DNA of 64,000 bases, taken from assembly GCF_026343955.1 (NCBI RefSeq), contig NZ_JAPKNI010000007.1, forward strand, positions 1 to 64,000. The letters are read 5' to 3'. This stretch comes from Kaistia defluvii (GTDB taxonomy: Bacteria; Pseudomonadota; Alphaproteobacteria; Rhizobiales; Kaistiaceae). Both the position numbers and the translations under genes were made by a program. Under the pieces are notes generated by a model. That model was not told the origin of the DNA, searched no databases, and saw only the letters and a list, made by a program, of their open reading frames with translations. This document shows, piece after piece, positions 1 through 64,000 of the stretch; position 1 is the stretch's first letter, and the number at the start of each line of letters is the position of its first letter.

Positions 1-418
1 ACAATCATATGGTGGGCGTGATTGAGTCCCGAGCCTAGCGGCGCACAAGGCCACAATCCGAGCCAAACTTGCTCTGGCGCAGCACCAGTGTCTTCACCAA
101 CGCTCTCCCAGCAGCGGTAGGATCCGACCCTGGCCGTTTGCTCGCGGGGAACGTCAGGGAAAGATCGTTCTGCCCGAACGGATGAGCGCGACGGCGGTCG
201 ATCCTCTGATCGCGTTGGCGATCGAGGGGCTGGGCATTGCCTGTCTGCCGCCCTTTGCGATCCGCGACGAGATCGCTGACGGCCGTCTCGTGTCGATTTT
301 GGACGAGTGGGTGGAAGAGGCTGATCAGTTCAACGTGCTCTGGCCGGCCAGCCGCCAGATCACGCCCAAACTGAGGGCGTTCGTCGACTTCATGTCCGAG
401 CATCTGCAGCCGCAATAA
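1..418 (+). pseudogene. LysR-type regulator, C-terminal fragment, apparently frameshifted
   Basis: The reading frame from base 26 to the stop at 416-418 encodes the C-terminal part of a LysR effector-binding domain: a stretch with CLHQRSPSSGRIRPWPF, then GLGIACLPPFAIRDEIADGRL and a closing FVDFMSEHLQP. That frame is closed by TGA at 23-25, yet the frame one base over reads MVGVIES just before it, which would join naturally to PSLAAH. One missing C in the run at 28-30 would restore a single frame. The 5' part lies outside the window, so a sequencing error or a gene intact upstream cannot be excluded. It converges on the oleate hydratase gene. Family assignment is firm; pseudogene status is inference. 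Confidence 0.55.
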
Positions 419-492
419 GCATCGCATATCGCGCCGGTTCGTCCCGTTTTCGCTGTCATGGTGACGGGCGGAGCGGCGGCTATCTGGCACAC

Positions 493-2259
493 TCATTCGG
501 AAATCAGCTTATACTCCTTCAGCAGGTCGCCGATCTCGGTTGTATCGAGCTTTTTCAGAAGCAGGTTGCGCAGGAAGGCCGGGCCTGGGATGTCGATCCC
601 CTTACCATCTCGCAGCGGAGCCACGGCCGCCAGCAGCGTGCGAATGTCGTAGGTCGAGTTGAACACTTCCGGCACGCCGCGTTCGATATTAAGCAGCGTA
701 TAGACGGCCTCCATCGGCGTGCGCACCGAGTATTCGGTGGTGAAGATGCAATCCCGCTCCTTCGCCTCGGCGAACTGGCCGATGAACGCGAAATTGACGG
801 CATCCTTTGGCACGACATCTGGTCGGTCGCCGGCCTGGCGCGGCATGAAGAACGCGGTGATGTAGGGCATCATCACCGGCACTGTCTTCGCGCCGGTTGC
901 CGCCAGTTCAGGAATCTCCTCAACCGGCACGCCCAGATGGTAGAGCCACTCCTGCGTGATCTCCTCGCCGCTGCAGTCCTGCATCGGTTTCTTCACGTAG
1001 TCGCCGGGCCTGTCCACGAATAGCGAATAGAACCAGCACACGACCTGATCCTTCGGCTGTTGCTTGAAGTGCGGCTGGCGGTTCACCGTCCAGCTGCACA
1101 GCCAACTCGAATCTTTGACGGTGACAATGCCGCCGCTGACCACCTTGCCGCTGAAGGGATCGCGTTTGACGACCTTCTGGATGTAGCTGGGGATACGCTC
1201 ATCGAGCGTGGTGATCGTGGCCGATTCCCATTTTGTCTCCGGAATGTGGGCGCCGAACACGTCGGGGCGGCCAAAAGCCGGATCCTTCGCGGCGATGCGC
1301 CGCCACAGGTCCCATGCCGGGGCCGGCCCCTCGTTGAGCTTTGCAGGCGTGTGATGATCGCCGGTGTCGGAATTTTCGGTCAGCGAGCCGATGGTCATGA
1401 ACACCAGATCGTCCGGGCCGAGATCAACGCCGCTCGGTGCGTCATCTTGCAGCCAGTGGATGCGCGTGGCCTGCTTGCGGTCCGACTGAATTTCGAAATC
1501 GACGTCGGTGACCTCGACGCCATAGCGGAACGTCACGCCGTGATCCTGCAACCATTTGACCAGCGGCAGGACAAGCGATTCATATTGATTGTACCGGGTG
1601 AATTTTAGCGTCGAAAAATCCGCCAGGCCGTGGATGTGATGAATGAAGCGATGCAAATAGAGCTTCATCTCCAGTGCCGAATGCCATTCCTCGAAGGCGA
1701 ACATGGTGCGCCAGTAGAGCCAGAAATTGCTGGCCAGGAAATCCTCGCCGAGGACTTCGTTGATGCGCTTGTTCTCCATCTCCTCGCGGGTAGCGAAGAA
1801 AAGCCGCAGCAGATCCTTTTGCGCCTTGTCGTTCAGGGTCAGCAGGGCCTTGTCGGGAACGTCTTGCCCCTGCTTCTGTGTGGTGCGCTGCAGCGAGGAG
1901 TTGGGATCGCTCTTGTTGAGCCAGAAGAATTCATCGAGGACGCTTGCATCGTCGATCTCCAGCGAAGGGATCGAGCGGAACAGGTCCCACAGGCATTCGA
2001 AATGGTCTTCCATCTCGCGGCCGCCTCGGATCACGAAGCCCTTTTCAGGTTCCTTGATCCCGTCCAGCGCGCCACCCGGCAGCTTCAACTCTTCGAGGAT
2101 GGTGATCCGGTCGCCTGCCATGTGTCCGTCGCGGATCAGGAAGGCTGCGCCGGCAAGCGAGGCAAGGCCCGATCCAACGAACCAGGCCGTCTTGTTCTCG
2201 ACCCCTTCGGGTTTGCGGGGACGGGCAAAGGCTTCGAAGTTTCCGCTGGAATAGTGCAT
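493..2259 (-). CDS. ohyA: Oleate hydratase (MCRA family, FAD-dependent)
   Basis: About 588 residues, the normal size for fatty acid double-bond hydratases, which add water to the cis-9 bond of oleate to give 10-hydroxystearate using FAD as a structural or stabilising cofactor. The N-terminus carries a dinucleotide-binding motif (FVGSGLASLAGAAFLIRDG), followed by ILEELKLPGGALDG and GGREMEDHFECLWDLF, all typical of the family. The ATG at 2257-2259 is chosen because GAAGGA lies about 8 bases upstream; an in-frame start 60 bases further up has no such support. It is the last gene of a leftward run that begins with the transhydrogenase genes. In context it could feed a hydroxy fatty acid to the neighbouring dehydrogenases, but that is inference. 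Confidence 0.93.
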   Translation of the reverse strand: MHYSSGNFEAFARPRKPEGVENKTAWFVGSGLASLAGAAFLIRDGHMAGDRITILEELKLPGGALDGIKEPEKGFVIRGGREMEDHFECLWDLFRSIPSLEIDDASVLDEFFWLNKSDPNSSLQRTTQKQGQDVPDKALLTLNDKAQKDLLRLFFATREEMENKRINEVLGEDFLASNFWLYWRTMFAFEEWHSALEMKLYLHRFIHHIHGLADFSTLKFTRYNQYESLVLPLVKWLQDHGVTFRYGVEVTDVDFEIQSDRKQATRIHWLQDDAPSGVDLGPDDLVFMTIGSLTENSDTGDHHTPAKLNEGPAPAWDLWRRIAAKDPAFGRPDVFGAHIPETKWESATITTLDERIPSYIQKVVKRDPFSGKVVSGGIVTVKDSSWLCSWTVNRQPHFKQQPKDQVVCWFYSLFVDRPGDYVKKPMQDCSGEEITQEWLYHLGVPVEEIPELAATGAKTVPVMMPYITAFFMPRQAGDRPDVVPKDAVNFAFIGQFAEAKERDCIFTTEYSVRTPMEAVYTLLNIERGVPEVFNSTYDIRTLLAAVAPLRDGKGIDIPGPAFLRNLLLKKLDTTEIGDLLKEYKLISE

Positions 2260-2328
2260 CGCAAATATCCTTCTCAGTAAGCGCCGGCTCATCGTGTTTC
2301 GGATGGCAGCGTTCGTCATCAGCCTCGC

Positions 2329-2744
2329 TTATCGGGCTTCGAGGCATAGGTGGCCGCCGGCGTTCTTTTTCCCCGTGTCCGTTACATGCGCAAAATATCC
2401 CTTGCGCACGAGATTCATAAATTCGAGACCGGACGTGGCGTAGCCGCCGTCGCGCGTATTGCCGGTGAATTGCGGATCCTCGCACAGGTTCTCGCGCGCG
2501 CTTCGGCAGTAAGGGCAAATCCTGCAGATATGGCCGAGCCAGGGGATGCCGACGCGTTCTACTGGACGATGGTCGTCAACGCCGATGCCGACAGCCTCGA
2601 TGCGGCCGACGATCTCATGGCCGGGAATGAGATCTTGACGAGAATCTGGCCCGCGCCCACGGTGGGCACCGGGACCTCTTCGATCCTCAACGGCTTGCCG
2701 AATTCGCGGACGACCGCAGCCTTCATGGTCCTGGTCCTGGTCAT
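2329..2744 (-). pseudogene. Zinc-type alcohol dehydrogenase remnant with internal deletion and truncation
   Basis: A good start remains: ATG at 2742-2744 with GGAGG five bases upstream, followed by MKAAVVREFGKPLRIEEV and VGAGQILVKI, the N-terminus of a medium-chain zinc alcohol dehydrogenase. At about 2620-2645 the frame changes and continues with IPGHEIVGRIEAVG, RVGIPWLGHICRICPYC and ARENLCEDPQFTG. The segment that should hold the first catalytic zinc ligands (the GVCHTD region of the family) is missing, so this is an internal deletion of roughly 75 bases plus a frame change. After GGYAT homology ends and a stop follows at 2329-2331, so the whole NAD-binding half is gone. The four-cysteine structural zinc region is partly kept. 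Confidence 0.8.
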
Positions 2745-2896
2745 GGATACCTCCAGGGTGTTGGTTGACGTATTCTCGAGGATTGCTTTCACACTCCTGG
2801 CGGCGCAGTTGTTCCAGCGATAGGCGAGGGCGCGTTCGATCGGGGCGTGCGATCCGATGAGGTACCCGGATCGCGGTCCGCCCGACGCCGATGAAA

Positions 2897-3715
<819 letters not shown>

Positions 3716-3726
3716 TTAAGATCAAT

Positions 3727-3756
3727 GCTCCCTCAAGCCGAAAGGCGGGAGGGAGC
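3727..3756 (-). terminator. Hairpin between aldehyde dehydrogenase and SDR genes
   Basis: Perfect 8-bp arms GCTCCCTC (3727-3734) and GAGGGAGC (3749-3756) enclose a second small stem GCC-GAAA-GGC with a GNRA-like tetraloop. No T-run follows in the direction of transcription, so it may be a weak terminator, an mRNA-stabilising structure or a processing site rather than a full terminator. It could adjust expression of downstream genes relative to the transhydrogenase genes. Confidence 0.45.
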
Positions 3757-3761
3757 CGTGC

Positions 3762-5153
3762 TCAGAAATGAGCGTCGATATCGACCACGTCGATGAGCTT
3801 GTGGTTTACGAATTCCTTCAGCCCGAGACCGATGAGTTCGCGGCCATAGCCGGAGCGGCGGATGCCGCCGAAAGGCAGGTCGGCCTCCACCTTGGTGGGA
3901 TGGTTGACGAAGACCATGCCCGTCGAAATCTGTTTGGCGACTTCAAAGCCATGGGCGGGGTTGGAGGTGAACACCGAACCGCCGAGGCCGAAGGGGCTAT
4001 CGTTGGCGATGCGCACGGCGTCGGCCTCATCCTTCGCCCGGAACAGCAGTGAGACCGGTCCGAAGAACTCCCAGTAGCGTGCTGGATTGTCCTCGCCGAC
4101 ATCCGTCAGGATGGTAGGCTGGACGAAGGCGCCCTGATTGGGCACAGGCGGCCCGACCTCCTCGGCCCTCGCGCCGAGCCTTACCGCCTCGCGGATCTGC
4201 TCCTTCACGTCGTCGGCAGCCTTCTGCGACGACAGCGGCGCCAGCGTCGTGTTCGGATCGAAGGGGTCGCCGGCGACGAGACCCGCGACGCCCGTGCGAT
4301 AACGCTGGAGGAAAGAATCATAGACCGGATCGACGACGATCAGGCGCTTGGAAGAGCAGCAGACCTGTCCGCCGTTCCAGTGCCGGCCGAACACGGCCCA
4401 TTTCGTCGTCTTCTCCAGATCGGCGTCCGCCAGCACCACGAAGGCGTCGGCGCCGCCGAGTTCCATGGTCGACTTCTTCAGCGCCTTGCCCGCCTGCGCG
4501 GCCACGATTGATCCAGCAGCTTCGGACCCCGTCAGCGCGACGCCGTGGACGCGATCGTCGTTGATAATCAGTTCGATCTGCGCACGCGTGGCATACAGGT
4601 TCCGGAAGGCGCCATCTGGAAGGCCGGCCTCCCGCATCAGTTTCTCGAAGGCAGCCGCACTCTGCGGCACGTTGGAGGCATGTTTCAGCAATACCGTATT
4701 CCCGGCTGAAAGCTGCGGCGCGAGGATGCGGGCAATCTGGTAATAGGGGAAGTTCCACGGCTCGATCGCCAGAAGCACGCCGAGCGGCTCGTGCACGAGG
4801 ATGGCGTCGCCCTCCGCCGGATCGAGCACCGGCAGTTTTCCGGGCTTGAGCAGTTCCTCGGCGTTGCGGACGTAATATTCAAAGATCTTCGCCGACAGCT
4901 CGACCTCTGCCTTCGCTTCGGCGAAGATCTTGCCCATCTCCAGCGTCAGCAACTTTGCATAGGCATCGCTGTCACGGCGCAGGATGTCGGCCGCCTTCTG
5001 CAGGATGCGGCCACGTTCAGCAAAGGGCGTGGTCTTCCAGTCCAGAAAGGCGCTATGGGCTTTGTCGATTGCCTCGCGCACCTCCGCGTCCGTCGCGTCG
5101 GCAAAGGTTTTTAGCGTTTCACCGCTATAGGGATTGATCGTTGCGTAGGTCAT
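3762..5153 (-). CDS. NAD(P)-dependent aldehyde dehydrogenase, succinate-semialdehyde dehydrogenase-like
   Basis: 463 residues, ALDH superfamily. It has PWNFPYYQ in the cofactor pocket, the general base Glu in STMELGGADAF, the catalytic Cys in GGQVCCSSKR and the C-terminal FGGIRRSGYGRELIGLGLKEFVN. The short N-terminus (INPYSGETLKTF) and overall pattern resemble the SSADH/YneI-GabD branch. It oxidises an aldehyde to an acid with NAD(P); the exact substrate is unknown. It stands between pntB (57-base gap) and the SDR gene in the same direction, so the operon joins aldehyde and alcohol oxidation with nicotinamide transhydrogenation. Confidence 0.88.
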   Translation of the reverse strand: MTYATINPYSGETLKTFADATDAEVREAIDKAHSAFLDWKTTPFAERGRILQKAADILRRDSDAYAKLLTLEMGKIFAEAKAEVELSAKIFEYYVRNAEELLKPGKLPVLDPAEGDAILVHEPLGVLLAIEPWNFPYYQIARILAPQLSAGNTVLLKHASNVPQSAAAFEKLMREAGLPDGAFRNLYATRAQIELIINDDRVHGVALTGSEAAGSIVAAQAGKALKKSTMELGGADAFVVLADADLEKTTKWAVFGRHWNGGQVCCSSKRLIVVDPVYDSFLQRYRTGVAGLVAGDPFDPNTTLAPLSSQKAADDVKEQIREAVRLGARAEEVGPPVPNQGAFVQPTILTDVGEDNPARYWEFFGPVSLLFRAKDEADAVRIANDSPFGLGGSVFTSNPAHGFEVAKQISTGMVFVNHPTKVEADLPFGGIRRSGYGRELIGLGLKEFVNHKLIDVVDIDAHF

Positions 5154-5210
5154 TTTTCTCTCTCCTTCAATTGATGGAGCGGTCAGGCGAATGGCGCCTT
5201 TCCACCTGTT

Positions 5211-6626
5211 TCAGGCGCCAAGGTCCTTCACCGCCTGGACCATTTGCGTGAGCACGGCCTGGGCATCGCCATAGACCATGCTGCAATTCTCCCCGTAGAA
5301 GAGGAGGTTCTCGACGCCGGAATAGCCTTTGCCCTGGCCGCGTTTGATGACGTAGACCTGATGGGCCTGGTCGGCGTTAAGGATCGGCATGCCGTAGATC
5401 GGCGAGGACTTGTCGGTGCGTGCCGCCGGGTTGACGACGTCATTCGCCCCGATCACGAGCGCGACATCGGTACTGGCGAAGTCAGCGTTGATGTCTTCCA
5501 TGTCGAAGATAATGTCGTAGGGAACGCCGGCCTCGGCGAGCAGCACGTTCATGTGGCCGGGCATGCGGCCGGCGACGGGATGGATCGCGAACTTGACGTC
5601 GACACCGGCGGCCTGGAGCAGCTTGACGAACTCGTAGAGCTTCTGTTGGCCTTGCGCGACCGCGAGGCCGTAGCCTGGGATGATGATGACGTTCGAGGCG
5701 TAGCGCATGGCGATGCCCGCATCTCTCGCGTCGGTCGACTTCATCTGACCCTGCACCTCGCTGGTGCCGGATGTGGCGGCATCGCCGAAATTCGAGAAGA
5801 GGACGTTGGCGAGCGAACGGTTCATCGCCTTGGCCATCAGGATCGTCAGCAGCGTGCCGGCTGAGCCGACCACCATGCCGGCGATCATCAGCGCCGGGTT
5901 CTGCAGCGCATAACCTTCGAGAGCAACGGCCAGGCCGGTGAAGGCATTGAAGAGCGAGATCACCACCGGCATGTCGGCGCCGCCGATCGGCAGGGTCATC
6001 ATGATGCCGAAGGCCAGCGCACCGAGGAAGAACAGCACCGCCAAAACCGGCAGCAGCGGGTCATCGAAAAAAGCAATGACCGCGACGCCAAGCAGGACGG
6101 TCGTCAGGAACACGAGAGCGTTGACGATGCGCTGTCCGCTGAAGCGCCACGGTCTGTTGATCTTGCCGTCGAGCTTGGCCCAGGCGATCACCGATCCGGT
6201 GAGCGAGATCGAGCCGATCAGCGCGCCTGCCACAGTTACGGCAAGGATCTCCACGGCCTGCATGCCGCGTGCCGAGAGTTCAACTGCCGCCACCGCCGCG
6301 GCAGCGCCGCCCCCCATGCCGTTATAGAGCGCGACCATCTGCGGCATCGCCGTCATCTCGACCTTGCGGCCACGCATCCAGGCCCAACCGCCGCCGATGA
6401 GAAGCGCAATCACGGCTAGGATCAGGTTGATTGTCAGATGCGGCCGGACCGTATCGGGCAGATCGAAGATCACCAGGAAGCTGGCCGCGACCGCGACCAC
6501 CATGCCGACGCCCGCCACCACGATACCCGACAGCGCCGTTGCCGGCGATGACATGCGTTTCAGGCCGAGGATGAAGAAAGCCGCGGCGGCAAGACCGCTC
6601 AATCCCAAAATGTGCTGAGCGAACAT
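5211..6626 (-). CDS. pntB: Proton-translocating NAD(P) transhydrogenase subunit beta
   Basis: 471 residues. The N-terminal half is a bundle of hydrophobic segments (membrane domain dII part), and the C-terminal third holds the NADP(H)-binding dIII domain with VIIIPGYGLAVAQGQ, HPVAGRMPGHMNVLLAEA, DVALVIGANDVVNPAA and IKRGQGKGYSGVEN. It couples hydride transfer between NADH and NADP+ to proton entry across the inner membrane, normally making NADPH. It starts one base after the stop of pntAB, so the two are co-translated. It belongs to the three-subunit form (split alpha) usual in alphaproteobacteria. Confidence 0.96.
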   Translation of the reverse strand: MFAQHILGLSGLAAAAFFILGLKRMSSPATALSGIVVAGVGMVVAVAASFLVIFDLPDTVRPHLTINLILAVIALLIGGGWAWMRGRKVEMTAMPQMVALYNGMGGGAAAAVAAVELSARGMQAVEILAVTVAGALIGSISLTGSVIAWAKLDGKINRPWRFSGQRIVNALVFLTTVLLGVAVIAFFDDPLLPVLAVLFFLGALAFGIMMTLPIGGADMPVVISLFNAFTGLAVALEGYALQNPALMIAGMVVGSAGTLLTILMAKAMNRSLANVLFSNFGDAATSGTSEVQGQMKSTDARDAGIAMRYASNVIIIPGYGLAVAQGQQKLYEFVKLLQAAGVDVKFAIHPVAGRMPGHMNVLLAEAGVPYDIIFDMEDINADFASTDVALVIGANDVVNPAARTDKSSPIYGMPILNADQAHQVYVIKRGQGKGYSGVENLLFYGENCSMVYGDAQAVLTQMVQAVKDLGA

Positions 6627-6627
6627 G

Positions 6628-6951
6628 TCAGTTCTTCTTTCCGGCGGTGGATTTGTCGCCGCTGGTTTTGAACATCGCGAGCATGCGGTCGGTCACGATG
6701 TAGCCACCCGCCGCATTGGCGGCGCCAAGCGCGACAGCAAGAAAGCCGACGATCTGGGCAAACAGCGAGGTCGCGCTGATGAGCGCATGCAGCGCGCCGA
6801 CAACGACGATGCCATGGATGAAGTTCGACCCGGACATGAGCGGCGTATGGAGGATCGAGGGCACCCGGCTGATGACTTCGTAGCCGGTGAAAGCCGCGAG
6901 CATGAAGATGTAAAGGGCGATGAGCCAGGTCATCGATGTGTCGATCGCCAT
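6628..6951 (-). CDS. pntAB: NAD(P) transhydrogenase subunit alpha part 2
   Basis: 107 residues carrying the membrane segments that are the C-terminal part of single-chain PntA. Three hydrophobic helices are visible (LIALYIFMLAAFTGYEVI, FIHGIVVVGALHALIS, VGFLAVALGAANAAGG), with the family sequence RVPSILHTPLMSGSN between them. It lies 12 bases after pntAA and abuts pntB. The size and position are those expected for the split transhydrogenase. Confidence 0.95.
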   Translation of the reverse strand: MAIDTSMTWLIALYIFMLAAFTGYEVISRVPSILHTPLMSGSNFIHGIVVVGALHALISATSLFAQIVGFLAVALGAANAAGGYIVTDRMLAMFKTSGDKSTAGKKN

Positions 6952-6963
6952 TCTGAGATCTCC

Positions 6964-8115
6964 TTATGCGTTCTCGGCTTCGAGGCTTTTTCCGGCCTGG
7001 AGGCTTTCACGAACGACCTTGTTCCGGATCTCGCCCGCATGAGTGAGGGTTGCGCCGGCGATCACCTCGTCCTGGAAGTCGAGTTTGAGCGCGCCGTCCT
7101 TGACGATCAGCCCGATGAGATTGAGCAGGTTCTTGGCGTAGAGTTCGCTCGCATGCTGGGCGAGCGCGGATGGCACGTTCAATGGGCCCAGAATCGTGGC
7201 GGGGCCGACCGTGACCGTTTCGCCGGGCTTCGTACCCTCGCAATTACCGCCGCCCTCGGCACCGAGGTCGACGATGACGGAGCCCGGCCTCATCGCGGAG
7301 ATCTGCGCGGCCGAAATCAGCTTCGGCGACGGCCGTCCAGGCACAGAGGCCGTGGTGATGATCATATCGGCTTCGGCGATGTGCTGGCTGAGCGCCTTTT
7401 GGACCCGTTCCTTCTCATCGACCGTCAGCTCACGGGCATAGCCGCCTTCGCCGCGCGCATCGATGCCGGTCTCGACGAACTTTGCTCCGAGTGACTGGGC
7501 CTGCTCCTTTGTCTCGGGCCGGACGTCATAGCCCTCGGTGATCGCGCCAAGCCGATGCGCGGTTGCAAGCGCCGAGAGGCCGGCGACGCCGAGGCCCATG
7601 ACCAGAACTCTCGCGGCCCGCAGCGAACCGACAGCGGTCGTCATCATCGGCAGGATGCGCGGCATGTGCACGGCGCCGAGCAGCGGCGCATAATAGCCGG
7701 CGAGTGCCGCCTGGCTCGACAGCGCGTCCATCGACTGTGCCCGGCCTATGCGCGGGATCAGTTCCATCGCCAGCGCAGTCACATGTCTGTCCCGCAGCTC
7801 TGCAACGAGGCTTGGATTCGTTTGGCTATAAATGAAAGACACCAGCACGGAGCCGACCTTCATAGCGCGGAGGACTTCGACAGTCGGGGGTTGAACGGCG
7901 AGGACGATGTCCGCATCTGCGACCAGTCCGCTAGCCGTGTCGTAGAACGAAGCATCCTTGTAAGCTTCGTCGGCAAAGGTCGCGGCACGGCCCGCGCCTG
8001 CCTGAAGATTCACCGAAGCACCAAGGCGTTCCAGCCCTGCGGCGACTGTGGGCACGACGGCAACACGCTTTTCGCCCGGCTTTGTTTCCTTGAGGACTGC
8101 TATCTTGATCGCCAT
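6964..8115 (-). CDS. pntAA: NAD(P) transhydrogenase subunit alpha part 1
   Basis: 383 residues, the soluble NAD(H)-binding dI domain, related to alanine dehydrogenase. Seen are MAIKIAVLKETKPGEKRVAVVP at the start, VLVMGLGVAGLSALATAHRLGA as the Rossmann loop, and SVIVDLGAEGGGNCEGTKPGE. It delivers hydride from NADH to the NADP domain of PntB. The ATG at 8113-8115 has GGAG six bases upstream; a GTG 12 bases earlier is the alternative. It is the first gene of the leftward operon and has an exact FNR-type box about 87 bases before the start codon. Confidence 0.95.
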   Translation of the reverse strand: MAIKIAVLKETKPGEKRVAVVPTVAAGLERLGASVNLQAGAGRAATFADEAYKDASFYDTASGLVADADIVLAVQPPTVEVLRAMKVGSVLVSFIYSQTNPSLVAELRDRHVTALAMELIPRIGRAQSMDALSSQAALAGYYAPLLGAVHMPRILPMMTTAVGSLRAARVLVMGLGVAGLSALATAHRLGAITEGYDVRPETKEQAQSLGAKFVETGIDARGEGGYARELTVDEKERVQKALSQHIAEADMIITTASVPGRPSPKLISAAQISAMRPGSVIVDLGAEGGGNCEGTKPGETVTVGPATILGPLNVPSALAQHASELYAKNLLNLIGLIVKDGALKLDFQDEVIAGATLTHAGEIRNKVVRESLQAGKSLEAENA

Positions 8116-8194
8116 AACCGGCTCCACGGTGAATGAGCCTCACCATTGAGGGGATCCTGTGGAGTTCAGCTTAGGCTGCTAGCCGTAGACCGCC

Positions 8195-8208
8195 TTGATC
8201 GAGATCAA
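8195..8208 (-). promoter_or_regulatory. FNR/FixK/Anr-type box upstream of pntAA
   Basis: TTGATCGAGATCAA matches the consensus TTGAT-N4-ATCAA at all ten defined positions. The centre is about 87 bases before the pntAA start codon, compatible with an activator site near -41 and a leader of about 45 bases. Alphaproteobacterial FnrN/FixK proteins activate at such sites under low oxygen. The site also lies about 70 bases upstream of the divergent TetR gene. Function is inferred from the match alone. Confidence 0.6.
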
Positions 8209-8222
8209 ATGAGATCCAGATT

Positions 8223-8240
8223 TCACCTGATATCAGTTGA
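8223..8240 (+). promoter_or_regulatory. Imperfect palindrome, candidate operator of the TetR-family gene
   Basis: An 18-bp inverted repeat (TCAcCTGATATCAGtTGA, one mismatched pair, with a perfect 10-bp core CTGATATCAG) lies about 40 bases before the TetR-family start codon and between the divergent genes. TetR proteins typically bind such sites and repress themselves and a divergent operon. No direct evidence beyond position and symmetry. Confidence 0.45.
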
Positions 8241-8279
8241 GCCTAATTCTCATTGCCAGGGAGGAGGCATTCGAGCAGC

Positions 8280-8930
8280 ATGATGATGACTGTCGGAAGA
8301 AAAAGGTTGAGCCGCCAGGAAACGCAGGCGCAGACCCGTGAAAGCCTTATCGAGGCGGCGCGAAAGCTGTTTGTGGAACGTGGCTTCGGCGGAACGTCAT
8401 TGCGCGACATCGCCGAGGAGGCCGGATACTCGCAGGGGGCGTTCTATTCGAATTTCACCTGTAAGGAGGCTGTGCTGCTTGAACTCCTGAAAAGGCATGT
8501 CGCCGTGGAAGACAGCCAGCTCGATGCCATCGTGGGAAACGAGAATAGCGCGATCGACCAGATCCTCCTCGAGTTGGAAACGAGATTCGAGGCGCTCAAG
8601 GAAAAGAAGGACTGGTCGATACTGGCTGTCGAACTTCAGTTGCATGCGCTGAGAAGTCCGACTTTCGCCGAGAGTTACGCCTGCTTCTGGCGGGAGCACG
8701 AGCAGCGGGTCGCAACGCTGATCGGGCGGATGTTCGCGCGCCTAAGGAAAGCGCCCCCGGCTCGGACGGAGCAATTGGCGATAGGGTTTATTGCACTGGT
8801 CAATGGATTGGTAGTGCAGGAGAGCGTTAGCAGCCCGGCGCGACTTGCTCCGACCCTCACCATGTTCCTGCGAGCCATCATCGCTGCGGGAACGAATGCA
8901 TCCGATGACTCCCCCGAGGCCGGTGCATAA
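8280..8930 (+). CDS. TetR/AcrR-family transcriptional regulator
   Basis: About 216 residues. The N-terminal helix-turn-helix reads TRESLIEAARKLFVERGFGGTSLRDIAEEAGYSQGAFYSNF, the standard TetR DNA-binding domain; the C-terminal ligand domain is all-helical and not diagnostic. Three tandem ATG codons occur at 8280-8288; GAGGAGG at 8261-8267 is somewhat far (12 bases) from the first. An in-frame TTG at 8253 would precede the ribosome-binding site and is rejected. It is divergent from pntAA and probably controls the transhydrogenase/oleate hydratase operon, perhaps sensing a fatty acid or CoA ester; the ligand is not inferable. Confidence 0.9.
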   Translation: MMMTVGRKRLSRQETQAQTRESLIEAARKLFVERGFGGTSLRDIAEEAGYSQGAFYSNFTCKEAVLLELLKRHVAVEDSQLDAIVGNENSAIDQILLELETRFEALKEKKDWSILAVELQLHALRSPTFAESYACFWREHEQRVATLIGRMFARLRKAPPARTEQLAIGFIALVNGLVVQESVSSPARLAPTLTMFLRAIIAAGTNASDDSPEAGA

Positions 8931-9178
8931 TCGGCGGCATGCATCCACCGCTTGGAGGCTGTTCGTGGCGTCCTTTCGATTCCGGACGTTGACGGAGGAT
9001 GGCATGGCCCAGCGGCAGGCAAGGACGACGCCAGAGATCAATCCCTTCAAAGGGGTGTGTCAGACGGCGTTGGAACGGGATCCCCTATCGGCGCAATTCC
9101 ACGCCGATTCAAAGCTATAGGCGGCGTTTTCGCAAGCATAGCGAAGAATATCGCGCTCTAGCGTAGAATCGGCGGGGC

Positions 9179-9268
9179 TGGCGGACGGGGTGGGATTCGA
9201 ACCCACGGAGGGCTTGCACCCTCGGCGGTTTTCAAGACCGCTGCCTTAAACCACTCGGCCACCCGTCC
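9179..9268 (-). tRNA. tRNA-Ser (anticodon UGA)
   Basis: Read on the minus strand, the gene has a GGACGGG acceptor arm pairing with CCCGTCC, the anticodon stem GCGGT/ACCGC around a loop with TGA, a long variable arm (GAGGGTGCAAGCCCTC region) as in class II tRNAs, and the T-arm GGGTTCGAATCCC. The CCA end is encoded (9179-9181 as TGG on the plus strand). It decodes UCA and other UCN serine codons. Confidence 0.97.
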
Positions 9269-9579
9269 GGGTCGATCGGGGATCAATGCTGAACACCGAC
9301 GGCGATTGCAAGCGCAACCTTCGATCCAGATGTGGATGACCCGTCATGCGCCCGGAATGGTGACGATTGATTAACGATCTCGCCAAGTCCTTGGGGTTCC
9401 ACGCAATTGACGCAATTCAGCCACGTTTGATTAACCAGCCGGAAAGGCCAAACCGGCTGAATGCGATCTCATGTCAGGATCGGGGCGCGCGTGGCTGCAT
9501 GCTCCGTCTGGCCCGAAAGGCGTCGGCACCGGTCGATCCAATCGACAAATGCAACGGTTGCTGCTATCGGATAGGCGAG
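9269..9579. other. Intergenic region between tRNA-Ser and rlpA
   Basis: No gene is supported here. An open frame extends upstream of the rlpA start to a TTG at 9367, but it lacks a ribosome-binding site and reads as non-coding. The nonamer TTGATTAAC occurs twice as direct repeats (9367-9375 and 9427-9435), 60 bases apart, of unknown meaning. The promoter of the rlpA block presumably lies here. Confidence 0.5.
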
Positions 9580-10941
9580 ATGGGGATTTCAAAAATACAG
9601 ATTCTGGGCCTGTTCGGCTCGGAAGCGCCGCAGGGCAGGGTGATGCTGAAGGCTGCGACCGCTGTCGCCGCCGCCGCGCTCCTCGCGTCCTGCGCCACAG
9701 CCCCGCCCAAGCCGGCCAAGCGCAGCAAGGAATATTTCTCCGAGAAGGAGTATGGCGTCAAAGCCAGTCCGCGCGTTGTCCAGTACGGCCAGCCCGTGCC
9801 GCAGGGCGGTGGCCGCTACATGGTGGGCAAGCCCTATACGGTGAAGGGCCGCGTCTACAAGCCGTTCGAGCACAAGCGCTATACCGCCGTCGGCTACGCC
9901 TCCTGGTATGGCTCGGCTTTTCATGGCCGCTATACCGCGAATGGCGAAGTCTATGACATGGACGGCTTTTCGGCGGCCCACCCGACCATGCCCCTGCCGA
10001 GCTATGCCCGCGTCACCAATCTGCGCAATGGCCGCTCGATCACGGTGCGGGTCAACGATCGCGGCCCCTATGCCAGCGACCGCGTGATGGACCTTTCCTC
10101 GCGCACCGCCGAGGTGCTCGACATGAAGCACCACGGCACCGCCAAGGTGAAGGTCGAATATATCGGTCCGGCCCGGATGGAAGGCCACGATCAGCGCATG
10201 CTGCTGGCCTCCTACAGGGGGCCGGGCAGCAGCATCTCGGGCGATACCATGCTCGCCATGGCGCCGACTCCGGCGCTTCGCGCCCCGAGTGCCAATCCGG
10301 CCGTCGTCATGGCGGCCCTGGCGCCCGTTCCGCGGCCACGGCCCGATTTTTACGAAGGCGGCGACGCTTTCGATCCGGCGCTCGCCTATAACGGGGCACA
10401 GCCGGCCCGCCACGTCGTGGCGCAGGCCGACGCCGCGCCGCAAGGCAGCAATTACGGCGAGCGTTCGCTGGGCTCCTATACGGTCACCAGCCCTGTCGGT
10501 TTCTCCGATGCGGAGGCGATACCCGCCTCGATGTCATCGGACGCGTATGCTCCGCCCGTGCGCCGCTCGGCCCGCTCTTCCTACGCGGCCGATATGCCGG
10601 TCTCGCCGGCGCAGCGCGCCGTCGCCGACCTTGCCGCAGGGGGCGCCGGAAAGGACAGGCTGCAATCGGCGCTCGACGCCGCCGTGGAGCGGGTCGCGTC
10701 CGAACGCGGCGCTGACGTTCCGGTGATCCAACTCGGCGTGTTCTCGAACCTGGCCAATGTCCAGGCCGTGGCCGGCCGCTTCACCGAGCTCGGCCGCGTC
10801 ACGGCAACGCCGATCACGGTCGGCGGCAAGAGCCTGCAATCGATGCGGCTGGTCCTGGCCGATCGCTCGATGCGCGGCGAGGATGCCGTCCGCTCGGTGC
10901 AGGCTGCGGGATTGCCGGGTGCCTATCTGGTCACCCGCTGA
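9580..10941 (+). CDS. rlpA: RlpA-like septal ring lipoprotein with DPBB and SPOR domains
   Basis: About 453 residues. A lipoprotein signal ends in LLASC (lipobox Cys) within the first 40 residues. A double-psi beta-barrel domain follows with GYASWYGSAFHGRYTANGE and SITVRVNDRGPYASDRVMDLS, then a long low-complexity linker and a C-terminal SPOR-like domain (VIQLGVFSNLANVQAVAGRF to the end). RlpA proteins are outer-membrane lipoproteins that bind denuded peptidoglycan at the septum and in some species cleave it. ATG at 9580 is used; a second ATG at 9643 (MLKAATAV) directly before the hydrophobic stretch is a plausible alternative. First gene of the rlpA-dac-tmk-holB-metG block. Confidence 0.88.
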   Translation: MGISKIQILGLFGSEAPQGRVMLKAATAVAAAALLASCATAPPKPAKRSKEYFSEKEYGVKASPRVVQYGQPVPQGGGRYMVGKPYTVKGRVYKPFEHKRYTAVGYASWYGSAFHGRYTANGEVYDMDGFSAAHPTMPLPSYARVTNLRNGRSITVRVNDRGPYASDRVMDLSSRTAEVLDMKHHGTAKVKVEYIGPARMEGHDQRMLLASYRGPGSSISGDTMLAMAPTPALRAPSANPAVVMAALAPVPRPRPDFYEGGDAFDPALAYNGAQPARHVVAQADAAPQGSNYGERSLGSYTVTSPVGFSDAEAIPASMSSDAYAPPVRRSARSSYAADMPVSPAQRAVADLAAGGAGKDRLQSALDAAVERVASERGADVPVIQLGVFSNLANVQAVAGRFTELGRVTATPITVGGKSLQSMRLVLADRSMRGEDAVRSVQAAGLPGAYLVTR

Positions 10942-11038
10942 CCACGATCGTCATTGATCGCGGCGCATCGAGCCTGTTAACCAGAACAGGGCGGCGGCTG
11001 GCCGCTGCCGCTCTGGTTCTCGCGCCCGGTATTCCGTG

Positions 11039-12226
11039 ATGCTTTCCTGCCGGTACCCGCTCCGCCTTTTCGTCTGTGCCGTGCTGATGATCGTCGGCAT
11101 GGCGGTGCAGACATGGGTGGCCTTTGCCGCTCCCTATGAAAGCAAGGCGGCGAGCGCGATGCTGGTCGACGTCGACTCCGGCACGATCCTCTACAGCAAG
11201 GCGGAGGACGTGCCGTTCCAGCCCGCCGCCATGGCCAAGATGATGACGATGGCGGTGGTATTCGACGCCATCCATGAGGGCAAGATCCACCTCGAGGACA
11301 GTTTCCCGGTCAGCGAATATGCCTGGCGCACGGGCGGCGCCCCGTCCGGGAGCGCCACGATGTTCGCCAAGCTGAAATCCTCGATCGCGGTCTCCGATCT
11401 GCTGCGCGGCGCCATCGTTCAGGCGGGCAATGACGCCTGCATCATCCTGGCGGAAGGGATCGCGGGTTCCGAAGGCGCCTTCGTCGAGATGATGAACCGC
11501 AAGGCCAAGGCGCTGGGCCTGACCGGTTCGCATTTCGTCAACGTCTCCGGCCTGCCGGACCCGGCACAGAAGGTCACGGCGCAGGATCTGTACAAGATCG
11601 CCGACTACCTGATCCGCAGTTACCCCGATCTCTATAGTATCTACGCGGAGCCCGACTTCACCTGGAACAACATCTATCAGCGAAACCGCAATCCGCTGCT
11701 GGCCGCCGGCATTGGCGCGGACGGGCTTTCGACGGGTTTCACGAAGGAATCCGGTTATGGCCTGACCGCCTCGGCGGTTCGCGATGGTCATCGCATGATC
11801 GTCGTGATCAGCGGGCTCGAAAGCGACAAGGAGCGGGCAGAGGAGGCGCGCAAGCTGCTTGACTGGGGCAATGCCGCGTTCGAGCGGCTGCGCTTCTTCG
11901 ATCGCGGCGAGGTGGTCGGCGAGGCTCGGGTCTATGGCGGCGCGGCGCGCTCGGTCGGGCTTGCGACGCGCGATCCGCTCGACATCCTGTTGATGCGGGG
12001 CAATCGCGAGCGGATTCGCGCCCGGATCACCTATACGGGCCCCTTGCTTGCACCGGTCGAGCAGGGCAGACAGGTCGGCGTCGTTCGCGTCTGGGTTGGC
12101 GATGCCCAGATTCTGGAGAAGCCCGTCTTCACCACCGCTGCCATCGCCAAGGGTTCAATGGATCAGCGCGCCCTCGACGCCGTCCAGCAACTGCTGATCG
12201 GCTGGCTGCCACAATGGAAGTTATGA
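11039..12226 (+). CDS. DacF/PBP5-like D-alanyl-D-alanine carboxypeptidase homologue with altered active site
   Basis: 395 residues with an N-terminal hydrophobic export signal, the peptidase S11 fold and a C-terminal PBP5-type domain. The family fold is clear (AMLVDVDSGTILYSKA, AWRTGGAPSGSATMFAKLKSSIAVSDLLRG, GLTGSHFVNVSGLPD, NRNPLLA). The three penicillin-binding signatures are all altered: SxxK is AMAK (Ala64), SxN is AGN (Ala129) and KTG is STG (Ser231). The nucleophile is thus missing, so it should not be a normal serine DD-carboxypeptidase; a structural or regulatory peptidoglycan-binding role is possible. The stop codon overlaps the tmk start (ATGA). GTG at 11036 is an alternative start. 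Confidence 0.88.
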   Translation: MLSCRYPLRLFVCAVLMIVGMAVQTWVAFAAPYESKAASAMLVDVDSGTILYSKAEDVPFQPAAMAKMMTMAVVFDAIHEGKIHLEDSFPVSEYAWRTGGAPSGSATMFAKLKSSIAVSDLLRGAIVQAGNDACIILAEGIAGSEGAFVEMMNRKAKALGLTGSHFVNVSGLPDPAQKVTAQDLYKIADYLIRSYPDLYSIYAEPDFTWNNIYQRNRNPLLAAGIGADGLSTGFTKESGYGLTASAVRDGHRMIVVISGLESDKERAEEARKLLDWGNAAFERLRFFDRGEVVGEARVYGGAARSVGLATRDPLDILLMRGNRERIRARITYTGPLLAPVEQGRQVGVVRVWVGDAQILEKPVFTTAAIAKGSMDQRALDAVQQLLIGWLPQWKL

Positions 12227-12876
12227 CGCGCTTGCCGGGTCGGTTCATCACATTCGAAGGCGGGGAGGGATCGGGCAAGTCGACCCAGATCCGCCGCCTG
12301 GCCGAGCGCCTGCGCGAGAGGGGCCAGACGGTCGTCTTGACGCGGGAGCCCGGGGGAACGGAGATGGCGGAGCAGATCCGCTCGTTCATCCTTTCGGGCG
12401 GTGCGGAACATCTGGGCCCCGAGGCGGAGACGATGCTGTTCGCGGCCGCCCGCGCCGACCATGTCGACCGCCTGATCCGGCCCGCGCTGGAGCGCGGGGA
12501 ATGGGTGCTGTGCGACCGGTTCATCGATTCAACCCGCGCCTATCAGGGTTCGGATGGGGTCGATTCCGTCTTGCTCGACAGCCTCGAGAAGATTGCCATC
12601 GGCAGCGTGCGGCCGGACCTGACCCTAGTGCTCGACCTGCCGGTCGAGATCGGCCTGGCGCGCGCCGCACGGCGGCGTAGCGGGGAGGCGGGGCCCGCCG
12701 ACCGGTTCGAGCGCGAGACGGTTGAACGGCACGAGCGGCGACGCCAATTGTTCCTGGCGATCGCGGCGGCCGACCCCGACCGCTGCCTCGTCATCGATGC
12801 CAACCAGACGCAGGACATTGTCGCCGATGCTATCTGGCAGGGCGTTCGCCAGCGCATGATCGAGAGTGTGAACTAG
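12223..12876 (+). CDS. tmk: Thymidylate kinase
   Basis: 217 residues. P-loop FEGGEGSGKST, LTREPGGT, DRFIDSTRAYQG and a lid region rich in Arg (ARAARRRSGEAGPADRFE) are as in bacterial dTMP kinases. It phosphorylates dTMP to dTDP with ATP. ATG at 12223 overlaps the TGA of the preceding gene (ATGA), so translation is coupled. The holB gene follows after 3 bases, the usual tmk-holB pair linking nucleotide supply and replication genes. Confidence 0.96.
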   Translation: MTRLPGRFITFEGGEGSGKSTQIRRLAERLRERGQTVVLTREPGGTEMAEQIRSFILSGGAEHLGPEAETMLFAAARADHVDRLIRPALERGEWVLCDRFIDSTRAYQGSDGVDSVLLDSLEKIAIGSVRPDLTLVLDLPVEIGLARAARRRSGEAGPADRFERETVERHERRRQLFLAIAAADPDRCLVIDANQTQDIVADAIWQGVRQRMIESVN

Positions 12877-12879
12877 ACC

Positions 12880-13950
12880 ATGGCAGCGTCCGAGATCACC
12901 CGCCCCGACGCCATCGAGGGCTGGCCGCTGCCGGAGGAGCAGACCGAGTGGCATGGCGCCCCCGCGGTCGAGCGGCTGATGGTCGAGGCCTATCGCGGTG
13001 GCCGCATGCACCACGCCTGGATGATCGGCGGACCGCGCGGCATCGGCAAGGCGACGCTGGCCTATCGGTTCGCCCGCTTCGCGCTGACCTATCCCGATCC
13101 CGCCCGGGCTCCTGACGCCGAAACGTTGGCGGTGCCGTCGGATTCGCCGGCGGCCGGCAAGATCGCGGCCCGCTCACATCCCAACATCCTGACGCTATCG
13201 CGCCCCTGGGACGAGCAGGGTAAGCGCTTCAAGGCGAGCCTGACGATCGACGAGATCCGCCGGACAATTCCCTTCTTTGGATCCACGGCGGGCGAGGCGG
13301 GCTGGCGCATCGCGATCGTCGATTCGGCCGATGACATGAATCCCAATGCCGCCAATGCCTTGCTGAAGATTCTGGAAGAACCGCCGAAGCGCTCGCTGTT
13401 CCTGGTGGTTTCCCATGCCCCCGGCCGGCTGCTGCCGACCATCCGTTCGCGCTGCCGCCGGCTCGATCTGCCGTCGCTGGCGGTGCCTGCGATCGAGGAG
13501 GCGCTCAGGCGTCATTCGGATGCCGATGCGGACATCCGGCGCTTTGCCGCCGAGGCCGGTCAGGGCAGCCTTCGCCGCGCCATCGGCTTCCTCGATGAAG
13601 ACGCCGCCGCAATGGGGCGTGCTTTTTCCCGCGTCGTGGCGCGGTTTCCGCAGTTCGACGGTCCGCTGGCGCATGGCCTCGGCGACCTGGTTGCGCAGCG
13701 TGGGGCGGACGAAGCCTTTGCCAATTTCGTCGATCTGGTCTTCGCCTGGCTGAACCGCCGCGCGCGCGGGCTGCCCGAGCCGGACGGCTCGCCGATCCCC
13801 GAAAGCGTGGCGGCGACGCCGCTTGCGACTTGGGCGGAGGTATGGGAAAAGCTGCGACAGTCTTCGGCTGAGGTCGAGGCGCTCAATCTCGACCGCAAAC
13901 AGTTTGTGCTGACGACCATGAACATCCTCGCTCGCGCGACCCGAATGTGA
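12880..13950 (+). CDS. holB: DNA polymerase III subunit delta'
   Basis: 356 residues, AAA+ clamp-loader subunit. It has [17 protein letters not shown] as a degenerate P-loop, [26 protein letters not shown] in the Walker B region and the sensor/SRC motif [11 protein letters not shown]. The zinc-binding cysteine quartet known from E. coli HolB is not visible, as in many alphaproteobacteria. It works in the clamp loader placing the beta clamp on DNA. It starts 3 bases after tmk. Confidence 0.95.
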
Positions 13951-14020
13951 AGCTGTCGAACGGCCGGCCTGGGCTGGCGCACAGACTATTGGTTGCGTTT
14001 ACAAAAGAAGCGAGACAGCG

Positions 14021-15583
14021 GTGACAGCGCCGAAATTCTACATCACGACGGCTATTTCCTATCCGAATGGCGTTCCGCATATCGGCCATGCCTATGAAAT
14101 GCTGGCAACCGATACGCTGGCGCGCTTCAAGCGGCTGGATGGCTATGACGTCTTCTTCCTGACCGGAACGGACGAGCACGGCATCAAGATGGTGCAGACG
14201 GCGGCGCGCGACGGCATCACCGCGCGCGAGCTGGCCGATCGCAACGTGCCCCGCTTCCAGGCGATGGCCGAGGCGCTGAACTGCTCCAATGACGACTTTA
14301 TCCGGACCACCGAGCCGCGCCATTACCGCGCTTCGGAAGAGATCTGGCGTCGCATGGAAGCCAATGGCGACATCTACAAGGATGCCTATGCCGGCTGGTA
14401 TTCGGTTCGCGACGAGGCCTACTACGCTGAGTCGGAAACCGAGGTTCGCGCCGACGGCCTGCGCTACGGCCCGCAGGGTACGGTCGTCGACTGGGTCGAA
14501 GAGGAGAGCTACTTCTTCCGCCTCTCCGCCTATGAGGATCGCCTGCTCGCGCATTACGAAGCCAATCGCGACTTCATCGGCCCCGACGAGCGCCGCAACG
14601 AGGTCGTCAGCTTCGTCAAGGGCGGGCTGAAGGACCTTTCGATCTCGCGTACGACCTTCGATTGGGGCATCCCGGTTCCGAGCGATCCGAAGCACGTGAT
14701 GTATGTCTGGGTCGACGCCCTGACCAATTACATCACGGCGGTCGGCTTCCCGGACGACAAGAGCGAGAGCTTCCAGCGCTACTGGCCGGCCGACGTCCAT
14801 GTCATCGGCAAGGACATCGTGCGCTTCCATTCGGTCTACTGGCCGGCATTCCTGTTCTCGGCCGGCCTGCAGCCGCCCAAGCGCGTCTTCGCGCATGGCT
14901 TCCTGTTCAACCGCGGCGAGAAGATGTCGAAGTCGCTCGGCAATGTCATCGATCCGTTCTCGCTGATCGAGCATTACGGCGTCGATCCCGTTCGCTTCTT
15001 CTTCCTGCGCGAAGTTCCCTTCGGCCAGGACGGCAATTACAGCCACGAGGCGATCATCAACCGGATCAATGCGGATCTGGCGAACGACCTCGGCAATCTC
15101 GCGCAGCGTTCGCTGTCGATGATCGGCAAAAACCTCGACGGCATCGTGCCACAGCCGGGCGCCTTGCAGCCGGCCGACGAGGAAATCCTTGCCGCCGCGG
15201 ATGGCTTGCTGCCCACCTGCCGGACGGCCATGGATTCGCAGCAGATCCATCACGCGCTGAATGCGATCTGGGGCGTCGTTGCCGAGGCGAACCGCTATTT
15301 CGCCAACCAAGCGCCGTGGCAGCTACGCAAGACCGATCCGGAGCGCGCCGCGACCGTGCTGTATGTCACGGCCGAGGTGATCCGCCAGATCGCCATCCTG
15401 TCACAGCCGGTGATGCCGGGCTCGGCGGCCAAGCTGCTTGATCTTCTCGCCATTCCGGAGACGGAGCGCAGCTTCGCCTCGCTCGGCGCTGCCGGGCGCC
15501 TGGCGCCCGGATCGACGCTCCCGGCCCCGTCCGGCGTCTTCCCGCGCTATGTCGAGGCGGAAGAGGCTGAAAAGTCCGCGTGA
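14021..15583 (+). CDS. metG: Methionyl-tRNA synthetase
   Basis: 520 residues, class I synthetase. The HIGH motif is [10 protein letters not shown] near residue 20 and the KMSKS motif is [12 protein letters not shown] near residue 305; [10 protein letters not shown] and YYAESETEV are family landmarks. No zinc-knuckle cysteines are seen in the connective peptide, and the protein lacks the C-terminal tRNA-binding domain found in longer forms. The start is GTG at 14021; the next good ATG would cut into the catalytic fold. It charges initiator and elongator tRNA-Met. Confidence 0.96.
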
Positions 15584-15671
15584 GGGCCATCCGGGCAGCG
15601 CTCATGCGCCAGCCCGGGTCGCCTTTTCTCGGTGCCACGCCCGGCGTGTCCCGAGATTGGCCGTAAGCAAG

Positions 15672-15787
15672 ACCCTCACCCAACCCTCTCCCGCACGCGG
15701 GCGAGGGCTTTTGGGCCTGCGTGGCTGCGACCTTGGGACTGGGTGCGATGCGCCTACCGCTCGCGGGAGAGGGTAGGGGTGAGGGGC
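15672..15787. repeat. GC-rich intergenic inverted repeat element
   Basis: Arms of about 23 bases (ACCCTCACCC...CTCTCCCGC at 15672-15694 and GCGGGAGAG...GGTGAGGG at 15763-15785) enclose about 68 bases that contain smaller stems. Similar CCTCTCCC/GGGAGAGG sequences recur at 47753-47872 and, in reduced form, at 54583-54617, so this is a dispersed palindromic element of the kind common between alphaproteobacterial genes. It lies between the metG and GT90 gene ends, where it could also terminate transcription. Confidence 0.6.
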
Positions 15788-15841
15788 TTTCTGACTTAAG
15801 GACGCTCCGCCGAAAGTGACTGAACCAGCCTAGGGACTCGA

Positions 15842-16885
15842 CTACCCCGGCCCGAGCCGGTCGTTGATCCGCTGCACCGTTGCGATCGTCTCGGATTCCC
15901 GCGTGCGGCGCAGGGCGAAATCCTGACCGGCCGCCGCGATCTCGCGGCAGGCCTGGTCATGGGTCCGGCACCATTCGACCTTCTCGACGATGTCGGAGAG
16001 ATCCGCCGCCACCGGGATGAAGTGCGTCCACGGCACGAACTCGTCATAGAACCACTGCCGGAAGCCGGCGGGCGACGCGACCTTGAGCACACAGCAGCCG
16101 AGCAGCATGCGCGTATAGAGATTGCCCCAGCTATTGGTCGGGCCATCGATGTCGATGGCGAACTTGACGTCGATCCAGCGCGCCGGCGGCACGAAGCTGC
16201 CGAGAATGCCATGCGCCTCCATCGCCTGTCGTGCCGGATGCGCCGCACGGTCGCGCTCGGGCACGATCAGCCGAACGTCGACATCATCCAGCCCGCGCAG
16301 CGCCAGGCACAGCCTTACCCGCTGCTTCAGGTTGGGATCGTCGATGTCCATCGCATCGGTCGTGGTGTCGCCATGGCCGGAGATGGCCCCGCGCCAGAGC
16401 AAGAGGTCGCTGCGCGCCGCCCATTGTCCTGGCCGGTTCTCGGCCAGCCGCCGGAAGGACTGGTAGATCTCCGGCTTCATGAAGCCGGGGTCCGGCATGA
16501 GGATCGCCTGCGGCTCGTCGGCGCAATAGGCGAGTTCGTTCGGGATGTTGCCGCCGCCATCGGAAATGCTCGCCGTGGCCGAGGTCACGCCGGGCGCGGT
16601 GCGCGCCATGATGTGGATCAGCGCCGGCAAACGGCGCCAGATCATCTCGAACTGATAGGGATCGCGCGCCATCAGGTCGAGGTCGAGCTTGACGTGCAAC
16701 TGCGTGCCGATGCGCTCGAAATCGATCTGGAAGCGGTGCCGGGCGGCTTCGGTCAACTGGTTCAGCACCAGCGAGGCGGGGGCGCCCTGCATGGCGGGCA
16801 GCCGGGCCGCCAGCTTGCGCACCAGGGCCTCTTCCTTGAGGCGTCTCGGAAGGATCGCATAAAAAGTGCGTTGGCTGAGTTGCAA
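15842..16885 (-). CDS. Family 90-like glycosyltransferase (CAP10/LPS-modifying)
   Basis: 347 residues without membrane segments. The C-terminal half has LLWRGAISG, a run of Arg/Asp residues (RLIVPERDRA), then WIDVKFAIDIDGPTNSWGNLYTRMLLGCCVLKV, the conserved donor-binding part of CAP10/KDEL-type glycosyltransferases that add a sugar (often xylose or glucose) to capsule or lipopolysaccharide. Substrates cannot be read from sequence. It sits in inverted orientation inside a block (metG-tatD) that is otherwise co-directional, next to a palindromic repeat, which suggests a later insertion. Confidence 0.75.
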   Translation of the reverse strand: MQLSQRTFYAILPRRLKEEALVRKLAARLPAMQGAPASLVLNQLTEAARHRFQIDFERIGTQLHVKLDLDLMARDPYQFEMIWRRLPALIHIMARTAPGVTSATASISDGGGNIPNELAYCADEPQAILMPDPGFMKPEIYQSFRRLAENRPGQWAARSDLLLWRGAISGHGDTTTDAMDIDDPNLKQRVRLCLALRGLDDVDVRLIVPERDRAAHPARQAMEAHGILGSFVPPARWIDVKFAIDIDGPTNSWGNLYTRMLLGCCVLKVASPAGFRQWFYDEFVPWTHFIPVAADLSDIVEKVEWCRTHDQACREIAAAGQDFALRRTRESETIATVQRINDRLGPG

Positions 16886-17014
16886 GTGCGAATCCCCGGC
16901 CGCCTGCGGTCACATAGGGCACTGTAGAGGCGGGATCTCGCCACTGTCCAGAATGGTCGACAGCGTGGCCGTTAGCCGCTACTGACAGCGCATCCAACAC
17001 CCCATATTCGCGCC

Positions 17015-17869
17015 ATGACATCTTCGATGACGCAATCAGCCGAGCCCCTGAACAGAATGCTGGTCGATAGCCACTGCCATCTCGATTTCGCCGATTTCGA
17101 TGCCGACCGCGAGGCGCTGATGCAGCGTGCGCGCGACGCCGGCGTCGGCCTCATGGTCACCATCTCCACCCGCGTCCGCCAGTTCGACAAGATCCGCGCG
17201 CTGGCCGAGGCACATGACGAGGTCTATTGCTCGGTCGGCACGCATCCCAACAGCGCGCATGAAGAGCCCGACATCACCACCGAGGAACTGGTTACGCTGT
17301 CGGCGCATCCGAAGGTGGTCGCGATCGGCGAGGCGGGGCTCGACTATTTCTATGGCGCCGAACACAAGGTGCTGCAGGCGCAGGGCCTGCGCCGCCATAT
17401 CGCCGCCGCCCGCATCACGCAGTTGCCGCTGGTCATCCATGCACGCGACGCGGACGAGGACATGATCGCCATCCTGCGCGACGAGATGGGGAAGGGGGCT
17501 TTCCCGGCCACCCTGCACTGCTTCTCCTCCGGCGCGGCGCTGGCGAAGGTCGGTCTCGAACTCGGCCTCTACGTTTCCTTCTCCGGCATCCTGACCTTCA
17601 AGAGCGCGCAGGCGATCCGCGACGTGGCCGAATTCGTGCCGATGGACCGGCTGCTGGTCGAGACCGACGCGCCCTATCTGGCGCCGGTGCCGCATCGCGG
17701 CCAGCGTAACGAGCCGGCCTATGTGCGCGATACCGCCGCCGTGCTGGCCGAGGTCAAGGGTGTGACCGCAGAGGAAATCGCGCGCGCGACGACAGAGAAC
17801 TTCATGCGCCTCTTCACCAAGGTTCCGCGCGACGCGCTGGCGGGCCAGGCGGCCGCGCATCATGGCTGA
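17015..17869 (+). CDS. tatD: TatD-family metal-dependent hydrolase (putative DNase)
   Basis: 284 residues, amidohydrolase-like TIM barrel. Metal ligands and landmarks are DSHCHLDFADF, GEAGLDYFYG, IHARDADED, LHCFSSGA and VETDAPYLAPVPHRG. TatD/YcfH proteins are 3'-5' exonucleases or DNases acting on DNA or other phosphodiesters in the cytoplasm. The start at 17015 is taken; ATG at 17057 (MLVDSHCH) is nearly as likely since no clear ribosome-binding site marks either. It overlaps the next gene by 8 bases. Confidence 0.93.
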   Translation: MTSSMTQSAEPLNRMLVDSHCHLDFADFDADREALMQRARDAGVGLMVTISTRVRQFDKIRALAEAHDEVYCSVGTHPNSAHEEPDITTEELVTLSAHPKVVAIGEAGLDYFYGAEHKVLQAQGLRRHIAAARITQLPLVIHARDADEDMIAILRDEMGKGAFPATLHCFSSGAALAKVGLELGLYVSFSGILTFKSAQAIRDVAEFVPMDRLLVETDAPYLAPVPHRGQRNEPAYVRDTAAVLAEVKGVTAEEIARATTENFMRLFTKVPRDALAGQAAAHHG

Positions 17870-18701
17870 TGGCGGAGCAGGGGCCCCGCGCGCGGATCGG
17901 CTGCGCATCACCGTACTGGGCTGTGGCGCGTCGCCTGGCGTGCCGCGCATCGGCAATGACTGGGGCGCCTGCGACCCGTCCGAGCCGAAAAACCGGCGCA
18001 CGCGGTCCTCGATCCTGATCGACGGCTTTCGCGGCGATCACCCCTATCCGACCCGCATTCTTGTTGATGCCGGCCCGGATGTCCGCAACCAGTTGCTCGA
18101 CGCGCGCGTCGACCGGCTCGATGCGGTGCTTTTCACCCATCCCCATGCCGACCACACGCATGGCATCGATGATCTGCGCTCCTTCTGGCTGGATACGCAC
18201 CGGCTGGTGCCGGTCTATTCGGACGATTTCACCCAGGAACGATTGGAAGAAGCGTTCGGCTATTGCTTCCGCACGCCCGCCGGCGGCAGCTATCCGCCGA
18301 TCCTTGGCCGGACGCGCATTGAGGGCGGCGAGGGCTTCACGATCGACGGCCCCGGCGGCAAGCTCGACATCCTGCCGATCCGCCAGATCCATGGCGACAT
18401 CGACAGCCTCGGCTTCCGCATTGGCGATTTCATCTATTCCAGCGATATCAGCGCCATCCCCGATGAAAGCCTGCCGCATTTCTCCGGCCTCCAGCTCTGG
18501 ATGGTCGATGCGCTGCGCTGGCGGCCGCATCCAAGCCATTTCAGCGTCGACGATACGCTGGCCTGGCACGAGCGCCTGCGCCCGCGCCGGACGATCCTGA
18601 CCCATATGCATGGCGATCTCGACTACGCGGCGCTCGCGGCCTATGTGCCCGGCGATGTCGAGCCGGCCCATGACGGGATGGTCATCCCCTTCCTGCTGTA
18701 G
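17862..18701 (+). CDS. MBL-fold metallohydrolase, PhnP-like
   Basis: 279 residues. The metallo-beta-lactamase signature is HPHADHTHGIDDL, preceded by LGCGASPGVPRIGNDWGACDP (the PhnP-type N-terminus with Cys) and followed by IRQIHGDIDSLGFRIGDFIYSSDIS and HMHGDLDYAAL. PhnP is a cyclic phosphoribosyl phosphodiesterase, but homologues outside phn operons have broader or unknown phosphodiesterase roles. It overlaps tatD, a pairing common in Hyphomicrobiales, suggesting a shared nucleic-acid or nucleotide processing role. Confidence 0.88.
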   Translation: MADGGAGAPRADRLRITVLGCGASPGVPRIGNDWGACDPSEPKNRRTRSSILIDGFRGDHPYPTRILVDAGPDVRNQLLDARVDRLDAVLFTHPHADHTHGIDDLRSFWLDTHRLVPVYSDDFTQERLEEAFGYCFRTPAGGSYPPILGRTRIEGGEGFTIDGPGGKLDILPIRQIHGDIDSLGFRIGDFIYSSDISAIPDESLPHFSGLQLWMVDALRWRPHPSHFSVDDTLAWHERLRPRRTILTHMHGDLDYAALAAYVPGDVEPAHDGMVIPFLL

Positions 18702-18832
18702 TTCCGGATGCGGCAATTCAGTTCTGGATGCGACCGGCGTTGGACTGGTCCATTCCGAAGCGACATGCCACTCTCGGAATCAGAACGCGGCGGTCTCTCG
18801 GGAGCCGGCGCCCGAGAAGGAGATCCTGCTTA

Positions 18833-19765
18833 ATGAAAATCCGAAATGCGGCGTGGTCCGTCTTCGGGATCGGCGCGGTCGCCGTCTCTGTGTACATTCT
18901 CTACCGTGAGTTTCGGCGCATCTCCTTCGCCGAAGTGGCGGACAGTCTCGCTGCGATAACCGCCGGAAACTGGGCGCTCGCCATATGCGCCACGCTCGTC
19001 GCCTATGGGGCGCTGGCCTGGTATGACCGGATCGCCATCCTGCACCTCGGCAAGAAGGTGTCGTGGCTCTTCATATCGCTCTGCTCGTTCACCACATACG
19101 CGCTTTCCCACAATATCGGCGCCTCGGTGATCTCAGGGGCGGTGGTGCGTTACCGGGCCTATTCGACACGCGGGCTGACGGGGCAGGAAATCGGGCTGCT
19201 CATCGTCTTCTGCTCTTTCACCTTCGCACTCGGCACCGTGCTGATGGGGGGGCTGGCCCTCACGGTCGAGCCACATATCGTGCGCCGGCTGATCGACGTG
19301 CCGGACTGGGTATCCTTCAGCGTCGGTCTCGTCCTGCTGGCTCTGGTGGGGCTCTATGTGCTGGGTTCCTGGCGACATTTTCCGCCGTGGCAGTTCAAGC
19401 GATTCACGCTGCAATATCCGCGTCTGCCGATCGTCGCGCGTCAGATGCTGGCCGGCCCTCTCGAATTGGCCGCCGCCGGTGCCATCATCTATTTCGCGCT
19501 CCCGGCCGCCGGAAACCCGGGCTATCTCGTCATTCTCGGGATTTTCCTTGCTTCGTTCACGCTGGCTTTGCTGTCGCATGCGCCGGGCGGCCTCGGCGTG
19601 CTGGAAGTCACCTTTCTCGCGGCGCTTCCCGAGCTCAATCCGAATGACGTGCTGGCGGCTCTGATCGTCTTCCGGCTGCTTTACCTGCTCATCCCGTTCG
19701 CCTTCGCGCTCGTCGTCGTCCTGCTGTTCGAGAAGACACAGCTCGGCCGCAAGGATCTTGATTGA
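18833..19765 (+). CDS. Integral membrane protein, lysylphosphatidylglycerol synthase TM-domain family
   Basis: About 310 residues with eight or so hydrophobic segments. It resembles the membrane half (UPF0104/AglD2) of MprF/LPG synthase: ALSHNIGASVISGAVVRYRAY and SHAPGGLGVLEVTFLAALPE are characteristic. The aminoacyl-transferase domain is absent, so a lipid-flippase-like role is the usual guess. ATG at 18833 is chosen because GAAGGAGAT lies about 9 bases upstream. It is followed by a strong terminator. Confidence 0.8.
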   Translation: MKIRNAAWSVFGIGAVAVSVYILYREFRRISFAEVADSLAAITAGNWALAICATLVAYGALAWYDRIAILHLGKKVSWLFISLCSFTTYALSHNIGASVISGAVVRYRAYSTRGLTGQEIGLLIVFCSFTFALGTVLMGGLALTVEPHIVRRLIDVPDWVSFSVGLVLLALVGLYVLGSWRHFPPWQFKRFTLQYPRLPIVARQMLAGPLELAAAGAIIYFALPAAGNPGYLVILGIFLASFTLALLSHAPGGLGVLEVTFLAALPELNPNDVLAALIVFRLLYLLIPFAFALVVVLLFEKTQLGRKDLD

Positions 19766-19824
19766 AGCGGCTAAAGCCATTCTGAAACAATGGCTTGATC
19801 CGATATCCTGATATATCTGATCAA

Positions 19825-19858
19825 CAAAAAAGCCGCGGCGAGTGCCGCGGCTTTTTTG
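19825..19858. terminator. Bidirectional rho-independent terminator
   Basis: A 9-bp perfect stem AGCCGCGGC/GCCGCGGCT with a 4-base loop is flanked by six A on the left and six T on the right, so it works in both directions. It separates the converging membrane-protein gene and GH2 gene. Confidence 0.93.
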
Positions 19859-19885
19859 TTGTTCGCCCCGTGAAGGGCAGGGGGC

Positions 19886-21709
19886 CTAAGCCTGCCGCCC
19901 TGCCCCCTTGCGGGCAAGCCAGCGGGCATTGTAGCCAGACGGGTCGGCCGGCAGGCGCTCGACCGGTACGCCCAGATTGGCCGCGCGGAGGCTCGCGATG
20001 TCGGCCTTGGGCTTGCGATCCATCGTCAGGACGCCATTCTGTTCCTGATAGGTATCGGTCAGCTGCGTGTAGCAATAGCCCGCCAGAAGGCTCGATTCCG
20101 TCGTGGGACGCAGCACATCGGCATAACGCTCGAGGAAATCACCCGCATCCTTGGCCTGGCTGTAGCCCCAGCCTTTTTCCTGGCCCATGAAGAAGGCGAT
20201 GCCGCCGAACTCCGTCAGCATGACCGGCTGGCCGGCCCAGGCGTGGCCGTCGAGGGCGAGGGCGCGTCCCGCCGAGCGGAAGGTCGTCAGCGTGTCGCGG
20301 AACGCGGCCTCGGAGCGGTAGCGGCCATCGAGGACATCGCCATCATGGTGATAGTCGTGCACGGCGAAGATGTCCGTCGCCATCTGCTCCCAGCCATCAT
20401 TGCCACTCACGGGGCGTGACGGATCGAGCGACTTCGTCAGGTGGTAGAGCGCCTGCTGGTAGCTGCGCTGGCGCGCATCATGCGGCAATTCCGGAATGCC
20501 CCAGGACTCGTTGAAGGGCACCCAGGTGACGATGCAGGGATGCGAGTAATCGCGCTCGATCGCTTCCTGCCATTCGGCCGTGACGCGAGTGACCGCCTCG
20601 GTGGAGAAGGAGTAGGCGCTGGGCATCTCTTCCCAGACCAGCAGGCCGAGCACGTCGGCCCAGTAGAGGAAGCGCGGGTTCTCGATCTTCTGGTGCTTGC
20701 GGACGCCGTTGAAGCCAAGCTGCTTGGTGAGCTCGACATCGCGGCGCAGCTCGTCGTCGCTGGCGGTCATGATGCCCTCGCGCCAATAGCCCTGGTCGAG
20801 CACGAGACGGAGGAAATAAGACCGGCCATTCATGACGAAGCGGCCGTTGGCCGTCGAGACGCCGCGCATGGCGGTGTAGCTCTTGACGGTGTCCACGACG
20901 TTCCCGTTCGCGTCCACGAGCGTCACTTCGGCGTCGATCAGCTGCGGATGTTCCGGCGACCAGACATATTGCGCGCGACCGTCGTCGATGCCGGGATCGG
21001 GGAGGGCGATCACCCTGCCCGTATCCTTGCCGGTGACGGCATAGTCGTCCTCGACCAGCACCCGCCCCTCGAGCGACAGCTTGACCCGAAGGCGGCACCC
21101 CTTCGGCTGTGCGACGCGCGCATTCAGCCGGATCTCGAAGCGGGCGAAATCGGCCGTCCAGTGCAGGCGATCGACATGGCTCCTGCCGACCGGCTCGATC
21201 CAGACGCTTTGCCAGATGCCCGTTGTGCGCGGATACCAGATGCCATGCGGCTCGGGCAGCCAGTCCTGCTTGCCGCGCGGCTTGTGCATATCAGCCGGAT
21301 CGTCCTCGGCGCGGACGACGATCTCGAACGAGCGGCCCTGGATCAGCGCGCCGAGCGCGACGCGCACCGGCGTGTGGCCGCCGACATGCGAGGCGGCGTG
21401 CTGGCCGTCGATCCAGACGTCGCTCGCATAGTCGATCGCGCCGAAATGCAGGATGAGGTCCTCGGCTTCGCCCAGATCCTCGGTCAGTTCGACCGTGCGG
21501 CGATACCAGACGACAGGGTGAAAGCCTTCGTCGTGAAGGCCGCTGCGCGGCGATTCCGGCACATAGGGAACATTGATGCTGAGCGCAAAGTCCGGCTGAT
21601 CCGGGCGCTGCCATTGTGCCGCGTCGTCATAAGCGAACTGCCAGGCGCCATCGAGCGACTGCCATCGGGCGCGCTCCATCTGCGGGCGCGGATGGGTACT
21701 GTAGACCAA
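19886..21709 (-). CDS. Glycoside hydrolase family 2 protein (beta-galactosidase/beta-glucuronidase-like)
   Basis: About 607 residues. An N-terminal jelly-roll sugar-binding domain (SLDGAWQFAYD, VWYRRTVEL, DYASDVWIDGQ, GGHTPVRVAL), an immunoglobulin-like domain and a TIM barrel follow in GH2 order. The acid/base Glu is in FNESWG (about residue 401) and the nucleophile Glu in LTEFGG (about 500). No signal peptide, so it acts on imported oligosaccharides in the cytoplasm. Start: TTG at 21707-21709 with GGAGGA six bases upstream; the ATG 18 codons downstream and a GTG 24 bases upstream are weaker. No transporter lies next to it, so the substrate is unknown. Confidence 0.9.
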   Translation of the reverse strand: MVYSTHPRPQMERARWQSLDGAWQFAYDDAAQWQRPDQPDFALSINVPYVPESPRSGLHDEGFHPVVWYRRTVELTEDLGEAEDLILHFGAIDYASDVWIDGQHAASHVGGHTPVRVALGALIQGRSFEIVVRAEDDPADMHKPRGKQDWLPEPHGIWYPRTTGIWQSVWIEPVGRSHVDRLHWTADFARFEIRLNARVAQPKGCRLRVKLSLEGRVLVEDDYAVTGKDTGRVIALPDPGIDDGRAQYVWSPEHPQLIDAEVTLVDANGNVVDTVKSYTAMRGVSTANGRFVMNGRSYFLRLVLDQGYWREGIMTASDDELRRDVELTKQLGFNGVRKHQKIENPRFLYWADVLGLLVWEEMPSAYSFSTEAVTRVTAEWQEAIERDYSHPCIVTWVPFNESWGIPELPHDARQRSYQQALYHLTKSLDPSRPVSGNDGWEQMATDIFAVHDYHHDGDVLDGRYRSEAAFRDTLTTFRSAGRALALDGHAWAGQPVMLTEFGGIAFFMGQEKGWGYSQAKDAGDFLERYADVLRPTTESSLLAGYCYTQLTDTYQEQNGVLTMDRKPKADIASLRAANLGVPVERLPADPSGYNARWLARKGAGRQA

Positions 21710-22023
21710 GGAACTTCCTCCGATTCCAACCACGATAGGACGCAGTCGGGCTCCGGCGGCGCGTCAGAAGCACCTCCGGATGGCCCAAGGGCAGGACTGC
21801 CCTCCTCCATTCTGCGATGATCGCCATGACCAATGGTATTATGATAAGATTGCACTCGAAAGCTGTCAAATCACGGCCGCCGTGGCAAAAATACCGATCA
21901 GAATGGCCGAATGCCGCCAAATCAGCGCTCCGCAGTCGTGGCTTTGCCCGAAAGCCGCCCCATTGAGGCCGGGAATCACGCGCTTAATGGAACCATCGCA
22001 TTCACCTCAGCAGAGGGATGGTC
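21710..22023. other. Divergent promoter region between GH2 gene and hypothetical gene
   Basis: About 314 bases without a supported gene. It includes a relatively AT-rich stretch (about 21836-21905), suited to promoters for the two divergent genes. No operator palindrome or RNA structure stood out. Confidence 0.4.
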
Positions 22024-22776
22024 ATGGACGATTTCAATGATGAGTTCTCGCTAAGGAAGCTGAAGCAGATTCCGCGCCTTGCGCTGCTGGGATCGGCATC
22101 GCTTGCCGCCATCCTGTGCGCAGGCTTCGTCGCCAACGCGATGCTGACCCGGTCGCAGCTTCCCAACCAGCCGCCGCCGGCCACGGCGCAGATGTATGTC
22201 CTGCCACAGCAAGACGCGGCCGATACGGCAGCCTCGACAATCCTGCCGGCCGATCCGCTGCCGGAGGCAGAGGTGTCGACGGGCAGTGTCGCGCCCAAGC
22301 CCGAGAAAGTCGCGGCGATCCCGCCGAAGCCGCTGGCGAAGCCCACAGAGGCCAAGGCCATGGCCGTTAAGCCGGCTTGCGAGGCGGACGAATGCGTCTC
22401 CTGGGAAACCACGGTCAACAAGGCACTGGCCGCCAGTTCGTCCGGATCATCGCCGGCGCGGATGGGAAATGTCGCAGCGCGCGACACGGCACAACCCGTT
22501 GGGATTGTCCGGTCCAACAGTATGGGCCAGCCGAGCTATCTGGCCCAGCCGGATGATCGGTCGGATCTGATGCCGCCGGCGGATATCCCGATGGACCGGC
22601 CGTTGCTGATGCAGCACGAGCCGAGCACGGTTGGTGGCATGGCCAAGTCGGCAGCCTCGACCGTCGTCACGACGAGCGGCAAGCTCGTGGATGATCTGAT
22701 GCGCTGGAGCGACAAGACGGTCTCCAAGCTGGTGACGCCGCCACGCTGGGCGTCTGCCGACGACGCAAACCCTTGA
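22024..22776 (+). CDS. Hypothetical single-span membrane protein, Pro/Ala-rich
   Basis: About 250 residues of unrecognised family. A short basic N-terminus (RKLKQIPR) precedes one hydrophobic helix (LALLGSASLAAILCAGFVANAML), so the rest is probably periplasmic. It is low-complexity (PKPEKVAAIPPKPLAKPTEAKA) with a small CEADEC motif around residue 120, possibly a disulfide. ATG at 22024 is preferred to ATG at 22018 because AGAGGG sits six bases before it. Base use is like its neighbours. Confidence 0.7.
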   Translation: MDDFNDEFSLRKLKQIPRLALLGSASLAAILCAGFVANAMLTRSQLPNQPPPATAQMYVLPQQDAADTAASTILPADPLPEAEVSTGSVAPKPEKVAAIPPKPLAKPTEAKAMAVKPACEADECVSWETTVNKALAASSSGSSPARMGNVAARDTAQPVGIVRSNSMGQPSYLAQPDDRSDLMPPADIPMDRPLLMQHEPSTVGGMAKSAASTVVTTSGKLVDDLMRWSDKTVSKLVTPPRWASADDANP

Positions 22777-23613
22777 GGCCCCATGGGCTGGGCAGGCGAC
22801 AACGCTGTTCAGTCCAAGCTGTGCTGTCTAGTCCAAGCCGTCAAAAGCGCGCCGGTCCGCCATTCCCGCCTATATCAAATAGTTCCATAATATATCTTAT
22901 GCGAATAGAGGATGTGGCGAACGAGCCGGGACGTTGCAGGATGCCGAAATCCCCTCAACCGTCGTAGAGCGCTTTTGGGAGCTCCGGGCCAGGTATCAGA
23001 TCTGGAGCGATGTGCGTTCACCGACGCAGTCGGGTAAAGCTCGACGCGCGCTGTCTGCTGCGCCAGCTTTGAGCAAGGCCTCGACATTGGCATCGATGCC
23101 CTCTGTCGCGCTCAGCTCGATGTCGTAGTCCTTGCCGACATGGATCGTCTCGCAGCGCTGCCGATCGGCCGGTCACCCCGCGTGGCCTCACGCTCGACCA
23201 GCAGTTCCAGCGGACAATCGATGCCGACGAAAAAGACGTCGTGGCCGGCGAGCAAGGCCGCCAGCATCTCCAGCCAACCGTCCGTATCGAGGATGTGCTC
23301 GTGGATCAGCTCATTGCCCGCATTGGCATGGGCCTTCAGCGAGCGATGAAGAGCCCCGGCAATCGGCCCAGCGGAACTCGCCTGTCCGGTCACTGCGGGT
23401 TAGAGCGGGAATAGCGTTCCAGATCAGTGCCTTGGTCCATCCTTTGGGGCAGGGCCGTCTATGCCCTGCCCGGCATCGGCGCCCTGCTCCGCTGCGATCC
23501 GGACGCGTCGTCTTGGCTCTGTCACGCCGGCTTCATCGGCGCGCGCTAGTGGCAGTCGCTCATACGGTCCGTTCAGACCGCAAGCGTTCCCGCCAGATTC
23601 AACGGTTGCCGCC
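22777..23613. other. Gene-poor stretch around the kinase remnant
   Basis: Apart from the CPT-like remnant at 22990-23393, I see no coding region, RNA gene or clear terminator. The part 22865-22910 is locally AT-rich (ATAATATATCTTATG) and differs from its surroundings. The stretch 23394-23613 reads like decayed coding sequence without recognisable homology. Confidence 0.4.
22990..23393 (-). pseudogene. Remnant of a chloramphenicol phosphotransferase-like gene
   Basis: The minus strand carries AGPIAGALHRSLKAHANAGNE, EHILDTDGWLEMLAALLAG and HDVFFVGIDCPLELLVEREA, matching the middle of CPT-family kinases, up to RGDRP. Just after that (about 23150-23165) the frame breaks, and a second frame continues with QRCETIHVGKDYDIEL and IDANVEALLKAGAADSARRAL, the normal C-terminal part. 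The P-loop N-terminus expected upstream is missing. Together the frameshift and loss of the ATP-binding segment mean a dead gene. Confidence 0.7.
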
Positions 23614-24330
23614 ATGTCCTTGACTTCATCCTTATCCCCGCTTGCCCGCTATGCCGCTGGCGATGTCAACCCGCTGCCGCCCCGGCATCGCGGTCGGCGC
23701 TATGACCGAGCCGGCACGTTTCTGCCGGAGCCTGGCAATACCGTCGTCTGCCATCTGGTAGAGGATTCGCCGTCCCAGGCCGCCGTGCTGGAGGTTCGGC
23801 GACGGATGCGGGCGATGCCGGACGCCAACCGCCTCGCCTTTACGCCGGCATCCAGCCTGCACATGACGCTGTTCCAGGGCATCATCGAATATCGCCGCAG
23901 CCTGCCCTACTGGCCCGCCGATGTTCCGCTCGATACCGAGATCGGTGCGATGACCAACCTCTATATGAAGCGGCTGGAAGGATTTTCCGGCGCCGGGCCG
24001 TTCCGCATCCGGGTTGTCGACGTCGTGCCGACGGGACTGACCGTGGCCGGCGCGACCGAGGACGACTCGCGCCGCATGCGGGCATGGCGCGAGGCCTTGG
24101 CCGAGGTGTTTGGCTATCGCCATCCCGACCATGACGACTACGTGTTCCATGTCACGCTGGCCTATATGATCGACTGGCTCGATAGGGATCGCCTGCCGGA
24201 GTGGCAGGCGCTGTTTGACGATTGCCGCGCCCTGCTCGACCAGGAAGCGGCTGTTCTCGAGCTTCAGCCACCTGCCCTCTGCAACTTCGAAGACATGAAC
24301 CATTTCGAGCCGCTGCGGGTGCTTGGCTGA
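23614..24330 (+). CDS. DUF1868-type 2H phosphoesterase-like protein
   Basis: About 238 residues. Two HxT motifs, HMTLFQG near residue 91 and HVTLAYMI near 181, are the hallmark of the 2H phosphoesterase superfamily, whose members hydrolyse cyclic phosphodiesters such as RNA 2',3'-cyclic phosphates. The N-terminus (PPRHRGRRYDRAGTFLPEPGNTVVCHL) fits the DUF1868 subgroup. Natural substrate unknown. ATG at 23614 is taken as start; no strong ribosome-binding site is visible, and the open frame upstream shows no family signal. Confidence 0.8.
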   Translation: MSLTSSLSPLARYAAGDVNPLPPRHRGRRYDRAGTFLPEPGNTVVCHLVEDSPSQAAVLEVRRRMRAMPDANRLAFTPASSLHMTLFQGIIEYRRSLPYWPADVPLDTEIGAMTNLYMKRLEGFSGAGPFRIRVVDVVPTGLTVAGATEDDSRRMRAWREALAEVFGYRHPDHDDYVFHVTLAYMIDWLDRDRLPEWQALFDDCRALLDQEAAVLELQPPALCNFEDMNHFEPLRVLG

Positions 24331-24401
24331 GCCCCTGCCGGATCCCTGCCCCGCCACTGCTGCATTTTTCCATGCGGGCTGGCGGCGGGGCAAGGGAGCG
24401 G

Positions 24402-25463
24402 TCAGCCGACCGTTTCCAGCGCCGGATAGTCGGTGTAGCCCTCGGGGCCGGGCGTGTAGAAGGTCGAAGGATCCGGTTCGTTCAGCGGTGCATCGATGGC
24501 GAAGCGCTTCGCGAGGTCCGGCGAGGCGATATATTTGCGGCCGAAGGCGACGGCGTCGGCCCCGCCATTGTCGATCAGGCGTTCGGCATCCGCCTTGCTC
24601 ATCCGCTCATTAGCGATGACCACGCCGCCGAAGGCGCGCTTGATCTCGGCGAGCAGGCTGTCCGGTTCCTCGCGCTCGATGACGAAGAGGAACGCGATGC
24701 CGCGCTTCTTCAATTCGCCCGCGAGATAAGTGAACAGCGCGCGCGGATTGCTGTCGCCCATGGCGTGATCGTCGCCGCGTGGCCGGATATGCGCCGCCAC
24801 CCGGTCCGGGCCCCAGACCGAGATTGCGGCATCCACGATTTCCAGCATCAGCCGGGCGCGGTTCTCGATCGAGCCGCCATACTGGTCGGTGCGGTGGTTG
24901 CTGCTGTCCTGCAGGAACTGGTCGAGCAGGTATCCATTGGCGCCATGTACGTCGACGCCGTCGAAACCGGCGCGCTTGGCGTTTTCGGCCCCGCGCCGGA
25001 AGTCCTCGATGATGCCGGGGATCTCGTGGGTCTCCAGCGCGCGCGGCACGACATAGGGCCGGACCGGACGCAGCAGGCTGACATGGCCGGGAATGCGGAT
25101 GGCCGAGGGCGCCACGGGCAATTCGCCACCGAGCAGTTCGGGATCCGAGATACGGCCGACATGCCAGAGCTGCGAGACCATGCGCCCACCGGCCTCATGC
25201 ACGGCCTTCGTGACGAGCTTCCAGCCCTCGACCTGGGCGTCGGACCAGATGCCCGGCGTGCCGAGATAGCCCACACCCTGCGCGCTGACGCTGGTCGCCT
25301 CGCTGATGATCAGGCCTGCATTGGCGCGCTGGGCGTAGTATTCGGCCATCAGAGCGTTGGGGACCCGCTCGGCCCCTGCCCGGCTCCGCGTCAGCGGCGC
25401 CATGACGATACGATTGGGCAGGCGGATGGCGCCCGCCTGGAGCGGCTCGAAAAGCAGGGACAT
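24402..25463 (-). CDS. nemA: Old yellow enzyme family alkene reductase (NADH:flavin oxidoreductase)
   Basis: 353 residues, FMN-dependent TIM barrel. Landmarks are RIVMAPLTRSRA, ISEATSVSAQGVGYLGTPGIWS, QLWHVGRIS, the ligand-binding His/Asn pair in VHGANGYLLDQFLQD, the catalytic Tyr in RTDQYGGSIENRARL and the FMN-phosphate part VAFGRKYIASPDL. It reduces activated C=C bonds, and homologues reduce nitro compounds and N-ethylmaleimide. The symbol is by family. A short inverted repeat lies 30 bases before the start. Confidence 0.93.
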   Translation of the reverse strand: MSLLFEPLQAGAIRLPNRIVMAPLTRSRAGAERVPNALMAEYYAQRANAGLIISEATSVSAQGVGYLGTPGIWSDAQVEGWKLVTKAVHEAGGRMVSQLWHVGRISDPELLGGELPVAPSAIRIPGHVSLLRPVRPYVVPRALETHEIPGIIEDFRRGAENAKRAGFDGVDVHGANGYLLDQFLQDSSNHRTDQYGGSIENRARLMLEIVDAAISVWGPDRVAAHIRPRGDDHAMGDSNPRALFTYLAGELKKRGIAFLFVIEREEPDSLLAEIKRAFGGVVIANERMSKADAERLIDNGGADAVAFGRKYIASPDLAKRFAIDAPLNEPDPSTFYTPGPEGYTDYPALETVG

Positions 25464-25492
25464 GCGTCGCGGATTCCTCGAATTGGGAACTT

Positions 25493-25507
25493 GTCAGTTT
25501 TCCTGAC
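25493..25507 (-). promoter_or_regulatory. Short inverted repeat before the old yellow enzyme gene
   Basis: GTCAG-TTTTC-CTGAC, arms perfect over five bases with a five-base spacer, about 30 bases before the start codon, where a repressor of the redox/electrophile-sensing type could act. Short enough to occur by chance. Confidence 0.3.
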
Positions 25508-25578
25508 CACTATAGGGAGAACCGCGTCGGCTGCAATCGTCGATCTGCGGCGTCAAACCCACGAAATCCCTGCGTCGC

Positions 25579-26016
25579 TCACCCTGGCGGCGACATCTTG
25601 AAGGCATGCCGGGGCGCGCGGATTTCGCCACGCACGCTGCCGATGCCGAGTTCGAAGCTGTCGGCGATGCGGTTGGCGCGGTCGATGAAGATCGCCGCGC
25701 TCCCGGGCGGCATGATCTCGCTGGCCGTGGTGCGGAAGAGCTGCAGCCAGCGGTCGAAATGCGCCGCTTCGATCGGCAGGCGCAGATGCTTCTGCATCGG
25801 GCGGCCCTGATAGCGGCCGGTGCGCAGCACGACGTTGGACCAGAAGGCGCAGAGCTTCTCGAGATGCTCGGGCCAGTCGTCGACCTGCGCCTCGAATACC
25901 GGGCCGATCAGCGGGTCTTGCCGGACACGGTCGTAAAAGGTGTGAACCAGATTCTGGATCGAGGCTTCATTGACGCCGGCGGGAGGCTCGATCAAGGGGC
26001 TTGTCTGAAGGGGCAT
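25579..26016 (-). CDS. Group III truncated hemoglobin
   Basis: 145 residues, compact globin. LVHTFYDRVRQDPLIGPVFEAQVDDWPEHLEKLCAFWSNVVL covers helices B to E, and KHLRLPIEAAHFDRWLQLF includes the proximal His; the closing region SAAIFIDRANRIADSFELGI is helix G/H. Group III trHbs bind oxygen or NO; functions are poorly known and include NO handling and redox roles. It is divergent from rimO and downstream of the old yellow enzyme gene on the same strand, not overlapping. Confidence 0.9.
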   Translation of the reverse strand: MPLQTSPLIEPPAGVNEASIQNLVHTFYDRVRQDPLIGPVFEAQVDDWPEHLEKLCAFWSNVVLRTGRYQGRPMQKHLRLPIEAAHFDRWLQLFRTTASEIMPPGSAAIFIDRANRIADSFELGIGSVRGEIRAPRHAFKMSPPG

Positions 26017-26254
26017 GTTGTCTCGCTCGGCAATGGTTTCCCCTCACCTAGGCCTGCGGGGCACTCGTCACAAGGGCGAGATGATGGGTGCCGCAAGGTT
26101 TGCATTGACAGATACCGGCCAGTTCGACAGAAAACGCGCCAGAATAGAACAATGAAAAGGTGCCGTCCCGTCGACCCGCCCGCGCCAACCGCGCCGGCGC
26201 TGCTGAAGCCCGTCGAGCCGGACCTGCTACCGCTTACGCATACCGAGAACTCTC

Positions 26255-27571
26255 ATGAACAGCGAAGCCCCGCGCATCTCTTTCGTCAGCCTTGGCTGCC
26301 CGAAGGCCCTGGTCGACTCCGAGCGCATCCTGACCCATTTGCGGGCGGAGGGTTACGAGCTTTCGCGCCATCATGACGGCGCCGACGTGGTCATCGTCAA
26401 CACGTGCGGCTTCCTCGACAGCGCCAAGGCGGAGTCGCTCGAGGCAATCGGCACGGCGATGAAGGAAAACGGCAAGGTGATCGTCACCGGCTGCATGGGC
26501 GCCGAGCCCGAGCAGATCCGCGAGGCTTTTCCCAACGTGCTGGCGATCACCGGACCGCAGCAATATGAGAGCGTGCTCGGCGCGGTGCACACGGCGGTGC
26601 CGCCGGCGCACGATCCCTTCGTCGATCTGGTGCCGCCGCAGGGCATCAAGCTGACGCCGCGCCACTACGCCTATCTGAAGATCTCGGAAGGCTGCAACAA
26701 TCGCTGCTCGTTCTGCATCATCCCGAAGCTGCGCGGCGATCTCGTCAGCCGTCCGGCCGGCGACGTGCTGCGCGAGGCGGAGCGCCTGGTGAAGGCCGGC
26801 GTCAAGGAACTGCTGGTGATCTCGCAGGATACGAGCGCCTATGGCGTCGACCTGAAATACGCGACCAGCCTGTGGCGCGACCGCGAGGTGCGGGCCAAGT
26901 TCCTCGACCTCTCCTCGGCGCTGGGCGAACTCGGCGCCTGGGTACGCATGCACTATGTCTACCCCTACCCGCATGTCGATGCCGTGGTCGAGCTGATGGC
27001 CGAGGGCAAGATCCTTCCCTACATCGACATCCCGTTCCAGCATGCGAGCCCGAGCGTGCTGAAGTCGATGCGCCGCCCCGGCAACCAGGAAAAGACGGCC
27101 GACCGCATCCACAAATGGCGCGAGATCTGCCCGGATCTCGCCGTGCGCTCGACCTTCATCGTCGGCTTCCCCGGCGAGACCGACGAGGATTTCGAGTATC
27201 TGCTCGAATGGCTCGACGATGTGAAGCTCGACCGGGTCGGCTGCTTCAAGTTCGAGCCGGTCGAGGGCGCGCCAGCTAACGAGCTGGCCAATCCGGTTCC
27301 GGAAGAGATCAAGGAGATCCGCTGGCACCGCTTCATGAAGCGCCAGCAGGAAATCAGCGCCAAACGCCTGGCCAAGAAGGTCGGCCGCCGCGTCTCCGTC
27401 ATCATCGACGAGAGCAACGGCCTCACCGCCAAGGGCCGAACGGTCTGGGACGCACCGGAGATCGACGGCGCGATCCACCTGACCGCCCGCCGTCCGATGC
27501 GGGTCGGCGAGATCTACACGGCCAAGGTCGATCGCGCCGATGCCTACGACCTGCACGGCCAGGTCGTCTGA
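26255..27571 (+). CDS. rimO: Ribosomal protein S12 methylthiotransferase
   Basis: 438 residues. Three N-terminal cysteines for the auxiliary cluster ([26 protein letters not shown]), the radical-SAM motif CNNRCSFC near residue 150 and a C-terminal TRAM domain ([13 protein letters not shown] onward) define RimO. It methylthiolates the conserved Asp of ribosomal protein S12 (beta carbon) using SAM and Fe-S clusters. The ATG at 26255 lies after a weak GAG. No neighbour appears functionally linked. Confidence 0.95.
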
Positions 27572-27612
27572 GGAAGGTTGCTGCCAGCGCGCTCCCGGCC
27601 CGGCCTCTTGGC

Positions 27613-28431
27613 TCAGCCCGCGACCTTCTGCGCCAGCGCCTGAAGCCGCTCGGCCGGTGCACGGCCGATCAGCAGGCGCCCCTGCCCGTTCGAAGCCCAA
27701 TGCACGATGGTGAAGCCGTCGAGCTCCTCGGTCGTCGGGGCGATATCCGCCTGGTCCGGCCGGGCGATGACGCAATAGGCGATAGGCCCATGCTGCGGAT
27801 CGAGATAGGCGATCTGCACCAGCGGCCGTCCCTGGAAGTCAAACAATTGCGCGCCCCGGAAGGAGAGACCCGGGAACGCATCCGGCGCGCCCGAGAGGTC
27901 GACGCCGAGCTTGTCGGAAGCCGCGCGCAATTCGGCAGCCGCGCGCTCTGCCGTCGGCGCGAGCGCGAGCGTCTCCGGCGTCGTCAGCGACCAGTATTCG
28001 GCCACCGCCTGACGCCAGCCTTCGGTAGAATGCATCTCGCTGCCACCGCCCTCGCGACCGATCCTGCCATTGAGCGAGGCCCCCACGACCCCGCCCAGCA
28101 CGAACAGCGCCAGCGCGGCCGCGACGAGCCGCGGTTGCCAGCGGGGGAAGCGCAGGGCGCGCGCGCGGGGCCGTTCCAGCACGCGCCGGGTCTCGTCGGT
28201 GACGATCGCCGAGGCCAGCAGATCCTCGAGCCTGGCGCGCGGCGCCTCGGCCTGCAGCGCTTCGAAGGCGGGCACGATGAGCCGACCGCCGCGCTCGATC
28301 CGCTCGAGCCGCGCCTGAAGCGCCGCGTCGGTCTCGATGAGCGCGAGCAGCGCGGCCCGCTCCTCTTCGGCAAGCGTGCCGTCGAGAAAGGCGATCAGCC
28401 GCGTATCTTCCGGATGACTAGGATCCGTCAT
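27613..28431 (-). CDS. Membrane anti-sigma factor
   Basis: 272 residues. The N-terminus (RLIAFLDGTLAEEERAALLALIETDAALQARLERI) is the short helical zinc-less anti-sigma domain, followed by one membrane helix (LVAAALALFVLGGVVGASL, about residues 107-125) and a periplasmic domain ending in VHWASNGQGRLLIGRAP. It overlaps the sigma factor gene by 14 bases, the classic arrangement for an inhibitor released by an envelope signal. The signal is unknown. Confidence 0.85.
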   Translation of the reverse strand: MTDPSHPEDTRLIAFLDGTLAEEERAALLALIETDAALQARLERIERGGRLIVPAFEALQAEAPRARLEDLLASAIVTDETRRVLERPRARALRFPRWQPRLVAAALALFVLGGVVGASLNGRIGREGGGSEMHSTEGWRQAVAEYWSLTTPETLALAPTAERAAAELRAASDKLGVDLSGAPDAFPGLSFRGAQLFDFQGRPLVQIAYLDPQHGPIAYCVIARPDQADIAPTTEELDGFTIVHWASNGQGRLLIGRAPAERLQALAQKVAG

Positions 28432-28960
28432 CGCCGCCTCGCTCGCTTGTCATGCGCTGTTTTGGCGAGTCTGCCATTCCACCCAACTTTTCACGAACGC
28501 TCGCGAGCCGGCTCATGATCGTGCCGATCGGCACGCCGAGGAATTCGGCCGCCTCGCGATAGGAGAAACCTTCCGCATAGACGAGAAGAACGGTTTCTCG
28601 CTGCGCTTCGGCGAGCCTTCCGATTTCCCTTAACACCTGGGACGCCAGAATATTCGTCTCGACCTCGCGACCGCCATCGACGACCAGGGCGATTTCCGCA
28701 TCGACCACGCCGGTGCCCTGGCGAACCCGCCTCGACCGCAATTCGTTGATCCAGATCGAGCGCTCGATCGCGAAAAGCCAGCGATCCAGCCGCGTGCCCG
28801 GCAGGAACTGGTGCGATCGCTCCAGCGCGCGCACGCAGGTCGCCTGCACAAGGTCCTCCGCGGTGTCGCGATTGCGCGACAGCACCAGGCCATAGCGCCA
28901 GAGCGCCGCCAGATGCTGCGACAGCCCAGTCCTCACCTCTTCGTGATCGGTTCTCGACAT
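28418..28960 (-). CDS. ECF RNA polymerase sigma factor
   Basis: 180 residues. Region 2 (YGLVLSRNRDTAEDLVQATCVRALE, WLFAIERSIWINELRSRR) and region 4 (LAEAQRETVLLVYAEGFSYREAAEFLGVPIGTIMSRL) are clear; regions 1.1 and 3 are lacking, so it is an extracytoplasmic-function sigma. The ATG at 28958-28960 is used; the open frame continues upstream but is Ala-rich non-coding sequence opposite the Gly-rich gene. It likely directs its own operon and perhaps the divergent secreted-protein genes. No promoter match could be recognised by eye. Confidence 0.92.
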   Translation of the reverse strand: MSRTDHEEVRTGLSQHLAALWRYGLVLSRNRDTAEDLVQATCVRALERSHQFLPGTRLDRWLFAIERSIWINELRSRRVRQGTGVVDAEIALVVDGGREVETNILASQVLREIGRLAEAQRETVLLVYAEGFSYREAAEFLGVPIGTIMSRLASVREKLGGMADSPKQRMTSERGGDDGS

Positions 28961-29044
28961 GGGCGACCGAATAGGGCTCCCCGCCCTGGTGTTCTTGGCG
29001 CGACTCTCGTCGCCGGGGCGAGAGAAAATCAGTCGGAGGGTCCG

Positions 29045-29662
29045 ATGACAACCATGTTTGAAAAGACAAGCCGTTCCGTGGTCACCCTTGCCTTCATCGG
29101 CTTGCTGGCGTCGACCGGCGCCGCGCTCGCTTCCAGCGGCGGAGGAGGAGGTGGTGGGGGCGGCAGCAGCGGTGGCGGTGGAAGCAGCGGCAGCAGTGGC
29201 GGCAGCAACGGTCACTTCATGCCGTCAAACCAGGTCTGCAAGCGCGGCATGGTGTACAGCACGAAGACGCAGCGTTGCGTCAAGGCACAGCATAGCGAAC
29301 TCGATGACAAGGAGTTGCTGCGGCAGGGCCGACAACTCGCGCTGGCCGGCTATTACGACAATGCGCTCGACGTGCTCAACGCCGTGCAGAACAAGCAGGA
29401 TTCCATGGTCCTGACCTATATCGGCTACAGCCACCGCAAGAAGGGTGACACCGATGTCGGCATCGGCTTCTACAAGCAGGCGCTGGCGATCGACCCCAAC
29501 AACCTGAACACGCACGAATATCTCGGCGAAGGCTATGCCAGCGCCGGGCGGATCGAGCTTGCCAAGGCCGAACTGGCCATCGTCCAGAAGCTCTGTGGCA
29601 GCACCGAGTGCGAGCAGTATGAGGATCTGGCCGCGGCCGTCGCCGGCAAGCCCGTGGAATAG
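29045..29662 (+). CDS. Secreted tetratricopeptide-repeat protein with Gly/Ser-rich linker
   Basis: About 205 residues. A signal peptide ends near ALASS, followed by a tract of Gly and Ser (about residues 30-55), then a cysteine motif VCKRGMVYSTKTQRCV and two or three TPR-like units (LRQGRQLALAGYYDNALDVLNAVQ, SHRKKGDTDVGIGFYKQALAIDPNNLNTHEYLGEGYASAGRIELAKAEL) and a final CGSTEC. GGAGG five bases upstream supports ATG at 29045. Divergent from the ECF sigma gene; probably an envelope protein in the same stress or signalling unit. Function unknown. Confidence 0.82.
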   Translation: MTTMFEKTSRSVVTLAFIGLLASTGAALASSGGGGGGGGGSSGGGGSSGSSGGSNGHFMPSNQVCKRGMVYSTKTQRCVKAQHSELDDKELLRQGRQLALAGYYDNALDVLNAVQNKQDSMVLTYIGYSHRKKGDTDVGIGFYKQALAIDPNNLNTHEYLGEGYASAGRIELAKAELAIVQKLCGSTECEQYEDLAAAVAGKPVE

Positions 29663-29819
29663 CATCCCGCCTTCCGCGGTAAACCGAGCCGGCGGCGTTG
29701 GATCAGGCGCCGCCGGCCGCCGGTCACCACTTCGTGACTGCCCTGCCCGCTCTGGATGTCGAATAGTCCGCCCGCAAGGAATAGCCTTCCCTCGGCACGC
29801 CGCCGACGGAGATAGACCG

Positions 29820-30095
29820 ATGACCTCGGTAACCGCCCGTTCCTCGCTAGCGATGACCGCCATCGTCCTGCTCAACCTGGCCGCCACGGCTCCCGCATGG
29901 AGTGCGTGCGGTCACAAGAGGGTTCACCGTGCGCAATTCCCACCATGTGGCAGCCTGCAAGTCTGGGACACGCAGTACCAGCGCTGCCTGTCGTTCAGCG
30001 CCAAGGGACCGCCCGACCAGAAGCCATGGCAACTCGGACCCAGATGGGACCCAGGCAATCGCGACTACGACTCGGCCATGTCCATGTGGAACTAG
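29820..30095 (+). CDS. Small secreted cysteine-motif protein
   Basis: 91 residues with a signal peptide (LAMTAIVLLNLAATAPAWSA) and a mature part of about 60 residues. The segment PPCGSLQVWDTQYQRCLS has the same spacing of Cys, aromatic, Thr-Gln and Arg-Cys as in the preceding secreted protein, suggesting the two share a small disulfide-bonded element. GGAGA lies about 8 bases before the ATG. No family recognised. Confidence 0.65.
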   Translation: MTSVTARSSLAMTAIVLLNLAATAPAWSACGHKRVHRAQFPPCGSLQVWDTQYQRCLSFSAKGPPDQKPWQLGPRWDPGNRDYDSAMSMWN

Positions 30096-30241
30096 GGCCG
30101 GGTCCCAAATTCCCATTCAGCGAGGAAGACGAACTCCATGATGATCTCGCCTTTGCGCTTCCCGGCATCCCGGTCGATGGAGGCGGGCGGCCGCCCGTCT
30201 TTGCGCGTTCGAAGCCTTGTTTCGTGCTGGAGTTGCCGCGC

Positions 30242-31369
30242 ATGAACCTCATTCACCTTCCCGGCGCCGACGCCGACGCCCGGCGCCTGCCCCGCTCGGA
30301 TGTGACCGCGACCCTTGGCTCGCTGGTGACGGTTGTGCCGCCGCACCGGATTCCGCAGGCGGTCGCCAAGGAGCGGGCGCGCGAGGTCTTCGCCTCGCGC
30401 ATGCCGTTCTTCGACCAACTGGAGCAGGTGTTCGACAATGCGGCGATCAAGGCTCGCTACAGCTGCCTGCCGGTGGAATGGTTCCTGGGCCCTGCCGATT
30501 TCGAGGAGAAGACGCGGCTCTACCAGGAGCACGCCACCGCCCTCGCCTTCGACGCGGCCACGCTCGCTCTGGACCAGGCAGGCTTCGGGCCGGAGGAGAT
30601 CGACGTGCTGGTCTTCGTCTCGTCCACCGGCATCTCGACCCCCACGATCGAAGCGCGGCTGATGAACAGGATGGCCTTCCGGCCCGACGTGATGCGGCTG
30701 CCGATCTTCGGTTTCGGCTGTGCCGGCGGCGTCCTCGGGCTCACTCGCACCGCGCAGATGGCGCGATCGCAGCCCGGACTTCGCTGTCTGATGATCGTCG
30801 TCGAACTGAGCAGCCTCGCCTTTCGCTATGACCGGCTCACCAAGAGCAATCTGGTCGCCAGCGCGCTGTTCGGGGACGGCGCGGCGGCCGCAGTCATCAG
30901 TAGCGACCCGCGTGACGCGAGCCTTGCGACGCTGGGCGTCGGCGGCGAGCATTGCTGGCCCGACACGCTCGATGTCATGGGCTGGAACATCGATGCCAAT
31001 GGTCTCGACGTCATCTTCCAGCAGAGCATCCCGCAGATCATCGCCGACCAGTATCCGGCCGCGCTCGATGCCTTTCTCGCCCATCATGGGCTGACTCGGT
31101 CGGACATCGACCGGCCCTGCTGCCACCCGGGCGGCGCCAAGGTCGTGGACGAGTTGGAGAAGGTCTTCGACTACCCGACGCTCGGCCTCGACGCGGAACG
31201 CCGGGTTCTGGCCGAATACGGAAACATGTCCGCGCCCACCGTTCTGTTCGTGCTGCAAGACCTGCTCAAGACGGGCCAGCAGGGTGACTTGCTCGCCTCG
31301 TCGCTCGGCCCCGGCTTCACCGCGGCTTTTCAGATGGTGTCGATCGGCAAGGGAGGCAGCGCGGCATGA
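30242..31369 (+). CDS. Type III polyketide synthase (chalcone/alkylpyrone synthase-like)
   Basis: 375 residues, thiolase fold. The catalytic triad is visible: Cys160 in FGFGCAGGVLG, His295 in CCHPGGAK and Asn328 in YGNMSAPTVLFVL; DVLVFVSSTGISTPTIEARL is a family landmark. Such bacterial enzymes extend a fatty acyl-CoA with malonyl-CoA to alkylpyrones or alkylresorcinols, often membrane lipids. The start at 30242 has GGAG ten bases upstream; the longer open frame runs into non-coding sequence. Its stop overlaps the start of an ICMT-like methyltransferase, as in the B. subtilis bpsA-bpsB pair. Confidence 0.92.
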   Translation: MNLIHLPGADADARRLPRSDVTATLGSLVTVVPPHRIPQAVAKERAREVFASRMPFFDQLEQVFDNAAIKARYSCLPVEWFLGPADFEEKTRLYQEHATALAFDAATLALDQAGFGPEEIDVLVFVSSTGISTPTIEARLMNRMAFRPDVMRLPIFGFGCAGGVLGLTRTAQMARSQPGLRCLMIVVELSSLAFRYDRLTKSNLVASALFGDGAAAAVISSDPRDASLATLGVGGEHCWPDTLDVMGWNIDANGLDVIFQQSIPQIIADQYPAALDAFLAHHGLTRSDIDRPCCHPGGAKVVDELEKVFDYPTLGLDAERRVLAEYGNMSAPTVLFVLQDLLKTGQQGDLLASSLGPGFTAAFQMVSIGKGGSAA

Positions 31370-31932
31370 CGGCGGCCGGCTTCGACTTCGGGTGGGCATA
31401 CTGGCTTCTGCTGGCCGTTGCCTTGCAGCGGTTTGTGGAGCTTTGGCGGGCCAGGCGCAATACACGCCGTCTGCTGGCACGCGGCGGCCGCGAGGTGGGG
31501 CGTGAGCACTACCCCCTCATCGTGACCCTGCACACCCTATGGCTGCTGACTTTGGCGCTGATGACCGCGCCCAATCCGCCGGTCAATTGGGGCCTGATCG
31601 GCGTGTTCGGTCTGTTGCAGGTCGTGCGGCTCTGGGTGCTGATCACGCTCGGGGGGTACTGGACGACACGGATCATCACGCTCGACGATGCGCCCTTGCT
31701 GCGGAAGGGCCCCTATCGCTTCCTCCGCCATCCGAACTACGTCGTTGTCGCGCTGGAGATCCCCCTGCTCGCCCTGATCCTCAACCTGCCCGTCGTGGCT
31801 CTGGTCTTTGGCATGCTCAACCTGCTTGTGCTCTGGATGCGGATCCGGATCGAGAACCGCGCGCTGGCGGCGAGGCGGATGGCTGGAGGCAGTGCTGGTC
31901 GGGGAAATGCGGTGTCTTCCCCTCTCTCATAG
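31366..31932 (+). CDS. Isoprenylcysteine carboxyl methyltransferase (ICMT)-family membrane methyltransferase
   Basis: 188 residues with about five hydrophobic helices and the ICMT/phospholipid-methyltransferase C-terminal signature GPYRFLRHPNYVVVALEI followed by MRIRIENRAL. Overlaps the polyketide synthase gene by four bases (ATGA). In Bacillus the equivalent partner (BpsB/YpbQ) O-methylates the alkylpyrone product, and I infer the same here: SAM-dependent methylation of a polyketide lipid in the membrane. Confidence 0.85.
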   Translation: MTAAGFDFGWAYWLLLAVALQRFVELWRARRNTRRLLARGGREVGREHYPLIVTLHTLWLLTLALMTAPNPPVNWGLIGVFGLLQVVRLWVLITLGGYWTTRIITLDDAPLLRKGPYRFLRHPNYVVVALEIPLLALILNLPVVALVFGMLNLLVLWMRIRIENRALAARRMAGGSAGRGNAVSSPLS

Positions 31933-31981
31933 CGAGCCCGTGGCGGAGCTTCACTGGCATGTCAGGGAGCCGCGTCCTCGT

Positions 31982-32011
31982 CCGTCATCCCGGCCTTCAC
32001 CCGGGCGACGG
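31982..32011. repeat. Hairpin between converging ICMT and M20 genes
   Basis: Outer arms CCGTC/GACGG and inner arms CCCGG/CCGGG form a stem-loop; the CGTCATCCCGGCC-type sequence resembles a palindromic repeat frequent between rhizobial genes. It may act as a terminator for both converging transcripts. No T-run. Confidence 0.4.
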
Positions 32012-32092
32012 CCCCTTCCGCGCGCGCGAATCGGCATCGCGATTGCCGAGTGATGCGAGACCCTCTCCATCGGCGCGTTGCGAGAAAGCTGC

Positions 32093-33310
32093 TCACGCGG
32101 ACAGCAGGTCTTCCAGCGCCAGGGCGACGATCTCGGTGGCGGCGCGCAGGTCCGACAGCTGAATGTGCTCGTCGGTCGAATGCGCGCGTGCCTCCAGGAT
32201 CGAGCGCGGACCGGCGCCATAGAGGATGGTCGGAATGCCGGCGGCCGCATAGTGGCGCGCGTCGGTATAGAGCGGCACGCCGGTCGCCTCGATCGAGAGA
32301 CCCAACACGGCCTTTGCCGGCCCCTGAACGGCCTCGACGAGCCTTCCGACGCCCGGCAGCGGACGCAGCGGCTCGGCCAGCATGATCCGGCGGCATTCGA
32401 CCTCGACGCCGGCCATATCGGGCGCCGCCGCCTCGATCAGCCGGATCAACTCCGCCTCGACGGCCTCGCCCTGCTCTTCGGGGATCAGGCGCCGATCGAT
32501 GCGGAAGGCGATCCGATCCGGCACGACATTGGTGTTGATACCGCCCGAGATCAGACCGACGGTGATCTGCGGCGAGCCGATGCCGCGCTCGGTCGAAACC
32601 CGCTCGAGCAGACGCCGGCGCTCGGCATAGATGGCGGCGAGGATCGGCGTCGCCGCCTCCAGCGCATCGACGCCGGAAGACGGCATCGCGGCATGCGCCT
32701 GGCGGCCGCGCACAACGACTTCGAGATGCAGCGCGCCATTATGGGCCGTGGTGATCGCGTAGGAGAAGCCGGCCGAAATGGCGTGGGTAGCCTTCGAGAG
32801 ATCGTGCGCCAGCAGCCATTGCGGACCGACGAAGCCGCCCGTCTCCTCGTCATAGGTCAGATGAAGCTCGACGCCGCCATCGAGCGGTTTCGCCGATTGC
32901 TCCAGCGCCAGCAGTGCGAAGGCATAGGTCGCGAAGTCGGATTTCGACACCGCCGCACCCCGGCCGTAGATCGCGCCGTTGCGTTCCTCGGCGCCATAGG
33001 GATCGCTGGTCCAGCCGCCGCCGGGCGGGACGACGTCGCCATGGGCGTTAAGGGCGATGACGGGCCCCTGCCCGCTGCCGAAAGTCTTGCGGACGATCAG
33101 GTTGGTGACGCTCTTCATGCCGTGCTGGCGCACATAGGGCTCCGGCACGGGGTGCTGCTCGACGGTGAAGCCGAGCGCCTCCAGTTCGGCCGCCGCCGCT
33201 TCGGCATGGGGGCCGCAGTTTCCCGGCGGATTGTCGCTCGGCACCTGGATCATCGCCTTCAGGAACGCGACCTCGCGCTCCCAGTTGGCGGCGACGGCGT
33301 CCCGGATCAT
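32093..33310 (-). CDS. M20-family metallohydrolase (ArgE/DapE/CPG2 type)
   Basis: 405 residues. Metal-binding sequences NAHGDVVPPGGGWTSDPYGA and YDEETGG, and a dimerisation domain (GALHLEVVVRGRQAHAAMPSSGVDALEAA). It is a zinc amidohydrolase/deacylase. It is the last gene of the purine-degradation operon and overlaps the allantoate amidohydrolase-like gene by four bases, so it is co-translated with that pathway. It may act on a ureide or amide intermediate (for instance beyond allantoate), but its substrate cannot be named from sequence. Confidence 0.85.
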   Translation of the reverse strand: MIRDAVAANWEREVAFLKAMIQVPSDNPPGNCGPHAEAAAAELEALGFTVEQHPVPEPYVRQHGMKSVTNLIVRKTFGSGQGPVIALNAHGDVVPPGGGWTSDPYGAEERNGAIYGRGAAVSKSDFATYAFALLALEQSAKPLDGGVELHLTYDEETGGFVGPQWLLAHDLSKATHAISAGFSYAITTAHNGALHLEVVVRGRQAHAAMPSSGVDALEAATPILAAIYAERRRLLERVSTERGIGSPQITVGLISGGINTNVVPDRIAFRIDRRLIPEEQGEAVEAELIRLIEAAAPDMAGVEVECRRIMLAEPLRPLPGVGRLVEAVQGPAKAVLGLSIEATGVPLYTDARHYAAAGIPTILYGAGPRSILEARAHSTDEHIQLSDLRAATEIVALALEDLLSA

Positions 33311-34581
33311 GGCTGTTCTTCCTGTCGCGCCAGTTCAAGGATGGTCTCGACCAGGGCCTCCACCGCGAGGCCCATGTCGTCGATGGTGACGAATTCGGCA
33401 GGGTTGTGGCTGATGCCGGCCCGGCAGCGCACGAAGATCATCCCGAACTCGCCGAGATGCGCCATGGACTGGCCGTCATGCCCGGCGCCCGACATCAGGC
33501 TGCGCGCCGGTTCGCCCTGCACGGTCGTGACGGCCTTGCCGATCGCCTTCTGGAGCCGGGCGCCGCAGGTCGCGACCGGCTTTTCCAGCATGGTCTCGAC
33601 GCCGACCACGACATGGCGGGTCTTGTCGACCTTTCGCGCGACCAGCGTGATCGCCTCGACTGCTTCCTGCCTAGCCTGATCGTTGGCGGCGCGGACATCG
33701 AGCGAGAAGCGGACATCGGCGGGGATGACGTTGGAAGCGCCCGGCATGACCTCGACATGGCCGACGGTCGCGACGAGCGAGTTCTTCTTGTCTTTTTTCG
33801 CGATCGCCTCGATCGCCAGGATGATCTCCGCCGCCGCCGCCAGCGCATCGTGGCGCATGGTCATCGGCACGGTGCCGGCATGACCCGCCTCGCCCTTGAT
33901 GCGGATGCGATGGCGGCTCTGGCTGGCGATCGCGGTGACGACGCCGAGCGGCTCCTGCGCGCGCTCCAGCACCGGTCCCTGCTCGATATGCACCTCGAGA
34001 TAGCCGAGGACGGAGGGGCGCTGATAGGCCTCTTCCTTCAGGCGCGCCGGATCGCCGCCGAAGGCGATCAGCGCATCGCGCAGGGTGATGTCGGCATCGT
34101 CGGTGATGTCGAGCGCCTTGGGATCGAAGACGCCGGCCGTCACGGCGGAGGTGGTCAGCGTCACGGGGAAGCGCACACCCTCCTCGTCGCCAAATGCCAG
34201 GATGTCGATACCGAACGGCAGGGTGACGCCCCGCGCCTTCAGCGTCTCCACCGCCAATATCCCGACGACGACGCCGAGATTGCCGTCATAGCGGCCGGCA
34301 TTGATGACGGTGTCGATATGCGAGCCGATCAGCAGCGCCTTGTTGCCGCTCCGCCCGGCCCGTCCCGGCGGCATCGATCCGCGCATGGTGCCGGCGGCGT
34401 CGAGCCGCGTCGAAAGGCCGGCCTCGCGCATCCATTCGCCAACCAGTTCGGCAGCGCGCTTGTGCTCCGGCGTCAGATACAGTCGGGTCAAATGATCGGG
34501 ACTGGCGGAGATCGCAGTCAGCGCGTCGATCATGCGCTGCGCCTTTTCGCCCAGCGCTCTTGCGGTGACGACCGGGGTCAT
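33307..34581 (-). CDS. Allantoate amidohydrolase/N-carbamoyl-L-amino acid hydrolase family
   Basis: 424 residues, M20-type zinc amidohydrolase. Landmarks are GSHIDTVINAGRYDGNLGVVVGI, FGDEEGVRFPVTL, YLEVHIEQGPVLERA, HAGTVPMTMRHDALAAAAE and GAGHDGQSMAHLGEFGMIFVRC. Family members release ammonia or CO2 from carbamoyl groups of allantoate, ureidoglycine or N-carbamoyl amino acids. Position between uraD and another hydrolase argues for a ureide in purine breakdown. Overlaps both neighbours by four bases. Confidence 0.88.
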   Translation of the reverse strand: MTPVVTARALGEKAQRMIDALTAISASPDHLTRLYLTPEHKRAAELVGEWMREAGLSTRLDAAGTMRGSMPPGRAGRSGNKALLIGSHIDTVINAGRYDGNLGVVVGILAVETLKARGVTLPFGIDILAFGDEEGVRFPVTLTTSAVTAGVFDPKALDITDDADITLRDALIAFGGDPARLKEEAYQRPSVLGYLEVHIEQGPVLERAQEPLGVVTAIASQSRHRIRIKGEAGHAGTVPMTMRHDALAAAAEIILAIEAIAKKDKKNSLVATVGHVEVMPGASNVIPADVRFSLDVRAANDQARQEAVEAITLVARKVDKTRHVVVGVETMLEKPVATCGARLQKAIGKAVTTVQGEPARSLMSGAGHDGQSMAHLGEFGMIFVRCRAGISHNPAEFVTIDDMGLAVEALVETILELARQEEQP

Positions 34582-35099
34582 GACGCGACCCGGTCCTCGA
34601 GGCGGAAGCGGATGATCCGCTGCACCTGGGCCAGGGCGGTGGCGCGCTCGACCTCGATCGCGTTGTCGAGGCGCGCCTCGAAGGCTTCCAGCACCTGGTC
34701 CTTGGTCGCGCCCTTGACGGCGAGGATGAAGGGAATGCCGTGCCGCTCGCGATAGGCGCCATTCAGGCGGGAGAAGCGGGCGTATTCGTCCGCGCTCATC
34801 CGGTCGAGCCCCGCGCCGGCCTGCTCGTTGCGTGATTCGGGCGCCAACTCGCCGGCGATCGCGGCGCGGCCGGCAAGGTCCGGATGCTCGCGCAGAAGCG
34901 CCAGCTGCGCATCGGGCTCCGCCGCGGCGACCGCTTCGGCGAAGGCGGCCACCATCGCCGCCCGGTCGGAATAGGGCCTTGCCCCCTCCGCCACCGTCGC
35001 CACCCAGGGCGAGTGTTCGGCGATATCGCCAAAGCTCGCCACGAAGGCATCTGCATCCATGCGGTTGACCGCGGCGAGCGTCAGCGTTTGGGTCGACAT
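34578..35099 (-). CDS. uraD: OHCU decarboxylase
   Basis: 173 residues. ASFGDIAEHSPWVATVA and LREHPDLAGRAA contain the conserved histidines, and SRFSRLNGAYRERHGIPFILAVKG is the family signature. It decarboxylates 2-oxo-4-hydroxy-4-carboxy-5-ureidoimidazoline to (S)-allantoin, the third step of urate breakdown after urate oxidation and HIU hydrolysis. Co-operonic with puuD upstream (34-base gap) and the amidohydrolase gene downstream. Confidence 0.95.
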   Translation of the reverse strand: MSTQTLTLAAVNRMDADAFVASFGDIAEHSPWVATVAEGARPYSDRAAMVAAFAEAVAAAEPDAQLALLREHPDLAGRAAIAGELAPESRNEQAGAGLDRMSADEYARFSRLNGAYRERHGIPFILAVKGATKDQVLEAFEARLDNAIEVERATALAQVQRIIRFRLEDRVAS

Positions 35100-35133
35100 T
35101 TCATCCCGGTTTCAGGAAAAGGGTAGCGCTTGT

Positions 35134-36315
35134 CTAATGGCTTTGCAGCCACGCGCCAAGCCTCTTGCGGTCTTCCGCCGTCATGCCGTGTTCATTGCCG
35201 AGCGGCATGGCGGTGCCGTTCACGGCCTGGGCCATGACCTGCTCCTTATGCGCGGCAAGCTGATCCGTCGAGGTCAGGATCACGCCCTTGGGCGGGGCGT
35301 CGAAGCCGTCATGCGTCGGCTTGGCGGCATGGCACATGGCGCAATGCTTGGCCGTCAGCGCCAGGACGTCGGCATCCGACACCGTCAGGCCCGGATCGAT
35401 CTCGACCGGGCGCGGCGCCGTCATCACCAGCAGCACGCCGAAGGCCACCGCCGCGGCGGGAATCGTCCAGGCGAACTTGCGGAACGGATCATGCGCCTCG
35501 TGCCGGTTGAGGAAATGGCGGATGGAGCCGCCGAGCAGCAGCACGAAGGCGACGAGGATCCAGCTTTGCGGATGGCTGGAGAGCATCGGATAATGGTTGG
35601 AAACCATCATCAGCAGCACGGGCAGCGTCAGGTAGTTGTTGTGCACCGAGCGCTGCTTGCCGATGGCGCCGAGGCGCGGGTCCGGCTTCTCGTGCTTCAG
35701 CAGGGAGGCGACGATCTTCTTCTGGTTCGGGATGATCACGCCGAAGACGTTGACCGCCATGATCGTGCCGATGAAGGCGCCGACATGGATCAGCGCGCCA
35801 CGGCCGGAATAGACATGGGTGAACATGTAGGCCGCGCCGACGATCAGCCCGAACAGGCAGACCGCGAGCAGCGGCGTGTAGCGGCCGATGATCGACTTGC
35901 AGAGTTGGTCGTAGATGACCCAGCCCCCGGCGAGCGACAGGATCGAAATCACGATCGCCTGCGAGGGCAGCATCGGCAGGATCGACTTGTCGATCAGGAA
36001 GGTGTTGGCGTTCCAGTAATACTGGACCGTCAGCAGCAGGAAGCCCGTCACCCAGGTGAGATAGGCCTCCCACTTGAACCAGATCAGGTCGGACGGCAGC
36101 GCCGGCGGCGCGACCAGGTACTTCTCGACGTGATAGAAGCCGCCGCCATGCACTTCCCAGGCCGTGCCATAGACGCCCTCCTTCATCTGCTCGCGCTTCT
36201 TCAGCGAGAGATCGAGCCCGATGAAATAGAAGGACGTGCCGATCCAGCCGATGCCTACGATCATGTGGGCCCAGCGGATCAGGAGGTTCAGCCAATCGAC
36301 GACGAATGCGGACAT
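35134..36315 (-). CDS. puuD: Urate oxidase/hydroxylase PuuD (membrane protein with cytochrome c domain)
   Basis: 393 residues. An N-terminal multi-span membrane part (MIVGIGWIGTSFYFIGLDLSL, FKWEAYLTWVTGFLLLTVQYYWNAN, and about eight helices) with several His, and a C-terminal cytochrome c domain with CAMCH heme site (about residue 336) and a late Met. PuuD converts urate to 5-hydroxyisourate, passing electrons to cytochrome c instead of oxygen directly. It takes the place of a soluble uricase in this cluster. Confidence 0.93.
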   Translation of the reverse strand: MSAFVVDWLNLLIRWAHMIVGIGWIGTSFYFIGLDLSLKKREQMKEGVYGTAWEVHGGGFYHVEKYLVAPPALPSDLIWFKWEAYLTWVTGFLLLTVQYYWNANTFLIDKSILPMLPSQAIVISILSLAGGWVIYDQLCKSIIGRYTPLLAVCLFGLIVGAAYMFTHVYSGRGALIHVGAFIGTIMAVNVFGVIIPNQKKIVASLLKHEKPDPRLGAIGKQRSVHNNYLTLPVLLMMVSNHYPMLSSHPQSWILVAFVLLLGGSIRHFLNRHEAHDPFRKFAWTIPAAAVAFGVLLVMTAPRPVEIDPGLTVSDADVLALTAKHCAMCHAAKPTHDGFDAPPKGVILTSTDQLAAHKEQVMAQAVNGTAMPLGNEHGMTAEDRKRLGAWLQSH

Positions 36316-36497
36316 TGGGCGGGGTTCGGTCTCGTTGAGGTGCCGGTTGCGCGTGGGCGCGCAGGTGCCGGTTCCGAGAAGGCGCCTTCCGGGCGTTCTC
36401 CCGGAACGGGGTCCGGGCTGCGGCTGGAAGGGGCTCGCTGCCGGTAGAGAACTCCCGGACGCGGCCGGCTGGCCGCGTCCGGAAATATCGCGGCCGC

Positions 36498-37568
36498 TTA
36501 CTGCGGCAGCTTGTCGTCGATGCCCTTCACATACCAGTTCATGCTGAGCAGCGTGCCGTCGTCCAGCGTCTTGCCCTCGCCGATCACTTCGGTGCCGTCC
36601 TGCTTGAAGATCGGGCCCTTGAAGGGATGCAGCGTGCCCGCTTCGATCTTGGCCTGGGTGTCCTTCGCCGAGGCCACGACATCATCCGGCAGGTTGGTGT
36701 AGTCAGCCATATGCAGGATGCCGTCCTTCAGGCCGTCCCAGATCTGCTCGGCCTTCCATGTGCCGTCGAGAACCGCGTTGACGCGCTTCACGTAATACGG
36801 GCCCCAGGTGTCGATGATGGCCGTGTACTGCGCCTTGGGCGCGAAGTCGTACATGTTGTGCGCCTGGCCGAAGCCATGCAGGCCGCGCTCCTGGGCGATC
36901 TGCAGCGGCGCCGGCGAGTCGGTGTGCTGGGTGATGATGTCGGCGCCCTGGTCGAACAGCGCCTTGGCGGCGTCGGCTTCCTTGGCGGGGTCGAACCACG
37001 AATTGACCCAGACGATCTTCAGCTTGAAGTCGGGGTTGATCGACTGCGCGCCGAGCATGAAGGAGTTGATGCCCATCACGACTTCGGGGATCGGGAAGGA
37101 GACGATGTAGCCGGCGACGCCGGACTTCGACTGCTTGGCCGCGATCTGGCCGGCGATGTAGCGGCCTTCATAGAAGCGCGCATTGTAGGTGCCGACATTC
37201 GGCGCGGTCTTGAAGCCGGTGGCGTGCTCGAACTTCACCTTCGGGAACTTGGCGGCGACCTTGATGGTCGGGTCCATGAAGCCGAACGAGGTCGAGAAGA
37301 TGATCTCGCAGCCGGAGCGGGCGAGGCGCTCGAGCGCGCGCTCGGCGTCCGGGCCTTCGGCGATGCTTTCGACATAGGAGGTCTCGACCTTGTCGCCGAG
37401 TTCCTTCTGGACCATCTGGCGGCCGACATCGTGGCCTTCGCTGTAGCCGCCGTCATTGTGCGGGCCGACATACATCCAGCATGCCTTCAGCTTGTCGGCC
37501 GCATTGGCGGAGCCGATGCCGACGGCGAGTGCGACGATTGCCGTCGCGGTGGCGAGAATTTTCTTCAT
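36498..37568 (-). CDS. BMP-family ABC transporter substrate-binding protein
   Basis: 356 residues with an ordinary signal peptide (MKKILATATAIVALAVGIGSANA) and no lipobox. The family pattern is WMYVGPHNDGGYSEGHDVGRQMVQKEL, CEIIFSTSFGFMDPTIKVAAKFP, NARFYEGRYIAGQIAAKQ and FGQAHNMYDFAPKAQYTAIIDTWGPYYV. BMP proteins usually carry purine nucleosides; next to xdhABC a free purine base or urate is the likelier ligand (inference). ATG at 37566-37568 has AGGGA about 8 bases upstream. The gap to puuD is 182 bases and holds no gene. Confidence 0.92.
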   Translation of the reverse strand: MKKILATATAIVALAVGIGSANAADKLKACWMYVGPHNDGGYSEGHDVGRQMVQKELGDKVETSYVESIAEGPDAERALERLARSGCEIIFSTSFGFMDPTIKVAAKFPKVKFEHATGFKTAPNVGTYNARFYEGRYIAGQIAAKQSKSGVAGYIVSFPIPEVVMGINSFMLGAQSINPDFKLKIVWVNSWFDPAKEADAAKALFDQGADIITQHTDSPAPLQIAQERGLHGFGQAHNMYDFAPKAQYTAIIDTWGPYYVKRVNAVLDGTWKAEQIWDGLKDGILHMADYTNLPDDVVASAKDTQAKIEAGTLHPFKGPIFKQDGTEVIGEGKTLDDGTLLSMNWYVKGIDDKLPQ

Positions 37569-37659
37569 TGCCTGCTTCCCTCTGGCCTTCACCATTTGCG
37601 ATCCACTCCATTCAGGATTTCACCGCGGATCGCTGCGGCATGTCCCGGACAAGCGTTCC

Positions 37660-38583
37660 CTAGCGGTCGGGAACGAAAGATTGGCCGAGCGCTGCCGGCG
37701 TATTGGCCCGGACGAGCGCGCGGTTGCGCGAAATGATCACCAGCACGATGACGGTGGTGAGATAGGGCAGCGCCGACAGGAACTGCGACGGCACGCCGAC
37801 GCCGAGCGCCTGGGCATGCAGCTGCAGGATGCTGACGCCACCGAACAGCAAAGCGCCGATCGCGACGCGTCCCGGCAGCCAGGTGCCGAACACGACAAGC
37901 GCCAGCGCGATCCAGCCGCGCCCCGCCGTCATCGCCTGCGTCCATTGCGGCGTGTAGACGAGCGAGAGATAGGCTCCCGCGAGGCCCGAGCAGGCGCCGC
38001 CGAACAGCACCGCCATGAAGCGGACGCGGATGACGCTATAGCCCAGCGCGTGCGCCGAGACATGGCTGTCGCCGACGGCGCGCAGGACCAGTCCGCCGCG
38101 CATGCGGAACAGGAACCACGACACCGCGATGGTGATCGCGACGGCGAGATAGGTGAGCGGATCGAGCCGGAACAGCAGGCCGACGACCGGCAGGTCGCTG
38201 AGCCCGGGGATCGAGACGCGCGCCAGTCCCGCACCCGGCACGCCGACGAAGGCGTCGCCGATCAGCCCGGAAAGGCCGAGCCCGAACAGGGTCAGCGCCA
38301 GTCCCGACGCCACCTGGTTGGCAACGAAGATCAGCGTCACCACGCCGAACAGCGCCGCCATCGCCATGCCGGCGAGGATCGCGCCGACAACGCCGAGCGC
38401 GATGTTGCCGGTCGAATGCGCCACGGCGAAGCCGATGACGGCGCCCATCGCCATCATGCCTTCGACGCCGAGATTGAGCACGCCCGAGCGTTCCGTCACC
38501 AGTTCGCCGATCGAGGCGAACAGCAGCGGCGTCGCGGCGGTGATGATGGTGAGCAGGATGCCTTCCAGCATGAGCCCGGTCAT
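37660..38583 (-). CDS. ABC transporter permease (YufQ/NupQ type)
   Basis: 307 residues with about nine hydrophobic helices. GVLNLGVEGMMAMGAVIGFAVAHSTGNIALG near the N-terminus and TAGRGWIALALVVFGTWLPGRVAIGALLFGG near the C-terminus are typical of the branched-chain/BMP-type permease family. It pairs with the adjacent permease, with which it overlaps by four bases, to form the membrane channel of the purine importer. Confidence 0.92.
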   Translation of the reverse strand: MTGLMLEGILLTIITAATPLLFASIGELVTERSGVLNLGVEGMMAMGAVIGFAVAHSTGNIALGVVGAILAGMAMAALFGVVTLIFVANQVASGLALTLFGLGLSGLIGDAFVGVPGAGLARVSIPGLSDLPVVGLLFRLDPLTYLAVAITIAVSWFLFRMRGGLVLRAVGDSHVSAHALGYSVIRVRFMAVLFGGACSGLAGAYLSLVYTPQWTQAMTAGRGWIALALVVFGTWLPGRVAIGALLFGGVSILQLHAQALGVGVPSQFLSALPYLTTVIVLVIISRNRALVRANTPAALGQSFVPDR

Positions 38584-39723
38584 GACGTCACCGTGCCGGT
38601 CTGGAGGGTCGGGGTTCGAACGATCTGCAGCCGGTAGAAGATGAAGCTGTCGCAGGCCAGCACGAAGAACAGCAGCATGCCCTGGAACACCCGCGTCGTC
38701 TGGTCGGACATGCCGAGCGCGATCTGCGCGCCCTCGCCACCGAGATAGGAGAGCGCCAGCAGGAAGCCGGCAAAGATCGCGCCGATCGGGTTCAGCCGTC
38801 CCAGGAAGGCAACGATGATCGCCGTGAAGCCGTAGCCGGGAGAAACCGACGTGCGAAGCTGGCCGACCGGGCCGGCGACCTCGCAGATGCCGGCAAGGCC
38901 CGCCAGCGCGCCCGAGATCAGGAAGGTCAGCAGCACCATGCGGTTCTGGCTGAAGCCGGCAAAGGCCCCTGCCCGCGGCGCCTGGCCCAGCACCTTGATC
39001 TGGAAGCCCATCTTGGTCCAGCGCATCAGGAACCAGGCGGCGAAGGCCGCGATGAAGACGAAGATCAGGCTGATCCGGATGTTGGTGTCGAACAGCGTCG
39101 GCAGCACCTGGCCGCCGTCGAAGGCACGGCTATCCGGGAAATTGTGGCCTTCCGGGTTACGCCACGGTCCGCGCGCCAGATAGTCGAGAAAGAGCTGCGC
39201 CACATAGACCAGCATCAGGCTGGTCAGGATCTCGTTGGTGCCGAAGCGGATCTTGAGCAGCGCCGGGATCGCGGCATAGGCCATGCCACCCAGCATGCCG
39301 AGAACAAGCATGGCCGGCAGCATGAAGGGGCCGTGCCAGTCGGGGAAGAAGATTGGCAGGAACGAGCCGGTGATCGCGCCCACGGCGATCTGGCCTTCGG
39401 CGCCGATGTTCCAGGTGTTCGAGAGGTAGCAGAGCGACAGGCCGATCGCGACGAGGATGATCGGCGTGGCCTTGGCGACCAGTTCCTCGAGCGACCAGAG
39501 CTCGGTCAGCGGCTCGATGAAGAAGACATAGAGGAAGCGGCCGTAATCGACGAAGCCCTGTTGCAACGCGCCGAAGAAGCCGCCCGATGCCGGGTTCGAC
39601 AGGTCGACCGTCGACAGCCGCCAGACGATCACGATCAGCGCCCCGCCGATCAGCGTCAGCAGCAGCGCCAGCAATGGCGACAGATAGGCCATGGCGGCGG
39701 AACGCTCGCCACGCCGGACCAGT

Positions 39724-39734
<11 letters not shown>
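38580..39734 (-). CDS. ABC transporter permease (YufP/NupP type)
   Basis: 384 residues, larger partner permease. It has an N-terminal membrane helix, then KATPIILVAIGLSLCYLSNTWNIGAEGQIAVGAITG (the family core), LKIRFGTNEILTSLMLVYVAQLFLDY and VSPGYGFTAIIVAFLGRLNPIGAIFAGFLLA. Overlaps the ATPase gene by 11 bases and the other permease gene by four. Confidence 0.92.
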
Positions 39735-41325
<1,591 letters not shown>

Positions 41326-41326
41326 G

Positions 41327-42337
41327 TCAGCGTCCCCCCACTGCCAGCGCCGATGGATCGGCGGGCTCCGTCGTTCCCAGCGCATGCACATGCCGCAAGG
41401 CTTCGTCGCGTACAAGTAGATCGGCAGCGACGGATGCCGCAATAGCCGCGGGGAGCTTCGATTTGATGCCGGGGACGCCGATCGGCGAAATCAGCCGTTC
41501 GATGTCGTCCTTCGCCAGCCCGGCGCGCTCGAGCTGATGCGAGAAGCGGGCCCGCTTGGTCTCGCTGCCGATCAGCCCGACATAGGCAAAACGCTGGTCC
41601 TTCAAGGCTCGCGCGACGATGGCGAGGTCGAGCGCATGGCTGTGCGACATCACCAGCACGAAGCTGCCATGCGGCGCGCCATCGAGCGCCGTCGGCGTAT
41701 CCTGTGCCGGTTCGCAGCGCACATTGGCCGGAACATATTGTGGAAAGGCATCGGGCCGAGGGTCGACCCAGACGATCCGGAACGGCAGCGGCGCCAGCGC
41801 CATCACCAAGGCGCGGCCGACATGCCCTGCCCCGAAGAGATAGAGGACGCGGCTGTCGTCGCCAAAGCCCTCTTCCACCACGCCGTGATCGACACGCGCC
41901 GAGCCGATGGGAAGACGGCTGGCAGGATCGATCGTGCGATGCAGCTTGCCGTCTGATTGCTGCGTGGCGCGGGTACGGAAGAGTCCCGCCGCCTCCGCCT
42001 GGGCCAGCGCCTCGATCTCGGCCCGGCGCGAGCGGTCGAACACTTCGAGGGCCAGGTCGACGCGCCCGCCGCAGCATTGGCCGAGCTCCGGCCCGAGCGC
42101 GACGCGCTGGCTGGCGTAGAAATGCGGGGTGGGTCGGGCTAGCGCGGCCTGCAGGTCGGCGATGACGCGCCATTCCAGCGTGCCGCCGCCGATCGTGCCG
42201 AAGAAGCTGGCGTCCGGCAGCACGACGATGCGCGCCCCCGCCTCGCGCGGCGCCGATCCGCGCGTCTCCACGATCGTCGCCATGGCGGCCTTGCCCTGAC
42301 GATCGATCGCTTGGAGGAGACGCTGCCAGACCAACAT
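41327..42337 (-). CDS. xdhC: Xanthine dehydrogenase accessory protein XdhC
   Basis: 336 residues. TIVETRGSAPREAGARIVVL, FGTIGGGTLEW and LGPELGQCCGGRVDLALEVF make up the molybdenum-cofactor-binding N-terminal domain, and YLFGAGHVGRALVMALAPLPFRIVWVDPRP the NAD-like Rossmann part. XdhC protects Moco, takes part in its sulfuration and inserts it into the XdhB subunit. Lies between xdhB (17-base gap) and the ABC ATPase gene (1-base gap). Confidence 0.94.
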   Translation of the reverse strand: MLVWQRLLQAIDRQGKAAMATIVETRGSAPREAGARIVVLPDASFFGTIGGGTLEWRVIADLQAALARPTPHFYASQRVALGPELGQCCGGRVDLALEVFDRSRRAEIEALAQAEAAGLFRTRATQQSDGKLHRTIDPASRLPIGSARVDHGVVEEGFGDDSRVLYLFGAGHVGRALVMALAPLPFRIVWVDPRPDAFPQYVPANVRCEPAQDTPTALDGAPHGSFVLVMSHSHALDLAIVARALKDQRFAYVGLIGSETKRARFSHQLERAGLAKDDIERLISPIGVPGIKSKLPAAIAASVAADLLVRDEALRHVHALGTTEPADPSALAVGGR

Positions 42338-42354
42338 GATCTATCCTGCCCTCA

Positions 42355-44682
42355 TCAAGCGGCCGCCATGCCGCGCACCGCCCGCATGATCGCTTCCGGC
42401 GTGGCCGGGGCGTCGAGGGCGGGCATGACGCCCGGTTTCAGGCTGGCGATCGCATTGTTGATCGCGCAGAACACCGAAATGCCGAGCATCAGCGGCGGTT
42501 CGCCGACGGCCTTCGACTTGAATATGGTGTCTTCGCGCGGTCCTTCCGACTGGAAAAGTTCGACCCGGAAGTGCTCGGGAATATCCGACGCGGCGGGGAT
42601 CTTGTAGGTCGAGGGCGCATGCGTGCGCAGGCGGCCCTGCTTGTCCCAGACCAGTTCCTCCGTCGTCAGCCAGCCCATGCCCTGGACGAAGCCACCCTCG
42701 ATCTGGCCGATGTCGATCGCCGGATTGAGAGACTTGCCGACATCGTGCAGCACGTCGACCCGGTCGACCTTCATCTCGCCGGTCATGGTGTCGATGGTGA
42801 CTTCCGAGCAGGACGCGCCATAGGCGAAATAGAAGAACGGCCGTCCCTCGGCCTTGTCGCGGTTCCAGGCGATCTTCGGCGTCTTGTAGAAGCCCGAGGC
42901 CGAAAGCTGGACGCGCTCGACATAGGCGGCGTTGGCAAGCTCCGCCAGGCTCATGACGTGGTTGCCGATGATCACCTGGTTGTCGCGGAACGAAACCTGG
43001 CCGCGGCGGACCTGCCACTTTTCCTCGATGAAGGCGTAGAGCCGGTCCTTGATGATGTTGCAGGCGTTGAGCGCCGCCATGGCGTTAAGGTCGGTGCCGG
43101 AGGAGGCAGCGGTCGGCGAGGTGTTGGGCACCTTGTCGGTCCGCGTCGCCGTGATCGCGACCTTGCCCATGTCGACGCCGAATTCCTCGGCCACGACCTG
43201 CGCCACCTTGAGGAACAGCCCCTGCCCCATCTCGGTGCCGCCATGGTTCAGGTTGAGCGAACCGTCGCGATAGAGGTGCAGCAGGGCGCCGGCCTGGTTC
43301 AGCATCATCAGCGTGAAGGAGATGCCGAACTTCACCGGCGTCAGCGCCAGGCCCTTCTTCAGGATGCGACTCTCGGCGTTGAAGGCGGTGATTTCCTCGC
43401 GCCGCGCCCAGTAGTCCGAGCTCGCCTCCAGCTGCGCCACCAGCGGCTGCAGCAGATTGTCCTCGACCTTCATGCCATAGGGCGTGTGGTCGCGGTCGCC
43501 CTGATAGAAGTTCAGCTTGCGGATCTCGAGCGGATCCTTGCCGAGCGTATAGGCGACATGATCCATCATCCGCTCGGCAAAGGTCATGCCCTGCGGGCCG
43601 CCGAAACCGCGGAAGGCGGTGTTGGAGACGGTATTGGTCCGCATCCTGCGGGTGAGAACCCGGCAGGTCGGATAGAAATACGAATTGTCCGAGTGGAACA
43701 TCGTCCGGTCGACGACGCCCATGGAAAGGTCCTCGGAATGGCCGCAGCGCGCATTGAGCGCGACATCGACCGTTTCCAGCAGCCCCTCGGCGCTGGCGCC
43801 CACACGGTAATCGACGCGGAAGTCGTGCCGCTTGCCGGTCATGATCATGTCGTCGTCGCGGTCGAGCCGCATCTTGCAGGGACGCCCGGTCTTGTGTGCA
43901 GCGAGCGCCGCCAGAACGGCCCATTGCGAGGCCTGGCTCTCCTTGCCGCCGAACCCGCCGCCCATGCGGCGGATCTCGACCGTGACGGCGCTCGACGGCA
44001 TGTGCAGCGCATGGGCGACGAGGTGCTGGACCTCGCTCGGGTGCTGGGTCGAGGAATAGACGAACATCTCGCCCGCCTCGCCCGGCACGGCAAACGCGAC
44101 CTGGCCTTCGAGATAGAAATGCTCCTGCCCGCCGATGCGGAAGCTCGCCTCCAGCTTGAGCGGCGAAGCGGCAAGGCCCGCCTCGACATCGCCGCGGCCA
44201 AAGGCATATTCCGGCAGGACGGTATCGGTCGTGTCGGCGAGATCGATCGCCGGCGCCTCGGCAACGGTCGTGATCTTCGCCTTCTTGGCGGCGCGGCGCG
44301 CGATATCGCGCGTCTTCGCCACCACGACGAACACGACCTGCCCGTGGAAGCGGATTTCGTCGACGGCAAGGGTCGGATCGTCGCCGATCAGCTTGGGGCT
44401 GACGTCGTTGACGCCGGGAATGTCGGCTGCCGTCAGCACCGCGACGACGCCGGGAAAGGCGCGCACGGCGTCGAGGTCGAGGCCGGTGATCCGTCCCTTC
44501 GCGATCGGCGCGTAGCCGGGCGCGACATGCAGCGTGCCGGCCGGCTCGCGGATGTCGTCGATATAGGCGGCGGCGCCGGTCACATGGCGCGGCGCGCTGT
44601 CATGCGGCAGCGGCTTGCGGATGACGGCGAGGTCTGCATCGGTGGTCACGGGCGAAATCCTGCTATTCAGCGGCATGGACAA
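42355..44682 (-). CDS. xdhB: Xanthine dehydrogenase, molybdopterin-binding subunit
   Basis: 775 residues, the catalytic large subunit. GGFGGKESQASQWAVLAALAA, RGFGGPQGMTFAERMMDHVA, GGTEMGQGLFLKVAQVVAEEFG and the catalytic Glu region AVGEPPLMLGISVFCAINNAIA are all intact. It oxidises hypoxanthine and xanthine to urate, with electrons passing to the Fe-S/FAD subunit. Overlaps xdhA by 20 bases, so co-translation is expected. Confidence 0.96.
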   Translation of the reverse strand: MSMPLNSRISPVTTDADLAVIRKPLPHDSAPRHVTGAAAYIDDIREPAGTLHVAPGYAPIAKGRITGLDLDAVRAFPGVVAVLTAADIPGVNDVSPKLIGDDPTLAVDEIRFHGQVVFVVVAKTRDIARRAAKKAKITTVAEAPAIDLADTTDTVLPEYAFGRGDVEAGLAASPLKLEASFRIGGQEHFYLEGQVAFAVPGEAGEMFVYSSTQHPSEVQHLVAHALHMPSSAVTVEIRRMGGGFGGKESQASQWAVLAALAAHKTGRPCKMRLDRDDDMIMTGKRHDFRVDYRVGASAEGLLETVDVALNARCGHSEDLSMGVVDRTMFHSDNSYFYPTCRVLTRRMRTNTVSNTAFRGFGGPQGMTFAERMMDHVAYTLGKDPLEIRKLNFYQGDRDHTPYGMKVEDNLLQPLVAQLEASSDYWARREEITAFNAESRILKKGLALTPVKFGISFTLMMLNQAGALLHLYRDGSLNLNHGGTEMGQGLFLKVAQVVAEEFGVDMGKVAITATRTDKVPNTSPTAASSGTDLNAMAALNACNIIKDRLYAFIEEKWQVRRGQVSFRDNQVIIGNHVMSLAELANAAYVERVQLSASGFYKTPKIAWNRDKAEGRPFFYFAYGASCSEVTIDTMTGEMKVDRVDVLHDVGKSLNPAIDIGQIEGGFVQGMGWLTTEELVWDKQGRLRTHAPSTYKIPAASDIPEHFRVELFQSEGPREDTIFKSKAVGEPPLMLGISVFCAINNAIASLKPGVMPALDAPATPEAIMRAVRGMAAA

Positions 44683-46147
44683 AGCCCTCCCGCCGTCCGA
44701 CCAGACGGGTGCGCGAGGTCGGTGTTCCGGCGGCCTCGATCAAGGCCTTGCCGAGCAGCGCATGCGCCGTCTCGGCCCGGTAGCTGGCGCTGGCGCGATG
44801 ATCGTCGAGCGGCGTGAAATCTGACCGCAACGCCTCGAACGCCCGGGCCCAGGCAGCGGTGTCGCGAATGCCGGCGCCATGCAGCGCCGATTCCGCGCCC
44901 TTGGCCCGTTTCGGCGTTCCGGCCATGCCCCCATAGGCGATGCGCGCCTCGGTGATGATCCCTTCCGGATTGATGGTGAACCGGAAGGCGCCCATGACCG
45001 AGGAGATGTCCTGGTCGAAGCGCTTGGTCACCTTGTAGCAGCGGAATATCTGGTCCGGCCGCAGCTTCGGCACCAACAGGCCGGTGACGAACTCGCCCGA
45101 CGCCCGGTTCTGCTTGCCATATTCGATGTAGAAATCCTCGACGGGCAGGATGCGCGAGCGATCGCGGCGGCGCAGTTCCATCGTCGCGCCAAGCACGATA
45201 AGCGCCGGTGGCGTATCGCCGATCGGAGAGCCATTGGCGACATTGCCGCCGACCGTTCCGCGCGCGCGCACCTGCTTCGAGCCGATGCGGCGGAAGAGTT
45301 CGCCGAGGTCGGGGTCGATCGCCTGCATGTAGGGCTCGACGCTGGCATAGGTCGCGGCCGCGCCGATCAGGACCTCGCGGCCGGTATCCTCGACGCCGTC
45401 CAGTCCCCTGACCCGGCCGAGATGGATGATCTTGGGCAGGTCGCGCAGCTGCTTGGTGATCCAGAGGCCTACATCGGTGGCGCCGGCGACAATCGTCGCA
45501 TCGGGATGCTGCGCGTAGAGCGCGGCCAGTCCATCCACCGAGGCGGGCGCGGCGAAGAAGCGCTCGTCATTGCCGATGAAGATGTCGCTGTCGTCGGCGA
45601 TGAAGTTCAGGATCCCGGCCGTATCCTCGGCCGCCTTGCGGAACCTGTCGTCGCGCGGGGTGGCGCAGGCGGCAAGCGCCGCCTCGACGATGGGCCGGTA
45701 GCCGGTGCAGCGGCAGAGATTGCCGGCGATGGTATCGTTGATCTGGTCGCGACCCACTGCACCTTCCGTGCCCTGGTAGAGCGCGAAGATGCTCATCACG
45801 AAGCCGGGTGTGCAGAAGCCGCATTGCGAGCCGTGCTTCTCGACCATCGCCGCCTGGACGGGATGGAGCTGGTCCCCTTCCGCCAGATCCTCGACCGCGA
45901 CGATCTCGGCGCCGTCGACCATGCCGAGCAGCTGGATGCAGGCATTGACCGGCTCGTAGACGACCTTGCCGTTGCGCGGGCGGCCGATCGCGACGGTGCA
46001 GGCGCCGCAGTCGCCCTCGCCGCAGCCTTCCTTGGTTCCCGTCGCCCCTTCGGTCAGGCGCAGATGATCGAGCAGCGTCATCATCGGATCGACATTGGCG
46101 ACCTCGACGATCTTGCCGCGGCGGAGAAAACGAACGGTCTCGCGCAT
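44663..46147 (-). CDS. xdhA: Xanthine dehydrogenase, 2Fe-2S and FAD subunit
   Basis: 494 residues. Two 2Fe-2S sites: the plant-ferredoxin type (CGEGDCGACTVAIG with CIQLLGM) and the second (GSQCGFCTPGFVMS with NLCRCTGYRPIVEAA). An FAD domain follows (IVAGATDVGLWITKQLRDLP, RGTVGGNVANGSPIGDTPPALIVL). Receives electrons from XdhB and passes them to NAD. First subunit gene after uraH (5-base gap). Confidence 0.96.
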   Translation of the reverse strand: MRETVRFLRRGKIVEVANVDPMMTLLDHLRLTEGATGTKEGCGEGDCGACTVAIGRPRNGKVVYEPVNACIQLLGMVDGAEIVAVEDLAEGDQLHPVQAAMVEKHGSQCGFCTPGFVMSIFALYQGTEGAVGRDQINDTIAGNLCRCTGYRPIVEAALAACATPRDDRFRKAAEDTAGILNFIADDSDIFIGNDERFFAAPASVDGLAALYAQHPDATIVAGATDVGLWITKQLRDLPKIIHLGRVRGLDGVEDTGREVLIGAAATYASVEPYMQAIDPDLGELFRRIGSKQVRARGTVGGNVANGSPIGDTPPALIVLGATMELRRRDRSRILPVEDFYIEYGKQNRASGEFVTGLLVPKLRPDQIFRCYKVTKRFDQDISSVMGAFRFTINPEGIITEARIAYGGMAGTPKRAKGAESALHGAGIRDTAAWARAFEALRSDFTPLDDHRASASYRAETAHALLGKALIEAAGTPTSRTRLVGRREGFVHAAE

Positions 46148-46152
46148 GCTGC

Positions 46153-46506
46153 TCAGCTGCCCCGATAGGTCGAATAGCCGTAAGGCGAGATCAGCAGCGG
46201 CACATGATAATGCTCGTCTGCCGAGGCGATGCCGAAGCGGATCGGGATCACGTCGAGAAATAGCGTGGCCGGCAGGGTCTCGTCCACGCCCCGGAGATAA
46301 TCCCCGGCATGGAAGACGAGCTCGTAGCTGCCCTCCTCCAGCGCCGGGCCCTCGAGCAGCGGCCCACCATCGACCCGGCCGTCGGCATTGGTCGTGACCG
46401 TCTTCAACAGGATCGGATCGGCCCCGAGCCTGTAGAGGTCAATTTTCAGGCCCGCGGCGGGCCGGCCAGCAGCGGTATCGAGAACATGTGTGGTGAGGCG
46501 ACCCAT
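46153..46506 (-). CDS. uraH: 5-Hydroxyisourate hydrolase (transthyretin-like)
   Basis: 117 residues. N-terminal [17 protein letters not shown] with the catalytic His, internal [14 protein letters not shown] and the C-terminal tetrapeptide YRGS preceded by Tyr, all diagnostic for HIU hydrolases. It converts 5-hydroxyisourate from PuuD to OHCU for UraD. First gene of the leftward purine operon, so its promoter region (46507-46743) should control the whole cluster. Confidence 0.96.
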
Positions 46507-46569
46507 TTCGGTCCGTATCCAATGCTTCTCGCGCGTCCGGTTCGGACGAAGATAGAGAGATGCCTAAGG

Positions 46570-46599
46570 TTTGATCAAATGGAATTTTTGATCATTTGG
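46570..46599. promoter_or_regulatory. Candidate LysR-type operator between uraH and the LysR gene
   Basis: The pattern ATG-N11-CAT (46579-46595), extended as CAAATG/CATTTG, fits the T-N11-A rule for LysR-type regulator sites. It overlaps the palindrome TTTGATCAAA (46570-46579) and a second TGATCA. It lies about 65 bases before the uraH start and 145 bases before the regulator start, in an AT-rich patch of an otherwise GC-rich region. Confidence 0.5.
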
Positions 46600-46743
46600 T
46601 GCATCCTAATGCGGCAGGCGATGACTGCAACGCAATCCTGCGGCCATCCCCCATCATCATGCTAGAACGCCTCCAATGTCCATGATACTGCCAGTTGAAG
46701 CGCAAGGTGCTGCCGAAAAGGCAGCAATTGCAGGGATGGCAAG

Positions 46744-47709
46744 GTGGCGCGGATGGTCTTTGACAACAAGAACACCCTCTCGCCCGCCAGCCTGGCGCGG
46801 CTGTTTCATACGCCCTCGCTGATCTACTTCACGATGGTCGCCGAGACCCTGTCGATGCGCGAAACCGCGCGCCGGCTGAACGTGGCCTCCTCGGCCGTGG
46901 CGCGGCAGATCGGCCATCTCGAGCAGACGCTGGAAATGGCCCTCTTTGTCCGCGAGTCGCGCCGGCTGCGCCTGACGCCGGCGGGCGAGATCCTCTACCG
47001 CCACTCCCGGCAGCTCGCGGCTCCGCTCGAGGCGGCAGTGTCGCAGCTGAGCCTGCTGGCCGGGCTCAAGACCGGTACCGTCCGCATCGCCACGGTCGAG
47101 AGCGTCGGATTGACCATCCTACCAGGGATCGTCGCGGATTTCAGCGCGCAATATCCGAGCCTTCATGTCGATATCCGCATGGCTTCGGCGCAGGAGGCGA
47201 TCGCCATGGTCGTGGATTCCGAGGTCGATATCGGCTTCACCTTTCTGGCGGCGCAGCATCGGGGCATCGAGATTGCGATCCGGCGTGACCTGCCGATCGG
47301 AGCGGTGATGCGGGCCGATCACCCGCTCGCGGGCGAGATGCGGCCGAGCTTTGCCACCTGCTTTTCCCACGCCTTCGCGGTGCCGCGGCATGGATTGTCG
47401 ATCCGCGAGGTGATCGAGCCCTTTCTCACCCAGGACGCGTCGCGCGGGCGCTCCTTCGTCGAAGTGAACTCGATCCGCATGCTGTTCGAACTGGCCAAGA
47501 CCGGTCGCTACCTGTCCTTCATGACGCCGCTCGGCATCGAGCGGGAGCTGGCCAGCGGCGAGGTCGTGTTCCGGCCGATCGCCGACAAGGGCCTGCCGCT
47601 CAACCGGTTCGGCATGGTGATCCGCAAAGGCGGCGACCTGCGCTACGCCCCCGCCGCCTTCTTCAACCTCGCCAGCAGCCACTTCGCGGCGCGTGACGGG
47701 CTGTCTTGA
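46744..47709 (+). CDS. LysR-family regulator of the purine cluster
   Basis: 321 residues. N-terminal winged HTH (LIYFTMVAETLSMRETARRLNVASSAVARQIGHLEQTLEMALFVR) and a LysR substrate-binding domain (GLKTGTVRIATVESVGLTILPGIVADFSAQYP onward). Start GTG at 46744 has AGGGA 7 bases upstream; ATG at 46753 is the alternative. Divergent from uraH, so it very likely controls the purine operon; a purine intermediate such as urate, xanthine or HIU would be a sensible inducer, which is inference. Confidence 0.92.
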   Translation: MARMVFDNKNTLSPASLARLFHTPSLIYFTMVAETLSMRETARRLNVASSAVARQIGHLEQTLEMALFVRESRRLRLTPAGEILYRHSRQLAAPLEAAVSQLSLLAGLKTGTVRIATVESVGLTILPGIVADFSAQYPSLHVDIRMASAQEAIAMVVDSEVDIGFTFLAAQHRGIEIAIRRDLPIGAVMRADHPLAGEMRPSFATCFSHAFAVPRHGLSIREVIEPFLTQDASRGRSFVEVNSIRMLFELAKTGRYLSFMTPLGIERELASGEVVFRPIADKGLPLNRFGMVIRKGGDLRYAPAAFFNLASSHFAARDGLS

Positions 47710-47752
47710 AAGGGTTTGGGCAGGGGCAGAGCTCGTCCCTGCAGGACAGGCA

Positions 47753-47872
47753 CTCACCTCTCCCTGAGGGAGAGGTCGGAGCGAAGCTCCGGGTGAGGGT
47801 TTAGGGAACGCTCCGGACAGAGCGTCAGTCCGAAGAGCCAGTCGCGGCGAGGCCGTAAACCCTCTCCCTCCG
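47753..47872. repeat. Palindromic intergenic repeat element
   Basis: Two adjacent hairpins: CCTCTCCCT-G-AGGGAGAGG (47757-47775) and CGGAGC-GAA-GCTCCG (47777-47791), followed by GGGTGAGGGTTTAGG and, about 55 bases on, the inverse AAACCCTCTCCCTCC. This is a known style of GC-rich palindromic repeat found between genes in alphaproteobacteria, related to the element at 15672-15787. It separates the converging LysR and quinone oxidoreductase genes. Confidence 0.65.
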
Positions 47873-47941
47873 GGATGACGGCGGAGGAGGCACGAACATA
47901 TCCGTTTAGGGGTCGACGAAGCCGGATGCGAAAATCCCGCC

Positions 47942-48934
47942 CTACGGAATCAGCACCACCGAGCCTGTCGTCTGCCGACCTTCCAGCGCGCGCTGGGCTT
48001 CGGCGGCGTCGGCGAGCCTGTAGGTCTGCGGTTCCGCCACGACGACCTTGCCCGACAGGATGACGTCGAACAGATCCTTCGCCGTCTCGACCAGTTCGCT
48101 CCGCTCCGCGACATAGCCGCCCAGCGACGGGCGCGTCGCGAACAGCGAGCCCTTCTGGTTCAGGATGCCGATCGAGAAGGGCGGCACCGCGCCGGAGGCG
48201 TTGCCGAATGAAACCCACATCCCGCGCCGCTTCAGGCAGTCGAGCGAGGCCGGGAACGTGTCCTTGCCGACCGAGTCGTAGACGACGTCGACCTTGGCGC
48301 CGCCGGTGATCTCCGCGACGCGTTCGACGAAATTCTCTGTGCGGTAGTTGATGACATGGTCGCAGCCGAGCTTGCGGGCGATTGCCGCCTTTTCCTCCGA
48401 GCCGACCGTGCCGATCACGGTGGCGCCCAGCGCCTTGGCCCACTGCGTGGCGATCTGGCCGACGCCGCCGGCGGCCGCGTGATAGAGGATGGTGTGGGCG
48501 GGGCCGACCTTGAACGTCTCGCGCAGAAGGTAGCGTGCGGTCATGCCCTTCAGCATCGACGAGGCGGCGATCTCGTCGCTGATGCCATCGGGGATGTGGA
48601 TCAGCCGGGCCGCCGGCGACAGGCGCGCCTCGGCATAGGAGCCCATCGGATCGGCATAGCCGACGCGGTCACCGACCTTGAACTCGGCGACGCCCTCGCC
48701 GACCGCCTCGACGACACCGACGCCCTCGCTGCCGAGCACGAAGGGGAACGGACCGGGCGCCGGATAGAGGCCGGTGCGGAAATAGGTATCGACGAAATTG
48801 AGGCCGATGGCCGTGTGGCGAAGGCGTACCTGGCCCGGTCCGGGGGCGCCGACCTCGACCTTGTCGAAGGAAAGCACCTCCGGTCCGCCATGCGAATGAA
48901 CCCGGATGGCGTGAACCTCGATCGCCTCGACCAT
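47942..48934 (-). CDS. qor: NADPH:quinone oxidoreductase, MDR family without zinc
   Basis: 330 residues. HSHGGPEVLSFDKVEVGAPGPGQVRLRHTAIGLNFVDTYFRTG is the quinone oxidoreductase N-terminus, YHAAAGGVGQIATQWAKALGATVIGTVGS the NADPH-binding loop. No zinc-binding cysteines, so it is of the crystallin/Qor type. Reduces quinones by one or two electrons with NADPH. ATG at 48932-48934 has AGGAG 7 bases upstream. The symbol is by family only. Confidence 0.9.
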   Translation of the reverse strand: MVEAIEVHAIRVHSHGGPEVLSFDKVEVGAPGPGQVRLRHTAIGLNFVDTYFRTGLYPAPGPFPFVLGSEGVGVVEAVGEGVAEFKVGDRVGYADPMGSYAEARLSPAARLIHIPDGISDEIAASSMLKGMTARYLLRETFKVGPAHTILYHAAAGGVGQIATQWAKALGATVIGTVGSEEKAAIARKLGCDHVINYRTENFVERVAEITGGAKVDVVYDSVGKDTFPASLDCLKRRGMWVSFGNASGAVPPFSIGILNQKGSLFATRPSLGGYVAERSELVETAKDLFDVILSGKVVVAEPQTYRLADAAEAQRALEGRQTTGSVVLIP

Positions 48935-49040
48935 GACCGTCTCCTGCTCTCTGCTATACCCCGCGCGGACGTCCAACAGGCGGGGCGCACGGGCGTGGAA
49001 TGAAGGAGGCCGGCGCTGCGGCCGGCCTCTTCCGCCCAGG

Positions 49041-50246
49041 CTATACCGACTCGGCGGCGGTGTCGCGGGCGCCATCCTTGGCCGGGATCCGCGTGCTGGC
49101 GGGCTTGCGCGGCCGCACTTCGCCGGAGAGAAGCAGGCTCATCAGGGTCGCAAGCAGCAGGGTCGCCATGCCCATCCGATAGCCGCCGACCTGGGCGACG
49201 AAGCCGACCATGGGTGGCCCGAGCAGGAATCCCGAGAAGGAGAGCAGCGACAGCGCCGCGACGTTGACGGCGGGCGGGCCCTCGCGCGAGGCCGCCGCCG
49301 TGACGGCGAGCGGGAAGACGATCGAAACGCCGAATCCGGTCGCGGCCGCGCCGACGATCACCATGAACGGGTTGATCGCGAACACCATGACCAGCAGGCC
49401 GACCAGCGCCACCGTGCAGCAGACGCGGGCCATCTGCATCGCGCCATAGCGCATGGAGAGCCAGTCGCCTACCAGGCGGCCAAACGCCATCACCAGGCTG
49501 AAGGCGGTCAGCGCATAGCCCGTCGTCGGCGGCGTGGCGCCGAAGACGTCGCGCAGATAGATGGCGCTCCAGTCGATGATCCCGCCTTCGACCAGCAGCA
49601 TGCCGAAGGCGAACAGGCAGAGCAGCACGATCTTCGGCGAAGGCAGAACGAAGGAGGATGTCTTGACCTTCGGCGCGTCGTCCTCGGCCGTCTCGATATG
49701 TGGCAGGCGCGACGCCAGCGCCTCGCCGATCACGAACACGCAGACCACGACCACGATCATGTGGATCTCGGGCGGCAGGTTGTAGGTGGCTGCGAGCGAT
49801 CCCGTGATGCTGCCGCCCATCAGGCCGAAGCTCCAGAAAGCATGGCAGCGCGACATGACCGTGCGGCCGATGGTGCGGCCGATCCGGTCCGCCGTGACGT
49901 TGAGAGCGACCTCCAGCGGGCCCATGCCGAGACCGACCAGGACGAGCGCGAAGAACAGCAGCGTCGGCGTGGGCGCGAAGCCCGGCAGCAGCAACGGCAC
50001 GAGCAGCAGCGGGAAGCCGATCTTGATCGCGCGGCGCGGCCCGAGCCATTCGACGACGGCGCCGGAGAACGCCATCGAGGTGACGAGACCGATCGGGACG
50101 CCGAGCAGGCAGATCGCCAGGGTCGCCGGGTCCATTCCGAGCTTGTGCTGGACGTCCGGAATACGGATCAGCCAGTTCGCCATCGAGCTGGAATAGAAGA
50201 AGAACAGCGCCATGATGAGGCGAGCGGACGCGAAGGAAAGGCCCAT
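49041..50246 (-). CDS. MFS transporter
   Basis: 401 residues with twelve predicted hydrophobic segments. The N-terminal half has FFFYSSSMANWLIRIPDVQHKLGMDPATLAICLLGVPIG and GMGPLEVALNVTADRIGRTIGRTVMSRCHAFWSFGLMGGSITG, typical of the YbjJ/fucose-permease-like branch. Substrate and direction are unknown. Its upstream region holds a 16-bp perfect palindrome. It ends 106 bases before the quinone oxidoreductase start. Confidence 0.88.
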   Translation of the reverse strand: MGLSFASARLIMALFFFYSSSMANWLIRIPDVQHKLGMDPATLAICLLGVPIGLVTSMAFSGAVVEWLGPRRAIKIGFPLLLVPLLLPGFAPTPTLLFFALVLVGLGMGPLEVALNVTADRIGRTIGRTVMSRCHAFWSFGLMGGSITGSLAATYNLPPEIHMIVVVVCVFVIGEALASRLPHIETAEDDAPKVKTSSFVLPSPKIVLLCLFAFGMLLVEGGIIDWSAIYLRDVFGATPPTTGYALTAFSLVMAFGRLVGDWLSMRYGAMQMARVCCTVALVGLLVMVFAINPFMVIVGAAATGFGVSIVFPLAVTAAASREGPPAVNVAALSLLSFSGFLLGPPMVGFVAQVGGYRMGMATLLLATLMSLLLSGEVRPRKPASTRIPAKDGARDTAAESV

Positions 50247-50308
50247 TCCGGACTCTGTCGTTGCTGGGTGGTGGACGCAGCCGGGACCGCGTGGATGGAT
50301 GCGCCATC

Positions 50309-50324
50309 CGGGCGTATACGCCCG
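50309..50324 (-). promoter_or_regulatory. 16-bp perfect palindrome upstream of the MFS gene
   Basis: CGGGCGTATACGCCCG is self-complementary over all 16 bases and lies 63 bases before the MFS start codon. Immediately beside it is GGATGG-N5-CCATCC (50293-50309). Position and symmetry suggest an operator for a dimeric repressor, not encoded next to it. Confidence 0.5.
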
Positions 50325-50382
50325 CCAAAAGGGGGAAATCCCTTGTACAGGCGCCCCCTACCCCATGCAACCGATTCTAGAA

Positions 50383-50405
50383 CCGATTCAATCGGCCGGA
50401 TCCGG
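50383..50405. other. Tandem small palindromes after the terC stop codon
   Basis: CCGATT-C-AATCGG (50383-50395) directly abuts the palindrome CCGGATCCGG (50396-50405), 15 bases past the terC stop. In the terC transcript these could form terminator-like hairpins, but no T-run follows. Confidence 0.35.
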
Positions 50406-50419
50406 ACAAAAACGCCCTG

Positions 50420-51142
50420 TCAGGACGTCTTCTTGCGGTTTCGCTGCGCAACCACGTTGAGAACCTCCACCAGGGTGGAAAAGGCCATCGCCGCGTAGAG
50501 GTAGCTGCGCGGGATGTGGAAGCCGATGCCATCGGCGATGAGCGCCGCGCCGATCATCAGCAGGAAGGCCAGGGCCAGCATCTTGGTGGTCGGGTGGTGC
50601 TCGATGAAGTGCGAGATCGGGCCGGAAGCGATGTACATGACGATCATCGCGACGATGACCGCTGCGATCATGATCTCGAGATGCTCCGCCATGCCGATCG
50701 CGGTGATGATCGAATCGACCGAGAAGACGATGTCGATGACGATGATCTGCGAGACGATGGCGGCGAAACCGGCCGTGATCGGGCCGGACGCGCCGTCCCC
50801 CTCGCCCTCGACGCCCTTATGGATCTCGTGCGTCGCCTTGTAGACAAGGAACAGGCCACCGGCGAGCAGGATCAGGTCGCGCCATGAGAAGGGGTGGTCG
50901 AACAGGGTGAAGACAGGCTGGGTCAGGCCGACGAGATAGGCCAGCACCATCAGCAGCAGGATGCGGAACACCAGCGCCAGCCCAAGGCCGATCTGGCGGG
51001 CGCGCTTGGCCTGATGTGCCGGCAACCGCGCGACGAGGACCGAGATGAAGACGATGTTGTCGATGCCGAGGACGATTTCCATGACGGAAAGGGTCAGGAA
51101 ACTGGCCCATGCGGCCGGCTGGAAGAGGAGATCGACGTTCAT
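50420..51142 (-). CDS. TerC/Alx-family integral membrane protein
   Basis: About 240 residues, seven or so membrane helices. SVMEIVLGIDNIVFISVLVARLP and IVIDIVFSVDSIITAIGMAEHLEIM carry the two acidic motifs (GxDN and SxDS) that define TerC/Alx transporters, now linked to manganese export in several bacteria. ATG at 51140-51142 is used; the frame runs on upstream into the antisense of the next gene. It follows pcs by 17 bases, so the two may be co-transcribed. Confidence 0.9.
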   Translation of the reverse strand: MNVDLLFQPAAWASFLTLSVMEIVLGIDNIVFISVLVARLPAHQAKRARQIGLGLALVFRILLLMVLAYLVGLTQPVFTLFDHPFSWRDLILLAGGLFLVYKATHEIHKGVEGEGDGASGPITAGFAAIVSQIIVIDIVFSVDSIITAIGMAEHLEIMIAAVIVAMIVMYIASGPISHFIEHHPTTKMLALAFLLMIGAALIADGIGFHIPRSYLYAAMAFSTLVEVLNVVAQRNRKKTS

Positions 51143-51159
51143 CTGGCGCGGCGCCTTGG

Positions 51160-51861
51160 TTAGGTTTTCTGGGGCAGGCGGAAGCGCGTGGCCTGCAGCA
51201 CCGCGCCGATAAAGGTCAGATAGATGGTCGTGAGCCCCAGACCCGCCAGCACGAGCGGGTTCGGCCGGAGCTGGGCAAAGACCGCGAGCAGGGAAAAGAC
51301 CGACCAGGCCAGCGTCACCAGGAGCGTCAGCGGCCGCAGCCGCTTCACCCGGACCGGGTGGACGAATTCGACCGGCGAGAAGGTCAGCGCCGCCAGCGCC
51401 ACGATGACAACCACGGAAAAGATCGGCGATGGCGCGAACACCATCAGCACGAACACCACCATGTTCCACACCGCCGGAAAGCCGCGGAAGCCATATTCGC
51501 GCGTCTTCATCCGCGTATCCGCGAAATACAACGCGCCGATGACGGCAACGAGAATGCCGGCGGGCGCCGCCAGCGAAGGCGGCATCAGGTCCGAACGCGC
51601 CAGGATCAGGGCGGGAATGAAGACATAGGTCGTGTAGTCGATCACCATGTCGAGGATCGCGCCATCGAACCACGGCACCCGCTCGCCAACGCGAAAGCCG
51701 CGCGCCAGCGGGCCGTCGACGGCATCGACGAACAGCGCCGCTCCGAGCCAGATGAAAACCTCGACCCATGCGCCGCGCAGGACGGCAAGCGCCGCCAGCA
51801 TCGCGAATCCGGCACCGCTCGCCGTAAGGAGATGAACGGCCCAAGTCTTCGTCGTCGGCAT
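51160..51861 (-). CDS. pcs: Phosphatidylcholine synthase
   Basis: About 233 residues, CDP-alcohol phosphotransferase family membrane protein. The motif reads DGPLARGFRVGERVPWFDG, then ILDMVIDY, with DG-x2-AR and two later Asp as required, and the rhizobial Pcs pattern (FRGFPAVWNMVVFVL, SPVEFVHPVRVKRLRPLT). It joins choline and CDP-diacylglycerol to phosphatidylcholine in one step, a pathway of alphaproteobacterial symbionts and pathogens. ATG at 51859-51861 has GGGGAG about 5 bases upstream; an in-frame GTG 18 bases up is less likely. Confidence 0.94.
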   Translation of the reverse strand: MPTTKTWAVHLLTASGAGFAMLAALAVLRGAWVEVFIWLGAALFVDAVDGPLARGFRVGERVPWFDGAILDMVIDYTTYVFIPALILARSDLMPPSLAAPAGILVAVIGALYFADTRMKTREYGFRGFPAVWNMVVFVLMVFAPSPIFSVVVIVALAALTFSPVEFVHPVRVKRLRPLTLLVTLAWSVFSLLAVFAQLRPNPLVLAGLGLTTIYLTFIGAVLQATRFRLPQKT

Positions 51862-52049
51862 GAGGCTCCCCTGCTGCACCGGCCGCCAGGAGATGGGAGC
51901 CGCATCCAGCGCCTTTGGCTGTATGGACTGTCGATACGTGCAGAACGGCTTACTGGCAATAGCCTCTGCGGCGTCATGACCTGCGACATCTGACAGGATT
52001 GCCCCTCCCCAGCACCTCGATCACCATGCCGGCAACTCGGGAGACCCGC

Positions 52050-52487
52050 ATGATCGGCTTTTCGCCCATATCCGCGACCATCGGAGGCGCCTTGATCGGC
52101 GCGGCCGCTGGCTTGCTATGGATCGTCAATGGCCGCATCGCCGGCATCTCCTCCATATTCGGCGCGGCCCTGTCTCCACGTCTCGACCATGGCGCGTGGC
52201 GGCTGCTGTTTCTCGTCGGTCTCCCGCTCGGCGCCGCGATCGGCGTAGCCGTCGCGCCGCATCTGATTTCCGACGCGTCGCCGGCCATGCCGAGCCTCGG
52301 AATCGGTCGCTACGAATTGGCCGCTTCCGGGCTTCTCGTCGGAATCGGCACGGCGCTGGCGCGCGGCTGCACCTCGGGCCACGGCGTCTGCGGGCTGGCG
52401 CGGCTGTCGGTTCGCTCGATCGTAGCCGTCCTTGTCTTCATGCTCTCCGCCATCGCCACCGTCTATCTCGTGAGGCACGGGCTTTGA
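52050..52487 (+). CDS. YeeE/YedE-family membrane protein, first half
   Basis: 145 residues, four hydrophobic helices. ALARGCTSGHGVCGLARLSVRS holds the conserved Cys motif of the YeeE/YedE (TsuA-like) family, which imports thiosulfate or related sulfur species. GGGAGA six bases before ATG 52050. It is paired with a second half-length protein whose start overlaps its stop codon. Confidence 0.88.
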   Translation: MIGFSPISATIGGALIGAAAGLLWIVNGRIAGISSIFGAALSPRLDHGAWRLLFLVGLPLGAAIGVAVAPHLISDASPAMPSLGIGRYELAASGLLVGIGTALARGCTSGHGVCGLARLSVRSIVAVLVFMLSAIATVYLVRHGL

Positions 52488-52960
52488 TCGCGCGACCCAC
52501 CGCGTTTTATGGCGGCGCGCTCGCCTCGGGGCTGCTGTTCGGTCTCGGGCTGGCGATCTCCGGCATGATCTATCCGGCCAAGGTGAAGGCCTTCCTCGAT
52601 ATAGGGGCCATCGCCACGGGGGGCTGGGACCCGAGCCTTGCCTTCGTTCTCGCATCGGCCGTGCTGGTCAGCATGGCGGCCATCCGCATCGCGCACCGCC
52701 ACCGGCATCCGCTCGCGGCCTCGACCTTCTCCGGTCCGGCAGCCCGGCGCGTCGATTCCCCGCTGGTGCTCGGTTCGGTCCTGTTCGGGATCGGCTGGGG
52801 CCTCTCCGGCTTGTGCCCGGGCCCTGCGATCGCCAATATCGCCTTCGCGCTGCCCGACATATTGATCTTTCTCGTCGCGATGGCGATTGGTGCCCTGGCC
52901 GTCCGGCTGGTCCGGAGCCGATCGAACCCAGGCGATTCAAGAACGCAGGCCCAGTCATGA
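52484..52960 (+). CDS. YeeE/YedE-family membrane protein, second half (DUF6691)
   Basis: 158 residues with four or so helices. FYGGALASGLLFGLGLAISGMIYPAKVKAFLDI and LFGIGWGLSGLCPGPAIANIAF are typical of the DUF6691 partner, again with a single Cys in the pore motif. Start TTG at 52484 overlaps the previous stop (TTGA) with GAGG upstream; no in-frame ATG lies near. The two halves should form one sulfur-compound transporter. Its own stop overlaps the next start (ATGA). Confidence 0.85.
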   Translation: MIARPTAFYGGALASGLLFGLGLAISGMIYPAKVKAFLDIGAIATGGWDPSLAFVLASAVLVSMAAIRIAHRHRHPLAASTFSGPAARRVDSPLVLGSVLFGIGWGLSGLCPGPAIANIAFALPDILIFLVAMAIGALAVRLVRSRSNPGDSRTQAQS

Positions 52961-54117
52961 GTGATGATCTTCGCGATGTTGCCGTCGTCGGCGGCGGCCC
53001 GGCGGGGCTGGTTGCGGCCTTACTCGCACGTCGTCACGGCGCGTCGGTCACGCTGATCGCCCCTGAAGCACCACCGCGCGACGAGCGCACCGTTGCCATG
53101 CTTGGCGCCTCGGTCGAAATTCTCCAGGAAACCGGCATCTGGGCATCGCTGGAAGCGAAATCCGCGCCGCTGCGTACCATGCGAATCGTCGATGCGACGC
53201 GCCGCCTGATCCGGGCGCCGCTGGTCGAATTCCATGCGCATGAGGTCGGGCGCGAGGCATTCGGCTACAATATTCCGAACGCCGTGCTCATCGCGGCGCT
53301 CGATGAAGCGATCGAACAGGCCGGTATCGAACGGGTCACGGGGTTCGCATCGGAAATCCTGCCATCGGAGGATTCGGTCCGCGTCGTGACCACCGATGGC
53401 GCAGCGGTGCGGACGAAACTTCTCGGCGCGGCGGATGGCCGGCGTTCCAAGGCCCGCGAAGCGGCTGGCCTCGCCGTCCGCAGCTGGTCCTATCCGCAGG
53501 CGGCACTGGTGGCGAACATCGCCCACAGCCGGCCGCACGACGATGTCTCGACGGAGTTCCACACCGAAACCGGCCCGTTCACCATCGTGCCGATGCCCGG
53601 CCTGCGCTCGGCGATCGTCTGCGTCGAAAGCGCTGCGGAAGCCGAGCGGCTGTCGAAACTCGACGACGAGGCGCTGGCGGCCGAATTCGAACGGCGCTCG
53701 CGCTCGATCGTCGGCAAGATCACGATTGCCGGCAACCGGCAGGTCTTCCCGCTTTCCGGCCAGACGGCGCGTCATTTCGCGGCCCGTCGCATCGCGCTGA
53801 TCGGCGAAGCGGCGCATGTGTTCCCGCCGATCGGCGCACAAGGGCTCAATCTGGGCCTGCGCGACGCGGCGGCCTTTGCTGGCGTGGTGCGCGACCATGG
53901 CGCCGATCCCGGCAGCGCCGAGGCGCTGTCCGCCTATGATCGCGCCCGGATCGGCGATGTCCTGTCGAGGACGACGGCGGTCGATGCGCTGAACCGCACC
54001 CTGCTGACCGACTTCCTGCCGGTCCAGGCCCTGCGCGGTGTCGGCCTCTACGCCATCGACCGTCTGCCGAAGCTGAAGCGCCTGGTGATGCGGCAAGGGC
54101 TTACGCCGCATCTTTGA
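52957..54117 (+). CDS. UbiH/UbiF/COQ6-type FAD-dependent monooxygenase
   Basis: 386 residues. FAD motifs VAVVGGGPAGLVAALLARRHGASV at the N-terminus, LGAADGRRSKAREAAGL (DG motif) and the GD-type motif RIALIGEAAHVFPPIGAQGLNLGLRDA. Class A flavin hydroxylases of this type hydroxylate ubiquinone precursors. Here the gene is translationally coupled (ATGA) to a sulfur-transport pair, which is unusual; it could still be the ubiquinone hydroxylase UbiL/UbiM-like enzyme of this organism. Role undecided. Confidence 0.85.
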   Translation: MSDDLRDVAVVGGGPAGLVAALLARRHGASVTLIAPEAPPRDERTVAMLGASVEILQETGIWASLEAKSAPLRTMRIVDATRRLIRAPLVEFHAHEVGREAFGYNIPNAVLIAALDEAIEQAGIERVTGFASEILPSEDSVRVVTTDGAAVRTKLLGAADGRRSKAREAAGLAVRSWSYPQAALVANIAHSRPHDDVSTEFHTETGPFTIVPMPGLRSAIVCVESAAEAERLSKLDDEALAAEFERRSRSIVGKITIAGNRQVFPLSGQTARHFAARRIALIGEAAHVFPPIGAQGLNLGLRDAAAFAGVVRDHGADPGSAEALSAYDRARIGDVLSRTTAVDALNRTLLTDFLPVQALRGVGLYAIDRLPKLKRLVMRQGLTPHL

Positions 54118-54218
54118 ACGACGTCGGCAAAGGGGCTTCGGGCGGCTATTTGGTCCGCAGAGGTTGACGCGGCCGGAACATCGTGGCTTTTGGCCAGCCC
54201 GTGACAAATGGACAGGCC

Positions 54219-54554
54219 ATGGTTCAGCCGCGTACAGCCAAATTCCAGATCGGACAAATCGTCCGCCACCGGAGCTTCCCGTTTCGGGGCGTTGTCTTCG
54301 ACGTCGATCCGGTCTTCTCGAACACGGAAGAATGGTGGGATGCGATCCCCGCCGATGCGCGCCCATCCCGAGACCAGCCCTTCTATCACCTGCTCGCCGA
54401 GAACGCCGATACCGAGTATGTCGCCTATGTCTCGGAGCAGAACCTGCTGGTCGACGATTCAGACGAGCCGCTGCGACACCCGCAGATCCGCGAGTATTTT
54501 TCCGAGCGTCGGGGCGACGTCTATGTGACCCGCAAGGTGGGTTCGCTGAATTAG
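54219..54554 (+). CDS. hspQ: Heat shock protein HspQ/YccV-like
   Basis: 111 residues. AKFQIGQIVRHRSFPFRGVVFDVDPVFSNTEEWWDAIP, QPFYHLLAENADTEYVAYVSEQNLLVDD and PEIF-like HPQIREYF are the family core. In E. coli HspQ binds hemimethylated oriC DNA and enhances Lon proteolysis. ATG 54219 is the first in frame that fits the domain; an ATG at 54183 would add twelve unrelated residues. Confidence 0.93.
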   Translation: MVQPRTAKFQIGQIVRHRSFPFRGVVFDVDPVFSNTEEWWDAIPADARPSRDQPFYHLLAENADTEYVAYVSEQNLLVDDSDEPLRHPQIREYFSERRGDVYVTRKVGSLN

Positions 54555-54582
54555 TGCGCGGTCATCGAGACGATGACGATGG

Positions 54583-54617
54583 TCCCCTTCACCTCTCGCC
54601 GAGGGTGAGGTGAAGGG
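54583..54617. repeat. Palindrome after hspQ
   Basis: Arms CCCTTCACCTC and GAGGTGAAGGG, 11 bp each, enclose a short GC-rich loop. The CACCTCTC/GAGGTGA sequence is like a shortened form of the palindromic repeats at 15672 and 47753. It lies between converging hspQ and deoR-type genes and may act as terminator. Confidence 0.6.
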
Positions 54618-54708
54618 AGTCCGCCCGCGCGCATGGTCCTCCCGGCCGGGATCCACAGACACCCGCCCCTGACCACAAGCTGCACAGCCGGGGCGACGAG
54701 CCCTCGCG

Positions 54709-55533
54709 CTACTCCCCGCAGACGATCACCTGCACCCCTGCCCGCTCCAGCGCGGCGGCCAGTTCCGGAGGCGGCTGGGCATCCGTGACGAGGCACTGGA
54801 TGTCGTCGAGTGGCGCGATGTTGGCGAAGGCCGTGATTCCGAACTTGCTCTGATCGGCCACCACGATGGTCCGGGACGCGACGCCGATCATGCCGGCGGT
54901 ATGCGCCGCCTCGTCCAGCTTGGTCATCGAGATGCCGGACGCGGAGACGCCGGAACAGCCGATCACCGCCGTATCGGCGTGAATGCCGGCGACCGCCGCG
55001 AAGCCGATCGCGCCGATCGTCACCTGGTAGTTGGGCCAGTATGATCCGCCGAGGATGTGGATCGACTGGATGCTGCCTTCCGGCACCACGGCCGGCAGGC
55101 GCAGATTGTTGGTGACGATGGTGAGGCTGCGCCGCCCGCCCAGCGCCGTCGCGAAGAAGCAGATCGTCGATCCGCCATTCAGGATCAGCGTTTCGTCGTC
55201 GCGGATAAGTTCGGAGGCCGCCAGCCCGATCCGCCGTTTTGCCTCGACATGCTCGTCCATGCGCAGACCCATGGTCGTGTCGACCCGGACGAGGCGATCC
55301 CTAGTCACCGCGCCGCCATGGGTGCGAACCAGCAGGGCGCGTCGTTCCAGAAGATCGAGGTCGCGGCGGACGGTATCGCGGGAAACCTCCAGCAGCGTGA
55401 CGAGTTCGGCGACGGTGGCCTGCCCGCGTTCCTGCAGATACTGGAGCAGCCGGCTATGGCGCAGGGCCGGCAACGCGCCGCCCGCGACCTCCGGTTCGGG
55501 CGGAACGGTGGTGTGCCTCTCGTCCTCGCTCAT
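54709..55533 (-). CDS. DeoR-family repressor of the sugar operon
   Basis: 274 residues. N-terminal HTH LLQYLQERGQATVAELVTLLEVSRDTVRRDLDLLERRALLVRTHGGAV and a DeoR sensor domain (LNGGSTICFFATALGGRRSLTIVTNNLRL, VIGCSGVSASGISM, ADQSKFG). Such proteins respond to a sugar phosphate. It is the last gene of the seven-gene operon, overlapping the kinase gene by four bases, so it is likely autoregulated and controls this pathway. Confidence 0.93.
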   Translation of the reverse strand: MSEDERHTTVPPEPEVAGGALPALRHSRLLQYLQERGQATVAELVTLLEVSRDTVRRDLDLLERRALLVRTHGGAVTRDRLVRVDTTMGLRMDEHVEAKRRIGLAASELIRDDETLILNGGSTICFFATALGGRRSLTIVTNNLRLPAVVPEGSIQSIHILGGSYWPNYQVTIGAIGFAAVAGIHADTAVIGCSGVSASGISMTKLDEAAHTAGMIGVASRTIVVADQSKFGITAFANIAPLDDIQCLVTDAQPPPELAAALERAGVQVIVCGE

Positions 55534-56480
55534 GATGCCTCCGGAAGCATAAGGCTGGCCGCACCGACAAGTCCGGCATTACGACCAAGCGCGGCCTGGA
55601 CCACCGGCACGTCCCGAAACGCCGCCATCGCCCGTTCGCCGATGGTGTGCCGGATGCGTTCCTGCATCATCGGCAGCAGGCTGCCGACCCCGCCGCCCAG
55701 GATCACCCGTTCCGGCGAATAGAGATGCAGCAGATTGGCAAGGCCGATGCCGAGCCAGCGGGCTTCCTCGTCCAGCAGATTCAGCGCCGGGCCGTCGCCC
55801 TGCCGGGCGGCTTCGGCGACATGCCTGCCGGTGATCGGATCGGGTCCCGCCAGCCGTCCGATCTCGGAGGCGCCGCCTGACGCCGCCAGCTGGCTCGCCT
55901 CGCGCGCCAGGGCCGTGCCCGAGGCAAAGGCCTCCCAGCAGCCGACGCCGCCACAGGCGCAGCGTACCGGCCGCTCGGAAATCGTCATGTGGCCGATCTC
56001 GCCGGCAAGGCCGCGCCGTCCATGCAGCAGATGCCCGTCGACGATCACCCCGCCGCCGATGCCGGTCGAGACGGTCACGAAGACCATGGACTGCGTGCCC
56101 TGCCCCGCACCAAACCGCCATTCGCCGAGCGCGGCCGCGTTGGCGTCGTTTTCCAGCCGTACGGCGCAGCCGAGGCGCTTGGACAGGATGGCGGCGAGCG
56201 GCACGTTGCGCCAGCCGACGAGTGTCGGCGCATCGACGACGATGCCCGCCTCGGGATCGAGCGGACCGGGCGCGCCGACGCCGAGGCCGATGATGTCCGC
56301 ATCCGGCGTCTCGGCCCGGACCCGCTCGAGCAGCGCCACCATCTGCGCGATGACGGCCTCGGGGCCGCCCTTTGCGTCGGTCGGCGTCGAGGCGAAGGCG
56401 GCGACGCGGCCGGTCGCCTCGACGACAGCGGCGCGCAGATCCGTGCCACCGAGATCGACGGCAAGCGCCGCGCGCGTCAT
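55530..56480 (-). CDS. ROK-family sugar kinase
   Basis: 316 residues. ATP-phosphate motif VDLGGTDLRAAVVEA, the catalytic Asp in LENDANAAALGEW, GEIGHMTI, and the ROK zinc motif CACGGVGCWEAFASG. Phosphorylates a hexose-type sugar with ATP. The ATG at 56478-56480 overlaps the stop of the epimerase gene; the longer frame upstream reads through other genes. Substrate probably the isomerised product of this pathway (for instance an allose- or allulose-like sugar), which is inference. Confidence 0.92.
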   Translation of the reverse strand: MTRAALAVDLGGTDLRAAVVEATGRVAAFASTPTDAKGGPEAVIAQMVALLERVRAETPDADIIGLGVGAPGPLDPEAGIVVDAPTLVGWRNVPLAAILSKRLGCAVRLENDANAAALGEWRFGAGQGTQSMVFVTVSTGIGGGVIVDGHLLHGRRGLAGEIGHMTISERPVRCACGGVGCWEAFASGTALAREASQLAASGGASEIGRLAGPDPITGRHVAEAARQGDGPALNLLDEEARWLGIGLANLLHLYSPERVILGGGVGSLLPMMQERIRHTIGERAMAAFRDVPVVQAALGRNAGLVGAASLMLPEAS

Positions 56481-57208
56481 GCCGCCTCGCCCGGGCCGGG
56501 GAGCGTGTGCAGCCACGCCATGCGGGCGGCGAGATCGGGATCGCCGAAGGCGAGCGAACCCAGCACGACCGTCTCGGCGCCGGCGGCGCGCAGGCGCGGC
56601 ACGGTGTCGTGCCGGTTTCCGCCATCGGAAGCGAGGCGGACGGAGCCTTCCAGGCCCGCTTCCTTCAGCATGGCGCGGACGGCCTGAAGGCGCGGGCAGG
56701 CTTCCTCCGCGAGCCCTACGCCCTTCACGCCGATCGCCGTGCCGAGCAGGGTGACGAAGGCGAGTTTTGAAAGCCACGGCTTCACGGTCTCGAGCGGGGT
56801 TTCCAGCCGCACCACCATGCCGGCTTCGACGCCGAGTTCTGCGATCAGCGCCAGCGCTTCCTCGGCCACGGCGGCGTTTTCGACGTGGATGGAGATCAGG
56901 TCGGCGCCGGCTTCCGCGAATTGCTGGATCTGCGACAGCAGGATGCTGTCCTGGACCATCAGATGCACATGCAGCGGCTTGCGCGTCAGGCCGCGGATGC
57001 GGGCGACAAGGTCCGGGAAGAACAGCAGAGCCGGCGCGAAATGTCCGTCGGCGACGTCGATATGGCAGATGTCGACATGCGGTTCGATCCGGGCGATATC
57101 GCGCTCCATGTTGCACAGATCGGCCGACCACAGCGAGAATTCGCCGAGCATTCGGTCGCGCGGCAGGGCCTGGAGCCAGCCGGCGGCGGGCTTGTTGGTA
57201 GCGTTCAT
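56477..57208 (-). CDS. Ribulose-phosphate 3-epimerase family protein
   Basis: 243 residues, TIM barrel. SLWSADLCNMERDIARIEPHVDICHIDVADGHFAPALLFFPDLVARIRG, PLHVHLMVQDSI and LASDGGNRHDTVPRLRAAGAETVVLGS give the usual metal and phosphate sites. Similar to D-allulose-6-phosphate 3-epimerase (AlsE) as well as Rpe; it interconverts 3-epimers of ketose phosphates. A housekeeping rpe is expected elsewhere, so this copy should serve the operon. Confidence 0.88.
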   Translation of the reverse strand: MNATNKPAAGWLQALPRDRMLGEFSLWSADLCNMERDIARIEPHVDICHIDVADGHFAPALLFFPDLVARIRGLTRKPLHVHLMVQDSILLSQIQQFAEAGADLISIHVENAAVAEEALALIAELGVEAGMVVRLETPLETVKPWLSKLAFVTLLGTAIGVKGVGLAEEACPRLQAVRAMLKEAGLEGSVRLASDGGNRHDTVPRLRAAGAETVVLGSLAFGDPDLAARMAWLHTLPGPGEAA

Positions 57209-58032
57209 GGGTTCGTCTCCCGGGACGGATCGAGGGTGCGCAGGAAGCTGTCCAGTTCGCTGCGGAATTCTTGGATATGACGAGGCTTGTCGATCGCCTT
57301 GGGCGCGATCTCCGTGAGGCGGGCGCCGGGAATCGTCTCGGCCAGACGTTGCGCATAAGCGAGCGGATGGACGGAATCGACGCCGTGCCCGATCACCAGC
57401 GTCGGCACGTCGAGCGCCCGCGCCTCCGCCTCGGTGACGCCGGGCCCGTCCAGCGCGATCCCGTCCAGCAGATCGGCGGTGACGGCAGGCTCCTGACGAT
57501 CGAAGAACTTCAGCAGCGAGGCCAGATTATCGGGCGCCCGGATGGCGAGATCCATTGCCGGCGGCGAGGCCGCGAATGCTGCCTTGGCTTCTTCCGGCGG
57601 CTGACGTCGCAGGTGCTCCGCGACTAGCGCATAGGGTCGCATGTTGTCGGGCGCCGCGTCGAACAGCCATGCCGGACGCGCCAGCACCAGCCCGGCGACG
57701 CGGCCACGATGATGATGGGCAATGTGCAGCGCGATCGCCGCCCCCATCGAGATGCCGCCCATGACGAAGCGATCGATGCCGTGCGCATCGCAGATGGCGA
57801 GAATGTCGGCAGCGAACATGGCGATCGAGAACGGCCGCATGGTTCCGGCTCTGGATTGCCCTTGCGCCCGGCATTCGACGGTCAGCCGGCGATAGGCGGG
57901 ACCGTCGGGAAAATTCTCCGCGACCTGGCCGTTGTCTCCGCCAAGCCCGTGCTGGAACACGACCGGCAGGCCGATGCCGCTGTCGAAGACGCTGAGTTTT
58001 GCATCGTCGCGGAGGAAGGTCGAATGGGTCAT
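57205..58032 (-). CDS. Alpha/beta hydrolase
   Basis: 275 residues. VVFQHGLGGDNGQVAENFPDG is the oxyanion loop, MGGISMGAAIALHIAHHHRG the nucleophile elbow (Gly-x-Ser-x-Gly) and HGVDSVHPLAYAQRLAETIPGARL the late acid region; a late His follows in DKPRHIQEF. It looks like enol-lactonase/PcaD-type esterases. Between sugar dehydrogenase and kinase genes, a lactonase or esterase step on the oxidised sugar is plausible. Overlaps both neighbours by four bases. Confidence 0.88.
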   Translation of the reverse strand: MTHSTFLRDDAKLSVFDSGIGLPVVFQHGLGGDNGQVAENFPDGPAYRRLTVECRAQGQSRAGTMRPFSIAMFAADILAICDAHGIDRFVMGGISMGAAIALHIAHHHRGRVAGLVLARPAWLFDAAPDNMRPYALVAEHLRRQPPEEAKAAFAASPPAMDLAIRAPDNLASLLKFFDRQEPAVTADLLDGIALDGPGVTEAEARALDVPTLVIGHGVDSVHPLAYAQRLAETIPGARLTEIAPKAIDKPRHIQEFRSELDSFLRTLDPSRETNP

Positions 58033-58853
58033 GGCCGCAGCAGGCCGGAGAGATAGCGGGCGACGCCGGGCGCCTCCTCGGCCGAAAGGCCATGGGTCAC
58101 GACGGGACCGTCGAAGCCGACCGCCTCAAGCCGCGCGAAAAAGTCCGGAAAGTCGACGACGCCGGTTCCAGCCGTGGCGAAGCTGCCATCGGGATTGCGG
58201 TCCTTGGCATGCGCCATGGCAATCCGGCCCGCCAATTGCTCGACCGCGTCGGCGACGATGCCTCGCGCGGTATCTCTATCCGCGACCTCGAACAGATTGG
58301 CCGGATCGAGCACGAAGCGAATCCGCTCCGAGCCGATCGCCTTGACCAGCCGCCTGCCGTCCTCGGCCGAGGTCACGACATTCGCCTGCTCCGGCTCGAT
58401 GCCGAGATCGACACCCGCCGCCTCGGCCAGCGAGACCGCCTTGGCCATCTCGGCCAGGAGGTCGGCCCAGGCCTCGGGGGTCGCATTGTCGGGATGGTGC
58501 GCCCACTGGTCCAAGCGATCGCGCGTGCCGGTGCAGAGCGTCACCAGCGGAACGCCGAGTTCTCGCGCGGCGTCGAGCAGCAAGCCGAGCCGTCGCAGCC
58601 CATCTTCGCGCACCGTGACGTCGGGGTGGATCATATTGTAGGTGCCGGAAAGAGCCACCAGCTCGACGCCGGTCTCGGCGACCGCCTGCCGGATCGCGGA
58701 GATCGTCTCCGCGGGGATTTCGTCCGGCATGGCCGGCAATCCGGCGCAGGCCATGTTGAACTGCGCGGTCTCGTAGCCGGCCGCCTTGACGGCAGCCAGC
58801 ACGGTTAACGGACTGCTACCAGAAAACGTCTTCGCGAAGATCCCGAGGCGCAT
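58029..58853 (-). CDS. Sugar phosphate isomerase/epimerase (xylose isomerase-like TIM barrel)
   Basis: 274 residues. Metal-binding Glu and His residues are spread as in the AP-endonuclease-2/IolE family: VELVALSGTYNMIHPD, LVTLCTGTRD, VDLGIEPEQANVVTSA, RFVLDPANLFEVAD, AMAHAKDRNPDGSF. Probably epimerises or isomerises a sugar or keto-sugar. Overlaps the dehydrogenase gene by one base and the hydrolase gene by four. Confidence 0.88.
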   Translation of the reverse strand: MRLGIFAKTFSGSSPLTVLAAVKAAGYETAQFNMACAGLPAMPDEIPAETISAIRQAVAETGVELVALSGTYNMIHPDVTVREDGLRRLGLLLDAARELGVPLVTLCTGTRDRLDQWAHHPDNATPEAWADLLAEMAKAVSLAEAAGVDLGIEPEQANVVTSAEDGRRLVKAIGSERIRFVLDPANLFEVADRDTARGIVADAVEQLAGRIAMAHAKDRNPDGSFATAGTGVVDFPDFFARLEAVGFDGPVVTHGLSAEEAPGVARYLSGLLRP

Positions 58854-59929
58854 CAGACCGCCCCTTGCATGTCCGCGACGCGGACCGCCCGGCCGCTGCG
58901 CGCCGACTCGGCGATCGCCGCCATGGCGCGGACGGAGGCGAGCCCGTCATCGATGTTGGCGCCGCGCTGCGGCACACCGTTCAGGATAGTGTCGGCAAAG
59001 CCTTCGAGCTGGCGGCGGAAGAAGTGGCCATCGGCGCCGAGCGGACGGTGATAGGTCGCGTCCTTCTCAGAGAAGATCTCGACATCGCTCGATTTGAAAT
59101 ACCAGGGATTGTAGGTTTTCGCGATGATGCTGCCGTTCTCGCCATAGAGCTGGAAGCCTTCGAACCAGTCCATGCGGACGGCGACCGTCAGGTCGAGATG
59201 CCCGAGCACGCCATTGGCGAAGCTCGTCTCCACAAACCAGCTATAGGCACCGAACCGCTCCAGCAGGCGCGCCCGGACCTCGGTGATCTCGCCGCAGAGA
59301 AAGCGAGCCGTATCAACAAGATGGCTGCCATGGGCGAGCATGAAATAGCGCTTGAGGTCCGCCTTGGGGTTCTCGCTCGGCTTCCTGGCCAGCTTGCTGG
59401 TGATCGGCAGTGGCTGGACCGCATCGGTCATCGTGTAGCGGTGGGTACTGTCGCAATACCAGGCCTTGAGCGACAGCAACTGGCCCATCTCGGTTCGGAT
59501 GAACTTTTCCGCCGCCTCCAGTCCGGGATCGAAGCGCTTCATGTGGCCGACCTGCAGGGTCAGGCCGGTCCGCTCGACGACCTGCTTCAGCGCCTCGACC
59601 TCCTCGACATTGACGCCGAGCGGCTTTTCACAGAGCACGTGTTTGCCGGCTTCGAGCGCCCGGATCGCCATCGGCACGTGAAAGCTGTCGGAGATCGCAA
59701 CGACCACAGCCTCGACCTCGGGATCGGCCAGCATGGCGTCATAGTCGGCATAGGCCTTGATCGGCTCATAGGTCGCCGCCATCCGCGCCAACAGATCGGG
59801 GGCCGCGTCGCAGATCGCGTACAGATCGGCGTTGCGCGCCTTCACCGAGGATTCGAGATGGGCGAATTGGGCAATCGGGCCACAGCCGAGCACGCCAACC
59901 CGCAGCTTGCGCGCGTCCTTCGTGAGCAT
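58853..59929 (-). CDS. Gfo/Idh/MocA-family sugar dehydrogenase
   Basis: 358 residues. NAD(P)-binding LRVGVLGCGPIAQFAHLESSV, AISDSFHVPMAIRALEAGKHVLCEKPLGV with the EKP motif, and MLAHGSHLVDTARFLCGEI in the C-terminal domain with the catalytic His of the family. Oxidises a sugar or cyclitol hydroxyl. It lies 19 bases after the upstream TIM-barrel gene. The second member of the family in the divergent gene may act in the opposite direction or on another carbon. Confidence 0.9.
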   Translation of the reverse strand: MLTKDARKLRVGVLGCGPIAQFAHLESSVKARNADLYAICDAAPDLLARMAATYEPIKAYADYDAMLADPEVEAVVVAISDSFHVPMAIRALEAGKHVLCEKPLGVNVEEVEALKQVVERTGLTLQVGHMKRFDPGLEAAEKFIRTEMGQLLSLKAWYCDSTHRYTMTDAVQPLPITSKLARKPSENPKADLKRYFMLAHGSHLVDTARFLCGEITEVRARLLERFGAYSWFVETSFANGVLGHLDLTVAVRMDWFEGFQLYGENGSIIAKTYNPWYFKSSDVEIFSEKDATYHRPLGADGHFFRRQLEGFADTILNGVPQRGANIDDGLASVRAMAAIAESARSGRAVRVADMQGAV

Positions 59930-59948
59930 GGAATATCCTTCTTGGCGT

Positions 59949-60758
59949 TCAGGCGAGCAGCGCCCGCATCGTCTCGCGATTGGTCAGGACGGCCTTGGCC
60001 GGGTCCGCGGCGGCGACGTCCGACTCTTCTTCCAGCACGAGCCAGCCATTAAAGCCTGGGCTCGCGGCAACGATCTCGACCACCGCCCGCGTGTCGCAGA
60101 CGCCGGAACCCAGCATCCGCCAGTCCCCGGCCGCGTCGACATCTTTCAGATGCAGGTAGCGGATCCGGTCGCGATACGTTCTCAACGTGTCGAGAATATC
60201 CATGCCGCCGCGCAGGATGTGGCCGGTATCCGGCACCCAGCCGAGCCGAGCCGGGTCGGTCAGGGCAAAGAGCCGGTCATAATCGGCCCGGTTGAACAGC
60301 AGCGTGTTGTGGTGCGAGCTCGGATGCACCGCGACCGCGACACCCGCCTTCTCGCCCAGCTCGGCCGCGGCGTTGTAGAGATCCGCCGCCGCCGCGAATT
60401 TTCCCTCGCGATCGCCCGACGACATCACGGTGGCGCTCCCCAGAGACAGCACCGCGCCCGGAAACGCCGCCACGAAATCGAGCGTGCGATCGATCATGGC
60501 AAGATCACTCGCGAGCCGTTCGGGCTCGGTGTAGCCGCTGTCGCTCGCGCAGGCGAAGGCGGCCAGCTCCAGCCCCCGCGCCGAGAGCGCGCGGCCAAAG
60601 TCTGCCGGCTGGCTGGCATAGGAGCCGATCATCGTGTCTGTGATCTCGATGCCGGAATAGCCCGCGCTGGCGATCGCATCGAGCAGGTCGTCCGGCCCGC
60701 CGCTCCAGCGGTCGCCGAGCATTTCCCAGGTATAGGTCTGGCAACCGATCTGCAGCAT
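59949..60758 (-). CDS. Sugar phosphate isomerase/epimerase (TIM barrel), first gene of operon
   Basis: About 269 residues. LQIGCQTYTWEMLGDRW, GIEITDTMIGSYASQPADFGRAL, VAVAVHPSSHHNTLLFNRADYDRLFALTDPARLGWVPDTGHILRGGMD and RIRYLHLKDVDAAGDWRMLGSGVCD hold the His/Asp/Glu metal set seen in IolE- and hydroxypyruvate-isomerase-like proteins. The ATG at 60756-60758 is the first that fits the barrel. First gene of the leftward operon, with an inverted repeat about 60 bases upstream. Confidence 0.9.
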   Translation of the reverse strand: MLQIGCQTYTWEMLGDRWSGGPDDLLDAIASAGYSGIEITDTMIGSYASQPADFGRALSARGLELAAFACASDSGYTEPERLASDLAMIDRTLDFVAAFPGAVLSLGSATVMSSGDREGKFAAAADLYNAAAELGEKAGVAVAVHPSSHHNTLLFNRADYDRLFALTDPARLGWVPDTGHILRGGMDILDTLRTYRDRIRYLHLKDVDAAGDWRMLGSGVCDTRAVVEIVAASPGFNGWLVLEEESDVAAADPAKAVLTNRETMRALLA

Positions 60759-60819
60759 GATGCGCGGATTCCAGGTTACGCACGCCGTGCCCGGCTCGCG
60801 TCGATGATTGTTCGCTGAA

Positions 60820-60858
60820 ATCATGCTTGCTGTTTTGTGCGCGCCGGTCAAGCATGAT
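60820..60858. promoter_or_regulatory. Inverted repeat in the divergent sugar-gene promoter region
   Basis: Perfect arms ATCATGCTTG (60820-60829) and CAAGCATGAT (60849-60858) with 19 bases between; arm centres are 29 bases apart, near three helical turns. It sits midway between the divergent operon start (60758) and the plus-strand dehydrogenase start (60939), as expected for an operator of the DeoR-type repressor encoded at 54709. Confidence 0.6.
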
Positions 60859-60938
60859 GATGCATGAATGCGCATCGAGGTGCAGGCGCCACGGCAGTGC
60901 GAGGGCTCGCACGGCGGCATAGGTTGGGGGAGACCAAG

Positions 60939-62075
60939 ATGAAGCGGTTGGGAATTGGCGTGATCGGCTGCGGCAACATCGCCAGCACCTATCTGCGCAA
61001 CGCCGCCCTGTTTCCGGGTGTGGAATTGCGCGCCTGCGCCGACATGCAGCCGGAGGCGGCGCAAAAGCGAGCCGGCGAATACGGCCTGCGCGCGCTCACC
61101 GTGGACGCGCTGCTGGCGGCGGAGGATGTCGATCTCGTCCTGAACCTGACGGTCCCGAACGCGCATTTCGAAATCTCGATGGCAGCGCTTTCTGCCGGCA
61201 AGCATGTCTTCACGGAAAAGCCTCTCGCCGCCACGGCCGCCGAAGGCCGCACCCTGGTTGCGGAGGCCAAGCGGCGGAACCTCGCCATCGGTTCGGCGCC
61301 CGACACGTTCCTGGGCGCGGCTGGCCGGCTGGCGCGGCGGTTGATGGATGAGGGCGCCATCGGCAGGGTCGTTGCCGGAACGGCCTTCATGATGGGGCGC
61401 GGCATGGAGCACTGGCATCCGGCACCGCAATTCTATTACCAACCCGGCGGCGGCCCGGTCCTCGACATGGGCCCCTACTACGTCACCATGCTGGTCAATC
61501 TGCTGGGACCGGCGAAGCGCGTCATGGCGCTAAGCACGATCGGTGCGATGGAGCGCAGGATCACGGCGCCTGGGCCGAACCACGGCACCACCTTTCCGGT
61601 CGGGACGCCGACGACCATCATGGCGCTGATCGAGTTCGTCTCCGGCGCCAGCGTCACGCTCGGCATGAGCTGGGACGTCTTCCGGCACGGCAATCATCCG
61701 ATCGAACTGCATGGCACCGAGGGATCGCTGCGCCTGCCGGATCCCGATACGTTTGGCGGTACGGTCGGTCTCAGTACCCGTGGCGAGCCATGGCAGGAAC
61801 TCTCCACCGCGGACACGCTGCACGGCCGCATCAACTGGCCCTATGACGCGCCCGATCGCGCCAACTACCGCATGCTCGGCGTCGCCGATCTCGCGCGGTC
61901 CCTGCGCGATGGGACGCCGCCGCGTGCGTCCGGCGAGTTGGCCCTGCATGTTCTGGAGATCCTGGAAGGCATTCTCCATGCCGGCGCCTCGGGATCGGTC
62001 GTCACCCTGCCCGAAAGTCCGGTCCGCCCCGCCAGTCTCTCCGAGGAAGATGCCGCGCTTCTACAAAAGGATTGA
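60939..62075 (+). CDS. Gfo/Idh/MocA-family oxidoreductase
   Basis: 378 residues. LGIGVIGCGNIASTYLRNAALFPGVEL, VLNLTVPNAHFEISMAALSAGKHVFTEKPLAA (EKP motif), and GGGPVLDMGPYYVTMLVNLLGPAKRVMA in the C-terminal domain, where Asp and Tyr replace the Gly-His seen in its neighbour. NAD(P)-dependent sugar oxidation or reduction. GGGGAG seven bases before ATG 60939. Divergent from, and by position co-regulated with, the minus-strand operon. Confidence 0.9.
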   Translation: MKRLGIGVIGCGNIASTYLRNAALFPGVELRACADMQPEAAQKRAGEYGLRALTVDALLAAEDVDLVLNLTVPNAHFEISMAALSAGKHVFTEKPLAATAAEGRTLVAEAKRRNLAIGSAPDTFLGAAGRLARRLMDEGAIGRVVAGTAFMMGRGMEHWHPAPQFYYQPGGGPVLDMGPYYVTMLVNLLGPAKRVMALSTIGAMERRITAPGPNHGTTFPVGTPTTIMALIEFVSGASVTLGMSWDVFRHGNHPIELHGTEGSLRLPDPDTFGGTVGLSTRGEPWQELSTADTLHGRINWPYDAPDRANYRMLGVADLARSLRDGTPPRASGELALHVLEILEGILHAGASGSVVTLPESPVRPASLSEEDAALLQKD

Positions 62076-62190
62076 GTTTCGCGCGTTCCGTGCAGGCGGC
62101 GTTAGCCATGCCAGCAAAGCGCGATGCAAAGCGGCGTCGGGCGTTCTATATTGCTCCGAACCCATTTTTCGGCTTCGGCGACAGGAGACC

Positions 62191-62541
62191 ATGATGAGAC
62201 GCTTTTCGTTGATCGCACTGGCAGCGTTGGGATTTTTTGCCGGCGCGACCGCCGCCAGCGCGCAGACCGAGGCCATCCAGCCGGTCGATTCGAGCCAGTT
62301 CCGCAATCTCTCCTGCGACGAGATCGCCAGCCGGATCCAGGCGCTGAATGTGCCGATCTCCAGCAACAACAACAGCTGGGACGAGCTTCGCCGCAACCCG
62401 ACGCTGCAGTTCATCCTGCTTGGCATCCGGACGCCGAACCCGACCTATGAAGAGTTCATGGCGCATGCGCGCGGCGAGCGCATTGCCCTGATCGAAGTTG
62501 CCGTCGCCAAGAACTGCGCTGCCCAGCGCGGTATCCAGTAA
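62191..62541 (+). CDS. Small secreted protein of unknown function
   Basis: About 116 residues. AGGAGACC before two tandem ATG codons; a signal peptide (RRFSLIALAALGFFAGATAASA) and a mature part of about 90 residues with a single pair of cysteines (LSCDEIASRI and AKNCAAQRG), able to form one disulfide. This size and two-Cys layout is seen in HdeA-like and similar periplasmic proteins, but the match is not firm. The gene ends with a hairpin 28 bases downstream. Confidence 0.7.
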   Translation: MMRRFSLIALAALGFFAGATAASAQTEAIQPVDSSQFRNLSCDEIASRIQALNVPISSNNNSWDELRRNPTLQFILLGIRTPNPTYEEFMAHARGERIALIEVAVAKNCAAQRGIQ

Positions 62542-62568
62542 GCGCACGCGACTATCCTGACTCCACGA

Positions 62569-62590
62569 GGCGGCGGGCTCCCCCGCCGCC
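62569..62590 (+). terminator. GC-rich hairpin after the small secreted protein gene
   Basis: Perfect 9-bp stem GGCGGCGGG/CCCGCCGCC with a four-base loop, 28 bases past the stop codon. What follows is C-rich (CTGTCCCTTCCC) rather than a clean T-run, so strength as a terminator is uncertain. Confidence 0.5.
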
Positions 62591-62658
62591 CTGTCCCTTC
62601 CCGGGATCGACGCTTCCCGCTCTTCGTCTTGCTCGCAGTCCAAACGGGGTTGGCATCA

Positions 62659-63681
62659 ATGTCGGGACGCGCCCGGATCGACTGGGTCGATTACGCCAAG
62701 GGCTTCTGCATCATCATGGTGGTGATGATGCATTCGACGCTCGGCGTCGAAAAGGCCGCTGGCGCGGAGAGCTGGCTCGGCCATGTCGTCGCCTTCGCCC
62801 GCCCCTTCCGGATGCCGGATTTCTTCCTGATCTCGGGATTGTTCCTGGCCAGGGTTATCGATCGCGACTGGCGCACCTATGCCGACCGCAAGATCGTACA
62901 CTTCGCCTATTTCTACGTTCTGTGGCTGGTCATCCAGTTCGCCTTCAAGGCGCCAGGCATGGCGGCTGAAGATGGCGTCGCGGGGGCGCTCGGGCAGTTC
63001 CTGCTCGCCTTCATCGAGCCTTTCGGCACGCTCTGGTTCATCTATCTGCTGCCGATCTTCTTCGCCGTGACCAAGCTGCTGCGCGGCGTTCCGTCCTGGA
63101 TCGTGCTGCTCGCCGCTGCCGTTCTGGAAATCGCACCGATCCATACGGGCTGGACGATTCCCGACGAGTTCGCCTCCCGATTCGTCTATTTCTATGCCGG
63201 ATACCTGTTCGCGCCGCAGGTATTCCGTCTTGCCGCGACGGTCATCGCCCAACCGGCCCTGGCGGTGCTCGGGCTGGTCGCCTGGGGCCTCATCAACGGC
63301 CTCGCGGTGTTTGGCGGCGTCTCCGAAATGCCCTTTATCGGGCTGGGACTTGGCATCCTTGGCGCCTGTGCCGTCGTCGCCTTCTCGGCGCTGCTTTCCA
63401 AGGCCGATCTCATGGCGCCGCTGCGCTATTGCGGCGAGCATTCGATCGTCATCTATCTCGCTTTCTTCCTGCCGATGGCGGCGACCCGCGTGCTTCTGCT
63501 GCGCACTGGCGTCATTCCCGATCTCGGCACCGTATCGCTGATCGTCACGGCGGTCGGCGTGATCGCGCCGCTGCTGCTCTATTGGGCTGTGCGCGGCACG
63601 CGGCTGCGTTTCCTGTTTGAAAGGCCCGGCTGGGCGCGCATCGATCGGGTGAAGGCCCAAGAATTCGCACCGGCGGAGTGA
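62659..63681 (+). CDS. Acyltransferase-3 family membrane protein
   Basis: 340 residues, about ten membrane helices. RIDWVDYAKGFCIIMVVMMHST contains the conserved His near the first helix, followed by RPFRMPDFFLISGLFLARVI with the family Arg and FFLISG, and YCGEHSIVIYLAFFLPM near the end. Acyltransferase-3 proteins move acyl groups (acetyl, succinyl) onto surface polysaccharides or lipids. Acceptor unknown. ATG 62659 is used. The photolyase gene starts one base after its stop, so both may be one transcript. Confidence 0.88.
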   Translation: MSGRARIDWVDYAKGFCIIMVVMMHSTLGVEKAAGAESWLGHVVAFARPFRMPDFFLISGLFLARVIDRDWRTYADRKIVHFAYFYVLWLVIQFAFKAPGMAAEDGVAGALGQFLLAFIEPFGTLWFIYLLPIFFAVTKLLRGVPSWIVLLAAAVLEIAPIHTGWTIPDEFASRFVYFYAGYLFAPQVFRLAATVIAQPALAVLGLVAWGLINGLAVFGGVSEMPFIGLGLGILGACAVVAFSALLSKADLMAPLRYCGEHSIVIYLAFFLPMAATRVLLLRTGVIPDLGTVSLIVTAVGVIAPLLLYWAVRGTRLRFLFERPGWARIDRVKAQEFAPAE

Positions 63682-63682
63682 C

Positions 63683-64000
63683 ATGGCCGATAGCACAAAG
63701 CCCACGCTGGTCTGGCTGCGCGATGATCTGCGCCTTGCCGACAACCCCGCCCTGACAGCAGGGGCAAGACTCGAGGCCCCGCTCGTCGTGGTCTACATTC
63801 TCGACGAAATGAGCGAGGGCATCCGCCCACTCGGCGGCGCGTCCAAATGGTGGCTGCACGGCTCGCTGGACGCGCTCGGCAAGGCTTTGGCGGAACAGGG
63901 GCAGACGCTCGTGCTGCGGCATGGCCCGGCGCAGGAAGTCCTGCTGGAACTGGCGGCCGAGATCGACGCGGGTCATGTTTTCTGGAACCGCCGCTATGGC
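63683..64000 (+). CDS. phrB: Deoxyribodipyrimidine photo-lyase, N-terminal part cut by window edge
   Basis: The first 106 codons are present. TLVWLRDDLRLADNPALTAGA is the start of the photolyase/cryptochrome antenna domain, followed by LVVVYILDE and GGASKWWLHGSLDALGKALAEQG, both typical, and HVFWNRRYG at the edge. The full enzyme repairs cyclobutane pyrimidine dimers with FADH- and light. The C-terminal FAD domain is outside the window, so class and intactness cannot be judged. Confidence 0.92.
   Translation, partial: MADSTKPTLVWLRDDLRLADNPALTAGARLEAPLVVVYILDEMSEGIRPLGGASKWWLHGSLDALGKALAEQGQTLVLRHGPAQEVLLELAAEIDAGHVFWNRRYG

Follow-up and report, generated by a model that had tools for sequence, protein, structure and literature searches.

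The dac-like gene and its neighbours

The window, that is, the whole stretch of 64,000 nucleotides from Kaistia defluvii analysed here, carries a dac-like gene located between rlpA and tmk, all three on the forward strand. The features of this locus are the following:

9643..10941, + strand: rlpA, the upstream neighbour, encoding a DPBB-domain lipoprotein-like product with AAHPTMP and VNDRGP present (start placed by eye)
11039..12226, + strand: dac-like coding sequence for a 395-aa PBP5-type S11 protein, a predicted pseudoenzyme (translation, Pfam, AlphaFold2, Foldseek)
11039..11128, + strand: putative N-terminal signal peptide, cleavage near VAFA at aa 30 (judged by eye)
11132..11812, + strand: Peptidase_S11 domain, aa 32-258 (Pfam PF00768, E 1.2e-68)
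11228..11239, + strand: SxxK motif reading AMAK, aa 64-67, with the nucleophilic Ser64 replaced by Ala and Lys67 retained
11354..11356, + strand: Ala106, replacing a fourth conserved Ser (residue conservation scan)
11423..11431, + strand: SxN motif reading AGN, aa 129-131, with Ser129 replaced by Ala and Asn131 retained
11729..11737, + strand: KTG motif reading STG, aa 231-233, with Lys231 replaced by Ser
11879..12148, + strand: PBP5_C beta domain, aa 281-370 (Pfam PF07943, E 1.9e-16)
12158..12205, + strand: C-terminal amphipathic helix, aa 374-389, a probable membrane anchor (AlphaFold2 helix)
12214..12876, + strand: tmk, whose open reading frame overlaps the dac stop codon

PBP5-type proteins are textbook penicillin-binding enzymes. 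Translation of the dac-like gene revealed an uninterrupted reading frame, and it confirmed, at the positions listed above, the three altered motifs described in an earlier, sequence-only reading of this DNA. The same reading had held that the S11 fold is well preserved, which is borne out because Pfam detects both the Peptidase_S11 and the PBP5_C domains with the E values given. The AlphaFold2 model of the window protein, built from an input of 80 sequences (the window protein and those of the loci), had a mean pLDDT of 92. Its top Foldseek match was the PBP5 of Pseudomonas aeruginosa (4k91; TM 0.91 by target length, 42% identity), also the best relative found by sequence search among solved structures. 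The closest solved relatives were PBP5, PBP6 and PBP6b, and for this reason PBP5-like is a better description than the DacF-like label proposed earlier. None of the NCBIfam models reached its cut-off, the best sub-threshold matches being DacD, an unnamed D-Ala-D-Ala carboxypeptidase (PRK10001) and DacA. At the N-terminus, the AlphaFold2 model contained a helix at aa 9-22, with low confidence across approximately the first 30 residues. The C-terminal stretch RALDA..LLIGW was conserved among Kaistia, with a hydrophobic moment of 0.50 in the window protein.

The dac and tmk genes overlap in an ATGA sequence at 12223-12226, which combines a tmk ATG starting at 12223 with the TGA of dac (12224-12226); an alternative in-frame tmk ATG is found at 12214. 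Judging from this arrangement, translational coupling between dac and tmk is plausible. A promoter and terminator scan of positions 10700-12400 found none, a result of little weight since under one would be expected by chance. Elsewhere in the window, the segment 5211-8127 of the reverse strand resembles, by reading only, split pyridine nucleotide transhydrogenase genes.

Motif state and selection within Kaistia

AMAK-type (A-M-[A/V]-K), AGN and STG motifs were present in all 14 Kaistia genomes, a set that includes K. terrae, K. adipata, K. dalseonensis and K. soli. The gene was read in a single piece in 13 of these genomes and in two pieces in G008, a 720-contig assembly with the only fragmentary copy. 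The same three altered motifs were carried by G027, a genome from another genus (hereafter the sister genus) of the same family. Seven of the 11 non-Kaistia copies read in this family were intact, and 3/28 genomes of the family gave no dac match at E <= 1e-60 (lost, diverged or incomplete). Two loci, L046 (Mesorhizobium sp. BR1-1-16) and L048 (a Bosea MAG), correspond to the same places as those of the Kaistia-genus genomes G012 and G011, and their source records are probably misnamed Kaistia relatives.

An artefact of sequencing, assembly or alignment at the motifs has a negligible probability, since 14 genomes agree at all three and named isolates from culture collections (K. terrae, K. adipata, K. 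soli) are among them. This agreement refutes a sequencing error. It also excludes the situation, considered in the sequence-only reading, of normal orthologues together with an error in this genome: the Kaistia orthologues between rlpA and tmk, the comparison proposed there, share the altered motifs throughout.

The open reading frame was complete in 13/14 Kaistia genomes; four of the complete copies are listed with one TGA each, which by its coordinates is the terminal stop of the gene itself. Among these 13 copies, 171 of the 395 positions were invariant, the altered motif residues among them, with codons that vary synonymously. Median dN/dS values (78 pairs from 13 genomes) were 0.27 for the whole gene, 0.20 for the S11 domain and 0.33 for PBP5_C, the latter thus evolving faster than the S11 domain. 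The intact CrbA-like paralog gave values of 0.38 for the whole ORF and 0.23 for its S11 domain, and tmk a value of 0.175 from six sequences only. The earlier proposal of a maintained pseudoenzyme is supported by the altered motifs shared across the genus, by purifying selection, and by the intact orthologues found in other genera of the family, elsewhere in the order and outside it.

All 395 positions were then scanned for residues that are switched in Kaistia although conserved at >=95% in the outgroup and likewise in intact relatives. Exactly four positions were retrieved, corresponding to S64A, S106A, S129A and K231S; an 80% conservation threshold added one conservative switch, L187I. The outgroup had been chosen without regard to residues 64, 106, 129 and 231, and position 106 played no part in defining intact copies, whereas 64, 129 and 231 did. 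Ser106 was conserved in 98% of the outgroup and 96% of the intact relatives, and was replaced by Ala in 13/13 complete Kaistia copies. The same scan on 12 intact families, each with at least five rows, resulted in no switches in ten and one in two; as intact families are by definition unswitched at the five motif positions, this control covers other positions only.

Motif loss across the order

A dac match at E <= 1e-60 was obtained in 190 of 219 genomes sampled from the order; the other 29 gave no match at this threshold (lost, diverged or incomplete). Loci were read in 131 of the 190 matching genomes, mainly those with better-scoring copies, so that lower-scoring copies are under-sampled. 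Together with loci from the other genus and family sets and three Ancylobacter loci, they made up an aligned set of 151 orthologues, of which 102 were intact and 49 carried a change at one or more of the five catalytic residues. In family f23, 29/31 genomes matched and 25 copies had rlpA or tmk adjoining, 13 of them altered; this survey left out a duplicate, L329, and the copies L337, L340 and L341, which lacked rlpA/tmk neighbours, and it did not extend to the other copies of G260 and G265 or to the second one in G261. Altogether, 62 of 176 copies in the order were altered, in agreement with the earlier guess that some relatives might already lack part of the motifs.

Among the 62 altered copies, 54 had lost the KTG Lys, 44 the SxN Ser and 18 the nucleophile; the Lys of SxxK was missing from seven, and the Asn of SxN also from seven. 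All 18 rows devoid of the nucleophile also lacked the KTG Lys, and in 11 rows the KTG Lys was gone while the SxN Ser remained, the opposite combination being observed in a single row (L210). Because nucleophile-less rows lack the KTG Lys and losses of this residue alone outnumber the reverse, the data suggest a staircase in which the KTG Lys is lost first, then the SxN Ser and finally the nucleophile. A sign test on paired KTG Lys and SxN Ser losses was underpowered, with five independent pairs and a median p of 0.25; SxN went in the same direction in 3.5 pairs on average and never in the opposite one. Over the 42 positions whose conservation reached >=95% in intact rows and in the outgroup, the deviations of altered rows fell chiefly in the active site, mainly at 231, 129, 106, 232 and 64 (position 106 in 39/62 rows); the median deviation was 1.6% over the 37 positions that do not define intact copies.

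Besides Kaistia and the sister genus, the nucleophilic Ser was replaced by Ala in L153 and L201 (f50) and L196 (f24), and by Asn in L041 (f1 g2). Genus g42 of family f34 showed a different pattern, SMAT with SGG or SGT, in which the SxxK Lys and the SxN Asn were lost in 7/7 rows (L105, L108, L109, L114, L119, L128 and L137) and Ser64, Ser129 and KTG (K231) were kept; as far as sequence tells, it is a complementary route to an altered active site. PBP5_C was present in the five altered proteins scanned from other lineages.

Outside the order, all 48 matches were read and 48/48 were intact (29/29 and 19/19); rlpA as well as tmk was found adjoining in 40 of these. Matches at E <= 1e-60 were obtained in 49 of 58 genomes of the class, the window's own included, and nine gave none at this threshold. 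Since all copies read outside the order are intact, the ancestral state was most simply intact, and the rlpA-dac-tmk gene order is old. On trees built without the motif columns, the alteration of any catalytic residue required a minimum of nine changes (in the 151-row and also in the 223-row tree), rising to 12 with no regain allowed. At least three events removed the nucleophile. Counted together with losses of the SxxK Lys, either of which should prevent acylation of the normal kind, they number four. Some loss was present under 11 of 37 family labels, one of which is an NCBI family name that may duplicate a code. These were quick trees, with a support of 29 at the ingroup node, and the combined gene tree placed f21/f41 with Kaistia; because it draws altered lineages together, the loss counts are lower bounds.

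The neighbouring genes were examined in the same 151 loci. An Asp-containing RlpA core (VNDRGP or INDRGP, once AADRGP) was found upstream in 131 of them, corresponding to 45/49 altered and 86/102 intact loci. Within these, a pattern for the His stretch matched with its His 37 times in the 45 altered and 73 times in the 86 intact loci, two intact-locus matches reading AASKTMP. RlpA thus shows no clear parallel decay, as its His and Asp motifs persist beside altered dac copies. The tmk gene was located downstream in 149/151 loci.

Other S11 genes were read in the same genomes: 83 matches from 34 genomes with an altered orthologue, the window's own included, and 14 from other Kaistia, drawn from 26 listed. 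Of these 97 paralogs, 96 were fully intact; the lone exception, L312 (G123), had an altered SxN (aligned S-x-K) and KSG in place of KTG. At least one intact paralog was present in each of the 34 genomes. Since the S11 paralogs stay intact, the decay is specific to the dac gene between rlpA and tmk. The two other S11 genes of the window genome have intact motifs, one encoding an S11 protein with a SPOR domain (CrbA-like, L002) and the other S11 alone; PBP5_C was absent from both in the domain scan. Intact PBP5-like copies for which rlpA/tmk were not found adjoining occur in two-copy genomes (L337 in G265, L340 in G260 and L341 in G258). In G258, L330, the copy linked to rlpA, is altered and the unlinked L341 is intact, a pattern that hints at replacement by a second copy. 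A megablast search of locus L318 against plasmids gave no match.

Among rhizobial model organisms, Sinorhizobium meliloti record CP090106.1 has the gene order rlpA, 'D-alanyl-D-alanine carboxypeptidase', tmk, DNA polymerase III delta', metG and TatD. Its carboxypeptidase gene, LZK74_24590, encodes a protein with S11 and PBP5_C domains and the motifs SLAK, LAN and ATG, those of SxN and KTG being degenerate. Degenerate motifs were also present in Sinorhizobium sp. M103 (LAN/ATG) and Shinella sp. (FAN/VTG). Of the five rows closest to this S. meliloti protein, three were f23 loci and the others Sinorhizobium and Shinella, and f23 is probably Rhizobiaceae. Two other S11 genes read in CP090106.1 were intact; four S11 places were counted in this record, leaving at least one unread. 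The record (L393), labelled as pSymB of S. meliloti Ak57, is 3.7 Mb long, carries tmk, metG and lexA, and is probably the chromosome.

That catalytic residues have been lost repeatedly is suggestive of relaxed selection on catalysis, and, along with the ATGA overlap and the 29 genomes devoid of a match, it would fit a slowly decaying pseudogene or an ORF retained purely for translational coupling to tmk. We consider this very improbable, given the purifying selection at the amino-acid level (dN/dS 0.20-0.27 in Kaistia), the complete ORFs with their exception in a highly fragmented assembly, and the PBP5_C domain of the five altered proteins scanned from other lineages. For Kaistia, purifying selection and complete ORFs largely refute it.

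Proposed role and comparison with known systems

We propose that the gene is the alphaproteobacterial orthologue of the PBP5 DD-carboxypeptidase, kept in Kaistia as a non-catalytic, membrane-anchored part of the peptidoglycan-remodelling machinery next to RlpA, a reading to which we give a probability of roughly 0.6. In the absence of Ser64, the SxN Ser and the KTG Lys, the protein should form no acyl-enzyme, bind no penicillin covalently and trim no pentapeptides. It would be exported, its C-terminal amphipathic helix probably fixing it to the inner membrane on the periplasmic side, and selection would keep it as a partner of the septal or polar remodelling machinery. RlpA and active DD-carboxypeptidases are candidate partners, by analogy with the inactive LytM proteins that regulate hydrolases. 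DD-carboxypeptidase activity would presumably be provided by the CrbA-like S11-SPOR paralog and the third S11 protein; such redundancy could explain the loss of catalysis, but not the retention of the protein.

In the available part of PMC2909392, the S44G mutation of E. coli PBP5 is described as abolishing penicillin binding and carboxypeptidase activity; the mutant protein disperses from midcell, which its authors read as an inability to bind and hydrolyse the substrate, and it fails to complement shape defects. Because S44G loses both binding and activity, the case that the Kaistia protein should be catalytically dead is strong. A dead PBP5 is not automatically useful, since S44G fails in shape complementation and disperses, and any localisation of the Kaistia protein must consequently come from its membrane helix and protein contacts, not from turnover of substrate; placement at the septum would require such contacts. 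We have moderate confidence in the membrane anchoring predicted from the model. The same moderate confidence applies to a role as scaffold or regulator, which fits best because altered lineages keep the S11 fold, PBP5_C and the C-terminal helix. Gene order weakly suggests the partner and the link to RlpA.

The protein might instead be a non-catalytic sensor or decoy whose pocket binds D-Ala-D-Ala stems and shields or reports them. Its predicted fold is intact, and K67, N131, R217, T232, G233 and R266 are kept in the 13 complete Kaistia copies. The KTG Lys contacts the substrate carboxylate. This residue is the one most often altered (54/62), with eleven different replacements across lineages, whereas a kept ligand should impose one chemistry; the dispersal of S44G, as its authors interpret it, points in the same direction. 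Given the frequent loss of this Lys and the diversity of its replacements, we regard a D-Ala-D-Ala sensor as unlikely, and less likely than a scaffold or regulator.

An altered active site performing another reaction appears more unlikely still. Nine polar residues, Ser231 and His251 included, are invariant in Kaistia and the sister genus and rare elsewhere, and among the 48 altered rows outside these two genera the Ser of SxxK is retained in 44 and the Lys in 41. Altered lineages outside Kaistia thus mostly keep SxxK, and some chemistry could be retained in them. The Kaistia protein, however, lacks the S11 nucleophile, and in other lineages the residues that replace 129 and 231 have no chemistry in common.

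Extending the non-catalytic component proposed for Kaistia to Hyphomicrobiales, an ancestral PBP5 may have been converted to such a component several times independently, the non-enzymatic function being the conserved one and catalysis dispensable. We put this forward tentatively, at slightly less than even odds.

Genetic data from rhizobia may bear on this locus. Transposon insertions in S. meliloti smc01188 (pbp5C) lower fitness under NCR247 according to the available part of PMC5539429, and we infer that smc01188 is the gene between rlpA and tmk. In Agrobacterium tumefaciens, insertions in atu1499 (DD-carboxypeptidase) and in rlpA (atu1500) are reported in the portion available of PMC9790009, a Tn-seq study, as synthetically detrimental with loss of YejABEF. 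As the two tags are consecutive, they suggest that atu1499 belongs to the rlpA-tmk locus. Searches of open-licence PMC papers (subscription papers being outside their scope) listed no account that we recognised of this pseudoenzyme or of recurrent motif loss here.

Recurrent active-site loss at one locus in a single order, while fold and neighbours persist and the paralogs stay intact, constitutes a natural experiment separating PBP5 catalysis from any structural role, and makes it testable whether PBP5 has a non-enzymatic job worth keeping. Annotations as 'D-alanyl-D-alanine carboxypeptidase' between rlpA and tmk in this order, S. meliloti included, can misstate activity, a caution that matters for reading Tn-seq, symbiosis and beta-lactam target studies. 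If the repeated conversion in Hyphomicrobiales is true, some 'DD-carboxypeptidase' phenotypes of rhizobia and their relatives, such as the sensitivity of S. meliloti to NCR peptides, would stem from a degenerate or dead enzyme.

Regarding known systems, the window protein has in common with PBP5/DacA-type proteins (P. aeruginosa 4k91; E. coli PBP5, PBP6 and PBP6b) the S11 and PBP5_C domains and, by prediction, a probable export signal and a C-terminal amphipathic helix; unlike them, it lacks the catalytic Ser, the SxN Ser, the KTG Lys and the conserved Ser at 106. CrbA of Caulobacter belongs to the same S11 family, and Kaistia has a CrbA-like paralog with S11 and SPOR domains and intact motifs (L002). 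CrbA has a SPOR domain and, in the part of its description available, a carboxypeptidase role inferred by its authors from muropeptides, whereas the window protein has PBP5_C and no active site. Inactive serine-protease homologues are known in general, the accessible part of one survey covering S12 but not S11 (PMC2605481). Inactive LytM factors such as DipM, described in the available part of PMC10336132 as peptidoglycan-enzyme regulators with a degenerate hydrolase domain, and LdpF/EnvC offer an analogy of working only, their fold and family being unrelated. S. meliloti LZK74_24590 has the same gene order and domains, with SxN and KTG degenerate as here, but unlike the Kaistia protein it keeps SxxK.
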